A DNA stretch of 49,949 nt from a virus. Each line of letters opens with the position of its first letter. Position 1 is the stretch's first letter. A model generated the notes under the pieces. It was not told where the DNA came from. It searched no databases and was given only the letters and a program-made list of their open reading frames with translations. Positions 1 through 49,949 of this stretch are shown here, in pieces. The position numbers and the translations under genes are program-made. Location of the stretch: positions 1 to 49,949 of the IMG/VR virus record IMGVR_UViG_3300046782_000313; one strand, 5' to 3'.

Positions 1-746
1 CAATCATCAAGGCGCGCGCGGCGCTGCTCCGCGCCGATACCAGCAACGCGACGTTTTTGCGCGATGTTGTCGTTCCGCTGCGCGCGATCATGCGGCACGC
101 GCACCAGCGCGGGTGGGGGCCGGCGCCGGTGTTCAACGTGCCGCGGCTGAAGAAGGTCGCGCCATCGTTCCTGACGCCGGCGCAGGCGGAGGCGTTAATC
201 GCGTGCGCGGCGCCGCACCTGCAACCGCTGCTGCGGTTCCTGCTGTGCACCGGCTGCCGGATGGGTGAGGCGCTGAAGCTCGACTGGCGCAGCGTCGATC
301 TGGCGGGCGCGCGCGCGACGCTGTGGGAGGGCGAAACCAAGGGCGGCGAGCGGCGTGTGATTGCCCTCGTGCCGACCGCCCAGGAGGCGCTGAGCAGCTT
401 GCAGCACCGGACCGGCCCTGTGTTCCTCACGCGCGAGCGTGGGCACTACAGGACGTCTGAGGCTTACGGCGGGCAGATCAAGAAGGGCTGGGCGACGGCG
501 TGCCGCAAGGCCGGGATTGTCGGGGTGACGCCGCACGGCACTCGGCACAGTTGGGCAAGCTGGCATTACGCCGTGCACCGGGATCTGCTGCGCTTGAAAC
601 TGGACGGCGGATGGGCGTCCACATTGTTAGTGGAGCGGTATGCGCACCTGATGGCGTCGGGCGAGGAAGCGGCGGTGCTGGCGTTCTGGGGACTGCCCGC
701 GAGCACGGGAGCGGAACGGGGTCTGGGGGGTTTGAAAGTTGGCTGA
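1..746 (+). CDS. int: Tyrosine integrase, C-terminal part (5' end outside window)
   Basis: The reading frame is open from the first base, so only about 247 C-terminal residues are seen. It shows the catalytic core of the phage integrase / tyrosine recombinase family: the first Arg in GCRMGEALKLDW, the HGTRHSW box holding His and the second Arg, a GGW segment (the His/Trp position), and the nucleophile in ERYAHL. It would cut and rejoin DNA at the attachment site. It ends 22 nt before the tRNA-Thr-like att core, the usual int-att order. Its first 324 nt match the start of the integrase at the right edge with 10 mismatches, all before position 198. It is either the other end of a circular genome or the integrase of a neighbouring related prophage. 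Confidence 0.93.
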   Translation, partial: IIKARAALLRADTSNATFLRDVVVPLRAIMRHAHQRGWGPAPVFNVPRLKKVAPSFLTPAQAEALIACAAPHLQPLLRFLLCTGCRMGEALKLDWRSVDLAGARATLWEGETKGGERRVIALVPTAQEALSSLQHRTGPVFLTRERGHYRTSEAYGGQIKKGWATACRKAGIVGVTPHGTRHSWASWHYAVHRDLLRLKLDGGWASTLLVERYAHLMASGEEAAVLAFWGLPASTGAERGLGGLKVG

Positions 747-768
747 TGTGGACTGCACTTTTTGCAAG

Positions 769-823
769 GAGCACCCCCTTGGTAAGGGGGAGGCCGACAG
801 TTCAATCCTGTCCAGCAGCACCA
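769..823 (+). other. Attachment-site core: 3' part of tRNA-Thr(GGT) with CCA
   Basis: The stretch holds a tRNA 3' half: an anticodon stem CCCCC/GGGGG (774-778, 786-790) with a seven-base loop and anticodon GGT at 781-783, a T arm GACAG-TTCAATC-CTGTC (796-812), acceptor strand CAGCAGC, discriminator A and an encoded CCA (821-823). No normal D arm can be drawn upstream, so this is not an ordinary complete gene. Integrases of this family often use tRNA 3' ends and carry a copy that restores the gene on integration; its place just after int fits that. Upstream, GCTGATG (742-748) could pair with six of seven acceptor bases, so a tRNA-like fold is conceivable. Confidence 0.8.
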
Positions 824-935
824 CTCTAACCCCTTGAAAAGCTGCAAGAAAATGTCGGACCACCGGGAACGAAACAGGCATGAACGGTCGGGAAGATATG
901 GCGAAAAGTGCCCCAAAGTGGAACGGCAGCGGAAC

Positions 936-986
936 TTGAAAATCGGTGGATACGCTGGCGTAATTAGCCGGGGCGGCCTCCCCGGC
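936..986 (+). promoter_or_regulatory. Candidate promoter and 5' hairpin before the cargo operon
   Basis: A TTGAAA (936-941) lies 18 nt before GTAATT (960-965), or 19 nt before TAATTA, a plausible sigma-70 promoter. A perfect hairpin begins at the predicted RNA start: GCCGGGG (967-973), loop CGGCCT, CCCCGGC (980-986). The first gene starts 28 nt later. No T run follows the stem, so it is unlikely to be a terminator. The 113 nt before it (823-936) are non-coding and would hold one attachment-site arm. Confidence 0.45.
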
Positions 987-1013
987 GGGCTAACATTCGA
1001 CGGGGGTTGAGCG

Positions 1014-1268
1014 ATGACGGATGGTCTGGAAGAAAGCGGTTGGGGCTGGCTTGAGTCCGATCTGGATGACTGGCTGGCGGCGGTCCTGCTGATGACACGC
1101 GGCCGGCTGACGAAGCCGCCCGACGATGCGCGGGCGCCATACAACGAGTGGGCGCGCGAGCACGCCGACCCCGCCGAACTCGACGCCGCCGTCATCGAGG
1201 TGCGCGCAATGACCCCGGCGCAGCGCGGCGAGTTCGTCCGCCCGTTTCTCGGAGATTTCGATGCGTGA
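1014..1268 (+). CDS. Small hypothetical protein, first cargo gene
   Basis: An 84-residue acidic soluble protein of unknown function, rich in Trp, Asp and Glu, with no membrane segment, signal peptide or motif I recognise. The ATG follows a GGGGG run about nine bases upstream that can serve as ribosome binding site. It is the first gene after the att core and its end overlaps the next start by 8 nt (1261-1268), implying coupled translation. Genes next to an attachment site in temperate phages are often cargo not needed for growth; that is inference here. Confidence 0.6.
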   Translation: MTDGLEESGWGWLESDLDDWLAAVLLMTRGRLTKPPDDARAPYNEWAREHADPAELDAAVIEVRAMTPAQRGEFVRPFLGDFDA

Positions 1269-1461
1269 CCCTGACGACAGCACACCGCCGGTCCCGACCG
1301 TGCGCATGACAGATTGTGGCGACGGGAAGTGGTTCCTGCTCCTGCATATCAAAGTGAGCGCGAAAGCAATCGCAAAGATGGTCGCCGCATTGGAGGAGGC
1401 TGCTGCTGACGAACTACTGCTGCGCGAGGCCCTGAAGCGCGCTGGGGAGCCGCACGAATGA
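1261..1461 (+). CDS. Small hypothetical protein
   Basis: A 66-residue protein overlapping both neighbours by a few bases (8 nt with the upstream gene, 4 nt with the next), so it belongs to the same short operon. The N-terminal half looks beta-rich (RMTDCGDGKWFLLLHIKVSA), the rest helical with a run of Ala, Glu and Leu. I do not recognise a family. Compact overlap and consistent frame support a real gene. Confidence 0.6.
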   Translation: MRDPDDSTPPVPTVRMTDCGDGKWFLLLHIKVSAKAIAKMVAALEEAAADELLLREALKRAGEPHE

Positions 1462-2096
1462 GCGACTTCGAGCTTGCCGGCGACAAGGTGCGCGTGACGC
1501 ACGACGGCGATCGGACCACGATCCACTACGGCGACACGGGCACAGGGCGCGTCTGTGGCGGCTGTACGCTGTGCTGCAAGCTGCCGCCGATCCCAGGACC
1601 GCCACTGCACAAGCCGGCCGGCGCGCGCTGCCGCCACGCCCGCACGGGCAAGGGTTGCACGATCTACGCCGACCGCCCGTTCGCGTGCCGGACCTGGGCC
1701 TGCCGATGGCTCGCAGACAAGGAAGAAACCGCGGGCATGCCGCGCCCGGACCGCTGCCACTACGTGATCGACATCAAAGAGGATTACGTCGAACTGGTCA
1801 GCCACGCGGACGGCGCACGGGAGAGGATCGGCGTGGTGCAGGTCTGGGTCGATCGCGCGTTTCCCGACGCCTACCGCGCCCCCGAACTCCGCGCATACAT
1901 GCTGCGGATGGCGACCGAGCACGGCATGGCGACGATCTGCCGCTTTTCCTCCAGCGATGCGATTACTGTGTTTCCCCCACCGCTCTGTTCCGATGGCGAG
2001 TGGCACGAGATGCGCGGCGACATCGTCACCCGCGACGACACCGACAGCCAGATCATGGAGGATCTGCGCCGCATTCAGGTCGGCCTCGTGCCGTGA
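1458..2096 (+). CDS. CxxCxxCC metal-binding (YkgJ/UPF0153-like) protein
   Basis: A 212-residue protein with the signature CGGCTLCCKLP near residue 34 (CxxCxxCC), followed by GCTIYADRPFACRTWACRW, which supplies more cysteines. This is the pattern of the zinc/iron-chelating YkgJ-like family, whose biochemical role is poorly known. The C-terminal half has no motif I recognise. It is the last gene of a three-gene overlapping set beside the attachment site. Not a structural or replication gene, so probably cargo; an effect on the host is a guess. Confidence 0.8.
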   Translation: MSDFELAGDKVRVTHDGDRTTIHYGDTGTGRVCGGCTLCCKLPPIPGPPLHKPAGARCRHARTGKGCTIYADRPFACRTWACRWLADKEETAGMPRPDRCHYVIDIKEDYVELVSHADGARERIGVVQVWVDRAFPDAYRAPELRAYMLRMATEHGMATICRFSSSDAITVFPPPLCSDGEWHEMRGDIVTRDDTDSQIMEDLRRIQVGLVP

Positions 2097-2155
2097 CGAC
2101 AGGCCCCGAGCGGCGGTAGCGCGTCCCCCGGCCGTTGTGGTATCGACGTCGCCTC

Positions 2156-2323
2156 ATGAACACCACCGCAGGCCACCCCCTCGACGCCCTTCTGGCCGAA
2201 GCACGCGAGCGGCTTTCCCGCGCCGAGCGCGAACTGGCCGACGCGCAGTTGCAGCTTGGCACCCTCGAACGAGCGCGCGCCGCAGTCGGCGAGCCGGCGC
2301 CAGCGCCAGCGCCGGCCGCGTAA
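2156..2323 (+). CDS. Short coiled-coil protein
   Basis: A 55-residue protein: a charged helix of about 30 residues with heptad-like Leu/Ala spacing (LLAEARERLSRAERELADAQ) and an Ala-Pro tail. It may form a dimeric coiled coil; the function is unknown. I start it at the ATG at 2156 rather than the GTG at 2135. It ends one base before the convergent gene at 2325. Confidence 0.5.
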   Translation: MNTTAGHPLDALLAEARERLSRAERELADAQLQLGTLERARAAVGEPAPAPAPAA

Positions 2324-2324
2324 C

Positions 2325-2771
2325 TTACTTCGGTTGCGCCGGCGGGTATGCCTTCGCCGTCCAGCCTTTGCCGGGCACGTAAACCGCGACCACGATCTGA
2401 TTGGTGAGGTCGCCACCCGGAGGCGGCAGGGCGTTGCTGATTTCGGGAGGAACCTGCGTGCCACCCGCCGGCAGGCTGTTGTCAGGCCGGGCCGGGTCGA
2501 GCGGGAACCCGGTGCTCGGGTGGCCACCCCCAGCCGGCAGCCCCTGGTCGGGACGCGCTGGCCTGCCACCGCCCCACCAGGGATGTTCGCCGCCGCCAGC
2601 CTCGATCCCGAAGCCAGGGTCGGCCGGGCCTTCCCAGGCCGGCAAATCGTGGCTAGGGCGTTCGCCCGAAAGCGGGGTGATCATCGCGAGGTGAGTCGTG
2701 CCGCCACCCTTCGGCTGCGCGCCGCTGGTGGTGGACAGGATCGTGACGGTGGCGAGGAATGGTGCGGACAT
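2325..2771 (-). CDS. Pro/Gly-rich protein with PDxxLP repeats
   Basis: A 148-residue protein dominated by Gly, Pro and small residues, with diverged repeats around HDLPAW, PDQGLPAGGG and PDNSLPAGG, ending in a more ordered stretch (QIVVAVYVPGKGWTAKAY). Proteins of this composition recur as unknowns in alphaproteobacterial phages. A Val/Ala-rich N-terminus might be a weak signal or anchor. I chose the ATG at 2771 because AAGGGA precedes it; a TTG at 2801 would add ten residues. Transcribed away from the HNH gene. Confidence 0.6.
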   Translation of the reverse strand: MSAPFLATVTILSTTSGAQPKGGGTTHLAMITPLSGERPSHDLPAWEGPADPGFGIEAGGGEHPWWGGGRPARPDQGLPAGGGHPSTGFPLDPARPDNSLPAGGTQVPPEISNALPPPGGDLTNQIVVAVYVPGKGWTAKAYPPAQPK

Positions 2772-2784
2772 AACGAAAGTTCCC

Positions 2785-2853
2785 TTCAGCTTAGAAGCCA
2801 ATCGTCTATGATGTGGGCGAGACGAGGCACCCAGGCAAGGGCGCCTGCGTCTC
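2785..2853 (+). promoter_or_regulatory. Promoter and 5' hairpin leader of the HNH endonuclease
   Basis: TATGAT at 2807-2812 is a good -10 box, with TTCAGC (2785-2790) as a weak -35 at 16 nt. The predicted RNA start coincides with a hairpin: GAGACG-AGGC (2819-2828) pairs with GCCT-g-CGTCTC (2843-2853). It is followed by TGACCA and, before the ATG, GAGAGGATCG as ribosome binding site. The same order (hairpin, CTGA, purine-rich site, ATG) precedes the genes at 26857, 35179 and 37461. Confidence 0.5.
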
Positions 2854-2882
2854 TGACCAACGAGCCTTAATGAGAGGATCGT

Positions 2883-3446
2883 ATGGCTGCCAAATCCCTA
2901 CCTTCCGCTGAATATCTGCACCAGTGCTTTGACTACGACCCTGATACTGGAATGCTGATGTGGCGCACATTGCGACCGCGCGGACATTTTAGAACCGCGC
3001 ACGGTTGGCATTCCTGGATATCGAAACATGGCGGCAAGCGCGCAGGGCACGTAGAGAACGAGAACGGCTATCTTGTCGTCACGATCAACTATCGAAGCTA
3101 TAAGGCTCACCGTCTTATCTGGATTATGAACACCGGCAGCGGCCCATCAGAAGAAATCGATCATCGCAACGGAGACAGAGCAGATAATCGGTGGTGCAAT
3201 CTGCGCCCAGCAACGAAGCAGGAGAATATGTGGAATGCTCCACGACGCAATCAGCGATCATTGCCGAGGGGCGTTTATGCAAAGACCAAGCGCGGTGTCT
3301 TCACAGGGCGCTATTTTGCCAAAATCCACTACAACGGAACGGTATTCAATCTAGGGTATTTCGATACCCCACAGGAAGCTCAGACGGCTTACAATTCGTT
3401 CGCGAAACCGCTGCGCGGTGGGTTCCATCACCCTGATTTAAAGTAA
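2883..3446 (+). CDS. HNH homing endonuclease with C-terminal AP2-type domain
   Basis: A 187-residue protein. Residues ~90-115 form an HNH-type nuclease motif (EEIDHRNGDRADNRWCNLR; an N-terminal His, central Asn, downstream Asn), and residues ~125-175 resemble an AP2 DNA-binding domain (GVYAKTKRGVFTGRY, then FNLGYFDTPQEAQTAYN). This pairing is typical of free-standing phage homing endonucleases, which cut uninserted alleles and spread by repair. The gene has its own promoter and hairpin leader and visibly lower GC than its neighbours, suggesting recent arrival. It ends 9 nt inside the convergent small gene. Confidence 0.9.
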   Translation: MAAKSLPSAEYLHQCFDYDPDTGMLMWRTLRPRGHFRTAHGWHSWISKHGGKRAGHVENENGYLVVTINYRSYKAHRLIWIMNTGSGPSEEIDHRNGDRADNRWCNLRPATKQENMWNAPRRNQRSLPRGVYAKTKRGVFTGRYFAKIHYNGTVFNLGYFDTPQEAQTAYNSFAKPLRGGFHHPDLK

Positions 3447-3617
3447 CCACTTTTGCCGCGCTAACCCCACAAGTATGATGACAAGACATATTAGCACAAT
3501 AACTAATTTGATTATTGGGTCTATGAGAACGGGGCCACGAGCAACCACTATAATAAGATCGACCAACCATGCGGCCAACCACGCGACGACGGCGTAGACG
3601 ATTGCTCGCTCTTGCAT
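3438..3617 (-). CDS. Small membrane protein, two predicted TM helices
   Basis: A 59-residue protein read on the minus strand: MQERAIVYAVVAWLAAWLV forms the first hydrophobic segment, then a short loop (ARGPVLIDP), then a second (IKLVIVLICLVIILVGL), ending RQKWLL. GAGGGGAG lies about 12 nt before the ATG. It overlaps the HNH gene tail-to-tail by 9 nt. Position near the end of the late leftward region is compatible with an accessory holin-like role, but nothing proves it. Confidence 0.55.
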   Translation of the reverse strand: MQERAIVYAVVAWLAAWLVDLIIVVARGPVLIDPIIKLVIVLICLVIILVGLARQKWLL

Positions 3618-3659
3618 AGCACGGCTGCTCCCCTCTGCCTTAATGACGACTGTCAGCCG

Positions 3660-3905
3660 TCACGCCGCCCAGACCCGCGGCGGGTTCTCCAGCACGACGA
3701 CCGCCGCGGCGAACGCGGCCGGCGCCTCGCCCATCCAGGCGGCCATGACGTAGTAGCCGGCCGGCTGACCCTCGATCTCGCCGATGGGATCGAGCGCCAC
3801 CGTCGCCGGCGGCATCACGTCATTGTCGAAGACCCAGCCTTCGGCCGTGCACGCGCTCTTGAATGCGGCCTCGTCATCGAAACGATGGTAACTGTGGGTC
3901 CACAT
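3660..3905 (-). CDS. Small conserved-type phage protein after the spike genes
   Basis: An 81-residue protein starting MWTHSYHRFDDEAAFKSAC and ending in VVVLENPPRVWAA. Small proteins of this pattern (aromatic start, Ala-rich core, Pro-Arg-Val-Trp end) are often seen just downstream of tail fibre genes in alphaproteobacterial phages; no function is established that I know. It lies 12 nt after the stop of the third spike-like paralog, in the same late transcript. Confidence 0.6.
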   Translation of the reverse strand: MWTHSYHRFDDEAAFKSACTAEGWVFDNDVMPPATVALDPIGEIEGQPAGYYVMAAWMGEAPAAFAAAVVVLENPPRVWAA

Positions 3906-3917
3906 TGAACCGCCCTT

Positions 3918-5192
3918 TCAGGCTGTCAGTTTTTGAAGTTGGGCGTTCGTCAGCTTGCGCGGGAAGTAGGCGGCGCGGCGCACATCGATGCCCGCTCCGA
4001 CCGGATTGCCGGCAGCCCCGCCGATCAACATATGCGCGCTCGCGTTCACCGGAAAGTTGGCAGGCGTGATGATCGCGGCAGACTGAATTGGCGTGCGACC
4101 GTTGATGCAGAAGACGGAGAAGTCCCCCGACTTGTAGGCGTATGCCATGCGCATCGGCGTGCCGAGCACATACGCGCCGGGAATGGTGTCGAGCGCCAGC
4201 CCCTGCGTGCCGCCGACTGTTGAAATCGCCTGTCCATAATAGCTGCAATTGGTGCCGTCGTTTCTAACTTGAAAGATCATCCCGAGCGCTTCGTTGCCGT
4301 TGTATGTCGCTATCGTCCAACTGCTTCCCCCAGTGGGAAAGCTGGCATCCGTGAACAGCGTTCCTTGATTAGGGTCGAAGAGCGCCGCATCTAACTGCCC
4401 GGTTTGACAGACATCGTTCGAGCGCGTGGCTTGCGCCGCTGTCGTCGGAATGTAGTTTGACGGCCTTGAGAAAATGGTCGCAGGACCACGCACAATCGCC
4501 TGCGCGCCCCACAGGTAGATGCTCTCGCCACCGACCGGCAAGCTATTATCCGATGGGCAAGCGGCGTGGTAGACGACGCACGATGGCGAGGAAGTCGTCG
4601 ATACCGTCAGCGAGCAACGATACCAGCCGTTCGGCCACGGTTCGATTTGCGCCGAACTGTAAGCGATGCCCACGCCGACATTGGGGTGCGAGCCGACCTG
4701 ACCAGTCGCGAGATTAAACCACGCTTGTCCCGCGCTCGTGCCGTCGTTCAAATTCAGCCGCAGGAAGTTGCTCGCGGCGGCCTTGGCGAAGACCGACACC
4801 GTCACGCCGAAGCCAGCGGTGAACGGTCCCGTGCCCTGCACGACGTAGCCGTTAGCTGCGCTGATGCTCAGTAGATCGGCGTTCGTCGTTCCGTCAGGTG
4901 CGGTGACGCTCGCGACGTTCGCCGTGATGGAAGAGTTCGATTTCACCCAGATCGCGTTCGTCAAATCCTCTGACCATGTGAAGAGGTTTGTCTCTTGATA
5001 TTCAAGCCGCAGTCCGAGCGGGTTTCCGCTGACCGGGTCAAAGTTGAATCGCGGGTTGCCAGCCGAGCGCGTGCGCATGATGCCGTTGCGGTCGCAGTAA
5101 GTGCCAGCGCTCGCGCGCGTCAGCGGCAGGCGCGGGTCGATGTAGCCGTAGTCGTTCAGGAAGTCGAAAAAGATCGAAGGGCGCGCGTGCAT
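3918..5192 (-). CDS. Spike/fibre-like receptor-binding protein, paralog 3
   Basis: A 424-residue protein, third of three tandem relatives. It begins MHARPSIFFDFLNDYGYIDP, then a segment around TRASAGTYCDRNGIMR, a central beta-rich jelly-roll-like part (VSVFAKAAASNFLRLNLND; GWYRCSLTVS) and ends in AAYFPRKLTNAQLQKLTA. The pattern matches phage head-spike/fibre or lectin-like domain proteins thought to bind carbohydrate. I use the ATG at 5192, where similarity to the paralogs begins; a longer upstream frame runs inside the next gene. Stop and start of adjacent paralogs are 2 nt apart. Confidence 0.75.
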   Translation of the reverse strand: MHARPSIFFDFLNDYGYIDPRLPLTRASAGTYCDRNGIMRTRSAGNPRFNFDPVSGNPLGLRLEYQETNLFTWSEDLTNAIWVKSNSSITANVASVTAPDGTTNADLLSISAANGYVVQGTGPFTAGFGVTVSVFAKAAASNFLRLNLNDGTSAGQAWFNLATGQVGSHPNVGVGIAYSSAQIEPWPNGWYRCSLTVSTTSSPSCVVYHAACPSDNSLPVGGESIYLWGAQAIVRGPATIFSRPSNYIPTTAAQATRSNDVCQTGQLDAALFDPNQGTLFTDASFPTGGSSWTIATYNGNEALGMIFQVRNDGTNCSYYGQAISTVGGTQGLALDTIPGAYVLGTPMRMAYAYKSGDFSVFCINGRTPIQSAAIITPANFPVNASAHMLIGGAAGNPVGAGIDVRRAAYFPRKLTNAQLQKLTA

Positions 5193-5194
5193 TA

Positions 5195-6487
5195 TCAGGC
5201 CGTGAGTTGTTGCATCTGGTCGGCGGAGAGGTAGCGCGGAAAGTAGGCGAAGCGGCGCGCGATAAACGCGGCCGAGGCAGTGATGGTGCTGTAATTTCCG
5301 AAGCACGGCGAAACCATGAAGTTGGTCGGCAGACCGGGATACTGCGGCGGCACGATAGTCGACTCTGCGATTGCGCCGCCGTTCGCGCAAATCCCGACCA
5401 GCTTCGTGCGCGAGAAACGAGTGGCGAATTTGATCGGCACATCGTAAGCAAAGTTCGGATAAACCGTTGCGGTGGTCTGATAGACACTCGACGTGCCGAT
5501 TGATGTTTGCAACGCCAAAGTAAGCGGTAGTCGCCCTAACCCGCTGCGCCCGATCTGAAGACCGGTCTGCACCCAATCAGTCCCGCCCGCTGTCACGAAA
5601 CCGACGCCTGGAGTGTTGAATGCCTTGAACGTGCCAGATGGGATGAGGAAATCGGCGAAGTAGGTTCCTTCGTTCTGGTTGAACGCGCTCGGGTCGATGT
5701 TCGCATACGGCAGCGGGAAATTTTCGGCGGCGCGCGTCGCGGCTGCCGATGTCGTCGGGATGTATGCCGTCAGCTTCTGGTCGGTCGTCGTCGTTCCCTC
5801 TTGCGTCAGCATTGCGCCCCACAGGTAAGCGCTGTTGCCGCTCGCTGGTGCAAAGCCGTTGGCTGCGCACGGCGACATTGACGCCGTGACCCCTGTGATC
5901 GTGTTCGCGGCTGCCTGCAACCCGCAGCGATACCAGCCGTTGCCCCACGCTTGGATTGTCGCCCACTGATATGTGAGCGTGCCTGACCCGAGCAGCGTCG
6001 TGCCAACTGCGCCCGCGCTCAAGTCGAACCATGCTGAAACGACATTCTGACCATCGTTCAAGCTGAGCGAAAGGAAGTTGCTTGCGCCGGCTTTGGCGAA
6101 GACCGAATAACCGAGCGAGTTGTTGACAGTGAAATTAACCGGCTGCCCGATCGAGGCTGTCGGACCGGTTGAGGCGACGTTGTCGGCGGTCGCGTTGCCA
6201 TCGGGCGCGGTGGCCGCGTTCACGGTTACCGTGGCGGCTGTCGCGGTCCAGGCGACGTTGGTGAAATCTTCAGACCACAGCAAGAGATTTGTGGACGGAC
6301 CCTCAAGCAGCAATCCGCCCGGAGAGCCGTCGCCCGGCAAGGTCCAGAAGCGCGGCGTTCCAGCCGGCCTGTAGCGCAGCACCCCAAGGCGGTCGCAGTA
6401 GCTCGCGGCCGACGCGCGGCTGAACCTGAAGCGCGGATCGAGGTAGTGGGCGTTGGCGAAGTCGAAAAAAATCGAGGGTTGGAGCAT
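5195..6487 (-). CDS. Spike/fibre-like receptor-binding protein, paralog 2
   Basis: A 430-residue protein starting MLQPSIFFDFANAHYLDPRF and sharing with both neighbours the order SRAS-x3-YCDRxGVLR, TNLLLWSEDFTN, YSVFAKAGASNFLSLSLND, GNGWYRCGL and a terminal FAYFPRYLSADQMQQLTA. It is beta-rich throughout, with no signal peptide. The family is known as spike or appendage proteins with lectin-like folds; here it most likely forms part of the host-binding tip. Its start overlaps the stop of paralog 1 by one base (TGATG), so the two are translated in series. Confidence 0.75.
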   Translation of the reverse strand: MLQPSIFFDFANAHYLDPRFRFSRASAASYCDRLGVLRYRPAGTPRFWTLPGDGSPGGLLLEGPSTNLLLWSEDFTNVAWTATAATVTVNAATAPDGNATADNVASTGPTASIGQPVNFTVNNSLGYSVFAKAGASNFLSLSLNDGQNVVSAWFDLSAGAVGTTLLGSGTLTYQWATIQAWGNGWYRCGLQAAANTITGVTASMSPCAANGFAPASGNSAYLWGAMLTQEGTTTTDQKLTAYIPTTSAAATRAAENFPLPYANIDPSAFNQNEGTYFADFLIPSGTFKAFNTPGVGFVTAGGTDWVQTGLQIGRSGLGRLPLTLALQTSIGTSSVYQTTATVYPNFAYDVPIKFATRFSRTKLVGICANGGAIAESTIVPPQYPGLPTNFMVSPCFGNYSTITASAAFIARRFAYFPRYLSADQMQQLTA

Positions 6488-7767
6488 CAGGCGGTCACCT
6501 GCTGAAGCTGCGCCGGCGTCAGTCGCCGCGAGAAGTATCCGAACCGTCGGACCGTGACCGGCGCCGCCGCGGCTCCTTGCGCGTTCGCCATCCCTATAAA
6601 CGGGAATGAGTATGGCGGGTTGAGGTTTGGATACAGCGCGGGCGCGGTGGCAGAGAGCAGCGCCGTGCGCCCGTTCAGCGACAGCGCCAACGTGCTGGTT
6701 GAACCGAAGCGCAACGCAACGCGGTTCGGTGCTTCTGGCACGAAGGGAATGGCATCGGCGAGCGCAACCCGGCTGACGCTTGACGCGAGCACGTTCCCTT
6801 GCACCGTCAACAGACTTTCCGCCGGATCAATGCTCATGTTGAGCGTCACCGCGTCCGTCATCGTGTTGCTCGTCATGCCCGCGAGAATGTTGCTCGCGCA
6901 CGCCACCCCCGCGGCCGCGGCGAAGTCGAGGAAGAGAGTGCCCTCGGTCGAATTATAGAGCGCAGCGTCAATGTTTGCGCCGAGCATCGCAGCCGCATCT
7001 CCGCCGCGCGCGACCGATGCCGAGGTCGTGCTGATGTAGCTGCTGAGCGCCGCATTCGCCGCGGAAGCGCCGGCCGTGCACAGATTAGCGCCCCAGAGCG
7101 AAACCGCGTTGCCCGCGGCCGCCGCGGACTTATCGGCGAAGCAGGGAAACATTGACGCCGTGACCGAGGTCGTTCCTGTGCTCGTCACTGTCAGCGCGCA
7201 GCGATACCAGTTGCTGGTCCATTTGCGCATCGATGAAAAGGAGAATAGCAGGTTGCCAGTGCCGTCGATGAACGATCCAGTCGTGCCGCTGATCAGATTG
7301 AACCACGCGGTCACCGAGGTGCCGCCGCCAGCCAGTTGCAACGCTACGTAATTGTTAGCCGCCGCCTTTGCGAAGACCGAGAAGACCAAGCACTGGCCAG
7401 CGGTGATCGTGACGGGCTGACCGACGTTGGCGGTGATGTCGCTCGCGGTCATGGTGTCGCCGGCGGTCAATCCATCCGGCGATGCGATGGCGTTCGGCGC
7501 GAGTGTGCAGCCGGTCTTCGTCCAAGCGGCGTTGTCGAACGCCTCCGACCAAAGCAGCAGGCTGGTCGCACTGGCCTCGCCGAGTATCCCCAGCGGGGCG
7601 CCGTCGTCCGGGCTGAACCAAGAGCGGGGCGCATTCGCCGGGCGGTAGCGCAACACGCCGGACCGGTCCGCATACGAGCCGGGCGTCGAGCGCGTGAAGG
7701 TAATGCGCGGATCAAGATATCCGGGCGATCCTGTGAAATCGAATGCAAAGGACGGCCGCAGCATCAT
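6487..7767 (-). CDS. Spike/fibre-like receptor-binding protein, paralog 1
   Basis: A 426-residue protein beginning MMLRPSFAFDFTGSPGYLDP. It follows the same plan as the two downstream paralogs: STPGSYADRSGVLRYRPA, TSLLLWSEAFDNAAW, VFSVFAKAAANNYVALQLAG, SNWYRCALTVTST, ending RRFGYFSRRLTPAQLQQVTA. The start is the ATG pair at 7767, overlapping the stop of a small membrane gene as ATGA; an upstream extension in this frame would run through that gene and lacks family resemblance. Likely a receptor-binding or tail-tip decoration protein. Confidence 0.75.
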   Translation of the reverse strand: MMLRPSFAFDFTGSPGYLDPRITFTRSTPGSYADRSGVLRYRPANAPRSWFSPDDGAPLGILGEASATSLLLWSEAFDNAAWTKTGCTLAPNAIASPDGLTAGDTMTASDITANVGQPVTITAGQCLVFSVFAKAAANNYVALQLAGGGTSVTAWFNLISGTTGSFIDGTGNLLFSFSSMRKWTSNWYRCALTVTSTGTTSVTASMFPCFADKSAAAAGNAVSLWGANLCTAGASAANAALSSYISTTSASVARGGDAAAMLGANIDAALYNSTEGTLFLDFAAAAGVACASNILAGMTSNTMTDAVTLNMSIDPAESLLTVQGNVLASSVSRVALADAIPFVPEAPNRVALRFGSTSTLALSLNGRTALLSATAPALYPNLNPPYSFPFIGMANAQGAAAAPVTVRRFGYFSRRLTPAQLQQVTA

Positions 7768-7901
7768 GATGGCGTCACTACCGTCCAACCGTTCAGCCGG
7801 CCCCACGAATAGAGGGCGAAAGCCACCATGGTTATGGCTAGCAACCATAACAACAGCAGCAGCCGGTTCTCCTTCATCAGCCAGTCTTTGATGCGCTTCA
7901 T
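7764..7901 (-). CDS. Small single-span membrane protein
   Basis: A 45-residue protein: charged N-terminus MKRIKDWLMKENR, one hydrophobic helix (LLLLLWLLAITMVAFALYSW) and a short polar tail GRLNGWTVVTPS. Start and stop overlap both neighbours by 1-4 nt (TGATG upstream, ATGA downstream), which supports real coupled translation. It sits within tail fibre genes. Small membrane proteins here could act in lysis or entry, but no motif tells. Confidence 0.55.
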   Translation of the reverse strand: MKRIKDWLMKENRLLLLLWLLAITMVAFALYSWGRLNGWTVVTPS

Positions 7902-8113
7902 CAGGCGGCCGGCGGCGCTTCTCTTGCAACCGGCTCCGCGTGCGTAATGGTCACGGTGTAGGTGCCGTCGCTGAGCACGATGTCCACGCCATCAGCCTTG
8001 ACAGTGAACTCCGGCGTACCCTTGCCCATCATCGTGAATACGTTCGCGTGCATCTGACAGCCGGTGACGATCATGTTCGCCAGCGTCGCCGTCATCGTCG
8101 GGTCTTGCGCCAT
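7901..8113 (-). CDS. Hypothetical protein between fibre genes
   Basis: A 70-residue protein starting MAQDPTMTATLANMIVTGCQ, with a beta-rich end (VKADGVDIVLSDGTYTVTIT). No family recognised. It lies 19 nt after the tail fibre stop and its own stop overlaps the next start (TGATG), so it is embedded in the late tail-fibre operon. It may be a small tail component or fibre chaperone; that is a guess from position. Confidence 0.5.
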   Translation of the reverse strand: MAQDPTMTATLANMIVTGCQMHANVFTMMGKGTPEFTVKADGVDIVLSDGTYTVTITHAEPVAREAPPAA

Positions 8114-8132
8114 GTCGATTTTTGCTCCCGTT

Positions 8133-10337
8133 CTAGAGGTCGGCTGTGAAGGTCAGCGTCTGCGCCGCCCCGGTTGTCTGCCCCACCGTAACAGCAGTTG
8201 CCGAAGCCGTCGCGCCGGTCGTCACGAAGCCAGCGCCGCCGCCGGCAACGGTCGGCGTGCCGCGCATCGTGGTCGGCATGACGAGCGTATCCGGCGCGGC
8301 GACGGCGGGCACGAACACCGAGAAGGTGTTATAGAACCGCTGGCAGTTGCTCAGGTCGGTTCGTGGATCGACCCGCTCCAACGGCGTTAGAACGCCGATT
8401 TCCAATTGCATACCCCAGATCGAGACGGTGCCCGATTGCACGCCGACGCTGCCCGCGCGCGGAGCGACGGTCGTTCCCGCTGAATACCACAAATTGAGTG
8501 CGGTAAAGTCGGTGTTGAGCGTCGTTCCCAACACCTTTCCGGACGTGCTCGCTATGGCGAGGGTCACGCTGTATCGCGCCCACGTCGTGCTCAGCGTGAC
8601 CGCCTGCCCGGTCCCTGTCACTGCCGCTGATGGCGATCCTCCGGTGCCGAAACTCTGATCGGCGGAAACGCCAAGTTTGACCGCAGCCACAGTAGCCTTG
8701 GCCCAGAATGAAACGGTGACGCTCTTGTTTGAAAGCCTCCGCACGCCCTCTATGCGCTGCGTTATCGCGTTGAATGCGGTAGCCGTCGCGTTTCCGGTGA
8801 AGACGTTTTGCAGCGTGTAGGCCGCGACCTCGTCGCCGATCTGCGTGCGGTCGGCATCGGCCAACGCCGCGATGGTGACGCTCGCGGTGTCGAGCGAAAG
8901 CTGAAGCACCCAGCGGTCGGCTGTATAGAGTCCGTTCGCCGTCCACGGTCCCGCCCCGCGTTGCTGCACGTTGAACATCGGATTATGCAGCTTGTTCGAT
9001 CCGACATCGTTGAAGGCAGGGGCGATCACCGACTGCACGTAGGCCGTGGTCGCGACGTTAGTGCTGTTGTCTGCCGTGCCGGGCGTGGTCGCGGTCGCCG
9101 TGGCCAGCGTTGCCGTGCCGCTCACGGTCAGGTTGCCAGAGATCGTGCCGCCAGCGGTCGCCAGCCGTGAGGTATCGCTTGGATGCTGGTGATCCGACCG
9201 CGCCCACGCCGTTGTGCTAACGCCCACCGCACCAACGCCACCGTCCATGACCGGTGTCAAAGTTGAAGCGGGGAGCACAGCGGTCACGTCACCAGAGGTC
9301 AGCGTCACCGCGCCCGCGCGCGTGTTGAACGTCTGCACACCAGCCGCCGCCGCTGCCGCTGCTGCAAACGCTGTGGTCGCAAGCTGCGTCGTGCTGGTTC
9401 CTGGCGCTGCTGTCGGCGCTGTCGGAGTTCCAGTGAGCGCCGGAGACGCAAGTGGCGCGTAAGGTGCGACCAGATTGGTGAAGCCGGTGCCGGACAGCGC
9501 GCCGGTCACCGCCAGCGTACCGGGGATCGTCACGCCCGCGAGGGATATGGTCGCAACGTCCGATGTGCCCAGGACGAATACATGCGAAGCGGCGCTGCCA
9601 GCGACATAGTTGAGACGCTGCGTTGTGACGTTGAACCCGTAGGTCGTACTGTACAGCGCAACGTGCTTCGACAGATCAATCGTGCTGCCCGCAACCACGC
9701 TGCCGAAATTGGCTCCATAATTGGCGTGTGAGACTGGCGTGTAGAAGTTCGCGCTGCCTGCCGTCAGATCGAGGCGCGCGACCGGAGCCGTCGTCGTGTC
9801 GGAATAGGCAGGCATCGCCATAAAGCGAAGCGCGCCGCCGCTGTTGATGATGCCGAGAAGGTTCGCGCCCGCGTTGTCGGTCAATCCGAGAGCCGGGTTG
9901 TTCTGGCCCGATGAAGTGGTCAGCAGGAGTTGCTTGCCAGCGTTCCCGGAACTCCATTGATTGAGATTGATGAGCGTCGTCAGACCGGTGCTTGTGCTGC
10001 CAGCGAGCGTCGTCGTCCCGGTGACCGTCAGGTTGCCGCTGACGATCCCGCCCGTGATCGGCAGCACCTGCGACCACGCGGCGTTCAACCGCCCGTAGGT
10101 CTTGCCGTCGCTTGGCGCGTCGGTGATCCCGCCGCCGCCGCCGCTGCCGAGTAGTTTCCAGACGGCTGCACCGGTCGTGGCGTTAGAGCAGAGATACCAG
10201 TTGTCGGCGATCTGATCGTGCCAACGGTTGCCCTCGCGCACTCCGCATGTCGTCGCATCGTCGGTAGCGGTCGGCGGGCCGGCGGCGAGAAAGACGACCT
10301 CGCTTCCGCCCATCGATGAGGGATAGTTGGCCGTCAT
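8133..10337 (-). CDS. Long tail fibre protein
   Basis: A 734-residue protein. The N-terminal ~100 residues (HDQIADNWYLCSN) look like a virion-attachment part and lead through a poly-Gly linker. The middle carries fibre repeats: NLTVTGTTTLAG, NLTVSGTATLAT, and YAPLASPALTGTPTAPTAAP, which resembles repeats of T4-like long fibres. The C-terminal ~270 residues (NPMFNVQQRG onward, TADRWVLQLS, VSIWGMQLEIG) match a lectin-like end seen in many phage fibres. It should form a trimeric rod binding the host surface. An Ala run near residue 330 is the only low-complexity stretch. Confidence 0.85.
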   Translation of the reverse strand: MTANYPSSMGGSEVVFLAAGPPTATDDATTCGVREGNRWHDQIADNWYLCSNATTGAAVWKLLGSGGGGGITDAPSDGKTYGRLNAAWSQVLPITGGIVSGNLTVTGTTTLAGSTSTGLTTLINLNQWSSGNAGKQLLLTTSSGQNNPALGLTDNAGANLLGIINSGGALRFMAMPAYSDTTTAPVARLDLTAGSANFYTPVSHANYGANFGSVVAGSTIDLSKHVALYSTTYGFNVTTQRLNYVAGSAASHVFVLGTSDVATISLAGVTIPGTLAVTGALSGTGFTNLVAPYAPLASPALTGTPTAPTAAPGTSTTQLATTAFAAAAAAAAGVQTFNTRAGAVTLTSGDVTAVLPASTLTPVMDGGVGAVGVSTTAWARSDHQHPSDTSRLATAGGTISGNLTVSGTATLATATATTPGTADNSTNVATTAYVQSVIAPAFNDVGSNKLHNPMFNVQQRGAGPWTANGLYTADRWVLQLSLDTASVTIAALADADRTQIGDEVAAYTLQNVFTGNATATAFNAITQRIEGVRRLSNKSVTVSFWAKATVAAVKLGVSADQSFGTGGSPSAAVTGTGQAVTLSTTWARYSVTLAIASTSGKVLGTTLNTDFTALNLWYSAGTTVAPRAGSVGVQSGTVSIWGMQLEIGVLTPLERVDPRTDLSNCQRFYNTFSVFVPAVAAPDTLVMPTTMRGTPTVAGGGAGFVTTGATASATAVTVGQTTGAAQTLTFTADL

Positions 10338-10910
10338 TTACGCGTGCTCGAACCCAGCACCGGAGCGGCAGATGTAGCCGCTGATTGCCGTCGCCACCGT
10401 CAGGTTCGCCGCTGCGCCGTCGATGGTGTCAGCGCCCGTGCGCGCGAGCGTCAGGTTTGCGCCTGACCGGTTCTTGTAGCGCACGAACCAGTTCCACGGC
10501 ACGTCACTTGAGAGCGGCAGGGTCCATGTCAGCGTGCCGGCGGTGGCGACGAACAAGCCGCCGCGATCCTGACTGACGAACTGATATGCCGCGCTGAGGT
10601 TGGTGACCTGAATACCAAGGAGCGGATCAACATCAAGGAACGCTGCCGCGCCCAGGAATGCACCGAGCGGAACCCGGTCAGGATCAGGCACGCCGATGCC
10701 CTGCGTTCCGCCCGGTGCGATAGCGAGCATTGACGCCAGCGACGACGCTGCCAGCCCCGCCTGTTTGATGGCATCGACATCGGCCGCCACCGCCTCGGCG
10801 ACCACGTTGGAAACGTCGTTGAGATCAGGCACGAAGACTGTTCGGTGACCGCCGTTGGCGTAGTCGTTATAAGTTCGAACACTAAGCCGTGCCCGGGCAT
10901 CTGCGCTCAT
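10338..10910 (-). CDS. Putative tail fibre-associated protein
   Basis: A 190-residue protein starting MSADARARLSVRTYNDYANG, with Ala-rich helical residues 30-70 and a beta-rich C-terminal half (RGGLFVATAGTLTWTLPL; WFVRYKNRSGANLTLARTGA) typical of fibre or baseplate decoration domains. It directly abuts the long fibre (stop immediately before its start) and overlaps the preceding gene by 4 nt. A role as an N-terminal fibre segment or attachment protein is likely but not certain. Confidence 0.6.
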   Translation of the reverse strand: MSADARARLSVRTYNDYANGGHRTVFVPDLNDVSNVVAEAVAADVDAIKQAGLAASSLASMLAIAPGGTQGIGVPDPDRVPLGAFLGAAAFLDVDPLLGIQVTNLSAAYQFVSQDRGGLFVATAGTLTWTLPLSSDVPWNWFVRYKNRSGANLTLARTGADTIDGAAANLTVATAISGYICRSGAGFEHA

Positions 10911-11761
10911 AGGACCTCCTCCACCTCAAAAGCTGCCGAATGGATTTTCCAAGTTAGCTGCTTGAGCGGGTCCATCTTGCGCAGCCTGCCGAGCAAATTG
11001 CGCTTGAAAAAATACTGGTCATCCATGTCCGGAATAACCACGATCTGCCCGCTGTTCTTGACGACGCGCTGGATTTCGAAAACGACTCCGAACGCCTCCT
11101 GATGCGTCAATGCACCAAGCGAGAAGTTGAAGATGCGCGCGCTCGGGCGCGAGTCGTAGTAGAGAACGCCGCCTAGCGATTGCTCTTCTTGGTCCCGCGC
11201 CTCCCATATCGTTGTCGCCCCGTATTCGAAACTGAGCGGCGGCACCCATAACTGCCCCATCCACAGCCTCGACATCTGCACATAGCCGGCCGAGTTCGCG
11301 GTGTCAGTGATCTGGATCGACCAATACCGGGCCTGATAGTTCGCGCCGGCGTCGTGCCAGAGCGACGACGGATAATTCGCGATGTTGGAGTCGATTGCGT
11401 AGCCCATCCACCAAGAGTCGTATTCAAACTCAAGGTCGCCCGGCAGGAACACGGGCGGCCACACCGGCAGCGATCCGCTGCTGTAGACGTCAGAGCCGGC
11501 CGGTGTCGTGCCAGCGTAGATAGTGTAGGTCGCAGCGGCCGAAAAATTGTGCCGGATCAGCGCAAGCATGCGGACGTTGACGTTGGTGGCCAGCAGGTCG
11601 ATGCGGATCAAGGTCGACGTCGTCAGCGCGTTGGTCGAGCGCGTGACTTTCGACATCATCGTTTGCTGAAGGTTCGACAGCGGCAACGTCGAAACCCACG
11701 AGCCGCCCGAGAGTGTGGCGGCGTCCGAGAGGTTCTGGAACGAGATGCCGATTGATTTCAT
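10907..11761 (-). CDS. Putative tail/baseplate protein
   Basis: A 284-residue beta-rich protein. Segments such as RYWSIQITDTANSAGYVQMSR suggest a galactose-binding-like beta-sandwich, and the end (SGQIVVIPDMDDQYFFKRNL) is regular alpha/beta. Proteins of this plan occur in the tail-tip region of siphovirus-like phages between hub and fibres. ATG at 11761 lies 12 nt after the stop of the previous gene. No catalytic motif is visible. Confidence 0.6.
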   Translation of the reverse strand: MKSIGISFQNLSDAATLSGGSWVSTLPLSNLQQTMMSKVTRSTNALTTSTLIRIDLLATNVNVRMLALIRHNFSAAATYTIYAGTTPAGSDVYSSGSLPVWPPVFLPGDLEFEYDSWWMGYAIDSNIANYPSSLWHDAGANYQARYWSIQITDTANSAGYVQMSRLWMGQLWVPPLSFEYGATTIWEARDQEEQSLGGVLYYDSRPSARIFNFSLGALTHQEAFGVVFEIQRVVKNSGQIVVIPDMDDQYFFKRNLLGRLRKMDPLKQLTWKIHSAAFEVEEVL

Positions 11762-11773
11762 GGCGGGATGATA

Positions 11774-13423
11774 TCAGCCCCACAGGTCAAGTGTCAGTTC
11801 GTGTTTTCGACCGTCGCTGCTGATCCCGACGACGACGAAGAGGCGCCCCGCGTCATAACCGAGGCGATGTGTCACGATTTGCACGATGGAGCCAAGTTCC
11901 AGAGCCGCCTTCGTCTCGTCGAGCCGCACCGCTGCCTTGACGAAGTCGCGTCGCACTTTGTGCAGCGCCAGCGTTCGCGCCGCTTCAGCGTTAGCATCCG
12001 CTGCAACTGTCAGGCAGGTATCGCGATAGAGGCGCGCGGCGAGCGGGTGCACCGTCTGCACGCTGAAGTCGACCGCGTTCGCGGTGCGGAATTCCTGCGT
12101 TACATCCGCTCTGATTCCGGGGCCGAGAGAGCCGGCCACCTCCGAGGTTCCGAGAACGCCAGCATAGTGCTTGTAGCGGAGGAACACGTTGAATACGGGC
12201 ATGCCTGCTGTCGGATCGGCGGTCGCCTGACTGTCGATGTCGATCAGGTCAACGTCGGTGAACACCGCAGCCGGCGTCCCCGAGGGGGCAATAAGCTGCC
12301 CGATTGTCCACGTGTTGATGCGCGTCGGGGCGAGCCAACAGCCGCCCGAAAGCAGGATTGCATCGATTGCCGAGTGCACGGTGTTGCCAGGACCGATTTG
12401 GGAGGCAATCACGGGGTGTTTCAGCGTCGATTGCGGCGTTGCCGCGCTGCCGCCTCCCGCCTGCCCCACATAAACCCCGCACTCCGCCGGGAATGCGATG
12501 TCGAGCGCGGCAAAACTGGCGTCACAGGAGGCCGCGGAGATGCCCCCGCGCTGGGTTAGGATACGCTTGGTAATTCCGGCAACGGTGTTGACGTATCCGG
12601 CCGCGTTGTCGCCGTGCACGTGCGCCGTCACCTTGCCAGGGATCAGCCCGAGCCGGAACAATCCGAGTGCCTTGCAGGTGCTGTAGCGGCCGGGCGGGGG
12701 CTGGTTCGGCGTCGTGCTCAGGGTCGCGAGGTCGGGATAGTCCGCCGCGAACGACAATCCTGCCGCCGGCGAACCGGACGGCCCGCCATTGCCGCCATCG
12801 AACACCGCATCGATGCTCTGCACCGCGCCGTCGTGCACCTGATAGATCAGCAGCGCCGTGTTCACGCACACCGGCAGCACGTGAAAACAGTGGCCGTAGC
12901 AGAGTGGCTTTGGCTGGCCGATGATGTCATCGACCGTGCCCTCGGCGCCGTTCGGCAGCACGTTGTTTCCCAGGTAGAGCGTCTGCTGCACGGGGATATC
13001 GAGCAGCATCAGGTTGTCGCGGAGCCGCAGCGTCACCTTGGAGGCCGAAACCTCTACCTGCTCGACCGTGCCGTTGATGAAGGTGGTGAAGCCGCCTGGG
13101 TAAGCGGCGCCATGCTGGCCCACCCGAACCACGCATATCCTGCCGTCCATGCCCAGGTCACGTAGCGGGCACAGCGCCTGATCGGCGTTGTTGAGAATGA
13201 TCTCGCCGTAGCCCTGCGTCGAGCCGCCCAGCACCCTGGCGTCGGCGAAGGCGGTGCGGGTGAAGTTGCACGGCTGCACCACACGCGGCTCATAGAGCGT
13301 ATTCGGTGGCGTCTCGCTCGGCAGCGTAGCGAAGCCGACGCCCGAGCAGTAGCGAAGGGTGGTGACGCCGGGGATGGTCTGATCGTAGGCGTTGACCTCC
13401 ACAAGGTAGATGAGGTCAGCCAC
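11774..13423 (-). CDS. Putative tail-tip/hub protein
   Basis: A 549-residue protein starting MADLIYLVEVNAYDQTIPGV. Early residues RYCSGVGFATLPSETPPNTL and the repeated use of beta strands (GGFTTFINGTVEQVEVS) suggest a baseplate or hub-type fold; the C-terminal ~100 residues include YRDTCLTVAADANAEAARTL and HRLGYDAGRLFVVVGISSDG, reminiscent of hub proteins. It follows the tape measure gene and an 83-residue gene, the usual place for distal tail and hub proteins in siphoviruses and gene-transfer agents. Assignment is by position and general character. Confidence 0.6.
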   Translation of the reverse strand: MADLIYLVEVNAYDQTIPGVTTLRYCSGVGFATLPSETPPNTLYEPRVVQPCNFTRTAFADARVLGGSTQGYGEIILNNADQALCPLRDLGMDGRICVVRVGQHGAAYPGGFTTFINGTVEQVEVSASKVTLRLRDNLMLLDIPVQQTLYLGNNVLPNGAEGTVDDIIGQPKPLCYGHCFHVLPVCVNTALLIYQVHDGAVQSIDAVFDGGNGGPSGSPAAGLSFAADYPDLATLSTTPNQPPPGRYSTCKALGLFRLGLIPGKVTAHVHGDNAAGYVNTVAGITKRILTQRGGISAASCDASFAALDIAFPAECGVYVGQAGGGSAATPQSTLKHPVIASQIGPGNTVHSAIDAILLSGGCWLAPTRINTWTIGQLIAPSGTPAAVFTDVDLIDIDSQATADPTAGMPVFNVFLRYKHYAGVLGTSEVAGSLGPGIRADVTQEFRTANAVDFSVQTVHPLAARLYRDTCLTVAADANAEAARTLALHKVRRDFVKAAVRLDETKAALELGSIVQIVTHRLGYDAGRLFVVVGISSDGRKHELTLDLWG

Positions 13424-13667
13424 GCTTTTCTTGCGCCCGGATCAGAATGATCGTGCAAAGCCCGGTGGCCGTCTTCGTCCCGCCATTGTCGCGGCAGAGC
13501 CGCCCCAGCAGATCGGCCAGCGCCACCATCATCTGACCGTTCGGCATCTCGGGGAACTCGGCCGACAGTGCATCGAGGAGCGCGATTACCCTCGCCTCGC
13601 TTGCCGCGCCCGCCGCGGCCGCGTTGGTGTCCGCGACGATCCCCGCGAGAGTGGCCGCGATGCTCAC
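13416..13667 (-). CDS. Small hypothetical protein after the tape measure
   Basis: An 83-residue, mostly helical, Ala-rich protein (AGIVADTNAAAAGAASEARV). Start and stop overlap the tape measure gene and the next gene (4 and 8 nt), so it belongs to the tail operon. No family recognised. By position it could be a distal-tail accessory protein. Confidence 0.55.
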   Translation of the reverse strand: MSIAATLAGIVADTNAAAAGAASEARVIALLDALSAEFPEMPNGQMMVALADLLGRLCRDNGGTKTATGLCTIILIRAQEKRG

Positions 13668-16600
13668 GCCGCCACCGCCCGGCGCAGGGTCGAGCGCATG
13701 TCCTGAATGTCGCCGCGCATCAGGCGCAGTTCGTCGCGCAGCACGATGGCCACCTGGGCGAAAGCCGCGCTCACATCGCCGCTGTCCCGTTTGCCGCCGA
13801 TAGCCGCGACGCCAAGCCGCCCGTCAGGGCCTCGCGTCAGCGGTAGGACCGCCTCCGGCCCCGCTTCGCCCATCAGCGCCATCGGTGCGGTGGTCGCCTT
13901 AGTGACGACGCCGCCGAGCGCGAAAGCCGCCACCGACTGCCCGGCATTGAACACGTTGCCCCGCGCCGATGGGAACGGGTTGCCGCCGGTATTCTGCACG
14001 ATCATCGCCAGATATTGGTCGCCCGCGTAGATCAGTTGGCCGATCGCCAGCAGTTGTTTATAAGTTGCGTCGGCGCTGGTCGTCATGGTGGCGAGAAGCA
14101 TCGCGCTTGTGGACGTGTCCGATGCGACATTGTCGACCCCGGTCGAGACGCCGCCGACGCTCGTGTCCACGTTTCCGACGCTCGTGTTCACGGCATTGAC
14201 GTTGTCCGCGATGGTCTTGAGAAGGCCGAGAAGCTGCGCGTTGTAGCTCTGCACGACCGGCAGATCGCCGAGCGATTTTTTCACCATCGCCACAACGTCC
14301 GCGTATCCCTGCCCGGAGCCGAACATCAACTTCGCCGCGTTCAGCAACGCATCGGCGTTGTTAGTGATGCTGTTCAGTGCATCGGAGTTTCCGGCCCCCG
14401 CCAGGGTCGCTTGATCGGAGAAGATTTTTTGTGCCGCCGCGTATTGGTTAACCGGAGACGCGGCTCCCGCCGTGGTCGCGTTCAGCTTGTCAATGTATTC
14501 CTGTATCGTCCGGCCGATGGAGTTGGTGACGGCGGCGGTCGCCTTTGCCTGATCGTTCAGCGCGGCAATCTCCAGCTTCTGGGTCTTCAGCAGCTTGTCA
14601 TATTCCGCCGCCATTTCCTCCGTGGAAAAGCCGTGCGCGATCATAAAATCCCTTGCCTGCAAGGTCGCTTCGTAAGTGCTCTCGATCAATGTCCAATAGG
14701 CAACCTGCGCTTTCTTTGTTGGATCGTCACCAGCCTGGGCGGCCATCAGGGCGAGTTGGTTCTTGACTTGGAATTCCCGCTTTGATTCGTCGTTGGCGGC
14801 CGCCGATGCCGCGCGCGCGGCCTCCAATGACGTCGACAAGGCGGTGATATATGGCGCTGCGTCGGATGCACTCACCCCAAGTGCTTTCAGGGTGTCGCTC
14901 AGGCTTTTGATGGCGGTGAATTCGTCCGCTGCCTGCTTCGCGATCTGCGCGCGATACGTCATGCCGCTTGCGTTTAGCGCGTCGATAACAGCCTGCGATT
15001 CCGCGGTGGTAATTTGCAGCGCGTTGGCGTCTTTTATGCTTTGAATAGAGAGATCAATTGCATCGCCCAGTTTGCTCACCCACGGCGCGGCGTCTGCCGC
15101 CGACAGCCCGAGAGATTCAAGTTGCGATTGCAGGTCGTCGAGCTGCTTTTGCTTTCCGCTGCCCATGCCGTAGGTCTGCGCCTCGTAGGTGCGGCCTTGC
15201 GCGGTCAGCAACGCTTGATTGACGCTCCCCGTCGCTGCGGTCACGGCGTCAGCTTGCGCTTGTCTGATCTTCGCCACCCCGTCAGCGAGGTTGGACGACA
15301 GCTTGTCCGTCGCCAGCCCGTAGCTCTGCGCTTTCGAGATGGCGTCGGCGTAGGTTGTGTTCAGCGTGTTGACCGCGTCGTCATACTGGTTGGTCTTATC
15401 GGCGGTCTTCGAAAGCTGCGCGTAGGAACCAGTGACGAAGGTCACCATGTCTTGCAGCGCTTGCGTGCTCTGCACTACGCCGCCGCTGTTAGCGAGCGCT
15501 TTGGCGAGGTCCGATCCCTCCGGTCCGGCAAAACGCAACTGCCCCGACACTGCCTCGTCGAACGTCGCCGGCTGCACTGCCGTGTTGCCCTTGCCGAGTA
15601 TGGCTCCGGCGGTAGCGGTGATTCCAGTCGCCGTCATGAAAGCGTTTAACTGCGCGATTTTGGTCTGCGCATCGTCGTAGGCGGCTTTTAGCCCTGCGGT
15701 GTCGGAACCGATGGCGCGGTCGATCGTTAGCTGACCGCCCTGCGCTGCGATGTCGATGCCCCACGCCTGATGCTTTGGCCCCGGCCCGATCAAGCCGCCC
15801 AGCCCGCCGCCTGCCGTGCCGCCGATCAATCCCCCAATGAGCGGCGCGAACGGCCCCAGGACAGGAATCAGGGACGCGCCGATGAGCGTCCCTCCGATTG
15901 CTCCGATTCCCGAGCCCACCATGCCGCCGGTCTGCTTTCCGCCGAGCAGACTGTTGACAATATTCCCGGCAGCGAAGCCAGCGCCAGCGCCTCCGAGAAG
16001 GCTGCCGACCGATGCCCCGCCAAACATTCCAGTCGCCGCAGGAGCAAATGCGTTTGACGCCGCAAGGTTCGCTGCTTCTGAGATGCTTGTTCCGCCAATC
16101 CCCTGGCTGAGAAATCCAGACACCGCCCCGCCGCTGCCGAGGAAGCCTCCGGTTCCGAACAGGTTGCCAGGACCTGTCAGGCCAAGACTGCTTCCGATGC
16201 TGCTGAAGATTGAACCGCCGCTGACGCTGTTTGCCGCCGAAGCAACAGGCAGCAGGCTCCCGAGCACCGAGCCGCTGCCAAACAATCCGCCGCTGCCGCC
16301 AGCCGCACCAGCGAACGAGGCAACCCCGCCCGCGCCGCCACTAGTGCCGCCGAGTGAACCGACAACCTGTCCCGCCGCATTGAAAAGTTGCTGACCGCCG
16401 CCCGTTGCGCCAACCGCAGCCGGCCCGAACGCGCTCGCGAGATCGCCCACGACCATCCGAGTGACCGGCAGGATGATGCTTGTTTCAAGCGCCTGCGCCG
16501 CGATCTTTTTGAACAGGTCCTTGAACCACGTCAGGATGGTTTGGCCCTTCTGCGGATCAATAAGCTGATTGACGAGCGTGGTCGATATGTCCTTGGCATA

Positions 16601-18424
16601 GCTCTCCGAAATGCGCTCAAGTTCGTCAAACATCTGCTTGTTGGCTTCTTGAGTCTTCTTCTGTTGGTCGGCAAACTGCTTCTCCGCTTCGGTCATCGCC
16701 TTCGTCTCGTCGTTGGCAGCGTGCGTGGCCTTCACATTTGCTGTGATCTGGTCGGCCTTCTGTTTCATCACGCCGACCAATTGCGTGTTCAGCGGAATGC
16801 CGGCCTTCACCAATTCATTGTTGATGTCGGTCTGAGTGTTGACATCTTCGATCGCTTGCTTGCCTTTCTGATGTTCCAACATCAACGCCACGGCCGCATC
16901 CCTGGCCCGGCCAGTGGCATCGACCACATCCTGCATCTTTTTGGCCGCGTTCTCGGCGGCCTTCGAATTTTTATCGTGCGTCTCGTTTAGGTGCGCTAAC
17001 GCGTCGTCAAATTCCTTCGTGCGGTTCTTCAATAGTTCCATGCCGGTCGAGAACTCCAGGCCGCCGGCCTCGGGACTGATCGTCATCTGTTTCCGGATGT
17101 CGGCCATGTCCTTGTTATATTTATTCATCAACGCTACTTGCTTGTCGTTGTGCTCGATCACTGTGTCGGTGATCTTTTGCTCGCGATCTTTCGCAAGAGC
17201 GATGGCTGTATCGTGCCTCTCCAAGTCGCCCTCAGCCAACGCACCGTTAGCTTTGTCTTGAATCGCTTTCTGCGCCTCAAGTGCCGCCTGCACCCTTACC
17301 TTGGCGGCATCAAGTTGTTTTTGAGTCTGACCGATTTCATAGGTCGTGATACCAGCATAATTCCACGATTTCAGCCTTGCTAAAGTTTTTTCCAAACCCG
17401 CGACCTGCTCGCCAGCGGCCTTCACTTCACTGTTGATGTTCGTGAGCTCGTCACCCAGGCGCAGATTGCCGAGCAGGTTTCTCACCCCAGCGGCGGCGGC
17501 TTGAACAAGGAACGATAGTTTTGATGTCAGACCGATCGCCGTGTTGATTCCGACAATCAACTGATCCATCGCGCCGCCAAGCTCTCCCCAGGCGCGGCTT
17601 AAACTGACAGGCATTCCCGCAAGTTTGGCGTCCACCTTTTCGGTGGCTTCGAGCGTCCCGACAGCCCATTGATCGGTTGACAGCTTCCCCTGCTTCACAA
17701 GCTCCATCATCTCGGCCACGCTCATGTGCAGGCCGTCCGCGATGTCCTTCGCCAGTTCCGGCATGTCGCTGACGATCGTGCGGAACAGGCGCGCGTTGAC
17801 GGTCCCGGTAGTCAATGAAATGGAAATCCGATCGACCACCGACGCCATCTGGCTCATGGAAGCGCCGCTGACGATGCCGGCGTCTTGGACCGTCTTGATC
17901 ATTTGCAAGACTTGCGTGTTCGTCAGGCCGGTTTCCTGCGCCGCGACCGTCAGCCGCTTATACATATCGACGGCACCGCTGGCGGCTATGCCGGTCTTCG
18001 CCGTCATTTGCTCAAGAGCCGAGAAGGACGCCTCAGCCTGCTCCGCCGAGCCTGTAAGGGCAGTCAGTTGCGCGATGAACTGCTCGTGCTGATCACCAAT
18101 CCTGATGACTTCCGCAATGTACTCGCCGGCCTTTTCGGTCAGCTTTTCAAACATGACACCGACGCTAGTTCCGGCCGCGACCATACCGATCATCGAACCA
18201 GCCGCAGGGGAAATGCCAGACGCCAGCTTCCCAAAGGTGGAAAGGGTTGCTTCGACTACCTTGCCCAGACCCTCAAAGGAATTATTGACCTTATCGACCG
18301 AATTAGTCATGCCCTGCGCAGCTCCAGCGACGGCGGCGAGGGCTGCGTCAAGCTGACGCTTTAGGTTCTCGGTGCTGGCTTCGACCTGAATGAGCAGCTT
18401 GCCGGCCTCGACTGTTCCGCTCAT
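13664..18424 (-). CDS. Tape measure protein
   Basis: A 1586-residue protein, by far the longest gene. Residues ~80-270 match the tape-measure N-terminal domain (ALTGSAEQAEASFSALEQMT; TGIAASGAVDMYKRLTVAAQ; VARLFRTI-like core; MPELAKDIADGLHMSVAEMM). Coiled coil follows (~330-650), a Gly/Ala-rich hydrophobic middle (~700-900) and helical repeats. The end carries GEAGPEAVLPLTRGPDGRLG, common at tape-measure C-termini. It sets tail length and travels with DNA into the host. At roughly 1.5 Å per residue, tail length would be near 240 nm; a rule-of-thumb estimate. Start overlaps the chaperone stop (ATGA). Confidence 0.93.
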   Translation of the reverse strand: MSGTVEAGKLLIQVEASTENLKRQLDAALAAVAGAAQGMTNSVDKVNNSFEGLGKVVEATLSTFGKLASGISPAAGSMIGMVAAGTSVGVMFEKLTEKAGEYIAEVIRIGDQHEQFIAQLTALTGSAEQAEASFSALEQMTAKTGIAASGAVDMYKRLTVAAQETGLTNTQVLQMIKTVQDAGIVSGASMSQMASVVDRISISLTTGTVNARLFRTIVSDMPELAKDIADGLHMSVAEMMELVKQGKLSTDQWAVGTLEATEKVDAKLAGMPVSLSRAWGELGGAMDQLIVGINTAIGLTSKLSFLVQAAAAGVRNLLGNLRLGDELTNINSEVKAAGEQVAGLEKTLARLKSWNYAGITTYEIGQTQKQLDAAKVRVQAALEAQKAIQDKANGALAEGDLERHDTAIALAKDREQKITDTVIEHNDKQVALMNKYNKDMADIRKQMTISPEAGGLEFSTGMELLKNRTKEFDDALAHLNETHDKNSKAAENAAKKMQDVVDATGRARDAAVALMLEHQKGKQAIEDVNTQTDINNELVKAGIPLNTQLVGVMKQKADQITANVKATHAANDETKAMTEAEKQFADQQKKTQEANKQMFDELERISESYAKDISTTLVNQLIDPQKGQTILTWFKDLFKKIAAQALETSIILPVTRMVVGDLASAFGPAAVGATGGGQQLFNAAGQVVGSLGGTSGGAGGVASFAGAAGGSGGLFGSGSVLGSLLPVASAANSVSGGSIFSSIGSSLGLTGPGNLFGTGGFLGSGGAVSGFLSQGIGGTSISEAANLAASNAFAPAATGMFGGASVGSLLGGAGAGFAAGNIVNSLLGGKQTGGMVGSGIGAIGGTLIGASLIPVLGPFAPLIGGLIGGTAGGGLGGLIGPGPKHQAWGIDIAAQGGQLTIDRAIGSDTAGLKAAYDDAQTKIAQLNAFMTATGITATAGAILGKGNTAVQPATFDEAVSGQLRFAGPEGSDLAKALANSGGVVQSTQALQDMVTFVTGSYAQLSKTADKTNQYDDAVNTLNTTYADAISKAQSYGLATDKLSSNLADGVAKIRQAQADAVTAATGSVNQALLTAQGRTYEAQTYGMGSGKQKQLDDLQSQLESLGLSAADAAPWVSKLGDAIDLSIQSIKDANALQITTAESQAVIDALNASGMTYRAQIAKQAADEFTAIKSLSDTLKALGVSASDAAPYITALSTSLEAARAASAAANDESKREFQVKNQLALMAAQAGDDPTKKAQVAYWTLIESTYEATLQARDFMIAHGFSTEEMAAEYDKLLKTQKLEIAALNDQAKATAAVTNSIGRTIQEYIDKLNATTAGAASPVNQYAAAQKIFSDQATLAGAGNSDALNSITNNADALLNAAKLMFGSGQGYADVVAMVKKSLGDLPVVQSYNAQLLGLLKTIADNVNAVNTSVGNVDTSVGGVSTGVDNVASDTSTSAMLLATMTTSADATYKQLLAIGQLIYAGDQYLAMIVQNTGGNPFPSARGNVFNAGQSVAAFALGGVVTKATTAPMALMGEAGPEAVLPLTRGPDGRLGVAAIGGKRDSGDVSAAFAQVAIVLRDELRLMRGDIQDMRSTLRRAVAA

Positions 18425-19031
18425 GCCGCTGCCCTTCTCGCTTCCTCGTCTTCGCGCTCTTGCTCTTCCTTAACCAGACGGAGGAGCCGGTCGTAGACTT
18501 CCTCTTCCTCAGACGGTGGGCTGTCCGTCTTCGCGCCGCGCGACTCGGCGAAGCCGATAACGCCAGCATGAAGCTCTTGCAGTGTCGCATTCCAAAACTG
18601 ATCCGTGCTCCACCGAAGCCATCCAAGCCCTTGTTGCATCAGCCGAGCGTAGGGCAGCGGCTTCGGCTCTACGGGTTTCCCTCCGCCTCGCGCTCCCCTT
18701 CGCCTTCTTCCTTCGGCGGCGCATCGCTGGTTATCCCACTCGCGATGAAATCCACGATGTTGCCGGCAACAGTAATCGCGCCTTGGTCGAAAATAAGCGG
18801 CGCGACATCGGCATCGCGCGGGGCATTGTGTACCCCTCGCAACATGATTTGCACGATGGCGGTTAGTTCGGCCTGCGTAGCGCCCCCATCGCCGACCCGG
18901 CGCAATAGCGGCAACGCTGCGCCGAACCGGGATTCGATCCGCGCCAACTTGTCCATCGTCGGACGGCACGAATAGGTATGGCCGTTCAGCACAAGGTCGG
19001 TTTCCCTGCGGAACTTATTCGGATTGGCCAT
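18421..19031 (-). CDS. Tail assembly chaperone, -1 frameshift fusion product
   Basis: Predicted ~203-residue fusion made when ribosomes slip at GGGAAAC (18681-18675). The first 119 residues are the gp10-like upstream protein; the remaining ~84 come from the -1 frame, with WLRWSTDQFWNATLQELHAG matching the W-x-x-FW start of GTA-type tail assembly chaperones, then an acidic helix ending EEARRAAA. No ribosome binding site precedes the only nearby ATG of the downstream frame, supporting frameshifting over re-initiation. This mirrors lambda G/G-T, where the pair coats the tape measure. It ends overlapping the tape measure start. Confidence 0.75.
18641..18681 (-). promoter_or_regulatory. Programmed -1 frameshift signal
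   Basis: Reading the minus strand, the zero frame is gaG GGA AAC CCG TAG, a perfect X-XXY-YYZ heptamer at 18681-18675. Six bases after it a hairpin can form: AGCCGA (18668-18663) with TCGGCT (18646-18641), loop 16 nt, at a spacing typical of stimulatory structures. Slipping by -1 reads GGG AAA CCC and enters the chaperone frame. The lambda G/T site is GGGAAAG, differing in the last base only. Confidence 0.75.
18669..19031 (-). CDS. GTA gp10-like tail protein, unshifted chaperone form
   Basis: A 120-residue protein starting MANPNKFRRETDLVLNGHTY with SCRPTMDKLARIESRFGAAL, the pattern of the GTA gp10 family found between the tail tube and tape measure in gene-transfer agents and related phages. 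Its last codons contain the slippery heptamer and stop at TAG (18671-18669). In the lambda comparison it is the G-like partner. It lies 10 nt after the tail tube stop. Confidence 0.85.
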   Translation of the reverse strand: MANPNKFRRETDLVLNGHTYSCRPTMDKLARIESRFGAALPLLRRVGDGGATQAELTAIVQIMLRGVHNAPRDADVAPLIFDQGAITVAGNIVDFIASGITSDAPPKEEGEGEREAEGNP

Positions 19032-19041
19032 CGGTCACCCA

Positions 19042-19482
19042 TTAGCCCGGCGTGTAGACGATCTGCCCGCTTGAGACGAGTGCGGCGGTGAAGGTCTGGG
19101 CCTGATTGAAGACGCCGTTGATCGTAAATGTGGAGATGGCGAAGAAGCCGGTGAACAGGCCGGCACCGCTGTAGTTGATGCGGTAGGCGAGCAGCGTCCG
19201 ATCGCGCGCCGACGTTTCCAAAATGATCTGCATGGCATCGTTGGTGATGATGCCGTCGAGCGAAACTTGCAGTTCCTTATTGCCGGCGTCCGGCATGAAC
19301 TCGGTGTAGCCTTGCGATAGCGCGTTGCTGATATCCACCGGATTGTTGTTGTAGGTGACGTTCGTGGTGCGGCAGCCGCCGACCAGCGTGTAGGTCGAGC
19401 CGCCGTCAGCCGACACTTTCAGAAGCGCATCGCGCCCCCGGTAGGCGGTGGTGAAGGTGGCGGGAGTCGTCGGAGCAGCCAT
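19042..19482 (-). CDS. Major tail (tube) protein
   Basis: A 146-residue protein resembling the TP901-1/GTA type major tail protein: GGCRTTNVTYNNNPVDISNA, a beta-rich body with KELQVSLDGIITNDAMQIIL and a final strand QTFTAALVSSGQIVYTPG. It would stack as hexamer rings around the tape measure. I start at ATG 19482, preceded by GGGGA at ten bases; a TTG at 19497 would add five residues. It directly precedes the gp10/chaperone pair, the standard tail order. Confidence 0.85.
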   Translation of the reverse strand: MAAPTTPATFTTAYRGRDALLKVSADGGSTYTLVGGCRTTNVTYNNNPVDISNALSQGYTEFMPDAGNKELQVSLDGIITNDAMQIILETSARDRTLLAYRINYSGAGLFTGFFAISTFTINGVFNQAQTFTAALVSSGQIVYTPG

Positions 19483-19526
19483 TGTTTTTGTCCCCAACTA
19501 GAGAGCGCGAGGCCGCACGCTCGCGG

Positions 19527-20381
19527 TTACGTCCAGTGCTCGCCAAGCCACTTGCCGCCGACATCCGGCTGCTTCGGGTCTCCATACCACATCTCGACTT
19601 TTGTTTCCGCCGGCGGCTTGTTCCCCCGCAGGCCCGGCGGCATCCAGATGATTTCGTGCGGGCGGATCGATTGCATCCAGCGCCAGGGGATGCGCTTCTT
19701 TGTCAGCGTGTCCTGCAAGAGCCCCTGGTCGCCATGGTAGGGACCGTTGCCGCTGTCGTAGCGAGCAATGATGTCGGCAGAGTCCCCGACCATCGCGTCC
19801 CACACGCAGGACAGATCGACGCGCGTGAACACCAGCGACGAGTTGACCCAGTTGCGCATCATGTCCCAGGCTATCGCCAGCGGCGCGTCTACCGCCACCA
19901 GTCCGTCGATGCTGCCGGAAATCACCGTGTCGAGGTCAAGATAGAGCAGCGGCCCCTTAAACAGGCCGGGTCGGTAGACCTCGATCTTCGACCAGTATCC
20001 TGGCCAGTTCTTCTCCAGCGGCACCACATCCACGTCGGCGGTGAGCATGCGCTTGGCATCGGTCAGGCAGATGAACCGGTGCGGCACCGTCAGGTGGCGG
20101 CCCACTGCCCGCGCCAGCTTCCCGACGTAGTCGGCCTCGTCATATTTGCCGCCGCTTTTGAAAACGCAGGCGACGGTCAGCATCTCGTTGCCGAGCGAGG
20201 GCGGGATGTAGGGGTCGGCGAACGCAGGCTCCTCCGGGTCCTTGGCGACGATGGCAGTGCCCTCGGAGATGAACTTCGCCGCCCAGTCTATGGGCAGATC
20301 GACGAAGCTTCCCTTGACGTAATAGAAGGCGCGCCGGTTCTCCATGATCCACGAGCAGAGCGCTGTCGTCTCAACCCACAT
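19527..20381 (-). CDS. Glycosyltransferase with N-terminal phage-type domain
   Basis: A 284-residue protein. Residues ~13-50 (FYYVKGSFVDLPIDWAAKFI, then SEGTAIVAK) look like a small phage domain; the rest is GT-A-like: MLTVACVFKSGG, RFICLTDAKRM, a DxD centre in LLYLDLDTVISGSIDGLV, and a later HGDQG-like box. It should transfer sugar from a nucleotide-sugar using a metal ion. It lies between the tail terminator-like gene and the tail tube, an unusual place. Start ATG 20381 is 1 nt after the previous stop; an internal Met at residue 13 is an alternative. Target unknown: virion protein or host surface. Confidence 0.8.
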   Translation of the reverse strand: MWVETTALCSWIMENRRAFYYVKGSFVDLPIDWAAKFISEGTAIVAKDPEEPAFADPYIPPSLGNEMLTVACVFKSGGKYDEADYVGKLARAVGRHLTVPHRFICLTDAKRMLTADVDVVPLEKNWPGYWSKIEVYRPGLFKGPLLYLDLDTVISGSIDGLVAVDAPLAIAWDMMRNWVNSSLVFTRVDLSCVWDAMVGDSADIIARYDSGNGPYHGDQGLLQDTLTKKRIPWRWMQSIRPHEIIWMPPGLRGNKPPAETKVEMWYGDPKQPDVGGKWLGEHWT

Positions 20382-20382
20382 G

Positions 20383-20790
20383 CTACGGCACCGTGACTGT
20401 TGCGTTGAACCGCAGAATTCCATGCCGGGTCATAGTGTCAACATCCATCATCAGATCGGCAGTCGTATACATCATGTCGACCAAGTTCATACCATCGACC
20501 GGCAGCACCAGAGGTTGAAGGTCTAACCGCCGGCGCACCTCGGCCATCAGCGCCCGCGCCTCCATGAAGCCGTTATAGCGGCTCCAGATGTGAATCTCGA
20601 CGGTGATCTGTTCGCCGCGCACCACCGCGTGCGACCAGTCGCGCTGTGTCGAGCCGGTGATTTCGATCTGCGGGTAGGCGGCATTCTCGGGCACCCGGTC
20701 GAAGACCCCGGCACCGATTGGCGGGGCGGCAGTGAGAGCCTGGAAAACGGCCTGCTGGACCGCCGCACCAGCATCGAGGGTGACGCTCAC
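20383..20790 (-). CDS. DUF3168-type tail completion/terminator protein
   Basis: A 135-residue protein starting MSVTLDAGAAVQQAVFQALT with the DUF3168 hallmarks: a Tyr-Pro-Gln-Ile box (PENAAYPQIEITGSTQRDWS), then VVRGEQITVEIHIWSR and RRRLDLQPLVLP. The family sits between HK97-gp10 and the major tail protein and is thought to cap the tail or join it to the head. Four-base overlap with the upstream gene supports the start. Confidence 0.85.
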   Translation of the reverse strand: MSVTLDAGAAVQQAVFQALTAAPPIGAGVFDRVPENAAYPQIEITGSTQRDWSHAVVRGEQITVEIHIWSRYNGFMEARALMAEVRRRLDLQPLVLPVDGMNLVDMMYTTADLMMDVDTMTRHGILRFNATVTVP

Positions 20791-21266
20791 GCGAGGCCAC
20801 GCGAGGCGATCTCAAGCGCGCCCTCCACCGCATCCTTATGCAGTTCGATGATTTCAGGCCCCTTCTCGATCAGCGCCGGAAAGATGAACGGCTGCGCTGG
20901 CGTCGCTGCGTGCGCGCGCAAGGGCTTGCCGGTTCGCTTGCTGGTCCTGCCACCACCGGCGGTCCCCTTGGTGCCGAACTCGATCAGGTGGGCAAAGCGC
21001 CCACCCGCTTTCCACTGCCGTGGGAACTCGCGGCTGGAGAAGCCCACTTGAGCCACCAGCCCGTTCTTGTCGAACTTGAGCCCTATGGCTTTCGCTAGCC
21101 GCCCCGTGCGGCGCGGCACCCGGCTCATCATCGCGTCGTAGAGGTCGTTCCCCGAGGAGGCGATGGCTCCCTTCAGTTGCTCCGTCGCCGCCGCTGGCAG
21201 ACGGTTCAGGAGGGCATTGACCCGCCGGTCCAGCGTCACGCGCGAATGCCCCTCGATCACGCTCAT
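20787..21266 (-). CDS. HK97 gp10-family head-tail protein
   Basis: A 159-residue protein: helical N-terminus (VNALLNRLPAAATEQLKGAI), then MMSRVPRRTGRLAKAIGLKF and the FAHLIEFGTKGTAGG segment plus AQPFIFPALIEKGPEIIEL, all typical of the HK97-gp10-like family, a minor tail/neck component. Overlaps both neighbours by 4 nt in a head-tail joining cassette. Confidence 0.88.
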   Translation of the reverse strand: MSVIEGHSRVTLDRRVNALLNRLPAAATEQLKGAIASSGNDLYDAMMSRVPRRTGRLAKAIGLKFDKNGLVAQVGFSSREFPRQWKAGGRFAHLIEFGTKGTAGGGRTSKRTGKPLRAHAATPAQPFIFPALIEKGPEIIELHKDAVEGALEIASRGLA

Positions 21267-21643
21267 ACGGCCACCCCCGCCTCGGCATCGATGGTCATGT
21301 AGAGGTCACCGCTGGTCGGCAGGTTCACCCCACGCACGTTGAACGAGAGCGAGGCCGGGATGTCGGCCCCGGTGTTCGGGTCAATCGGCCAGACGATCCG
21401 CTGCACCTCGGACAGGTCCGCGCGCCGGCGCACGATGAAGTGGTAGGTGGAGATCGCCGCCAGCCCGCCGCCCTCCACCTGTTCTCCAGGACCACCCAGC
21501 ACCGGTGTCACCTCGGCCCAGATGGTCACGTAGGGCTGCCACGTGTCCGACGAGCCGCCCATATCGTCGGCGGTCGCAACCCGCTTATCGACCCGGATAC
21601 GGTCGCGCAGCCTGCCGATGCTGGGACCTGGGAGGAGGGCCAT
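21263..21643 (-). CDS. Head closure / head-tail adaptor protein
   Basis: A 126-residue beta-barrel-like protein: IGRLRDRIRVDKRVATADDM, WQPYVTIWAEVTPVLG, then a FIVRRRADLSE strand. This is the pattern of the phage head-tail joining family (SPP1 gp16 type), which closes the connector after packaging. It is one base from the next gene and overlaps HK97-gp10 by 4 nt. Confidence 0.87.
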   Translation of the reverse strand: MALLPGPSIGRLRDRIRVDKRVATADDMGGSSDTWQPYVTIWAEVTPVLGGPGEQVEGGGLAAISTYHFIVRRRADLSEVQRIVWPIDPNTGADIPASLSFNVRGVNLPTSGDLYMTIDAEAGVAV

Positions 21644-21644
21644 C

Positions 21645-22040
21645 TCAGTCCTTCAGGTCCAAGACCAACCCGACGCCACGGCGGAACGATTCAAGCGCCA
21701 GCGGCAGCCCTGCACGGGTCATGGGAAAGTGCCCATCGGCGGCGTCCACCAGCGTCACCACCAGCCCGGCACAGAAGGCATCGAGCCATATCCCTGGCTC
21801 TTCGCTGCCGCCCACCGGCGCTCCCAGGCGCTCCACCACCCGCCAAGTGGAGAGGTAGAGAGCGTTATCAGGGGCATCGCTTTCCTCCACGCCTGACACC
21901 CGCATGCCGTTGTCGAGCGCGAGCGTCGCCACGCCGGCAGGCGTGATCGCTGCAATCTCGCCATAGCAGTCCTCGCCGTTCGCGGAGCGGAACATCACCC
22001 GGTCGCCAGCCTTCGGCTTCGGCCTCTCGTCGTCAGACAT
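21645..22040 (-). CDS. Hypothetical protein with SH3-like N-terminus
   Basis: A 131-residue protein starting MSDDERPKPKAGDRVMFRSA. The first ~50 residues (GDRVMFRSANGEDCYGEIAA) look like a small SH3/KOW-type barrel; the C-terminal half (EEPGIWLDAFCAGLVVTLVD) is helical. I start at ATG 22040, overlapping the methyltransferase stop by 8 nt; the longer upstream frame runs through that gene. Function unknown; it sits in the head-tail connector block. Confidence 0.6.
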   Translation of the reverse strand: MSDDERPKPKAGDRVMFRSANGEDCYGEIAAITPAGVATLALDNGMRVSGVEESDAPDNALYLSTWRVVERLGAPVGGSEEPGIWLDAFCAGLVVTLVDAADGHFPMTRAGLPLALESFRRGVGLVLDLKD

Positions 22041-22662
22041 AGAGCCACCACCACCAGTTGACGACTGGATGCACCGGGCGAAACCACACCACGTCCGGAC
22101 CGATGTGGTAACCTGGGTAGAGGTCATCGACAGCGGCGCGAACGCCCTTCCAGTTGATGTCGTGACCAAGGAGCCACCCGCGCGCGCGCACCTTCGGCAG
22201 CCACGCGATGATATCGGCGCGGCAGGCCCCCTCGCTGTGGTCGGCGTCGATGAAGACAAAGTCCAGGCTGGCGTCCGGCACCCTCTCGGCGGCCTCGACG
22301 CTCAGCGTCTCGAACATCGCCCAGCGGTCTTTGAACGGCGCGAGGTTGAACTCGGCCAACTGGCGCAGCGCGTCGTGGTCCCAGGAGATGAAGTCGTCCG
22401 GGCCGGCGTGGTCGAAGAACACCCGCCGCGCATCCACCCCGATCATGTGCAGTTCCGGATGCTTGCTGAGCAGATGGGCCGAGGTGCCGCCGTCAGCGAC
22501 GCCGATCTCGGCCCCCAACTTCCAGTCGAAGTGGTCGATCAGGAACGACAGGAAGTGCTTGCGCTCCCAGTAGGGGGGGATATTGCGCGGCGGAATTGAC
22601 TGCGGAACCAGGGGCGGAATATCGAAGCCGGGGAGCGGCCTCGGGAATTGCGGCTCCATCAC
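22033..22662 (-). CDS. Class I SAM-dependent methyltransferase
   Basis: A 209-residue protein with a Pro-rich start, then the Rossmann-like fold: motif I AEIGVADGGTSAHLL, an acidic end of the second strand in MIGVDARR, and SLDFVFIDADHSEGACRADI, typical of class I methyltransferases close to those acting on sugars or small molecules (Methyltransf_24-like). It ends with WWWWLYV. It lies between head-tail joining genes and near three glycosyltransferases, so it may methylate a sugar added to virion proteins; that is inference. Confidence 0.8.
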   Translation of the reverse strand: MMEPQFPRPLPGFDIPPLVPQSIPPRNIPPYWERKHFLSFLIDHFDWKLGAEIGVADGGTSAHLLSKHPELHMIGVDARRVFFDHAGPDDFISWDHDALRQLAEFNLAPFKDRWAMFETLSVEAAERVPDASLDFVFIDADHSEGACRADIIAWLPKVRARGWLLGHDINWKGVRAAVDDLYPGYHIGPDVVWFRPVHPVVNWWWWLYV

Positions 22663-23576
22663 ATGATCCGATACTTGTCGAGCAGCGCGCAGACGCCCTG
22701 CGGCACGACCTCGGCCCGATCCAGCACCCCCCGGTTTTCATAGTAGACGCCGAGCATGAGCTTGATCGCCGTCCGCAACGCCTCCGGGATAGGGTCGGCA
22801 AAGCCCGCGGTGTAGTCGATCTGCACGACCCCATGCGCGCCGAAGTAGACCGGCGGCCAAGCGACGCCGATCGCCTGCTCGATCCGCATCAGCGCGCCAT
22901 CCGGCGCCAGCCGATACTGATCAGACGCCAGCACCTGCTGTGTGCCGTCCGCGTCGAGGTAGCGGATCGCCTCGACCGATATCACCGGCGCGTGCACGAG
23001 GAGGAACGACGGCAGGCCGGTTGAAAGCCCCCACCACAGCGGCGAGCCAATCGGATGAAAGCCAGTCTCCAGGCTGGTACGGTGCCGCGAGGAAGACCCC
23101 TGCCACGTGTCGCGGTAGTCCGTCTTGCTCGCCGTGACCAGCGTCAGCCCGGTTTCCTGCTCGACGTATTCCCGCGCAGCGGTGATCCAGCCCAGCACCA
23201 GGGGATCGTCTGGGTGCGACGGCGGATCGCCACCGGTGTCGAGCCGCAGATGCTGCCGCCCCTCATCGAGGGTGATCGGCTCGACCGCAGGCGGCAGGCC
23301 GACCACCAGTTCGAGTTGCTTCGATGCCCGCCGGCCGGACGGCGAAAATCCGGCCCGCGCCGTCAGCAGGTATTTCGCGGCGACCTCCGCCGTTGCGTTG
23401 AAGGCCAGCGCTGAGCCGGTCAGGTTGAGGTTGGTGATCGAGAGATCGGGAGAGGCGCAGTCAACCGTCAGGTCGCCGGTGAGCGCATCGCCGGTCACCG
23501 CCCCAAGCTCCGCGGTCCAATCGACGGTGTAGAATCCGACGTCGCCGGGCGGAAGCGTGCCGAGCGGGGTTGCCAT
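22659..23576 (-). CDS. Head-tail connector fused to an N-terminal Ig-like domain
   Basis: A 305-residue protein. Residues ~1-95 are beta-rich and Ig-like (FYTVDWTAELGAVTGDALTG; ISNLNLT-like strands; AKYLLTARAGFSPSGRRASK). From ~100 a connector of the gp6/phiE125 gp8 type begins: EPITLDEGRQHLRLDTGGDP, WITAAREYVEQETGLTL, and PEALRTAIKLMLGVYYENRG. The connector part forms the ring below the portal. The fused extra domain could lie on the virion surface and bind sugar or be glycosylated. Overlaps the methyltransferase start by 4 nt. Confidence 0.8.
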   Translation of the reverse strand: MATPLGTLPPGDVGFYTVDWTAELGAVTGDALTGDLTVDCASPDLSITNLNLTGSALAFNATAEVAAKYLLTARAGFSPSGRRASKQLELVVGLPPAVEPITLDEGRQHLRLDTGGDPPSHPDDPLVLGWITAAREYVEQETGLTLVTASKTDYRDTWQGSSSRHRTSLETGFHPIGSPLWWGLSTGLPSFLLVHAPVISVEAIRYLDADGTQQVLASDQYRLAPDGALMRIEQAIGVAWPPVYFGAHGVVQIDYTAGFADPIPEALRTAIKLMLGVYYENRGVLDRAEVVPQGVCALLDKYRIM

Positions 23577-23586
23577 GTCAGGACCT

Positions 23587-23757
23587 TTAACCGAAGAACC
23601 ACATGATCAGCAGAACAATCAGGATCAACCCGAGCAGGCTGACGCCGCCGCCATAGTAGGTCGGATAGGTCGAGTGCCAGCCGCCGTAATAACCACCGCC
23701 GCCGAACAGCAGCAGCAAGATCAAGATCACGACCAGCAAACCCAGCAGACTCGGCAT
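23587..23757 (-). CDS. Small Gly-rich membrane protein, two TM segments
   Basis: A 56-residue protein: MPSLLGLLVVILILLLLFGG, then GGYYGGWHSTYPTYYGGG, then a second hydrophobic run SLLGLILIVLLIMWFFG. It resembles the short DUF3309-type proteins found across Alphaproteobacteria, whose role is unknown. It lies 1 nt after the methyltransferase stop and 10 nt before the connector gene start. Confidence 0.6.
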   Translation of the reverse strand: MPSLLGLLVVILILLLLFGGGGYYGGWHSTYPTYYGGGVSLLGLILIVLLIMWFFG

Positions 23758-23758
23758 G

Positions 23759-24484
23759 TCAGTTCCTCCGGCGGAACGCGAACGATCCGATACCGTCTCG
23801 CCCAGCCTTTGTTTCCGCGCTGTTGCTTTCGAGCAGCGTCCAGCCGAGCCGAGCCATCAGGCGCGTTAGTCCGTAAGCGGTAAAATACCAGAAGTGTTCA
23901 TCCTTCCGGTAGTGCCGCGACCTGAGCACATGATCCAACCCGTCGAAGATCGGTAGCGAGAGAAAGACAAAAAGCCGCACGCGCGCGAGCAGTTTCGGCC
24001 AATTCTCGATGTGCTCCATGCTGTCCCACATGGTCACGGCATCCGCGCCGCGGACGTAGGGATCATGGAACAGCCCGCTCATCGTCAGCCACCGCACGGC
24101 GGGATAAGCGATGTCGTATCCTCTGGCGTTGCCATGCGCCTCGACGAACGCGCCCGAGCCGATGCCGATGTCGGTGATCTCGCCAGCGTAGTGGCGCCGC
24201 ACGAGGCCGATGCGAAGCGCGTTGAGCTTCTCGCCGAGAGGCGTCGCGGAATAGCCAGCGTATTTCTGGAAATAGGCGTCGTCGTAGATGCTGTCGGGCG
24301 GAGCGGCGACCGGGTAATAGCCGAGGCCGAGTTCTGCGAACCATTGCAGCGCGTCGAGCTTCCGTAGATCCTCGATCAGAGCGCCATCGCGGAGCGCCAC
24401 GTGCTCCATTGCTGCGCCAAATCTGGAATCTCTTTTGGGCAATCGTGGTGCGTGTCGCTGCACCGACATAATGTCGTTGGCCAT
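23759..24484 (-). CDS. SAM-dependent methyltransferase-like protein
   Basis: A 241-residue protein. After a basic N-terminus comes GLGYYPVAAPPDSIYDDAYF and a Rossmann motif EITDIGIGSGAFVEAHGNAR with YDIAYPAVRWL, then VTMWDSMEHIENW, the post-motif typical of methyltransferases acting on sugar or lipid heads (Methyltransf_23-like). The C-terminus DEHFWYFTAYGLTRLMARLG also fits. The start is uncertain: ATG 24484 overlaps the upstream gene by 109 nt, ATG 24409 would cut this to 34 nt. Part of the glycan-modification gene set. Confidence 0.75.
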   Translation of the reverse strand: MANDIMSVQRHAPRLPKRDSRFGAAMEHVALRDGALIEDLRKLDALQWFAELGLGYYPVAAPPDSIYDDAYFQKYAGYSATPLGEKLNALRIGLVRRHYAGEITDIGIGSGAFVEAHGNARGYDIAYPAVRWLTMSGLFHDPYVRGADAVTMWDSMEHIENWPKLLARVRLFVFLSLPIFDGLDHVLRSRHYRKDEHFWYFTAYGLTRLMARLGWTLLESNSAETKAGRDGIGSFAFRRRN

Positions 24485-25248
24485 GCGAACCCCATTCTTG
24501 AACAGTCCATGTCCGGATGGATTATCTTCTCAGGCGCGTTCGCCCCGCCATTGCCCCCGAGCACGACATACGCCGCGGTGGCGCAGGCGATGGCCGCCGG
24601 CACGATCCAGCCGACACCACCGACAACCAGCGCCGCGTCGCGTATGGCTGCGAGCAGTTGCCGCACCGATAGCTCGCCGTGGGTCAGCGCGAGGTTGTGC
24701 GGCGGCATGTGCCCCTCGATCCACTCCTCGCCGATCGAGAGGTCGCAGACGACGACGACGGCGTAGCCGCGCGCCTTCATGTCGCCGGCGACATGCTCAA
24801 TGTACTCCGGCCTCGGATTGCGCGAGGCGTTGTCCCAATCCCGGCGCCGAACGGCAGGCCGCACGAGCACGAGCGGCGATTCGGTGTCGAACGGTGACGG
24901 CCCCATGTCCGGCAGATCCCACGCCGGCGCGGACACGGGCGGCATCTTGCTCGCCATCGCGTCGTAAACCGTGCCCTGCGAAAACGCCTCCGCGGAATAG
25001 TAGAGGAACACCGTGGGCGCGCTCGCCGGCGCCGATCGCCACCGCCCCGCCGGTTGCCGCCGGACATTCGCCGATTGCACCCGCAGGGCCGTCGGCGGCT
25101 CGACGAAGCGAAGCGGCAGGTCTTCGTAAAGCTCGGGCCAGGGGGTTTCGACGAACAGGTCATGCCGCGCCGCCGCGTCGCGGATCACCGGGCGCACGTA
25201 GATCGCATCGCCGAGGCCGTAGGGCGCGCGGATGACCAGCGGTGTCAC
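24376..25248 (-). CDS. GT9/heptosyltransferase-like glycosyltransferase
   Basis: A 290-residue protein with a GT-B plan: RAPYGLGDAIYVRPVIRDAA at the N-terminus (the Gly-rich LGD acceptor-side motif) and, in the C-terminal half, HGELSVRQLLAAIRDAALVV followed by GGVGWIVPAAIACATAAYVV, the sugar-nucleotide side of GT9-like enzymes. Three cysteines (CRCSDTHHDC) near the end may bind metal. It may transfer heptose-like sugars, but acceptor and donor are unknown. It overlaps the next glycosyltransferase by 4 nt. Confidence 0.75.
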   Translation of the reverse strand: MTPLVIRAPYGLGDAIYVRPVIRDAAARHDLFVETPWPELYEDLPLRFVEPPTALRVQSANVRRQPAGRWRSAPASAPTVFLYYSAEAFSQGTVYDAMASKMPPVSAPAWDLPDMGPSPFDTESPLVLVRPAVRRRDWDNASRNPRPEYIEHVAGDMKARGYAVVVVCDLSIGEEWIEGHMPPHNLALTHGELSVRQLLAAIRDAALVVGGVGWIVPAAIACATAAYVVLGGNGGANAPEKIIHPDMDCSRMGFAWPTTLCRCSDTHHDCPKEIPDLAQQWSTWRSAMAL

Positions 25249-26069
25249 GCCGCCGCGGCCTCGGTGCCCAGCGACAGCAGCGCCTGCATGCGGGCGAGAC
25301 GGTCCCGCTCGCCGTGGAAAGAGCGGACGACCGGCTGCGCTGCCTCCATATGGTCCTCCACCCAGTTGTAGCGGTTCGGCAGGATCGTCAGCAGCGACCG
25401 CCAGCGCCGATCCTTCATCAGTTCAATCAGCGCGCCCTGATCTTCCCAGGCCATGTGCACGGGCATCGCGTCCCACGCCTTGACGAAGGCACGGACCTCC
25501 GGGGCGGCGTTGAACCAGACGACGCCCGTGTTCAGGTGGGCGTGCACCGCCGGGCTGTCCCAGCACTCGCAGATGCCCACGCCCCAGCGGCACACCGAGA
25601 GCAGATCCACCGTTGCATCGACGATGATGCTGTCGGCATCGAGCCACAGCACCTGCTCGAAACCCCGGTCGAGCGCCTGGCCGATGACGTCCACCTTGCG
25701 CCAGTGCGGCGGACGCGCCGCCTTGCGTGGCCGGCCTTCGCGGTGCGCGATGAATTCGATGCCCCAGGCGGCGCAGTAGCGCGCGTGGAGGTCCGCCGTC
25801 AGGTCGAGCATCCGCACGAAGTCCATGCCGCTGGCGAGCTGCACGAGCGCGCGGCGGCCTGGCCGCTTCCGCTTCGGCGGCGGACTGCCATCAGCCGGCG
25901 GATCGGCCTTGACCCTGATCCGGCTGCCGTCGCCGACCGCTGGTATCGCCAGGCCGGCGCGGCGCAATTCGCGCGCCCGTGATTCACGCGCCTCGAATTC
26001 GGTGCCGGGCGACACCGACCCTTCCTCGTCGCCGTTGATCCAGGGCTTTAGTGCTACCATCCTCACCAT
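25245..26069 (-). CDS. DxD glycosyltransferase with N-terminal phage-type domain
   Basis: A 274-residue protein. Residues 1-~45 form a small domain (MVRMVALKPW, then GTEFEARESRARELRRAGLA) known in stand-alone phage proteins; a basic linker follows. From ~80 it is GT-A-like: FVRMLDLTADLHARYCAAWG, EQVLWLDADSIIVDATVDLL with the DxD metal site, HAHLNTGVVWFNA and AWEDQGAL. I start at ATG 26069, with GGAG nine bases upstream. Its first ten codons are a recoded copy of a start left behind upstream of the inserted GIY-YIG gene. Probably modifies a virion or host glycan. Confidence 0.8.
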   Translation of the reverse strand: MVRMVALKPWINGDEEGSVSPGTEFEARESRARELRRAGLAIPAVGDGSRIRVKADPPADGSPPPKRKRPGRRALVQLASGMDFVRMLDLTADLHARYCAAWGIEFIAHREGRPRKAARPPHWRKVDVIGQALDRGFEQVLWLDADSIIVDATVDLLSVCRWGVGICECWDSPAVHAHLNTGVVWFNAAPEVRAFVKAWDAMPVHMAWEDQGALIELMKDRRWRSLLTILPNRYNWVEDHMEAAQPVVRSFHGERDRLARMQALLSLGTEAAAA

Positions 26070-26086
26070 TCCCGGCGGCTCCAATT

Positions 26087-26857
26087 TCAGAACAAATCGC
26101 GCTGCTTAAAATCACGCACGATCCCTCCACGCCCTCCCAGCCTTCCCATTCTCGCCGCGCGCTCGTGCCCAGCACGACGAGCGTTATCGAACCCAGGAAC
26201 CTGTCGGAGCGCCTTCAATCGCGCTGCTTGGGCTGCGCGCGCTTCGGGTGTTCTCGGGTATTTTCCCATAGCCTGTCTCTGTTCGGCGGTCGCTTCTGCG
26301 AGGAACCTGCGCCTTCCCTCCCACGATTTGGTTGTCCGCTTTTTTCTTTCTTCCGGCGACATACCGTCCCACATCTTTTTTGATGCAACAACTTGCTTGG
26401 CCTTCACGTCGGGACGAGCCATGGCTTTCTTGAGTGCCACTGACCTTTTAGTCCGACTCTCTAAGGTCAATGTTACGCCGTAAGCGCCGCCTCCGCCTTT
26501 GCTTTTGTTGTAACCTTGAGGCCAATAAGTTTGGAGTTCAGCGATAAGCAGTTTTTCAAAGTCCCACGCATCGTTGCGCGTTCGGCAGCAAAGAATATGG
26601 GCATCTGACCAATTGAATGTACCGATTCCGTGCTCGCGGATGGCGTTTGCTATTTCTTGCTTGATGCGAGGAGATCCATCGCGCCAATCATTGAACGCCG
26701 CGAAAATATGTGAAGAGAAGCGTTTCCCGGCGCTGCCTTCGAACATGCCGACGTAGCTCATGCCGGTCACGGAGCAGGTCAACACATAAACACCGAATTT
26801 CCATACGGTGGTGGCTTGCGCGAGCGTGGTCGGGTATGCATGTGGTCCGGTAGGCAT
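26087..26857 (-). CDS. GIY-YIG homing endonuclease
   Basis: A 256-residue protein. Residues ~22-100 carry the GIY-YIG nuclease (FGVYVLTCSVTGMSYVGMFE; RFSSHIFAAFNDWRDGS; AWDFEKLLIAELQTYWPQGY with the catalytic Glu-like position, then NKSKGGGG). The C-terminal half is basic with nuclease-associated modular DNA-binding repeats (KKMWDGMSPEERKKRTTKSW and RTPEARAAQAARLKALR). It would cut the uninserted glycosyltransferase locus. It has its own hairpin leader, lower GC than its neighbours, and is flanked by two copies of MxRMVALKPW, marking the insertion point. Confidence 0.88.
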   Translation of the reverse strand: MPTGPHAYPTTLAQATTVWKFGVYVLTCSVTGMSYVGMFEGSAGKRFSSHIFAAFNDWRDGSPRIKQEIANAIREHGIGTFNWSDAHILCCRTRNDAWDFEKLLIAELQTYWPQGYNKSKGGGGAYGVTLTLESRTKRSVALKKAMARPDVKAKQVVASKKMWDGMSPEERKKRTTKSWEGRRRFLAEATAEQRQAMGKYPRTPEARAAQAARLKALRQVPGFDNARRAGHERAARMGRLGGRGGIVRDFKQRDLF

Positions 26858-26887
26858 CGGCGATCCTCCAATGATCGGCGGTTCTCA

Positions 26888-26923
26888 GAGGCCCGGCCAA
26901 GATGCCAATCCTGGACGGGCCTC
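26888..26923 (-). promoter_or_regulatory. 5' hairpin leader of the GIY-YIG gene
   Basis: On the minus strand GAGGCCCG (26923-26916) pairs perfectly with CGGGCCTC (26895-26888), loop 20 nt. It is followed by TGAGAACC and GGAGGATCG before the ATG at 26857. Read on the plus strand the stem is followed by GTCTTTTT, so it could also end plus-strand transcripts, but no plus-strand gene lies here. The layout matches the HNH leader at 2819-2853. Confidence 0.55.
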
Positions 26924-26958
26924 GTCTTTTTACATCGCTCCGTTGGCAGTCGGCGACT

Positions 26959-26988
26959 CCACGGCTTGAGGGCGACCATGCGGATCAT
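26959..26988 (-). pseudogene. Displaced original start of the glycosyltransferase gene
   Basis: Thirty bases encode MIRMVALKPW and then run out of similarity into the endonuclease leader. The intact gene at 26069 begins MVRMVALKPW with five synonymous codon changes (for example GTC to GTA, CCG to CCC). The ATG overlaps the upstream stop as AAATGA, the coupled start expected before insertion. It is best read as the severed 5' end left by the endonuclease insertion. Confidence 0.7.
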
Positions 26989-27290
26989 TTCACCATCCCC
27001 GCTGCGGCCTTGTCTAAGATGTCGCGGTCCTTCTCTTCACGGTTCAGCAGCCGCTCGACCACCGAAATCGGCACCTGCTGTAAGCAGGACGTGATGATCG
27101 GGCCGAGGTTTCGGTCGCGACGATCCGCTTGCACGTTCAGGAACCACAACATGCCAACCACGTAGATCGAATTCAGCAACACCAGAACCATGAACTGCGC
27201 GGGCAGGGTGTCGATCAGCTTCGCCGCCGTGCGGCTCGCCGCGCCGACCGCGCCGGTGCCATGGCCATTCGGGGCCGGCGGATCAGCCAT
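26985..27290 (-). CDS. Membrane protein, possible holin/antiholin
   Basis: A 101-residue protein: Pro/Gly-rich start, one strong hydrophobic helix (FMVLVLLNSIYVVGMLWFL) near residues 35-55, then a charged helical tail (VERLLNREEKDRDILDKAAA). It starts inside the end of a 35-residue membrane gene (8-nt overlap) that itself overlaps a putative peptidoglycan hydrolase. A one-span protein beside an endolysin-like gene is compatible with a holin or lysis regulator; sequence alone does not settle it. Confidence 0.6.
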   Translation of the reverse strand: MADPPAPNGHGTGAVGAASRTAAKLIDTLPAQFMVLVLLNSIYVVGMLWFLNVQADRRDRNLGPIITSCLQQVPISVVERLLNREEKDRDILDKAAAGMVK

Positions 27291-27390
27291 CACGCCGCGC
27301 GAGATCGGCGATGCACTCGGTGATGAAAGCCGCCAGCACCGACAGCGCCAGCATGAACAGGACCCCCAGCCCGAGCAGCAGCAGGGTCAC
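27283..27390 (-). CDS. Very small membrane protein overlapping the hydrolase gene
   Basis: A 35-residue protein starting at GTG 27390, whose GTGA overlaps the upstream TGA. It is almost one hydrophobic helix (TLLLLGLGVLFMLALSVLAA) followed by FITECIADLARRDG. It overlaps the next start by 8 nt. Tight coupling on both sides supports expression; a pinholin or lysis accessory role is a guess from size and context. Confidence 0.5.
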   Translation of the reverse strand: MTLLLLGLGVLFMLALSVLAAFITECIADLARRDG

Positions 27391-27773
27391 GCCGCCGCCG
27401 TCTGTGTCGCTGTTTCCACGATATGGAACCGGTCGGCGTCGTCACAGGCGAGACCCTCGCCGCCCTTGAAGCGGATCAACCGCTCGTGCACCGGCTGACC
27501 CACCCAAGCGTCGCAGACCAGCAGGCCATCATCCCGCTGCTCCAACAGGATCGCGACATGCGAACTGCCGTCCTCGGCGTTGGCGTAAAGCCCGTCCTCA
27601 TCGAAGGTGCCGATGACGGTGCCGCGCGGATAGCCCGACCCCTTCGCCGGCTGGCCGCGGCGCAGCGTCGAGGAGTGCGTCACGTTCGCCACGATTTGGC
27701 AGTGTCGAAGGCAATGCCCGGTATCGAGCACCTCGCCCAAGTGGGCAAGCGGATCAGCGGCTACGAATGACAT
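27387..27773 (-). CDS. BPSL0067-like putative peptidoglycan amidase (endolysin)
   Basis: A 128-residue protein with TGHCLRHCQIVANVTHSSTL near the N-terminus (candidate catalytic Cys), YPRGTVIGTFDEDGLYANAE, the GSSHVAILLEQ box (candidate His) and WVGQPVHERLIRFKGG. This matches the BPSL0067 family, thought to be related to CHAP/NlpC-type cysteine hydrolases. It would cut cell wall during lysis. I start at ATG 27773 (AGGGAG seven bases upstream) rather than GTG 27779. Two small membrane genes follow, forming a likely lysis set. Confidence 0.75.
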   Translation of the reverse strand: MSFVAADPLAHLGEVLDTGHCLRHCQIVANVTHSSTLRRGQPAKGSGYPRGTVIGTFDEDGLYANAEDGSSHVAILLEQRDDGLLVCDAWVGQPVHERLIRFKGGEGLACDDADRFHIVETATQTAAA

Positions 27774-27784
27774 TTCCACTCTCC

Positions 27785-28390
27785 CTAAGACGACACGATG
27801 TGCGCGGTGATGTAGCTCGACGCCATGATGCCGGGCACGTCGCCTGCCGCGATCAGCGCCCCGGCGCGCACGATGTGGCCGTCTTGCAGTAAGCCCTGGT
27901 AGAAGGTGCGCCCGATCGACTGCAAGCCCGGCAATAACTGCACCTGCCCGCGCGTCAGCAGAGTCCCCGCTTTGTCAATTTGGACGCCGATTTGCGCTCC
28001 CGACGCGGGCGGCGCTTCGAACTCGCACCACAGGTCGATCGCCACCATGGCATTGCCGACGACCGCAAAGCCGCCATCGGCATCCGCGAACAGATCGGTG
28101 TTGCCGTAGGCATCCGCGGGACCGAGCGTCAGAACGGCCCATTCGCCGGTTCCGGTCAGGTCGGCAGCGGCGAGGTTCGCATACCAAAAGCAGGTTCCCG
28201 GCGCGGCCGGTGGAGCAGGGCCGCCTTCAAGAGTTTGGCCATCCGGCACGTAGGCCAGCGAGGTCGCGAACGTGTTCGACCGGTTGTCCCATGTGCGCGT
28301 GCGATACAGCCAGCCCCCCGCCACGCTCAGGCGGTCGAGCGTGCCGGCGCTGTCCTCGGCAAGCGTTTCAAACGTGTGCAGTTCCGGCAT
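27785..28390 (-). CDS. Hypothetical protein next to major capsid gene
   Basis: A 201-residue protein starting MPELHTFETLAEDSAGTLDR, beta-rich (GGWLYRTRTWDNRSN; DGGFAVVGNAMVAIDLWCEF) with a C-terminal DGHIVRAGALIAAGDVPGIM stretch. GAGGAG precedes the ATG at 28390. No family recognised. Directly downstream of the capsid gene after a strong hairpin; possible roles are capsid decoration or fibre, by position only. Confidence 0.55.
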   Translation of the reverse strand: MPELHTFETLAEDSAGTLDRLSVAGGWLYRTRTWDNRSNTFATSLAYVPDGQTLEGGPAPPAAPGTCFWYANLAAADLTGTGEWAVLTLGPADAYGNTDLFADADGGFAVVGNAMVAIDLWCEFEAPPASGAQIGVQIDKAGTLLTRGQVQLLPGLQSIGRTFYQGLLQDGHIVRAGALIAAGDVPGIMASSYITAHIVSS

Positions 28391-28411
28391 TGTTTGTTCT
28401 CCTCGCGCCAT

Positions 28412-28453
28412 CCGCGCTGGCCCACGCAGGGGAGGTCTGCTGAACCAGCGCGG
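28412..28453 (-). promoter_or_regulatory. Hairpin between capsid gene and downstream genes
   Basis: CCGCGCTGG and CCAGCGCGG form a perfect 9-bp inverted repeat (28412-28420 with 28445-28453, loop 24 nt) in the 88-nt gap after the capsid stop. No T run follows on the transcribed strand. It may slow polymerase or protect capsid mRNA, so that capsid is made in excess over downstream products. Confidence 0.4.
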
Positions 28454-28478
28454 GGCATCACCCGCGACGCCGCGCGAG

Positions 28479-29678
28479 TTAGGTCAGCGTGCCGTAAATG
28501 AAGGCAGCCGGGCGATACACGGCGAAAGCCAGCCGTTCCTCGGCGCGGATCGTGATCATGTTGCGCACAAAATCGTCGGCATTCTCGGTGGAGATAAGCA
28601 CTTCCATCGACATGCGGTCGAAGATTTGCGCGCCATACCTGAACGAGCCGGTCAGGAACTTGGTGACCTGCATCGAGAACGAGGTCACGACCGGCAGGCC
28701 CCAGAGCGTTCTTGACAACTGGCTTTGCGGATCGCCGACGATGTAGCGCTGTTGCGCATCTTTCGTTAGTTCGATCTTCGCCCAGTCGGTCGGATGCAAC
28801 ACAAATCCGGTCGCGGGGTAGAGCGCGAGCGATGCTTGCAGTTGGGCCAGGCGCAGGGTGTCGATATTCGTCGGCGAAGTCGGCGTGAACGCGGCGGAAT
28901 AAGCGGTTGCCTGCGGGATGATGCCAAACAAGTTTAGACCAGTGCCATCGCCGTAAAGGAATTGCTGCTCCTCGACATACGCCAACCCGTAGCGCAACCG
29001 TCCGTCAATGGTAGACATGAGTTGCGGCACGTCATCGAGTATCTGTCGCGACGCCCGTTGCCAGTGCGCGAGCGTCCGCACCGGCGACGATTTCAGATCG
29101 AACGTGAGCGGCGGTGCCTGCGGCTTGACCGCGCCTTCCGAGACAAACGCAGCGGCGATGGTCAGCGGATTGTCGGTCTCGACCGGATATTCGATCGCAT
29201 TCGATGTCGTCGATCCCGGCATCAGCAGATCGCGGATACCCAAGGGACGCAGCGGCGGTGTCACCATCGGTTGCCGGTCCGCGATGACCAGCGACGATGT
29301 CGGCGATACCCCGGTGCCCCATAGCGCTGTGCCGCTCAGGATGTCTTTGTATTCGGCCTTGACGCGCGCCTGGCCGTTCTTGCTCGCGAGGAGCGCCTTG
29401 ACTTCGTCGTTCTCGACGACGAGCTGGCCGAGCGTCGATTGCGGCTCGCCGGCTGGCCCACGCGGACGCGCGAGCTTCTGCTCGACTTCGCCGACGCGGC
29501 CCGCGAGTTCGTTCATTGTCAGCAGCGCCTTGTCGGACGCGGCCTTCGTCTCCGTCGTCATGGCGCCGAGGTTCTTGATCTCGGTCTGCGCCTTCTCCGC
29601 GAACGTCTTTACGTCGTCGGTCGCCTTCTTGAGATCGACGGCGAGTTGTTTCAGGTCGTCGGTGTCATCCAACGGCAT
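28479..29678 (-). CDS. HK97-family major capsid protein
   Basis: A 399-residue protein. Residues ~1-100 form a coiled-coil delta/scaffold-like part (LKQLAVDLKKATDDVKTFAE), then the HK97 fold starts: ALWGTGVSPTSSLVIADRQP, RPLGIRDLLMPGSTTSNAIE, WQRASRQILDDVPQLMSTID, TGFVLHPTDWAKIELTKDAQ, and RTLWGLPVVTSFSMQVTKFL. It assembles the icosahedral head; the N-terminal part is presumably removed by the upstream protease. GGAGG lies just before the ATG. Order terminase-portal-protease-capsid is standard. Confidence 0.95.
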   Translation of the reverse strand: MPLDDTDDLKQLAVDLKKATDDVKTFAEKAQTEIKNLGAMTTETKAASDKALLTMNELAGRVGEVEQKLARPRGPAGEPQSTLGQLVVENDEVKALLASKNGQARVKAEYKDILSGTALWGTGVSPTSSLVIADRQPMVTPPLRPLGIRDLLMPGSTTSNAIEYPVETDNPLTIAAAFVSEGAVKPQAPPLTFDLKSSPVRTLAHWQRASRQILDDVPQLMSTIDGRLRYGLAYVEEQQFLYGDGTGLNLFGIIPQATAYSAAFTPTSPTNIDTLRLAQLQASLALYPATGFVLHPTDWAKIELTKDAQQRYIVGDPQSQLSRTLWGLPVVTSFSMQVTKFLTGSFRYGAQIFDRMSMEVLISTENADDFVRNMITIRAEERLAFAVYRPAAFIYGTLT

Positions 29679-29697
29679 GGTTGTGCCTCCATAGGGG

Positions 29698-30747
29698 TTA
29701 AGCTGCGAATGTCAGCCCACGAAGCGCTTCGGCGATCGTCTTGATCGCGTTTTTCGCTTCAGCCGCAGACGCAGCCTCATCCCGAGGCTGGCATGCCGCT
29801 TTCCACCCGCCATCAGCAAGAGCGCGGGCTTGGCGATACGAGAAATGCAGCTTCTCCCGAAGCCCTGCCTCGTAATCGCGGATGGTTTCCGGCGCCGTCT
29901 TTGGCTCGTCGCCGGTTAGCGCGCGATACGCCGCGCGCAAATGGTCGTGCAGTTGCGCCCGCTCGTCCGCAGTCGGTGCATCGCCACCGGCCAGGGTAGC
30001 GCTATGCAGCGTTAGCGCCGCATTCAGGGCGGCGAGCGCTGCGTTCCGATCACCGAGCGCCATGACCGATTTGATAGCGGATATCTGCGCCTCTGGATTG
30101 GCCGGGTTGGACACGATATCCGCCGAGAACAGAACCAAGCTGTTGAGCCAGCGCTTCGGATCGCCCGCCTTCTTGCCGTAGTCCACTCCGCCGTCGCGGA
30201 TGGAATAGGCGATCGACAACGCAGTGAGCGCGCCGTCGCGCATCAGGCCGTAAATCCGCTTGCCGTGATCACTGTCGAGCGCCGATATTTTGCCGACGCC
30301 GTGCAGCCCCTTCTCGTCCTCGTGCATCTGTTTCCAGACGCCGATCGGCAGTGGATCGCCGCCAAGCATGGCAAATGAATGCTCGGCATACAGTCCTGGC
30401 ATAGTGCCGGCGGCCTTGTGTTCCGCGAGAGATTCCGCGAACGCGCCGGGATTGACGATATCGCCATAGGCGTCTTGGTTGCGGAATACCGAGATGTAAC
30501 CCTCGAAGGTGCCCGGTTCCGCCGTGCCATCCGGCGCGAATTTGAACTCAACCGGTGCGGCCAACCGGCCGAATGCCTTGTACCGCGCCGCCTTCGCCGC
30601 TTTGTAAAGATCGCAGACATCGGCGGCGTCTATCTTGCCGGCCACCATCGAGCATTGGCCAGAGCCTGAGAACATCGCGCAGCCGCCGCAGTTTTGCGAG
30701 GCCGTTCCGTCGCGATAGTTGGCTTCTGCTTGCGTGACCTTAGCCAT
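29698..30747 (-). CDS. HK97-type prohead protease with N-terminal Cys-rich segment
   Basis: A 349-residue protein. Residues ~18-50 hold NCGGCAMFSGSGQCSMVAGK and a later Cys (DVCDLY), a four-cysteine segment like small iron-sulfur or zinc domains sometimes found on phage proteases. From ~70 the U35 protease domain appears: GTFEGYISVFRNQDAYGDIV, with MPGLYAEHSFAMLGGDPLPIG giving the active-site His, and ALTALSIAYSI giving the Ser. A ~100-residue helical tail may act as internal scaffold. It would trim the capsid N-terminus. Confidence 0.9.
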   Translation of the reverse strand: MAKVTQAEANYRDGTASQNCGGCAMFSGSGQCSMVAGKIDAADVCDLYKAAKAARYKAFGRLAAPVEFKFAPDGTAEPGTFEGYISVFRNQDAYGDIVNPGAFAESLAEHKAAGTMPGLYAEHSFAMLGGDPLPIGVWKQMHEDEKGLHGVGKISALDSDHGKRIYGLMRDGALTALSIAYSIRDGGVDYGKKAGDPKRWLNSLVLFSADIVSNPANPEAQISAIKSVMALGDRNAALAALNAALTLHSATLAGGDAPTADERAQLHDHLRAAYRALTGDEPKTAPETIRDYEAGLREKLHFSYRQARALADGGWKAACQPRDEAASAAEAKNAIKTIAEALRGLTFAA

Positions 30748-30807
30748 CGTCCGCTAACCTCTCAGCCTGGCCACATAGCACCATCATTGGCGCAATGCAC
30801 CGGTTTG

Positions 30808-32142
30808 CTACGCCGCAACGTCTTCGCGGGCCGTCGCTTCTCCCGCCGGACCGACCGTGCCGCCCGGTTCCGCTGGTCCATCTGTTGGCTTGAAGCCAGG
30901 ATCGAGCGGCTTCGGCGCCCTACCCCGGACGAACTCGCCGGCCAGTTGCATCGGTATCAGCGCCGCATTGATGAACAGATCATCAGCGCCCGCCATCGGC
31001 GGATGGTTCTCCAGTGCCCGCACTTCGTTGTGCGTCATGAGCCCGTGGTCGACCATCGTCGCATACAGCCTCGCGCGGGTGTTGGAGTCCGCTCGCAGCA
31101 GCCCCTCCACATTGAATTCCGCATACACCGTCCGCCGCTCGCCCGGCGCAATCAGGCTTTTGGTGATCCGCGCCTCGATCCGCTTGAGCTGCGGCCGCAG
31201 GCAAAATTGCAGGAACCACAGGAGCATCTGCTCGAGGCCGGACCCCCACGCGGTCGCCGCCTGCGTGTGGCCGATCATCGGCGGCGGTACGTGAAACCAG
31301 CGCGAAATCTCCTCGATGTCGAACTGCCGCGACGCCAATAATTGCGCGTCCTCGGGCGGGATCGAGAGCGTGTCGAGCTTCCAGCCGCCTTCGATCAGCG
31401 GCACCCGGCCGTTGTTGATGGCGCCGGTATATTCGTTGATCCATTCCTCTTTGCGCTTCCGCTGATCCGGCGTGAGATAGGTCGGCGCGGACAGCACCGT
31501 ACTCGGACGCATCCCGTTACGGAAGAAATTCCCGGCGGCGCGATCGGCGGCGATCGCCGTGCCCATCGTCTGCCGGCCTTGCGCCACGACGCTCATGCCG
31601 ATGATGCCGTCCAAGCTGAAGCCCTTGAGGTGGAACACCTCCTTTTCCTGTAGGGTCACGCTCGTGCCCATCCAGGCATAAAAATAAGTCAGCGAGCCGT
31701 CCTCGTTCCGCTTCGCGTGGACGCGATCAGGCCGCATCGGAATGAGCGAAATCACCCGCGAGCCCGACCAAACGATCTGCGCATAGGCGTTGCCCCAGAG
31801 CAGCAACGCGCCGGCCATCGCTTCCCAGAACTCGACGGCGGTCATCTCGGCGTTCGGGCTGTCGTGCAGGATCGAAAACAACGGATGATCCCGGTTGACG
31901 GTCCCAAAGTCCTTTTGGTCGCGCTCGTAAATCATGAGCGGCAGCGTCGCGATCGTCGAGGCGATCAGCCGCACGCACGCCCACACCGCCGACAACTGCA
32001 TGGCGGTATCGACCGTGACGCTCTCGCCAGCGTGCGTCGGCCCCGGCCCAAACATCTGCATGATCCGCGGGTCGGAAACCGCGATTCCGCTCAGGATTGT
32101 ATCGACGGCCTTGCGCGCTATCCAGGAGAGCGGATTGCGCAT
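30808..32142 (-). CDS. HK97-family portal protein
   Basis: A 444-residue protein: MQLSAVWACVRLIASTIATL, LFSILHDSPNAEMTAVEFWE, ALLLWGNAYAQIVWSGSR, YFYAWMGTSVTLQEKEVFHL, and a C-terminal helical part (LLWFLQFCLRPQLKRIEAR; YATMVDHGLMTHNEVRALEN). This is the 12-subunit ring for DNA entry. ATG 32142 overlaps the terminase stop by one base (TGATG); a TTG one codon upstream is less likely. Ends in an Ala/Gly/Pro tail. Confidence 0.94.
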   Translation of the reverse strand: MRNPLSWIARKAVDTILSGIAVSDPRIMQMFGPGPTHAGESVTVDTAMQLSAVWACVRLIASTIATLPLMIYERDQKDFGTVNRDHPLFSILHDSPNAEMTAVEFWEAMAGALLLWGNAYAQIVWSGSRVISLIPMRPDRVHAKRNEDGSLTYFYAWMGTSVTLQEKEVFHLKGFSLDGIIGMSVVAQGRQTMGTAIAADRAAGNFFRNGMRPSTVLSAPTYLTPDQRKRKEEWINEYTGAINNGRVPLIEGGWKLDTLSIPPEDAQLLASRQFDIEEISRWFHVPPPMIGHTQAATAWGSGLEQMLLWFLQFCLRPQLKRIEARITKSLIAPGERRTVYAEFNVEGLLRADSNTRARLYATMVDHGLMTHNEVRALENHPPMAGADDLFINAALIPMQLAGEFVRGRAPKPLDPGFKPTDGPAEPGGTVGPAGEATAREDVAA

Positions 32143-33920
32143 CAAAGCGCGATCGGATCGGAGAGGAAGCCGTCAAGGCCGGCGTTCGGGTCCTCGGCCA
32201 TCGAGCGCCCGATCGCCATGATCAGCGCGCTCATGCCGTCAATTCGCCCCACCGAATGCTTTTTCGACGGCATCAGGTTTTCGTTCCGATCGGTCAGAGA
32301 CATCATCGAAGCCGCCATCCAAGTAAGCACTTCATTGCCGCCATGGTCTAGCTTTTCGCTCAATAACATAACTCCAAGCTCTTTTGTGGGCGCCGTGTAC
32401 GACTTCATACCCTGGATGAATTCGTGCATCGGAACGCCCTGCTCGGCCAGCGAAACGGCGAGAGTGGTAGCATTCCACGGGTCATAAGCACATGAGGCGC
32501 AGTCGTGAAGCCGGGCATCTTCGATAACAGCGTTTAATATTTCCCTCTGGTCGACAACATTCCCCTCGGTCGCCTCGATCAGCCCGGCGTCGATCCAGCG
32601 CCGATACTGCACCCGGTCGCGGTCCGACTTTTCCTCGACAGTATCCGCCGGCATCCAGAACCGGGCGACCACGCGCCATCGCGTCTCCTCGCCGACCGGC
32701 GGAAACAGTTTCACCCAGGCGGTCAAGTCGATCTTCGCGCTGATGTCGAGCCCGGCGAAGAACCGCCGCCCGTGCAGTTCCGCCGGATCGAAAGGCCCAA
32801 GGCTGTTCTTCGCCCACGCCGCCATATCAATCGCGCGGTTCGCGTCCGATGTCCGCAGGTTCAGCCGCAGCCGCTTGAACGCCGGCAGATTGGGCGGTGA
32901 GCGTGCCGCTTTCTCCGCCTGGCGCTGTAGGTCATCGAGCTTAACGCTGACATTAAGGTTCGGATTCGCCTTGATCCATACCGCCTCGTCATCCCAGCGG
33001 TCATTTTGATCCAGCGTGTAGATCAGCCCGAAATAGCTGTCATCGACGACGGTGCCTTCCAGCACCTGGATCGCGTAGGCGTTCTCAGCCGCGTAGACGC
33101 TCTCCGGGTTGTCGTCGCCGGCGGTGGTGATCATCCACAGCAGCGGGTTGCGCCGCGCCCCCATCGCCGTATCCAGCACGTCGAGCACCGCCCGGTTGCG
33201 GTGCTTGTGCAGTTCGTCAATCAGGATCAGGTGCGGATTCAGCCCGTCCAGCGTCCGGTCATCCGCCGATAGCGGCTCGAATTTCGACCCGCTGCTGTCC
33301 TGCGAAATGTTGAATTTGAACACCGAGAGCGTCGCTTGCAGATCGGGCGAGCGGCGGACCATCTGTTGCGCTTCGTTGAAAATAATGCGCGCCTGGTCCC
33401 GCATCGTGGCAGCAGTGTAAATCTCGGCACCAGGCTCGTTGTCGGCCGCCAGGCCAAATAATCCGACACCCGCCGCGGTCGTCGATTTCCCGTTCTTCCT
33501 CGCGACTTCCTCGTACGCGGTCCGAAACCGGCGCGTGCCGCCCGCGCGAAACCAGCCATACACACTGCCGATCGCGAATTGCTGCCACGGCGAGAGCACC
33601 AGCGGCTGGCCCGCCCACTCGCCCTTCGAATGCCGAAGGTAATCGCCGAAAAAACTCAGCGCGTAGTGAACCCACGGGAGGCTGAACGTCAGCCCCCGCC
33701 CTGGCCCCTGCGCAAGGTCGTAGAAGTGCCGCTCAGCGGCGAGGATCGTGTACCGGCAGGCAACGATCCCGCCATCGAGGATGTCCCAGGCATACGCCGA
33801 GACCGGATCGACGTCTGTGCTCGGGCGTTGGTCCGGCACCATGACCGGCCCGCGCAGCGTCGCCCCTGATGTGACGCGCGGCGCGCGCCAGCCGACCATC
33901 TGCACGGGAGGCTTGCCCAT
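32142..33920 (-). CDS. terL: Terminase large subunit
   Basis: A 592-residue protein of the Terminase_1 type. Residues ~115-150 contain the ATPase P-loop variant YEEVARKNGKSTTAAG, and HLILIDELHKHRN is Walker B. The nuclease half has RFFAGLDISAKIDLTAWVKL with the first acidic site, and CASCAYDPWNATTLAVSLAE near the second. It powers packaging and cuts the concatemer. It lies 56 nt after the small subunit and overlaps the portal gene by one base. Confidence 0.95.
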   Translation of the reverse strand: MGKPPVQMVGWRAPRVTSGATLRGPVMVPDQRPSTDVDPVSAYAWDILDGGIVACRYTILAAERHFYDLAQGPGRGLTFSLPWVHYALSFFGDYLRHSKGEWAGQPLVLSPWQQFAIGSVYGWFRAGGTRRFRTAYEEVARKNGKSTTAAGVGLFGLAADNEPGAEIYTAATMRDQARIIFNEAQQMVRRSPDLQATLSVFKFNISQDSSGSKFEPLSADDRTLDGLNPHLILIDELHKHRNRAVLDVLDTAMGARRNPLLWMITTAGDDNPESVYAAENAYAIQVLEGTVVDDSYFGLIYTLDQNDRWDDEAVWIKANPNLNVSVKLDDLQRQAEKAARSPPNLPAFKRLRLNLRTSDANRAIDMAAWAKNSLGPFDPAELHGRRFFAGLDISAKIDLTAWVKLFPPVGEETRWRVVARFWMPADTVEEKSDRDRVQYRRWIDAGLIEATEGNVVDQREILNAVIEDARLHDCASCAYDPWNATTLAVSLAEQGVPMHEFIQGMKSYTAPTKELGVMLLSEKLDHGGNEVLTWMAASMMSLTDRNENLMPSKKHSVGRIDGMSALIMAIGRSMAEDPNAGLDGFLSDPIAL

Positions 33921-33976
33921 TACGCAGAGGCATATACGCCAGTGCGCCTAATTGTGCCCCGCGATTCGGTTTTCTT

Positions 33977-34477
33977 CTAGGCCGGCCGCGGCGGCGCGTT
34001 AGCCACATACTGCGCCAGCGACACAACCCGGCCACCGGTGGTTCTAGTGACCGAGCCGCCCGACGGCTGGGCATAGACACGAGCGCGCGCGGACGGGCTG
34101 AAGCCAAGCTCGCTCGCGACTTTGATCATCAGCAGCGCCTGCTTGTTGATGACGCTCAGATACATCGACGGAATTTCCTGCTCGCCCTGGGTCGTCATCA
34201 GATCGCTGCCGCAGCGCTTCTCCAACAGGCGGACGGCTCGCTGATGGGTGGCCTCGGCCACAACCCAGATCGTCAGCATTCCCCGGTCCAGCCGCCGCAG
34301 CAGGCCGGGCGGAGCGTGTGCGAGCGCGTAGCGCCAGCTTTCCGCCTGCTCCCTCGTCAGCCACTCCGGCGGCTCCTCCAGCGCGCCTGTCGGCACCGGC
34401 TCGGCATCCGGCAGCCTGATCTTGCTCGGGTTGCCGTGCAGCGCCGCCAGCGCGGTCGGCGTTCTCTTGCGACCCAT
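33977..34477 (-). CDS. terS: Terminase small subunit, P27 family
   Basis: A 166-residue protein starting MGRKRTPTALAALHGNPSKI, the signature opening of the P27 terminase small subunit family (GNPSK). A helical body follows (PEWLTREQAESWRYALAHAP; MLTIWVVAEATHQRAVRLLE) and a Thr/Gly-rich tail. It recognises the packaging start on phage DNA. AGGG lies before the ATG. It is the first gene of the head operon, after an HNH gene. Confidence 0.9.
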   Translation of the reverse strand: MGRKRTPTALAALHGNPSKIRLPDAEPVPTGALEEPPEWLTREQAESWRYALAHAPPGLLRRLDRGMLTIWVVAEATHQRAVRLLEKRCGSDLMTTQGEQEIPSMYLSVINKQALLMIKVASELGFSPSARARVYAQPSGGSVTRTTGGRVVSLAQYVANAPPRPA

Positions 34478-34732
34478 TGGTTACCCTTTCACAGTAGATT
34501 GGAAGTAGGACTAAATTCGCGCCGCCATATGAAAAAATAACCCGGCCGGCGAAGTGAAGGTATGCCCCGCTTTCCAGGGTTTCGCCCGGTAGTTTTTGCG
34601 TCCCCTCCCCCTCGGGTCTGCTCGCACCATGCCCCGTGCCGGGCTTGTGGCGAGGCTACAGCGGCCTTCGGGCATTGGCCAGGCGAGGACAGCGGGCAGC
34701 AGCGCGAGGCCGTCAGCGGGCTTGCTAGAGCC

Positions 34733-35035
34733 TCAGCCATGCAGGCCGCCTTTCTCAGGGTGGCGGCGGTTGTGGCATGTCCGACAGACTGCCCGAAGGT
34801 TGGCCAACACGTCCGAACCACGGTCCCGGCGTGGCTGGATGTGGTCGGCAATGGTGGCGCGTCCCTCACAACCGAGCAGGCCAAGCTGGCAGCGGAAGCG
34901 GTCGCGGCGCAGGGTCGCGAGCCGCAACGCTTGCCACTCGTCGGTGTTGTAGACGCTGCCTGCCTGCGATGGACGTGGCGCGCGTCCGGGCCGGTCGATG
35001 CGGATCGGCTGGTGGATGGGAGGGCGGTATGGCAC
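34733..35035 (-). CDS. HNH endonuclease upstream of terminase
   Basis: About 100 residues: YNTDEWQALRLATLRRDRFR, then a zinc-type Cys pair (CQLGLLGCEGR) and the HNH core ADHIQPRRDRGSDVLANLRA with CRTCHNRRHPEKGG. Small HNH proteins next to the terminase in HK97-like phages work with it in genome cutting and packaging. The start is uncertain: I use GTG 35035 (PYRPPIH follows); a TTG at 35071 is possible. The 255 nt between this stop and the small terminase start hold no supported gene. Confidence 0.82.
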   Translation of the reverse strand: MPYRPPIHQPIRIDRPGRAPRPSQAGSVYNTDEWQALRLATLRRDRFRCQLGLLGCEGRATIADHIQPRRDRGSDVLANLRAVCRTCHNRRHPEKGGLHG

Positions 35036-35058
35036 GGCTATATGCACGCCATCGATAC

Positions 35059-35084
35059 AGGTTATGCACAATGGTGCTTAACCT
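35059..35084. promoter_or_regulatory. Large palindrome in divergent late promoter region
   Basis: Arms AGGTTATGCAC (35059-35069) and GTGCTTAACCT (35074-35084) are complementary at 10 of 11 positions around AATG. A second pair, TTATGCA (35062-35068) and TGCATAA (35091-35097), overlaps it. It lies between the leftward HNH/terminase genes and the rightward lipoprotein genes, the place expected for late transcription control. It could be an operator or activator site. Confidence 0.45.
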
Positions 35085-35103
35085 ATGGCTTGCATAAGGC
35101 GCA

Positions 35104-35148
35104 TATGAAAGCGGGCCGGGCGGCGCAGTGAACGCCGGAGACCGGCCC
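35104..35148 (+). promoter_or_regulatory. Promoter element and 5' hairpin leader of lipoprotein genes
   Basis: TATGAA (35104-35109) is a possible -10 without a clear -35. Directly after it a two-part hairpin forms: GGGCCGG (35113-35119) with CCGGCCC (35142-35148), and inside it GGCG with CGCC. Next come CTGACCA and CCGAGGAAGGA as ribosome binding site before the ATG at 35179. The order equals that before 37461. Confidence 0.45.
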
Positions 35149-35178
35149 TGACCATCAACCGAGGAAGGAACTCGATCA

Positions 35179-35487
35179 ATGGCTCTCTCGATCATACGGA
35201 TCGCGCGCTTTGCCGCAATCGCCGCTTTGTTGAGCGGATGCGCATCGCAGGCGACGCAAACGCAATTGGATTATGCGCGGCGAGTTTGCGCGACCAATCC
35301 CACCGGCAGTGCCCAGGAATGCGCGTCGATCCCCGCGCTACAAGCCGAAGCCAACGCCGAGGCCAACCACAACGGGATGCTGGCGGCTGCGGCGATCGTG
35401 TTGCTGCCGCTGTATATCCTCGTTGCTGCTGCTGGCTCGGGCTCGGACGGCGGCTACCACCATCACTACTACCACCACCATCGCTGA
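35179..35487 (+). CDS. Lipoprotein with His/Tyr-rich tail
   Basis: A 102-residue protein with a signal peptide and lipobox (ARFAAIAALLSGCAS, Cys at ~22), a short Cys-containing region (RVCATNPTGSAQECASIPAL), a second hydrophobic helix (GMLAAAAIVLLPLYILVAAA) and a tail of His and Tyr (YHHHYYHHHR). It should be anchored in the membrane envelope. It has its own leader, apart from the late genes, like a moron. A spanin or superinfection-exclusion role is possible but unproven. Confidence 0.7.
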   Translation: MALSIIRIARFAAIAALLSGCASQATQTQLDYARRVCATNPTGSAQECASIPALQAEANAEANHNGMLAAAAIVLLPLYILVAAAGSGSDGGYHHHYYHHHR

Positions 35488-35499
35488 AAGGTGCGGCAA

Positions 35500-35907
35500 A
35501 TGTTCATGATGGTCCGCACCACACTACTCGCCGCAACCGCGCTGGCGCTCGCGGGGTGCATCAGTCAACACGATGCCTCGGTACGGCAGGAGCAGACCGA
35601 CTCCCAGGAGCAGACCGACTCCGCCGCGGCTGGCGCATGGGCTGCCGACTTCATCGCCAGCCATCCCTGGCCTCCCGATCTGCAACGAAAATGCGATGCT
35701 GGCAATCGCATTTTATGTCCACCCGCAGAGTTGGATTTCGAGCATCTGAAACAGGGGATGATAAATAGCCGCCAACGCGGCCGCGCCAAGGGTGCTGCTG
35801 AAGCAGAGAAAGACGACGCTGAATGCTGGCGCTCGGCTCAGATTGCATCGTCCCGTTACACGTTCGCTTACTACCGCGGGTGCATGGCGGTGAAGAGCAG
35901 TTACTGA
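35500..35907 (+). CDS. Lipoprotein with duplicated EQTDS motif
   Basis: A 135-residue protein: signal peptide and lipobox (LLAATALALAGCIS), a duplicated EQTDSQEQTDS segment at the DNA level, then a soluble domain with three Cys (RKCDAGNRILCPP; DAECWRSAQ) and a late CMAVKSSY. I start at ATG 35500, eight bases after AAAGG; a GTG at 35491 would add three residues. Twelve nt after the first lipoprotein, so the two are co-transcribed; a plus-strand terminator lies at 36230. Confidence 0.7.
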   Translation: MFMMVRTTLLAATALALAGCISQHDASVRQEQTDSQEQTDSAAAGAWAADFIASHPWPPDLQRKCDAGNRILCPPAELDFEHLKQGMINSRQRGRAKGAAEAEKDDAECWRSAQIASSRYTFAYYRGCMAVKSSY

Positions 35908-35946
35908 CGCGCTGCACCACCCAGCCACAAGCGCCCAGGAAGCCCG

Positions 35947-35966
35947 CTGACGGCCCTCACCGTCAG
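35947..35966 (+). terminator. Hairpin after the lipoprotein genes
   Basis: CTGACGG (35947-35953) pairs perfectly with CCGTCAG (35960-35966) around CCCTCA, 40 nt after the second lipoprotein stop. No T run follows, so it may be an mRNA end-protecting hairpin rather than a stand-alone terminator; the stronger candidate is at 36230. The wider gap 35908-36292 holds these hairpins and one tiny frame. Confidence 0.35.
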
Positions 35967-36100
35967 GGCGGCCCCCGTTTAGCGGCGAGGCGTGGGACAG
36001 CCCTGTAGCCTCGTGCTAGAGGCCGCACGGGCATGGTCCGCCGTCATGGTGCAGCCGCGGCATCCGGGAAACCCGGCGACTTGCGCCGCCGGGCCTCCTG

Positions 36101-36178
36101 TCACATCGTCAGGAGCAGCTTGAAGCGCAGGCCCCAAGCGACTACGATGATGCGCAGGAACAGCCGATGTTTGCGCAT
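36101..36178 (-). CDS. Possible 25-residue basic hydrophobic peptide
   Basis: A minus-strand frame MRKHRLFLRIIVVAWGLRFK ending LLLTM, with GGGAG six bases before its ATG. It follows the replication gene at 36293 in the same direction. Hydrophobic with a basic end, so it might insert in a membrane. The good ribosome binding site is the only support besides position; a longer GTG-started frame (36286) exists. Confidence 0.3.
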   Translation of the reverse strand: MRKHRLFLRIIVVAWGLRFKLLLTM

Positions 36179-36229
36179 CGGTTGCTCCCAAGGCATAGGC
36201 GGGGTGAGATATCCGCCCCACCGATCGGA

Positions 36230-36265
36230 CGCCCGGCAGATGACCCTGTCGGGCGTTTCCGTTTT
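36230..36265 (+). terminator. Rho-independent terminator, plus strand
   Basis: CGCCCGGCAG (36230-36239) pairs with CTGTCGGGCG (36246-36255), ten pairs with one G-T wobble and a six-base loop, followed by TTTCCGTTTT. It is placed to stop rightward transcripts from the lipoprotein genes before they enter the oppositely oriented replication genes. On the minus strand no T run follows. Confidence 0.6.
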
Positions 36266-36292
36266 GCGGGCAAGCCGTAGCGCCACGCAAGG

Positions 36293-36793
36293 TCATGCCA
36301 CCCGCTTTCGGCCGTTGGGCAGCGGGTTGACTGCGTCGAGCTGCACGGGGGTGAGGTGGCGCGGTCCAGGGTCCCTGACCGGCCGCAGCGCGTGGTCGGC
36401 AGCGCCGCCGCTCAGGAGCGCGGCGATCTCGGCGACGCGCCGGCGGACGTAATCGCGCTCCTCCTCGGTTGGCGGCGGCCGATCCGGCTCCGGCCCGTTG
36501 TGCAGCGGCGCCGGCAGCGCGTTGGTGATCGGCCGGTGCTCGCGCCACCACGCCCGCAGGTGGGTGATCACCTCGGCGTAGCTGGGAAACCATTTGCACT
36601 TGGCGGCGACGTGGTGGAGCGATGCCTGCGTGAACGCGGCGGGCGGGAAGTTCTCGACCAGCAGCGGGACGTAGGCTTTGAGTTTGAGTTCGGCGTCGTC
36701 GGCAGTCATGCGTCCACTGCTCGTGAGAACGCCGAGGGCGATCGTCCATTCGCGCACGATGTCTGCTGGGGGGCGCTTCGTGGTGATGGGCAT
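36293..36793 (-). CDS. Putative replication-associated protein
   Basis: A 166-residue protein: helical N-terminal half (VREWTIALGVLTSSGRMTAD; ENFPPAAFTQASLHHVAAKC), then KWFPSYAEVITHLRAWWREH, and a Pro-rich linker with a charged helix (TEEERDYVRRRVAEIAALLS). Proteins with this FPSYAEV-type helix often follow phage replication initiators and may load helicase or assist initiation; I know no proven function. It begins on the last base of the upstream gene's stop, so the two are coupled. Confidence 0.55.
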   Translation of the reverse strand: MPITTKRPPADIVREWTIALGVLTSSGRMTADDAELKLKAYVPLLVENFPPAAFTQASLHHVAAKCKWFPSYAEVITHLRAWWREHRPITNALPAPLHNGPEPDRPPPTEEERDYVRRRVAEIAALLSGGAADHALRPVRDPGPRHLTPVQLDAVNPLPNGRKRVA

Positions 36794-37350
36794 CAGTGCA
36801 CTCCCCGCCGTTTGGTGACGGTGGTCCAGGCGCCGTCTTTTTTCCGACCAGATTTCAACGGGGGGCTTAAGGGGGATTCTGCTTCTGCTTCTGCTTCTGT
36901 GGTATGCAAAATCGTTTTTTGCTGATGCAAACAGGCGCCGTTCGGCGGCTTTTGCTTATGCAAAGCAGGCTGCGACTGGCTGTCGTCCGCGGCTTTCCAG
37001 CGTTTCTTGGCCGCTTTGTTACGAACCAATGATACGGCTCCAGAGTGACTCATTCGTGGACTCCAGATGGCTGATTGGTGGTCGCGCTGCGCCACCCCAT
37101 GGCTCTCCAATTCGGCAAGCCAGAGGTTGAAGTCGCGACGTCGCGTCCGCCGCATCGGGCACGTCAGGGTGAACAGTTCGTCGTTCGTCGGGACGCGGCC
37201 TTTGATGGTGACGTGCCCGTAGGGCTCGCCCTGCGCCGCGATGCAGAGCAGCCGCATCCAAAGCCCCTGCGCCGGGATCGAGCAGAGGTTGAGCGCGGTG
37301 TCGTTCGACCAGTCCGACCAGAACCACTTTGCCCACCGGAGCTTGCTCAC
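36793..37350 (-). CDS. Putative replication initiator-like protein
   Basis: A 185-residue protein starting MSKLRWAKWFWSDWSNDTAL with LNLCSIPAQGLWMRLLCIAA, an opening typical of winged-helix phage replication organisers. GRVPTNDELFTLTCPMRRTR may be the DNA-recognition part. The C-terminal third is low-complexity (QKPPNGACLHQQK; TEAEAEAES) and its DNA holds iteron-like repeats, as in lambda O where the origin lies in the initiator gene. First gene of the short leftward pair, divergent from the XhlA-like gene. Confidence 0.6.
   Translation of the reverse strand: MSKLRWAKWFWSDWSNDTALNLCSIPAQGLWMRLLCIAAQGEPYGHVTIKGRVPTNDELFTLTCPMRRTRRRDFNLWLAELESHGVAQRDHQSAIWSPRMSHSGAVSLVRNKAAKKRWKAADDSQSQPALHKQKPPNGACLHQQKTILHTTEAEAEAESPLSPPLKSGRKKDGAWTTVTKRRGVH
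36876..36969. other. Candidate replication origin: iterons in the initiator-like gene
   Basis: Three ATGCAAA boxes occur at 36904, 36925 and 36958. Two are in longer copies, TTTTGCTGATGCAAA and TTTTGCTTATGCAAA (33 bp apart), each with a TTTGC-N4-GCAAA dyad and followed by CAGG. Beside them runs a (TTCTGC)-type hexamer repeated about four times (from 36876). Repeats plus local A/T richness within a replication gene suggest an origin. Confidence 0.45.
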
Positions 37351-37361
37351 GACGGCGCCGT

Positions 37362-37431
37362 TTGGCTGGCGCGGACTGTGCGGCTAAGGTAGCGGGACGC
37401 GCTGGCGGGGTTCGAGCCGCCAGCGTCGCCC
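37362..37431 (+). promoter_or_regulatory. Promoter and long 5' hairpin leader of XhlA-like gene
   Basis: TTGGCT (37362-37367), 17 nt, TAAGGT (37385-37390) form a sigma-70-like promoter. The RNA would begin at a hairpin: GCTGGCGG (37401-37408) with CCGCCAGC (37417-37424), loop GGTTCGAG, extended outward by GGG-a-CG-C with G-t-CG-CCC. Next come CTGACCA and GAGGAAACC before the ATG at 37461. The region is divergent from the replication gene. Confidence 0.55.
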
Positions 37432-37460
37432 CTGACCACTGGCCGAGGAAACCGGACCGA

Positions 37461-37715
37461 ATGGCTGATCAGATCGAAACACGAGTTGCTGTGCTTGAAC
37501 AAATCGCCAGAGACACCGCGGCGGTGCTTGGCCGATTGGATCAGCGCATGGATCGGATGGAAACCGAAATGCGCACCGCTTTCGGCGATCTCCGCGCCGA
37601 ACTGCGCGAATTGCGCCGGGAACACCGCAACGACACTTGGCGGCTGCTGACGGTTTATCTTGCCGGCTTCGCCGCGCTGCTTGGCGTCATGGCGCACGGC
37701 TTTCACTGGCTGTAG
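37461..37715 (+). CDS. XhlA-like coiled-coil membrane protein
   Basis: An 84-residue protein: a long heptad helix (IETRVAVLEQIARDTAAVLG; MDRMETEMRTAFGDLRAELR) then one membrane segment (LLTVYLAGFAALLGVMAHGF) at the C-terminus. This is the plan of the haemolysin XhlA family, phage membrane proteins linked to lysis or attachment. Start ATG 37461 follows GAGGAAACC. It stands alone with its own promoter and hairpin, like a moron, and its end overlaps the convergent GcrA-like gene by 13 nt. Confidence 0.7.
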   Translation: MADQIETRVAVLEQIARDTAAVLGRLDQRMDRMETEMRTAFGDLRAELRELRREHRNDTWRLLTVYLAGFAALLGVMAHGFHWL

Positions 37716-38197
37716 CCGGCGTGCCCTGCCGTTCCCGCCGCAACGCGGCTCAATTCATGCCAGTTGTGAAACGCGACGCGGCAGTGGTCGGGGCAATACG
37801 CATGGCCGCGCAGGACGCGGGCCTCGCAGAACAGCGGCGGGACCGGCGATCGGTCACCGTGTTTCCACATCGGCCACTGGCATGCGCGAGGGCGAACGAT
37901 CGGCCGCGATAGTGGCGGCAGTTCCGGCAGGCGGATCGGTTGGCGCACTGCGCTGATCTTCGCCGACGTGATTTTCGCTGTCCGCACTGCCTTTGCGCCC
38001 CCAACCGCATGGCTGGGCTGTTTCCGTCGCTCCAACCGGCCAGCGACGTATTCGCGGCCGAGTTTGGCGATGACGGCTTTGAGCCCGATGCCCATCGCCT
38101 CGGCGATCTGCTCGCGGTTGAACATCGGCTTGCCGTCGGCGTCGCACTTGCGCCAGAGCGCGTGGAGCTGCGTGACCTGGCGGTCGGACCAGATCAT
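37703..38197 (-). CDS. GcrA-family cell cycle regulator
   Basis: A 164-residue protein. The N-terminal helix-turn-helix MIWSDRQVTQLHALWRKCDA and AMGIGLKAVIAKLGREYV matches GcrA's start; after a linker the C-terminal part has CQWPMWKHGDRSPVPPLFCE with RGHAYCPDHCRVAF, the conserved Cys/His of GcrA. In Caulobacter, GcrA works with RNA polymerase sigma-70 holoenzyme at GAnTC-methylated promoters to time the cell cycle. A phage copy could retune host or phage promoters. It sits in the leftward early operon. Confidence 0.82.
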   Translation of the reverse strand: MIWSDRQVTQLHALWRKCDADGKPMFNREQIAEAMGIGLKAVIAKLGREYVAGRLERRKQPSHAVGGAKAVRTAKITSAKISAVRQPIRLPELPPLSRPIVRPRACQWPMWKHGDRSPVPPLFCEARVLRGHAYCPDHCRVAFHNWHELSRVAAGTAGHAGYSQ

Positions 38198-38202
38198 GCC
38201 GA

Positions 38203-38505
38203 TCAGGCGGCTTTCTTCGCGCTCTTCCAGGAAGCGATCAAGCCGTGCTGAAGCAGCTCAGCGACCTTCCCCATGTCAGCCAGCGGAACGATCTGCGCAA
38301 TGCGCGGACGCGGACCGCCGGTGGCGATTGCGACGGCCTCGTTCAGCTGGCTGTCGTCGCACAAGATGACTTCCTGCACCGGTTGCAATGGCCTCGGGTG
38401 GCCAGGAAATCCGATGCGAGGGACGCCTTCCACAACGTCGGCCAGCGAGAAGACGATGTAGAGACCGCGCAGAGTATGGTCGTCACTGTTGATTCGTTGC
38501 AACAT
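38203..38505 (-). CDS. Hypothetical early protein
   Basis: A 100-residue protein starting MLQRINSDDHTLRGLYIVFS, mixed alpha/beta, ending in a basic helix (LLQHGLIASWKSAKKAA). No family recognised. It lies 5 nt before the GcrA-like gene in the same direction. GAAAGGG-type purines precede the ATG at 38505. Confidence 0.55.
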   Translation of the reverse strand: MLQRINSDDHTLRGLYIVFSLADVVEGVPRIGFPGHPRPLQPVQEVILCDDSQLNEAVAIATGGPRPRIAQIVPLADMGKVAELLQHGLIASWKSAKKAA

Positions 38506-38546
38506 TGCTCTTTCCCTTCATTGACAGGTTGTCGGCGAGGAACGCC

Positions 38547-39338
38547 CTAGGCCACTAATCGATATCGCGTCTGCTTGATGCCGAGCGCTGCATCCCCGCG
38601 CCAGTGCGCGGTTACCAATTCCAGCATGCCGAGGCGAATGCGAAGGTGGCAGCGCACAAAATGAAGCGCTTTCTCCCCGGTCAGCCTTGTTTCGCGCGGT
38701 TCGTTGTCCGCTTCGCTCCGTGGTGGAGAAACCCCCAACACAATCTCTTGCCACGCCCGGAGGGGATACATTCCGACCATGCCCCGCGCTCTGGCTAACT
38801 GCCGTTGCAATCCCGCATGGGGCATGTGCTGTCGCCGGCCGATGATGCGCGGCGTATTTATCATTGCGAGGAAAGCGTAAATAAGGGCAGCCGTCTGATC
38901 GCAAATAATGCGATCAGAACCACGCCATGCATCCGTCATAACCTGGAATGTGCCGAATTCTTTGCTTCCCATCAGGGGAAGCCGAAGCGAAGCCTGGACG
39001 TTAGCAGTAACGTCACCATTGCGATCTAAGAAGATATTGCGCACGGCAGCGGCGTCCCCGTCCTCTTCTAACAAAAACGCTGTCCGCGCGCTCGCTTTTG
39101 AAGAAGGCGTTAGAAACTCGATCCATGTGCGGGGGGCGGGAAGAAACGCTAGACGCTCCGCGTTTCTCGGGCGCCTCAGCATGTCGTTGCCTAAATGCAA
39201 GGCCGGATCGAATATACCTGAGCATTCAAAGAAATGCAGATCGTCCAGCAGCCCCAATTGCCTCCAGCCATCTCCCCATCGCCGTTTCGGGACAGGCTGA
39301 AATGCGTCATTCAATATAAGCTGCGCGAGCGGCGTCAT
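38547..39338 (-). CDS. Conserved-type phage protein of unknown function
   Basis: A 263-residue protein starting MTPLAQLILNDAFQPVPKRR. Segments DDLHFFECSGIFDPALHLG and RLAFLPAPRTWIEFLTPSSK are recurrent in unknown proteins of alphaproteobacterial phages; no catalytic motif is clear. I use ATG 39338, which overlaps the upstream stop as ATGA. Lower GC in the middle than in neighbouring genes. Member of the leftward early operon. Confidence 0.65.
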   Translation of the reverse strand: MTPLAQLILNDAFQPVPKRRWGDGWRQLGLLDDLHFFECSGIFDPALHLGNDMLRRPRNAERLAFLPAPRTWIEFLTPSSKASARTAFLLEEDGDAAAVRNIFLDRNGDVTANVQASLRLPLMGSKEFGTFQVMTDAWRGSDRIICDQTAALIYAFLAMINTPRIIGRRQHMPHAGLQRQLARARGMVGMYPLRAWQEIVLGVSPPRSEADNEPRETRLTGEKALHFVRCHLRIRLGMLELVTAHWRGDAALGIKQTRYRLVA

Positions 39339-39862
39339 TCGTTGATGCCTAGAATGTCGGCCAGTGTCATGCCTGGGTCGCTCTGCCAATGCGGATTGCG
39401 GTCCACGATGTCTTGCAGCCGGTTAGCTACCGCAGTGGCTTCCGCTGCCTTCTTCCGCTTCAAGTCAATGACGGCCAGAACCTCGGGCAATGTCATGCGG
39501 ATCAGTATTTTGCGCTCGGCGGCGTCCCCCTCATCCCACGCCGCGTAGACGCGCAGCCACTCGAAGGCAAAATCTTCGGCTATTTCTCCGAAGTCGCGCT
39601 GCTCATCTCCCGCCGACGCTTCTGCCTTCTCACGCCTGCGTTTGTCTGCCGGGGCATCCGCCTTGTAGCTCTTGAATGCAACGCTCGCACCCATCCGCAT
39701 GAGCGTGCGGACTTTCGGCTTGGGGTCGCCGTCAGCGTTGCACACACCGGCAACGACATAGCGGTGAACTAATAGGCTTGCGGCCTCACTCGTATGGTAA
39801 CCGCCGCCGTCAGCATCTAGCTCGCTGACGATCTCACGCACGTCGTCGCTTAGTTTGTTCAT
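39335..39862 (-). CDS. Hypothetical early protein
   Basis: A 175-residue charged protein: LSDDVREIVSELDADGGGYH, RTLMRMGASVAFKSYKADAP, and a long helix ERKILIRMTLPEVLAVIDLK ending in DIVDRNPHW. The fold appears mostly helical; there may be a DNA-binding core but no motif is certain. It overlaps the ParB-like gene by 29 nt and the next gene by 4. Confidence 0.6.
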   Translation of the reverse strand: MNKLSDDVREIVSELDADGGGYHTSEAASLLVHRYVVAGVCNADGDPKPKVRTLMRMGASVAFKSYKADAPADKRRREKAEASAGDEQRDFGEIAEDFAFEWLRVYAAWDEGDAAERKILIRMTLPEVLAVIDLKRKKAAEATAVANRLQDIVDRNPHWQSDPGMTLADILGINE

Positions 39863-40682
39863 TGACGAACCTCCTGTGCAGTTCGCTGATCCACGCGAAC
39901 GCCGTTTCTAGTTGCGGGCCGAAAACGTGGTCAAAGCCGTCGAAACGCTCGGCAAATAATTCATTCACCGGCACTTGTTCGTTGATGTGGCGCAGGGCAC
40001 GCAGAGCAGCCGACCAATTCTGCGCCGCCGGCGTTTCCAGCTCGCGGAGCTTCGCCTTGGCTATGTCATTGAGAAGCGGCGGGGGGTTTTGTGCAGTCTG
40101 CGAACAATTCGCTCGCTGCACAGTGGTTACCGTGCGTGGTGAAACACCGACGGCTTCCGCGACCTCACGATGCGTCTTGCCCTCATCCTTCAACTGAATG
40201 ATCTTGGCATCACGCTCTGTCCTGTCCGCCTCAGCTTTGGCCTTGACGGGTTCGCGCGCCTTTGCCGTCAGTTTCTCTGCCCAACGTCCCGAGCACTGCA
40301 ACAGCGCCGCCACCGCCTCCGGGTCGGCCGGATCGACAAGCCTATTGCGGCATGCAGTCTCGTAGGCACGCGAGTAATCCGTCGCTCCGCGCTGCAGCCC
40401 GTGCTTAGCATTGGCCGCGAGCGAATGCAGCAACGCATCACGCCGCGTGCCCTCGCGGATGTCTGCCTCAATGCCGTCCGCATCAATAACCTTGTGCGCG
40501 TGCCAGCGGTGAAACCCATCTGCCAGCCACAGCACATCGCCGTCGCGGAACGCCACGACTGGCGGAAACCGCACGCCATCGACCAGTAGTTGCACGTAGT
40601 TTTCCAGCACGGTGCGGTCGATCGCCGCGCGTGGCTGTAATTCCTCGTCGAGCGTCATGGCGTCTAATGCAAGGATTGTCAT
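39834..40682 (-). CDS. ParB/Srx-fold N-terminal domain protein
   Basis: A 282-residue protein. The N-terminal ~110 residues are a ParB-type domain: RTVLENYVQLLVDGVRFPPV, then VLWLADGFHRWHAHKVIDAD (the GxHRxxA-type box, here DGFHRWHA), EGTRRDALLHSLAANAKHGL. A helix-turn-helix follows (REVAEAVGVSPRTVTTVQRA). No ParA partner is seen. Such phage proteins may act as nucleases, CTPases or regulators rather than in partition. Start overlaps the preceding stop (ATGA). Confidence 0.8.
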   Translation of the reverse strand: MTILALDAMTLDEELQPRAAIDRTVLENYVQLLVDGVRFPPVVAFRDGDVLWLADGFHRWHAHKVIDADGIEADIREGTRRDALLHSLAANAKHGLQRGATDYSRAYETACRNRLVDPADPEAVAALLQCSGRWAEKLTAKAREPVKAKAEADRTERDAKIIQLKDEGKTHREVAEAVGVSPRTVTTVQRANCSQTAQNPPPLLNDIAKAKLRELETPAAQNWSAALRALRHINEQVPVNELFAERFDGFDHVFGPQLETAFAWISELHRRFVNEQTKRRRA

Positions 40683-40891
40683 GCCGCCCTCTTCTCCACG
40701 AGCAAGCAGGCGAGGCAGAAATTCTCATCCTGCCTCGCCCGCTCCAGCAGGATGCCGCTCTGGCGTACAGCGTCCCTGCCAGCTCGCACTGCCTGCGCTG
40801 GCTCCCCGCACCGGCAGCAGCGTCGCGCCGCGAACCGCATCGCCAGGTCCGCGGTCGACGCTTCGATATCGGCGCGCTGATCCGGCGTCAT
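40679..40891 (-). CDS. Small zinc-ribbon-like protein
   Basis: A 70-residue protein starting MTPDQRADIEASTADLAMRF, with two cysteine pairs, RRCCRCGE and NFCLACLL, about 40 residues apart: a likely zinc-binding pair. It could bind nucleic acid or protein. I start at ATG 40891, which overlaps the nuclease stop by 4 nt; a longer frame runs through the nuclease gene. Confidence 0.6.
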   Translation of the reverse strand: MTPDQRADIEASTADLAMRFAARRCCRCGEPAQAVRAGRDAVRQSGILLERARQDENFCLACLLVEKRAA

Positions 40892-41313
40892 GCCGCCACC
40901 CGCATCGGCCGGGTGAGGCCCCACGCAACGACGGTCTGAAATACCTGGGGTTTCGACCAGCACACCTTGACCGGGATACCAGCCGCGATCAGCCCCTTGC
41001 AGAATTCCTTCTGGGCATCGCTCAGCGGCTCGTCGGCATTGCGTTTCAACTCGATCGCGAAGCCGCGGCCCTGATGCCAGAACAGGATATCGGTGATGCC
41101 GCGCTTCACCCCACGGGCCTTGCGCTTCATCGCTTCGACCAGGCCAATGGGGCGCCCAGTGCGACCGAGCCGCTGATCCAGCGAGTGCGCGTGATCGACG
41201 GACGTCCACTGCACATCCGGCAACAAAACGACGTGCAGCATGCGCGCGATGTCCATTTGGAGGTCGTGCTCGGACTGCTCTTCCTCGACGAGCCTGAAGC
41301 GCGGTCGGGCCAC
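40888..41313 (-). CDS. VRR-NUC domain nuclease
   Basis: A 141-residue protein: EHDLQMDIARMLHVVLLPDV, then KRGITDILFWHQGRGFAIEL followed by KRNADEPLSDAQKEF, giving the catalytic GxxD...ExK pattern (ITD, IELK) of VRR-NUC nucleases in the PD-(D/E)XK group. It likely cuts branched or flap DNA during replication or recombination. It belongs to the leftward early operon, four-base overlap with the next gene. Confidence 0.85.
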   Translation of the reverse strand: MARPRFRLVEEEQSEHDLQMDIARMLHVVLLPDVQWTSVDHAHSLDQRLGRTGRPIGLVEAMKRKARGVKRGITDILFWHQGRGFAIELKRNADEPLSDAQKEFCKGLIAAGIPVKVCWSKPQVFQTVVAWGLTRPMRVAA

Positions 41314-41328
41314 GACGCGGTGGCCCCG

Positions 41329-41904
41329 TTAAACCAGTTCGGCTTGAACCTTTGCGGGTCGGCCGCGCTTGCGCGGAGGAGCTTCGCCATTGGCGTTGCG
41401 GCCCATCTCGCCGGCGATGACCTCTTGGCCCTTCAGCCAGACTTTGTGGCCCTTAGCCCACGACCGGCTCCAGGCGGCGTGCTCGGCCGATCCGGCTTCG
41501 TGCGGGTTAGCCTCGCGCTCATCGCCATTCCTGCCCGCGGCGGCGCCAGCATCGCCGGCAGCCCACTCGCGGTGCTCGGCCGCGGCGTTGGCGTCGGCTG
41601 CCGGGGGCGTCGTGCCGCCGAACAGTCCGAGCTGTGAGCCGATCGGCAGATCGAGCCATGCGGCGTAGGTCTGGAGATGGCGCATCTGCATTTCAGCTTC
41701 ATCGCTGTCGAGGTCGGCCAACCGTTCGAGCAGCTTGAGTGCATCGAGGTCGATGCCGGCACCCTTGGCAGCCTTCTTGGCGCGGGCAACGGCCATGGCC
41801 GTGTCGGCGTGCGCCGATTTGCAGTCGCGGATTTCGCGGTAGTGCTTGAGGAAAGTCTCGGGCGGGACGTTGTGGCTGCGGGCTTCGGCCAGCGATGCTG
41901 CCAT
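41329..41904 (-). CDS. Hypothetical protein with RMF-like and AT-hook-like parts
   Basis: A 191-residue protein. The N-terminal helical part (NVPPETFLKHYREIRDCKSA; LLERLADLDSDEAEMQMRHL) is followed by an Ala-rich linker, NPHEAGSAEHAAWSRSWAKG that resembles a ribosome modulation factor-type segment, and a basic end RKRGRPAKVQ like an AT hook. It may bind DNA or RNA. GGAGA precedes the ATG at 41904. Confidence 0.6.
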   Translation of the reverse strand: MAASLAEARSHNVPPETFLKHYREIRDCKSAHADTAMAVARAKKAAKGAGIDLDALKLLERLADLDSDEAEMQMRHLQTYAAWLDLPIGSQLGLFGGTTPPAADANAAAEHREWAAGDAGAAAGRNGDEREANPHEAGSAEHAAWSRSWAKGHKVWLKGQEVIAGEMGRNANGEAPPRKRGRPAKVQAELV

Positions 41905-41913
41905 GTTTATCTC

Positions 41914-42112
41914 CTATTGTTTGTTATTTCCCCGGCTGCGTCGCAATTCCGCCGCAGCGTCCGCCAGCGACTGGCGCAACGCCGACAAGGTGCTGACAAC
42001 CGATCCTGAGCAGGTCCAAAGCCTCACCCAGCCCAGGCGCAACTCTGGCACCAGTCCGCCAGATATCCCCCAGCCGCATCGACCAATTTCGATTGCCCAT
42101 GTCCTCACCCAT
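41914..42112 (-). pseudogene. Small helical protein, apparently split between two frames
   Basis: The frame from ATG 42112 reads well at first (MGNRNWSMRLGDIWRTGARV; PGLGEALDLLR) and then turns Gly-rich; the +1 frame reads well only at the end (VVSTLSALRQSLADAAAELR then RSRGNNKQ). Joining them after LDLLR by skipping one base gives a continuous helix with regular Leu spacing. This suggests an indel or a +1 frameshift at CTC AGG A. It sits between two real early genes. Confidence 0.4.
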
Positions 42113-42404
42113 CGCCCCGAGCGGCGCGGCGTTCTGCGACGAGGCGGTTCACCTCATCTGCGAGCGTCGTGCATTCCGCCATCAGGTTTAGGAGCTTCTC
42201 GCCATTCGGAGCATGGGTGCCGGCGAGCCAATTCTCGGCAGTGCGGGGCGTGGTTCGGGCGTGACGTGCCAGCAACTTTGTGGCGTGCTTCAGCGGCCCG
42301 TATTCCCGGCGCAGCACATTCAGAACTACATCGCTGTAGGTAACGGTCGCTAACACGGCTTGCCCCCGAAAGTTTCGGTGGGACTTCCCGCTATTGTGCG
42401 GCAT
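42105..42404 (-). CDS. Helix-turn-helix regulator, early gene
   Basis: A 99-residue protein with VTYSDVVLNVLRREYGPLKH, then KLLARHARTTPRTAENWLAG, a likely helix-turn-helix (TPRTAENWL), and a C-terminal helix LADEVNRLVAERRAARGDG. It may be a CII-like or Cro-like control protein. I start at ATG 42404; longer upstream frames lack coding character. It follows the Cro-like gene by about 100 nt in the same direction. Confidence 0.6.
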   Translation of the reverse strand: MPHNSGKSHRNFRGQAVLATVTYSDVVLNVLRREYGPLKHATKLLARHARTTPRTAENWLAGTHAPNGEKLLNLMAECTTLADEVNRLVAERRAARGDG

Positions 42405-42504
42405 GTGCCGGCTCCATCGTGCGTGACGACGGAAGCAGCAACAGAAGACATGAACCAACCCGCGCGGAAGCCTGGCAGCAGAGGCGCGGAGGTGGTTTCG
42501 ACCA

Positions 42505-42711
42505 TCAGGCGGCTTCGGCTGCGGACCACAAGTCGGGCCGCAGTAGGTGCTTTGGAATGCCGAGCTTTTTCTCGATCTTCCGTGCGGTCTCTGGGTTGAT
42601 GCGCCGCTTTTGGCGGCGCCATAGACGCACAGCTTCGGCGGTAACACCGGCCGCGTTGGCGAGGTCTGTGTCCGTGAGGCTGTGCTCGCGCATGTAATCG
42701 GCGAGAGGCAT
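42505..42711 (-). CDS. Cro-like helix-turn-helix protein
   Basis: A 68-residue protein: MPLADYMREHSLTDTDLANA, with the helix-turn-helix LTDTDLANAAGVTAEAVRLW and RRINPETARKIEKKLGIP, the pattern of small Cro/XRE proteins. It is divergent from the repressor gene and first in the leftward operon. The promoter and an operator (42717-42745) lie directly before it; the predicted RNA start falls at or next to the ATG, so the mRNA may be leaderless. Confidence 0.82.
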   Translation of the reverse strand: MPLADYMREHSLTDTDLANAAGVTAEAVRLWRRQKRRINPETARKIEKKLGIPKHLLRPDLWSAAEAA

Positions 42712-42716
42712 GCCTA

Positions 42717-42745
42717 ACCATCCAACAAACCGTTGGAATGGTCAA
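42717..42745 (-). promoter_or_regulatory. Leftward early promoter with operator O1
   Basis: On the minus strand TTGACC (42745-42740), 17 nt and GATGGT (42722-42717) form a promoter with a good -35 and weak -10. The spacer contains the perfect dyad TCCAAC-N5-GTTGGA (42721-42737). The arrangement is nearly the same base by base as the rightward promoter at 43251. Repressor binding here should block the Cro-like/replication operon. Confidence 0.65.
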
Positions 42746-42763
42746 GAACGGAATGTAGCGTGC

Positions 42764-43126
42764 GTGCCCAACCAGACGTTGGCACTTAGAGGCGTGCTCA
42801 AGGACCCGGCAGCGTCTGAAGCAACGCGCCAGTTTGCGCTCGTGTTGACGGCCACTCGTAAGTGGTATGGCCGCGGGACGGGACGGCCAGGACTCGACAA
42901 GGAAGAATTTGCTCGAGATCTCGGTATTGAAAGTGAGCGCTACCGCCGCTATGAGCGAGGGGAGACAGAACCGCCGGTATGGCTGCTCGCCTCAATCCGT
43001 AGGCTCACCGGTGTAAGCCTAGACTTTCTCCTGGCACGCATGCCGCCTGGCCATACCTTTAATCTAAACGATTTTCCGCCTGATCATCCACGTCGGCACC
43101 GCGTAAAGGCGCCAGTGGAAGAGTAG
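42764..43126 (+). CDS. Phage repressor (XRE-type)
   Basis: A 120-residue protein (GTG start) with TRQFALVLTATRKWYGRGTG, then DKEEFARDLGIESERYRRYE as helix-turn-helix and RGETEPPVWLLASIRRLTGV, a DNA-binding domain of the XRE type, ending in a short basic tail. It has no peptidase part, so RecA-driven self-cleavage is not expected. An ATG at 42710 in the same frame would place operator O1 inside the gene. Operator-like O2 (42767-42783, CCCAAC-N5-GTTGGC) overlaps its start, hinting at self-control. Confidence 0.75.
   Translation: MPNQTLALRGVLKDPAASEATRQFALVLTATRKWYGRGTGRPGLDKEEFARDLGIESERYRRYERGETEPPVWLLASIRRLTGVSLDFLLARMPPGHTFNLNDFPPDHPRRHRVKAPVEE
42767..42783. promoter_or_regulatory. Operator O2 at repressor gene start
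   Basis: CCCAAC-CAGAC-GTTGGC keeps the inner five bases of each half-site of the TCCAAC-N5-GTTGGA dyad. Its centre is 46 bp from that of O1, twice the 23-bp spacing between O3 and O4, so all would lie on regular helix turns. Likely a weaker repressor or Cro site. Confidence 0.5.
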
Positions 43127-43235
43127 GCCGCGGCCGTCGCCGCTTCGGCGGACAATTCGCCTCTGGCATTTTCGGCATCGTGGGTGGCTTCGATGGGGAC
43201 GCCTCTCCATCAGCTCTAAACGTGCGCATCGTCAC

Positions 43236-43279
43236 TCCAACATTTTGTTGTTGACACATCCAACGGACTGTTGGATATA
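43236..43279 (+). promoter_or_regulatory. Rightward early promoter with operators O3 and O4
   Basis: TTGACA (43251-43256), 17 nt and GATATA (43274-43279) form a strong-looking promoter. The spacer holds ATCCAAC-N5-GTTGGAT (43258-43276), a perfect dyad (O4). Upstream, TCCAAC-ATTTT-GTTGTT (43236-43252) is a partial site (O3) overlapping the -35. It lies in the 205-nt gap after the repressor gene and drives the ParB-like, Erf and integration genes. Confidence 0.7.
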
Positions 43280-43331
43280 GCCGAGGCTGCCAACCTGGCA
43301 ATCATGCCGAACGGCGGCAACGGAGGAACTA

Positions 43332-44309
43332 ATGACTGATACCCAAACAGGGTGGGAGCCGGCCTTTAAGCTCGACCTTGACACCGCCAACGCTAATGCG
43401 TTCGCCGAGATTGTCGCGAACTTCCACAAATGGTCGGAAACGCAACCGCCGCTCAGCACGATGAACAGGCCGAACGGCTGGTACGATGTGACAGCGGAAA
43501 TGGCCGAAGAATTCTTGCGGCGCAACATCGCCAACCGCAAGCCTTCCTTACAGACGGTGCGCAAGTACTACGGTGCCATGAAACGCGGCGAGTGGCGCCG
43601 CACCGGACAGCCGCTTCTGTTTAATGCAGACGGTCGGGCGGAAGACCTACAACACCGTTGTTGGGCTGCGTATCTTGGGAGGGTTTCATTCCCGAGTTAC
43701 ATCATTACCGACGTTCCGACAGCTCCAGACATCTTCGCCTACATTGATGACTGCAAGCCGCGCAGCGCGGCCGATGCGCTGCAAACCTCGGGCATGAACG
43801 GCCTTTCCAACGCGATCGCGCAGGCGATCAAATTGGCATGGAGGTATCAGCACGAGGCGCTTTCGATCCTCAAACGGATTCCGATTGAGGAACTGTCGAT
43901 CCCGCATGTGCTCGATTTCAGCCGGGCCAATCCAGCGCTTGCGGAAGCCGCGCATTTCCTCGTCACCAATCACGCCAAGGCGCTCGATGTGATCGGGCAT
44001 AAGGGCGTGGCAACATTCTTCGTCTGGAAGGTGATCGGGCTGCACGACGCGACGACGCTGCACGATTTCCTGCATCCGTTGGGCACGGGTGCCAATCTGG
44101 ATGAAACCAGTCCAATCCTTGCTTTGCGCAATCGGCTGTTGGCGGAAGCGAAGGAACTTGATCCGACGCACAAGCTCGCGTTGCTGATCAAAGGCTTCAA
44201 CGTTGAACGCGCCGGCAAGAAGGTCGGCAAGAACGGCCTTTATGTGCGGGACAATGAAGCCTTCCCGCGCTTTGACGAGCAGGGCGAGATGCCGCTGGCG
44301 GCGGATTAA
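43332..44309 (+). CDS. ParB-like phage protein
   Basis: A 325-residue protein. The N-terminal ~140 residues follow the plan of a ParB/Srx-fold group common in phages: WYDVTAEMAEEFLRRNIANR, VRKYYGAMKRGEWRRTGQPL, LFNADGRAEDLQHRCWAAYL (in place of DGQHR), then VPTAPDIFAYIDDCKPRSAA. The rest is helical (IAQAIKLAWRYQHEALSIL). The role in phages is unknown; nuclease or regulatory activity has been suggested for relatives. GGAGGAACTA before the ATG is an excellent ribosome binding site; first gene of the rightward operon. Confidence 0.7.
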   Translation: MTDTQTGWEPAFKLDLDTANANAFAEIVANFHKWSETQPPLSTMNRPNGWYDVTAEMAEEFLRRNIANRKPSLQTVRKYYGAMKRGEWRRTGQPLLFNADGRAEDLQHRCWAAYLGRVSFPSYIITDVPTAPDIFAYIDDCKPRSAADALQTSGMNGLSNAIAQAIKLAWRYQHEALSILKRIPIEELSIPHVLDFSRANPALAEAAHFLVTNHAKALDVIGHKGVATFFVWKVIGLHDATTLHDFLHPLGTGANLDETSPILALRNRLLAEAKELDPTHKLALLIKGFNVERAGKKVGKNGLYVRDNEAFPRFDEQGEMPLAAD

Positions 44310-44316
44310 CAAAAGG

Positions 44317-44346
44317 GGGCGGGGGAAACCCCGCCCTTCTGTCTTT
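44317..44346 (+). terminator. Rho-independent terminator or attenuator
   Basis: GGGCGGGG (44317-44324) and CCCCGCCC (44329-44336) form a perfect eight-pair stem closed by a GAAA tetraloop, followed by TTCTGTCTTTT. It lies between the first two genes of the rightward operon and would lower expression of downstream recombination and integration genes relative to the first, unless antitermination occurs. Confidence 0.7.
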
Positions 44347-44359
44347 TGTGGAGTAAACA

Positions 44360-45430
44360 ATGCGACCCGACTTGCACCCGGCTTGCGCTACATTTCCAGC
44401 GCTGCCCGATCACGATCTGAAAGAACTAGCCGAGGACATCCGCAAGAACGGCTTGCTAGAGCCGGTCACGCTGGCACCGGATGGCACGCTGCTAGACGGA
44501 CGTTGCCGTTGGGATGCCTGTGAGATCGTCGGCATCACTCCGATCAGCGTCGTCTATGACGGAGATCCAATCGCCTTCGTGCTGTCGAAAAACAAACATC
44601 GGCGGCACATGGATAAATCACAGTTGGCGATGACAGTGGCAAGATTAGCCAATCTGCCGCAAGGCGGGCAATTGGATAATCAAAATGCAGTCAAAGACAA
44701 AACGAACCTTCTTCCGCAGAAGCTTCGTTCTCGTGAAGACCTATCAAAACAAAGCGGCATTGCTATATCCACGATTGATTATGGCAGGGTTGTTCTCACC
44801 AATGCCGAGCCGCACATCATCGCAATGGTAGATGGAGGCAAGGTTTCTGTCCGCGCTGCTGCCGAAGCCGTGCGCAGGACCGATCGCGCCAAACAAGTTA
44901 ACTGGACAGAAGCGGACGTAAAGCGCGAAGGCGGCAAGGTGCTGAACTCTTATCCGTCGAAGCAAAAGCCCGCGAAGCCGAATTCACAACCGGCGAAGCG
45001 CATCGAATATCCGAAGATCGCATGGCCGACCAGCGAGGAAGCTGAATATCCCGACGCAAGTATGTCAGAAGCCGATCAGCGTGCATGGTTCAATAAGTAC
45101 GGGCACACACCGTTGCACCCCAAGACCGTTAAGGACTTGCTCGACGCCGATGGTCTGACCTCAGGCTTAGCCGCCAGCCTTACCAGCTTGAACTATGCGC
45201 GCCATCCGGATGCGGAAACCTTCTTCGACCTCATCGATCTGATGCTCTCGCATGTGCGGCAGCGGGACGCCACGAACGGAATGCAAACCGATTTCGCGGC
45301 CAAAGGGCGCAAGACGATATCCTCGCTTGAACAGGAACTGCCGAAGGCGATCACGCTCTTGCTCGCGCTCGAAGCCGGCCTGAAAGCGCGCAGCGCGAAT
45401 TGTCCGGAAACTGCCGTTCATGTTGCCTGA
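44360..45430 (+). CDS. ParB-domain protein
   Basis: A 356-residue protein with a clear ParB N-terminal domain: LPDHDLKELAEDIRKNGLLE, PVTLAPDGTLLDGRCRWDAC (the DGRxRxxA box), YDGDPIAFVLSKNKHRRHMD. A helix-turn-helix-like stretch (SREDLSKQSGIAISTIDYGR) and VDGGKVSVRAAAEAVRRTDR follow. The C-terminal part is helical. No ParA is nearby, so partition is unlikely; DNA binding or regulation is more likely. It ends 11 nt inside the next gene. Confidence 0.82.
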   Translation: MRPDLHPACATFPALPDHDLKELAEDIRKNGLLEPVTLAPDGTLLDGRCRWDACEIVGITPISVVYDGDPIAFVLSKNKHRRHMDKSQLAMTVARLANLPQGGQLDNQNAVKDKTNLLPQKLRSREDLSKQSGIAISTIDYGRVVLTNAEPHIIAMVDGGKVSVRAAAEAVRRTDRAKQVNWTEADVKREGGKVLNSYPSKQKPAKPNSQPAKRIEYPKIAWPTSEEAEYPDASMSEADQRAWFNKYGHTPLHPKTVKDLLDADGLTSGLAASLTSLNYARHPDAETFFDLIDLMLSHVRQRDATNGMQTDFAAKGRKTISSLEQELPKAITLLLALEAGLKARSANCPETAVHVA

Positions 45431-45680
45431 TCTCGCCCTCGACCAATGGCTTGCTGCCTGGGCCTTGCGCCTCAACGCGCTGTCCACCCGCTGGTATCTG
45501 CGCCCGCTCCGCCCGCAGCTCGTGGCGCTCGGCGCCGAATGCCAGCACCGGGCCGGCGAGGCGCGCAGCATGCGCAAAATGCTCGACGAAATCGTAGGCG
45601 CTTCGCACGAAGAGGCGGTCGCGGCGCCCATGCGAGCATTGGCGGAACTGGAAGCCGCGGTCATCCGGTGGCAGCGATGA
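45420..45680 (+). CDS. Hypothetical helical protein
   Basis: An 86-residue protein starting MLPDLALDQWLAAWALRLNA, all helical and rich in Arg, Ala and Leu (EARSMRKMLDEIVGASHEEA). No family recognised. It overlaps the ParB-like gene by 11 nt and the Gp157 gene by 4 (ATGA), so it is translated with them in the recombination operon. Confidence 0.6.
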   Translation: MLPDLALDQWLAAWALRLNALSTRWYLRPLRPQLVALGAECQHRAGEARSMRKMLDEIVGASHEEAVAAPMRALAELEAAVIRWQR

Positions 45681-46207
45681 GCGCGCCGTCCGCGTGGTCG
45701 ATATCGCAGCTCCTCGCCATTGCCGTCTCGCTCGCCTATGCGCTCGACGCCAGCGCCGAGGACGAATGGGACAGCGCCGATCTCCGCGCCGCCCTGCGCG
45801 ACGAGGGCATTGATCCCGATCGCCTGCTGCAACGCTTGGGACGCTCGATCGTCGAAGACGAGAGCCAGGTAGCAGCCTCCAACACCCGCCTCGATGCGCT
45901 GATTGCGCGGCGCAATCGCTGGAAAGCGCGCGCGGAACTCAAGCGCGACACCTTCAGCATGATCATGCAAACGCTGAGAATGAGCAAATTTGTCGATACC
46001 GATTTCTCCGCGAGTCTGCGCGAAAATAAGGGCGGTGCGGTCGTCGTGGCCGATGAGGATGTGCCCAAGCTGCCGGATGAATACGTGCGCACCACCCGCA
46101 CGCCGGACAAAGCGCGGATCAAAGAGGCGCTGCTCGACGGGCTCGTCATCGAGGGCGCGGCACTTACCCAGGGTGGGCCACCGATCCTCACGATCCGCAA
46201 AGGATGA
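45677..46207 (+). CDS. Siphovirus Gp157-family protein
   Basis: A 176-residue protein. The N-terminal coiled helix (AYALDASAEDEWDSADLRAA; RNRWKARAELKRDTFSMIMQ) and the C-terminal TDFSASLRENKGGAVVVADE, VPKLPDEYVRTTRTPDKARI, KEALLDGLVIEGAAL match the Gp157 family, found beside single-strand annealing proteins in phages and linked in some to phage resistance; its biochemistry is unclear. Next gene is Erf, the typical pairing. Confidence 0.88.
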   Translation: MSAPSAWSISQLLAIAVSLAYALDASAEDEWDSADLRAALRDEGIDPDRLLQRLGRSIVEDESQVAASNTRLDALIARRNRWKARAELKRDTFSMIMQTLRMSKFVDTDFSASLRENKGGAVVVADEDVPKLPDEYVRTTRTPDKARIKEALLDGLVIEGAALTQGGPPILTIRKG

Positions 46208-46214
46208 TCAGGCT

Positions 46215-47225
46215 ATGAGCGCAGTCGTCAGCCACACACCAGGGCCGATGTTACATAAACCGGCGGCAACGGCGGATATTGATTTTCCCGCCTTGATCAG
46301 CACCGTGCTTGAGCGCGGTCTGGACCCGGCGGTTATCCAGTCGGTGCTCAAAATGTACAACGAGCACCAGGATCGCCGGCATATGGAGGCGCTCAACGCG
46401 GCGGTAGCGGAGGTGTGCGCCGAAGTGCTGCCGGTGATGCGCGATGCCCAGAACACGCACCTGAAAAACCGTTACGCGACGCACATCGCGATGATGACGA
46501 TGCTACAGCCGCTATTGCTAAAGCATGGCGTGCGCGTCGGTTTCGACGTTGGCGCGTTGCCAGGTGAACAGCCGGTCGCGGAAGGCTCGGTCAGGATACG
46601 GATCGTGGTCGGATACGGCGCTTATTGTGAGCGCAGCTCGTATATCGACGAGCCGGTCTCGCGCGTGGGGTCGCAGGGCAAGCTAACCCAGATGACCGAA
46701 AACCAAGCGCTGTCGTCCGCCACCACGTATGCACAGCGCACCCTGCTGCGGCTGAAGTTCAACATCAGCACGCGCGAAGAGGACGACGACGACGAGGCAT
46801 CGCGGCAAAACAATGGCTCGCGCCAAGATCCCAAAGCCATCGCCTGGAAAGACGACGTGGTGGCGCTCATAGGGCAGGCACAGACCGAGAAGGCATTGGA
46901 TCAGCTGCGCCTGAAAATCGCCCGGAACTACGGCGCATGCAGAACCGCGTGGCCGAACATGGCGGCCGAGATCGACGCCGCCGACCTCGCCGCCCGCGAA
47001 CGCATCCGCGCAGTCAAGTCGCCCGACGACTGGGACACCACAGCCGGCGACGATCCGATCGCCGAGCTGATCGCCGAGGTCGAGGCGATGGACGCCGACG
47101 CACTCGACGGGCTGAAGAGCAACGCTGCCTGGCGCGCCAAAACGCGCGATCTGTTTCCGCCCGACGAGGATCGGCTGGGAGACGCGATCGCCGCGCGCAA
47201 GTTGGCGCTGAAGGCTTCGCAATGA
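46215..47225 (+). CDS. erf: Erf-family single-strand annealing recombinase
   Basis: A 336-residue protein. The Erf core spans ~25-190: LISTVLERGLDPAVIQSVLK, AVAEVCAEVLPVMRDAQNTH, LKNRYATHIAMMTMLQPLLL, VGSQGKLTQMTENQALSSAT (variable in family), TYAQRTLLRLKFNISTREED. An acidic linker and a helical C-terminal part follow. It anneals complementary single strands, aiding circularisation or recombination of phage DNA. ATG 46215 lies 7 nt after the Gp157 stop. Confidence 0.9.
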   Translation: MSAVVSHTPGPMLHKPAATADIDFPALISTVLERGLDPAVIQSVLKMYNEHQDRRHMEALNAAVAEVCAEVLPVMRDAQNTHLKNRYATHIAMMTMLQPLLLKHGVRVGFDVGALPGEQPVAEGSVRIRIVVGYGAYCERSSYIDEPVSRVGSQGKLTQMTENQALSSATTYAQRTLLRLKFNISTREEDDDDEASRQNNGSRQDPKAIAWKDDVVALIGQAQTEKALDQLRLKIARNYGACRTAWPNMAAEIDAADLAARERIRAVKSPDDWDTTAGDDPIAELIAEVEAMDADALDGLKSNAAWRAKTRDLFPPDEDRLGDAIAARKLALKASQ

Positions 47226-47461
47226 GCGACCAGCTACCTTTGCCAATTACGCTGGAGGATATGGTTGCCGAAATCGACGAGGAACTGCGCCACCGCGCCT
47301 ACGTCTTCCCGCGCCGGATGCAGGGCGCCGGGCTGGCGCTGCGCAATCGGCTCCAGCACCGCCTCGATGTGATGCGCGCGATCAAGGCGCACCTGGAAGC
47401 GGAGCGCGAGCGCGTGCAGGCGATCCTCAACCCAACCCAGACCGAGGGCGACGCGACATGA
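47222..47461 (+). CDS. Small helical hypothetical protein
   Basis: A 79-residue protein: MSDQLPLPITLEDMVAEIDE, then a basic helix LRNRLQHRLDVMRAIKAHLE and ERERVQAILNPTQTEGDAT. Overlaps the erf stop and the next start by 4 nt each. Probably a small accessory of replication/recombination; no family recognised. Confidence 0.6.
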   Translation: MSDQLPLPITLEDMVAEIDEELRHRAYVFPRRMQGAGLALRNRLQHRLDVMRAIKAHLEAERERVQAILNPTQTEGDAT

Positions 47462-47691
47462 ACAATCTGCCGGCGCCGAAGATTTTTCCATTTCCGCCGC
47501 GCCACCAGGTCGGCAAAAGCTGGAACGAAATCGCAGGCGTTTTTGAGGCGCGCGGAGAACGCGAACGGCTGGCCGGATGGGCGCGATTGGGCGACGGCAA
47601 CATTGCACAATTCGAACGACACCTGACGAAAGCGGAAACGCTTTTCGAAGCGGCGGCGTGGTGCCGCGGGCAGGAGCGTGAAGGGGCATGA
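47458..47691 (+). CDS. Hypothetical protein
   Basis: A 77-residue protein starting MNNLPAPKIFPFPPRHQVGK, with a helical end (LAGWARLGDGNIAQFERHLT; ETLFEAAAWCRGQEREGA). ATGA overlaps on both sides indicate coupled translation. No function can be assigned. Confidence 0.55.
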   Translation: MNNLPAPKIFPFPPRHQVGKSWNEIAGVFEARGERERLAGWARLGDGNIAQFERHLTKAETLFEAAAWCRGQEREGA

Positions 47692-47921
47692 GCGACGAGC
47701 GGATCACGGTCTACAATCAACGGTTCAGCGTGCCAGGCACCCTCGTCGAGACTGCCATCGGCACGGTGAAGATCAGCTACCACGCGCCGGGCGGAAGCCG
47801 CTCCGACTGGTTCCACGTCCTCGGCGATGGGCCGCGCGCGGGCCGGCGGATGGGCGATCCGAGCGACACGGCCACGCGCTATTCGATGTCACCGGCCGAA
47901 CTGCCGGACGAGGCGGCGTGA
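47688..47921 (+). CDS. Hypothetical protein
   Basis: A 77-residue beta-rich protein: TVYNQRFSVPGTLVETAIGT, KISYHAPGGSRSDWFHVLGD, ending in a disordered acidic tail. No family recognised. It overlaps the previous gene by 4 nt and lies 4 nt before the next start. Confidence 0.55.
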   Translation: MSDERITVYNQRFSVPGTLVETAIGTVKISYHAPGGSRSDWFHVLGDGPRAGRRMGDPSDTATRYSMSPAELPDEAA

Positions 47922-47925
47922 TGCC

Positions 47926-48162
47926 GTGATCGAAGAACCCGACCGGACGACGCTGATCGCCATGTGGGGCGCCTATCGCGACACGGTGCTGGCGCCGCTG
48001 CCGCGCCCCTTCACCGACATCGAGTGGGCGATCCTTGAGACGACCTTCTATGCCGCCGCGCAGTCGGTCCTGCGCTGCCTGCGCGAGCAGCCGGCGCTGT
48101 TCGTTGCCCTGCACAACGAGGCGGAGTCAGCCGGCAAGCGCATCCAGAGGAGGCTGATGTGA
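47926..48162 (+). CDS. Hypothetical protein (GTG start)
   Basis: A 78-residue protein: EEPDRTTLIAMWGAYRDTVL, DIEWAILETTFYAAAQSVLR, ending in a basic helix (SAGKRIQRRLM). Its only suitable start is the GTG at 47926, four bases after the previous stop. The frame is open further upstream, but inside the neighbour. The stop overlaps the next ATG (TGATG). Confidence 0.5.
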   Translation: MIEEPDRTTLIAMWGAYRDTVLAPLPRPFTDIEWAILETTFYAAAQSVLRCLREQPALFVALHNEAESAGKRIQRRLM

Positions 48163-48476
48163 TGGCTGACCGGCGGTTCCTCGAACGGCTATCGCGCGAA
48201 CTCGCAGACGAAGGCAAGCTGATCGAAGCCGGCTGGGTCGCGCTGCGCGTGCAAGCAATTCCGCTCGACGCGCCAGCGGTTCAACTTCAGGAAATGCGCA
48301 TGGCGTTCATGGCCGGAGCGCAGCACCTGTTCGCTTCGATTATGACGATCCTCGAACCGGGCGAGACGGAAACCGAGGCCGACCTGACGCGGCTGGATCA
48401 TCTGATCAGCAAGGAGCTTGAGGCGTTCCGGCAAGAACTTGAATTGCGCGTCAGCAAGCCAGCGGGCACGGGATAG
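48162..48476 (+). CDS. Hypothetical helical protein
   Basis: A 104-residue protein starting MADRRFLERLSRELADEGKL, with IEAGWVALRVQAIPLDAPAV, QLQEMRMAFMAGAQHLFASI and an acidic C-terminal helix (LTRLDHLISKELEAFRQELE). This plan recurs as an unknown in alphaproteobacterial phages. AGAGGAGG precedes the ATG at 48162, which I prefer over the GTG three bases upstream. Confidence 0.65.
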   Translation: MADRRFLERLSRELADEGKLIEAGWVALRVQAIPLDAPAVQLQEMRMAFMAGAQHLFASIMTILEPGETETEADLTRLDHLISKELEAFRQELELRVSKPAGTG

Positions 48477-48488
48477 GGAGGGACGCCA

Positions 48489-48746
48489 ATGGACGATCTG
48501 TATCTGATCTGGTCGCACGAGCACGGTGCGTGGTGGGGGCCGGATCGTTGCGGCTATACGACTACCATCAGCAAGGCCGGACGCTACACGCACGACGAGG
48601 CAATGCGTCTCTGTATCGAGGCGATGCCGGGCACATCGTCGAGGCTCGGCGCGTTGCCCGAACTGCCGGTGCGGCTCGCGGACGTAGAGGTGATGGTCGC
48701 GGCCTATGACACGAAGTTCGCCGACAGGCCGGAGATCTGGCGATGA
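48489..48746 (+). CDS. Hypothetical protein with aromatic N-terminus
   Basis: An 85-residue protein starting MDDLYLIWSHEHGAWWGPDR, followed by GYTTTISKAGRYTHDEAMRL. Short proteins beginning with this W-x-HE-x2-WW-GP pattern are common unknown genes in phages and prophages. AGGGAGG precedes the ATG. Overlaps the next start by 4 nt. Confidence 0.65.
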   Translation: MDDLYLIWSHEHGAWWGPDRCGYTTTISKAGRYTHDEAMRLCIEAMPGTSSRLGALPELPVRLADVEVMVAAYDTKFADRPEIWR

Positions 48747-48970
48747 GCATCGCCAAAGCCGACATTGCCGCGAGCGGCCCCATAGACGGGATGGGCGCGC
48801 CCGATTATCGCGGCTCATACGTGCTGATCAGTATTCAAGCGGATAACGGGGCCACGCACAAATTCCGCGTTTCCGAGGGCGGTGCCGACCAGTTGCGAGC
48901 GGAGCTTGTTGTGCTGCTGCGGCTCATGGCCGGCAGACAGCCGCTCGATCTTCGGACCGAATCATGCTAA
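48743..48970 (+). CDS. Hypothetical protein
   Basis: A 75-residue protein, beta-rich in the middle (SYVLISIQADNGATHKFRVS) with a C-terminal helix (ADQLRAELVVLLRLMAGRQP). Overlaps both neighbours by a few bases. No function recognised; part of the small-gene run leading to excisionase and integrase. Confidence 0.55.
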   Translation: MSIAKADIAASGPIDGMGAPDYRGSYVLISIQADNGATHKFRVSEGGADQLRAELVVLLRLMAGRQPLDLRTESC

Positions 48971-49122
48971 ACCGCACCGACCGCTTCTCCGGCGTAGAGG
49001 GAGTGGCGGGACCGGATGCAACCGGCCCCGCGCATTCCGCGAGAGACGCGGCATATCGCTTGGAGCAGTTCTATGCACACGCCTATCGGAACACCGCGCC
49101 CATCGGCGCGCTGGCTCGATGA
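48964..49122 (+). CDS. Small hypothetical protein before the excisionase
   Basis: A 52-residue protein MLNRTDRFSGVEGVAGPDAT continuing to a helical end (RDAAYRLEQFYAHAYRN). It overlaps the previous gene by 7 nt and its stop overlaps the excisionase-like start as ATGA. No family recognised; the tight coupling supports expression. Confidence 0.5.
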   Translation: MLNRTDRFSGVEGVAGPDATGPAHSARDAAYRLEQFYAHAYRNTAPIGALAR

Positions 49123-49520
49123 TACCGCCTCCCCCAGCCACCGGCAACGATTTGGCCACGCCGGACGACATGGCTGTGTGGCTGCATGTGACACGGCGGC
49201 AGGTGCTGCGATTGGTGCGCACCTACCACGTCCCCGTGCTGCGGCCCGCACGCTACGTCGTCCTGTTTGATCAAGTCGCGCGCGAAGCGCTGGAGGAAGC
49301 ATGCCGCTCAAGGTCCGCCGACGCCGTGATACGGGGTCGCTTGAAATCTACGGTCGGGTTCGCCCCAGCGGCACCAAGATCGGGATCGCAGTCCGCCAGC
49401 GCGCTGGCTCTGATAACGAAGCAGTTGCGCGAGAAGAAGCAGTCGCGATCGAAAGGGAAATCCTCCGCCAACACCACCTCGGCGAGCGTCCTTCCGTTCG
49501 ATCCTTCGCGGAAGCTCTGA
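49119..49520 (+). CDS. Excisionase-like helix-turn-helix protein
   Basis: A 133-residue frame whose first ~65 residues form a MerR/AlpA-type DNA-binding domain: LATPDDMAVWLHVTRRQVLR, LVRTYHVPVLRPARYVVLFD, QVAREALEEACRSR. Such proteins upstream of int act as excisionase or recombination directionality factor. The last ~70 residues are Ser/Lys-rich, overlap integrase by 220 nt and lack family character; they may be a read-through of an originally shorter gene. Starts inside the preceding stop (ATGA). Confidence 0.7.
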   Translation: MIPPPPATGNDLATPDDMAVWLHVTRRQVLRLVRTYHVPVLRPARYVVLFDQVAREALEEACRSRSADAVIRGRLKSTVGFAPAAPRSGSQSASALALITKQLREKKQSRSKGKSSANTTSASVLPFDPSRKL

Positions 49521-49949
49521 AGTCTTATCTGACGTTCGAGCAGCGCACGTCGCGCACCCTCAAGGCATGCAAGCGGCTGGTGCCGTTCTTCGGTGAGATG
49601 CCGCTCGACCGCATCACCCAGGACACAATCATCAAGGCGCGCGCGGCGCTGCTCCGCGCCGACACCAGCAACGCGACGTTTTTGCGCGACGTTGTCGTTC
49701 CGCTGCGCGCGATCATGCGGCACGGGCAGCAGCGGGGCTGGGGTCCGGCGCCGGTGTTCAACGTGCCGCGGGTGAAGAAGGTCGCGCCATCGTTCCTGAC
49801 GCCGGCGCAGGCCGAGGCGTTGATCGCGTGCGCGGCGCCGCACCTGCAACCGCTGCTGCGGTTCCTGCTGTGCACCGGCTGCCGGATGGGTGAGGCGCTG
49901 AAGCTCGACTGGCGCAGCGTCGATCTGGCGGGCGCGCGCGCGACGCTGT
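49301..49949 (+). CDS. int: Tyrosine integrase, N-terminal part (runs off window)
   Basis: About 216 residues are visible with no stop. It starts MPLKVRRRRDTGSLEIYGRV after GAGGAAGC; an in-frame TGA at 49268 rules out other upstream starts. Residues ~65-150 hold the SAM-like core-binding domain (SFAEALKSYLTFEQ; LKACKRLVPFFGEMPLDRIT), and the catalytic domain begins at FLTPAQAEALIACA with the first catalytic Arg in GCRMGEALKLDW. The last 324 nt repeat the first 324 nt of the window with 10 changes. It overlaps the excisionase frame by 220 nt. Confidence 0.93.
   Translation, partial: MPLKVRRRRDTGSLEIYGRVRPSGTKIGIAVRQRAGSDNEAVAREEAVAIEREILRQHHLGERPSVRSFAEALKSYLTFEQRTSRTLKACKRLVPFFGEMPLDRITQDTIIKARAALLRADTSNATFLRDVVVPLRAIMRHGQQRGWGPAPVFNVPRVKKVAPSFLTPAQAEALIACAAPHLQPLLRFLLCTGCRMGEALKLDWRSVDLAGARATL

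Follow-up and report, generated by a model that had tools for sequence, protein, structure and literature searches.

A free-standing GIY-YIG endonuclease gene in a viral genome lies between the stranded native start of a glycosyltransferase-like gene and a second, recoded start from which that gene is now read. We interpret this arrangement, with a probability of roughly 0.78, as a self-contained homing element in which the endonuclease gene is followed by a resistant version of codons 1-10 of its target. The native state of the target survives in a relative that lacks the insertion, the restored end has a foreign composition, and equivalent arrangements recur at the starts and ends of unrelated genes.

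Organization of the insertion site

The window, a stretch of 49,949 nucleotides (IMG/VR record IMGVR_UViG_3300046782_000313), carries on its minus strand, in this order, a 102-aa gene, a stranded gene start, a leader, an endonuclease gene and a restored start that opens the target gene. The 102-aa gene (27293-26985), which would form the left homology arm of the element, has its stop overlapped through ATGA by the stranded native codons 1-10 of the target, ATGATCCGCATGGTCGCCCTCAAGCCGTGG (MIRMVALKPW, 26988-26959). The restored codons 1-10, ATGGTGAGGATGGTAGCACTAAAGCCCTGG (MVRMVALKPW, 26069-26040), begin the target reading frame (25245-26069, 274 aa), which contains a WLDADS motif and has weak Pfam matches to Nucleotid_trans/Glyco_transf_34. 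The two peptides are identical at 9 of 10 residues, with I2V as the sole change, and their DNA matches at 22 of 30 nucleotides. R, V, A, L and P are respelled in the restored copy, that is, five of the six shared residues that have synonymous choices, and the K codon is unchanged. Both the stranded start, still coupled to the preceding stop, and the respelled restart had been described in a first-pass annotation of this DNA, and its observation of a recoded duplicate start at 26040-26988 is correct. Its interpretation, that the insertion replaced the 5' end of a target gene that nonetheless survives, is supported by the comparison with a relative without the insertion, by recoded ends beside other GIY-YIG genes and by the insertion in phage YungJamal, all described below.

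Comparison with the uninterrupted gene of a relative (...CCCTGG/ATCAAC...) places the split after codon 10 and delimits an inserted element of 919 bp (26040-26958, minus strand). The element comprises a leader of about 100 nt, the endonuclease gene (26087-26857, minus strand, 256 aa), a gap of 17 nt between the endonuclease stop and the restored start, and the restored ten codons.

The encoded protein is a GIY-YIG homing endonuclease, as judged from a catalytic domain with the residues Y, Y, R, H, E and N. It matches the homing endonuclease family phrog_314 at 2e-14, while the Pfam GIY-YIG model alone gives 13.3 bits, which is below its cut-off. When the protein is aligned with 36 relatives, Y35, H50, E101 and N117 of the catalytic site show no variation and Y24 and R46 hardly any, and a profile built from the relatives' alignment matches the I-TevI catalytic domain at 7e-14. 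An AlphaFold2 model (pLDDT 81) returned I-TevI as its three best Foldseek matches, with a TM score of 0.75 by target length. The leader contains a stable hairpin, GAGGCCCG...CGGGCCTC (26888-26923, minus strand), followed by a GGAGG ribosome site (26865-26869) ahead of the endonuclease gene. RNA folding of 26857-26923 and of the corresponding leader of a second endonuclease-bearing relative (L012:2735-2860) gave the same order of elements, a strong hairpin and then a ribosome site inside a potential small hairpin. The two leaders thus resemble those of T4 endonuclease genes, for which hairpins that regulate expression and sequestration of the ribosome site have been described (PMC2988022).

Recurrence at other phage genes

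Recoded ends beside other GIY-YIG genes, which the first-pass annotation had proposed looking for, do occur. We surveyed 160 GIY-YIG locus fetches and a few controls, which yielded 128 distinct loci with enough flank, and compared, without gaps, the translations of two flanks at each locus, 200 nt ahead of the endonuclease gene and 120 nt behind it. The window scored 53, and the best of 5,995 mispaired control pairs scored 41. Seven of the 128 loci exceeded this control maximum; six of them, including the window, are protein-coding, a fraction that comes from a ranked sample and is not an estimate of abundance. The seventh match (L187) consists of two tRNA genes that flank an endonuclease gene and is not an end replacement. 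That GIY-YIG gene sits within a 14-tRNA array on a large virus contig (L187:387-6366), between tRNA-Ser and an 89-nt tRNA called as Trp. Further matches at L034, L065, L073 and L165 proved to be repeats within or around nuclease genes, and those at L079/L171 and L122 were GC-rich matches in alternative frames that we took as noise. L165:2997-3780 is a GIY-YIG gene that has on both sides, on the opposite strand, long tandem repeats of a motif containing Cys and His (KDTEQFIKEAIGKYGDKW...CxxC).

Four of the six protein-coding cases lie at gene starts and two at gene ends. Besides the window, the starts are those of a cytosine-5 methylase gene (L168, score 47), where MKILSLFDGIS has been left behind and a new methylase start, with 7 of 10 codons changed, immediately follows the endonuclease stop, of a HAD or polynucleotide-kinase-like gene (L169, score 47) and of a PTH2 gene (L139, score 49). 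The last is a weaker case, with a stranded fragment that has no clear ATG and with 5 of 7 shared codons the same. The ends belong to an RNA-ligase-like gene (L112/L078; 40-42 shared residues, 12 of them in the same codons) and to a helicase gene (L167; 21 shared residues, 6 same codons). At L168 and L169 the 3' end of the endonuclease gene and the restored start overlap, as do the restored stop and the beginning of that gene at L112; translational coupling has therefore been rebuilt at these loci. Close relatives without the insertion were sought for the other survey loci as well, and the matches listed contained only distant homologues.

The cleanest case of a recoded gene end is found in the Cluster O mycobacteriophage YungJamal. 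Imperfect repeats whose differences are mostly synonymous were reported on both sides of its gene 60, and no homing mechanism was proposed (PMC4351075). Compared with Dylan and Firecracker, the neighbouring tail gene 59 of YungJamal differs at 16 of 1716 nt (0.9%), except for its last 28 nt, which hold 13 differences; the encoded end, GTPLRRWP, is kept although six of seven codons with synonymous alternatives are changed, and the native end of gene 59 is intact beyond the insert. Since the rest of the gene is only 0.9% diverged, this comparison demonstrates that the recoding arrived at the same time as the insertion rather than through slow drift. Gene 60 itself is weakly HNH-like; proteins related to its C-terminal half carry the annotation HNH endonuclease. 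YungJamal therefore resembles the window in having an endonuclease-like gene at the end of a phage gene, flanked by one synonymously recoded and one native copy of that end, but differs in that the 3' end is affected and the HNH-like gene lies on the opposite strand.

In the same group of phages, an HNH insertion at the start of the tape measure gene has been described for Corndog and Firecracker, with no splicing detected (PMC4351075). We found the HNH gene exactly at the tape measure start in Firecracker (L200:812-1560) and in YungJamal (L198:1507-2110). As in the window, the endonuclease gene thus sits exactly at a translation start, but here no canonical start has been restored, the native ATG CCG reading ACG GCA after the insert. 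End replacement is therefore not the sole outcome of such insertions.

Native state and source of the restored start

Target orthologues with 74-76% amino-acid identity were found in three relatives (L007, L012 and L013). The contigs L007 and L008, which belong to a single relative, are syntenic with the window and lack the insert: the upstream gene is 90% identical at the amino-acid level, the ATGA overlap is kept, and the target runs uninterrupted from ATGATCCGCATGGTTGCGCTCGTGCCCTGG into ATC AAC. This intact start, which occupies the same syntenic position as the stranded start at 26988-26959, matches the stranded copy at 25 of 30 nt and the restored copy at 21 of 30. Codon 10 therefore immediately precedes the insertion point, and it is the stranded copy that represents the native start. 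The first-pass annotation had expected insert-free relatives to carry the stranded spelling and not the recoded one. This expectation held for L007/L008 but not for L013, a more distant insert-free relative with another upstream gene, whose natural MVR start is identical to the restored copy at 26 of 30 nt. The restored tract may therefore be a foreign allele that was carried in, rather than native codons respelled under selection. The window and its nearest insert-free relative share only about 70-85% identity; searches for relatives in bacterial genomes and for the target gene in isolated phages found none. A further target orthologue (L021:1, IMGVR_UViG_3300047160_001252) is truncated: the contig edge coincides with its residue 27.

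The main inconsistency is L012, in which a 47%-identical endonuclease gene directly adjoins the capsid gene on its upstream side and the target on its downstream side. Its target start is un-recoded (28 of 30 nt identical to the stranded copy of the window), and upstream of its endonuclease gene there is no stranded copy. The L012 enzyme must have another specificity or be inactive, or its cut site must lie elsewhere or beyond these ten codons.

Two observations concern other parts of these genomes. Seven bases of the window (24608-24614) are absent from the otherwise identical contig L014 (IMGVR_UViG_3300047314_000026), which gives a frameshift in the phrog_6804 gene and may stem from misassembly or from genuine variation. 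In addition, 48753-48933 of the window is 72% identical to a stretch of L007/L008 that adjoins the homologue of window 27384-27773, which suggests that a gene has moved between both genomes.

The L012 and L013 sequences bring up a reading that departs from ours only by denying the resistance function. The endonuclease gene could have lain, in another phage, upstream of a diverged, MVR-type copy of the target, as L012 illustrates for an endonuclease gene directly before an un-recoded target and L013 for the MVR-type start itself, and one-sided illegitimate repair, which has been described for phage intron homing (PMC2988022), could then have joined it into the present genome and left both starts by accident. 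We consider this unlikely, given that the arrangement is also seen at unrelated targets, at gene starts as well as gene ends, and that the foreign tract of YungJamal, which spans only about 28 nt where the rest of the gene is 0.9% diverged, is too short and too precisely placed for an accident.

The composition of the restored codons points to their arrival with the endonuclease gene. When codon usage is taken from 15 structural genes in the window, none of the 3,398 six-codon stretches in those genes is as improbable as the six synonymous choices of the restored copy. The ln likelihood of the restored copy is -10.4 under the usage of the endonuclease gene vs -14.7 under structural-gene usage, and the order is reversed for the stranded copy (-7.9 vs -4.7). 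At the three loci where composition is informative, the GC3 of the restored end is close to that of the endonuclease gene and the GC3 of the displaced end to that of the gene body. In the window the values are 0.57 (restored), 0.54 (endonuclease gene), 1.0 (stranded) and 0.87 (body); those for the restored end, endonuclease gene, displaced end and body are 0.51, 0.47, 0.76 and 0.70 in L112, and 0.24, 0.14, 0.39 and 0.41 in L167. The restored codons therefore look like part of the arriving element. Pooled over the window, L112, L167 and L168, 22 of 79 codons are the same, vs 31 expected by chance saturation. Synonymous identity is thus at or slightly below chance saturation, and selection for extra divergence is not convincingly supported; the L013 start favours a diverged homologue of the target as the source of the restored spelling.

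Long drift would also bring synonymous differences near saturation, and the two starts could accordingly be a plain tandem duplication around an endonuclease gene that inserted long ago. This is very improbable: a non-functional stranded copy should lose its frame and residues before both copies reach silent saturation, but 9 of 10 residues survive; the restored copy shares the composition of the endonuclease gene; and in YungJamal, where recoding coexists with 0.9% divergence over the rest of the gene, slow drift is refuted. GIY-YIG genes are common inside introns, and the insert falls cleanly between codons 10 and 11, yet a spliced group I or II intron, with the ribosome reading MIRMVALKPW joined to INGDE, is less probable still, for a second copy of the upstream exon would be needless, a complete and separate reading frame runs from the restored start, and the search of 25000-28500 returned no Rfam intron family up to the permissive threshold of E=1, in agreement with the first-pass view of an insertion at a translation start without splicing.

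A model for homing

Under the homing interpretation, the endonuclease would cut element-free relatives within the first codons of the glycosyltransferase gene, and the break would be repaired from an element-bearing genome. The upstream gene and the native start would together serve as one homology arm, and what remains of the target as the second. Repair would insert the endonuclease gene and the recoded start together; the native start would be left stranded upstream, where it is indeed observed, and the target would keep essentially the same protein from its new start, as its reading frame indicates. The new codons would no longer match the cut site, so that the element would protect its own genome. 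The recoded tract, which probably derives from a diverged homologue of the target, would arrive with the endonuclease gene and not afterwards, as composition suggests here and as the YungJamal comparison demonstrates for its own insert.

If this is true, important genes can be invaded without splicing. It may be that free-standing endonuclease genes enter coding sequence, with neither intron nor intein, by bringing a cut-proof replacement for the part that they break. Stranded and recoded gene ends flanking a nuclease gene would constitute a sequence signature with which cut sites and recent homing events could be mapped in phage genomes. The recurrence in other phages at gene starts and ends makes the arrangement more than a one-off curiosity, and YungJamal and Dylan form a ready experimental pair.

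Comparison with known systems

Among the phage systems to compare are the SegA-SegG genes of T4, which are likewise free-standing GIY-YIG genes between conserved phage genes. Their targets, unlike that of the window, are whole beside the insertion, and the T4 GIY-YIG loci that we examined (eight found, all but one scored) gave only background scores for flanking duplication.

The systems nearest to the window are two that replace gene ends, the WHO elements of yeasts and the mORFs of fungal mitochondria. In Torulaspora and Lachancea, WHO elements exchange hundreds of bases at the 3' end of FBA1, and the former end persists as a fragment (Coughlan et al. 2020, PMC7282813). As in the window, the endonuclease gene lies between a full-length target with a replaced end and a displaced native fragment, and no splicing is involved. 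Cleavage and resistance have been shown experimentally for WHO elements (PMC7282813), in which the replaced end is resistant and the displaced fragment is a homology arm; both roles are inferred for the window. The window nevertheless falls outside the WHO family proper, which is eukaryotic and is defined by HO/VDE-type (intein-derived) endonucleases fused to zinc fingers and by the FBA1 3' end; here a phage GIY-YIG enzyme is associated with ten codons at the 5' end of a glycosyltransferase-like gene.

A similar replacement has been described for the mORFs of fungal mitochondria (Allomyces atp6; Glomus atp6, atp9, cox2 and nad3), where a gene end is exchanged for a foreign, silently diverged version (PMC3630166). 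The native end is left beyond the endonuclease gene, which is of the GIY-YIG type in the atp9 case, and all described cases are C-terminal (PMC3630166). The window shares the silently diverged replacement and the native end beyond the endonuclease gene, but differs from the mORFs in the end affected and in lying outside mitochondria. Judged by its sequence, the window has two features of the mechanism class to which WHO elements and mORFs belong: a target end replaced by a diverged version with nearly the same residues (9/10, with 5/6 codons changed), and a native end that now lies across the endonuclease gene from the target.

Our literature search, which covered open PubMed Central papers, found no earlier description of 5'-end replacement in phages. 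As far as that literature shows, the 5' end, the phage setting with a GIY-YIG enzyme and the recognition that the arrangement recurs appear to be new. We lean towards the broader view that phages carry widespread, previously unrecognised intron-free homing elements, in which an endonuclease gene travels with a recoded start or end of its target, and that the start-replacing form, which rebuilds a translation start, is a new one. A mechanism known from yeast and fungal mitochondria would thereby be found in phages as well, with another nuclease family and at the 5' end of genes.
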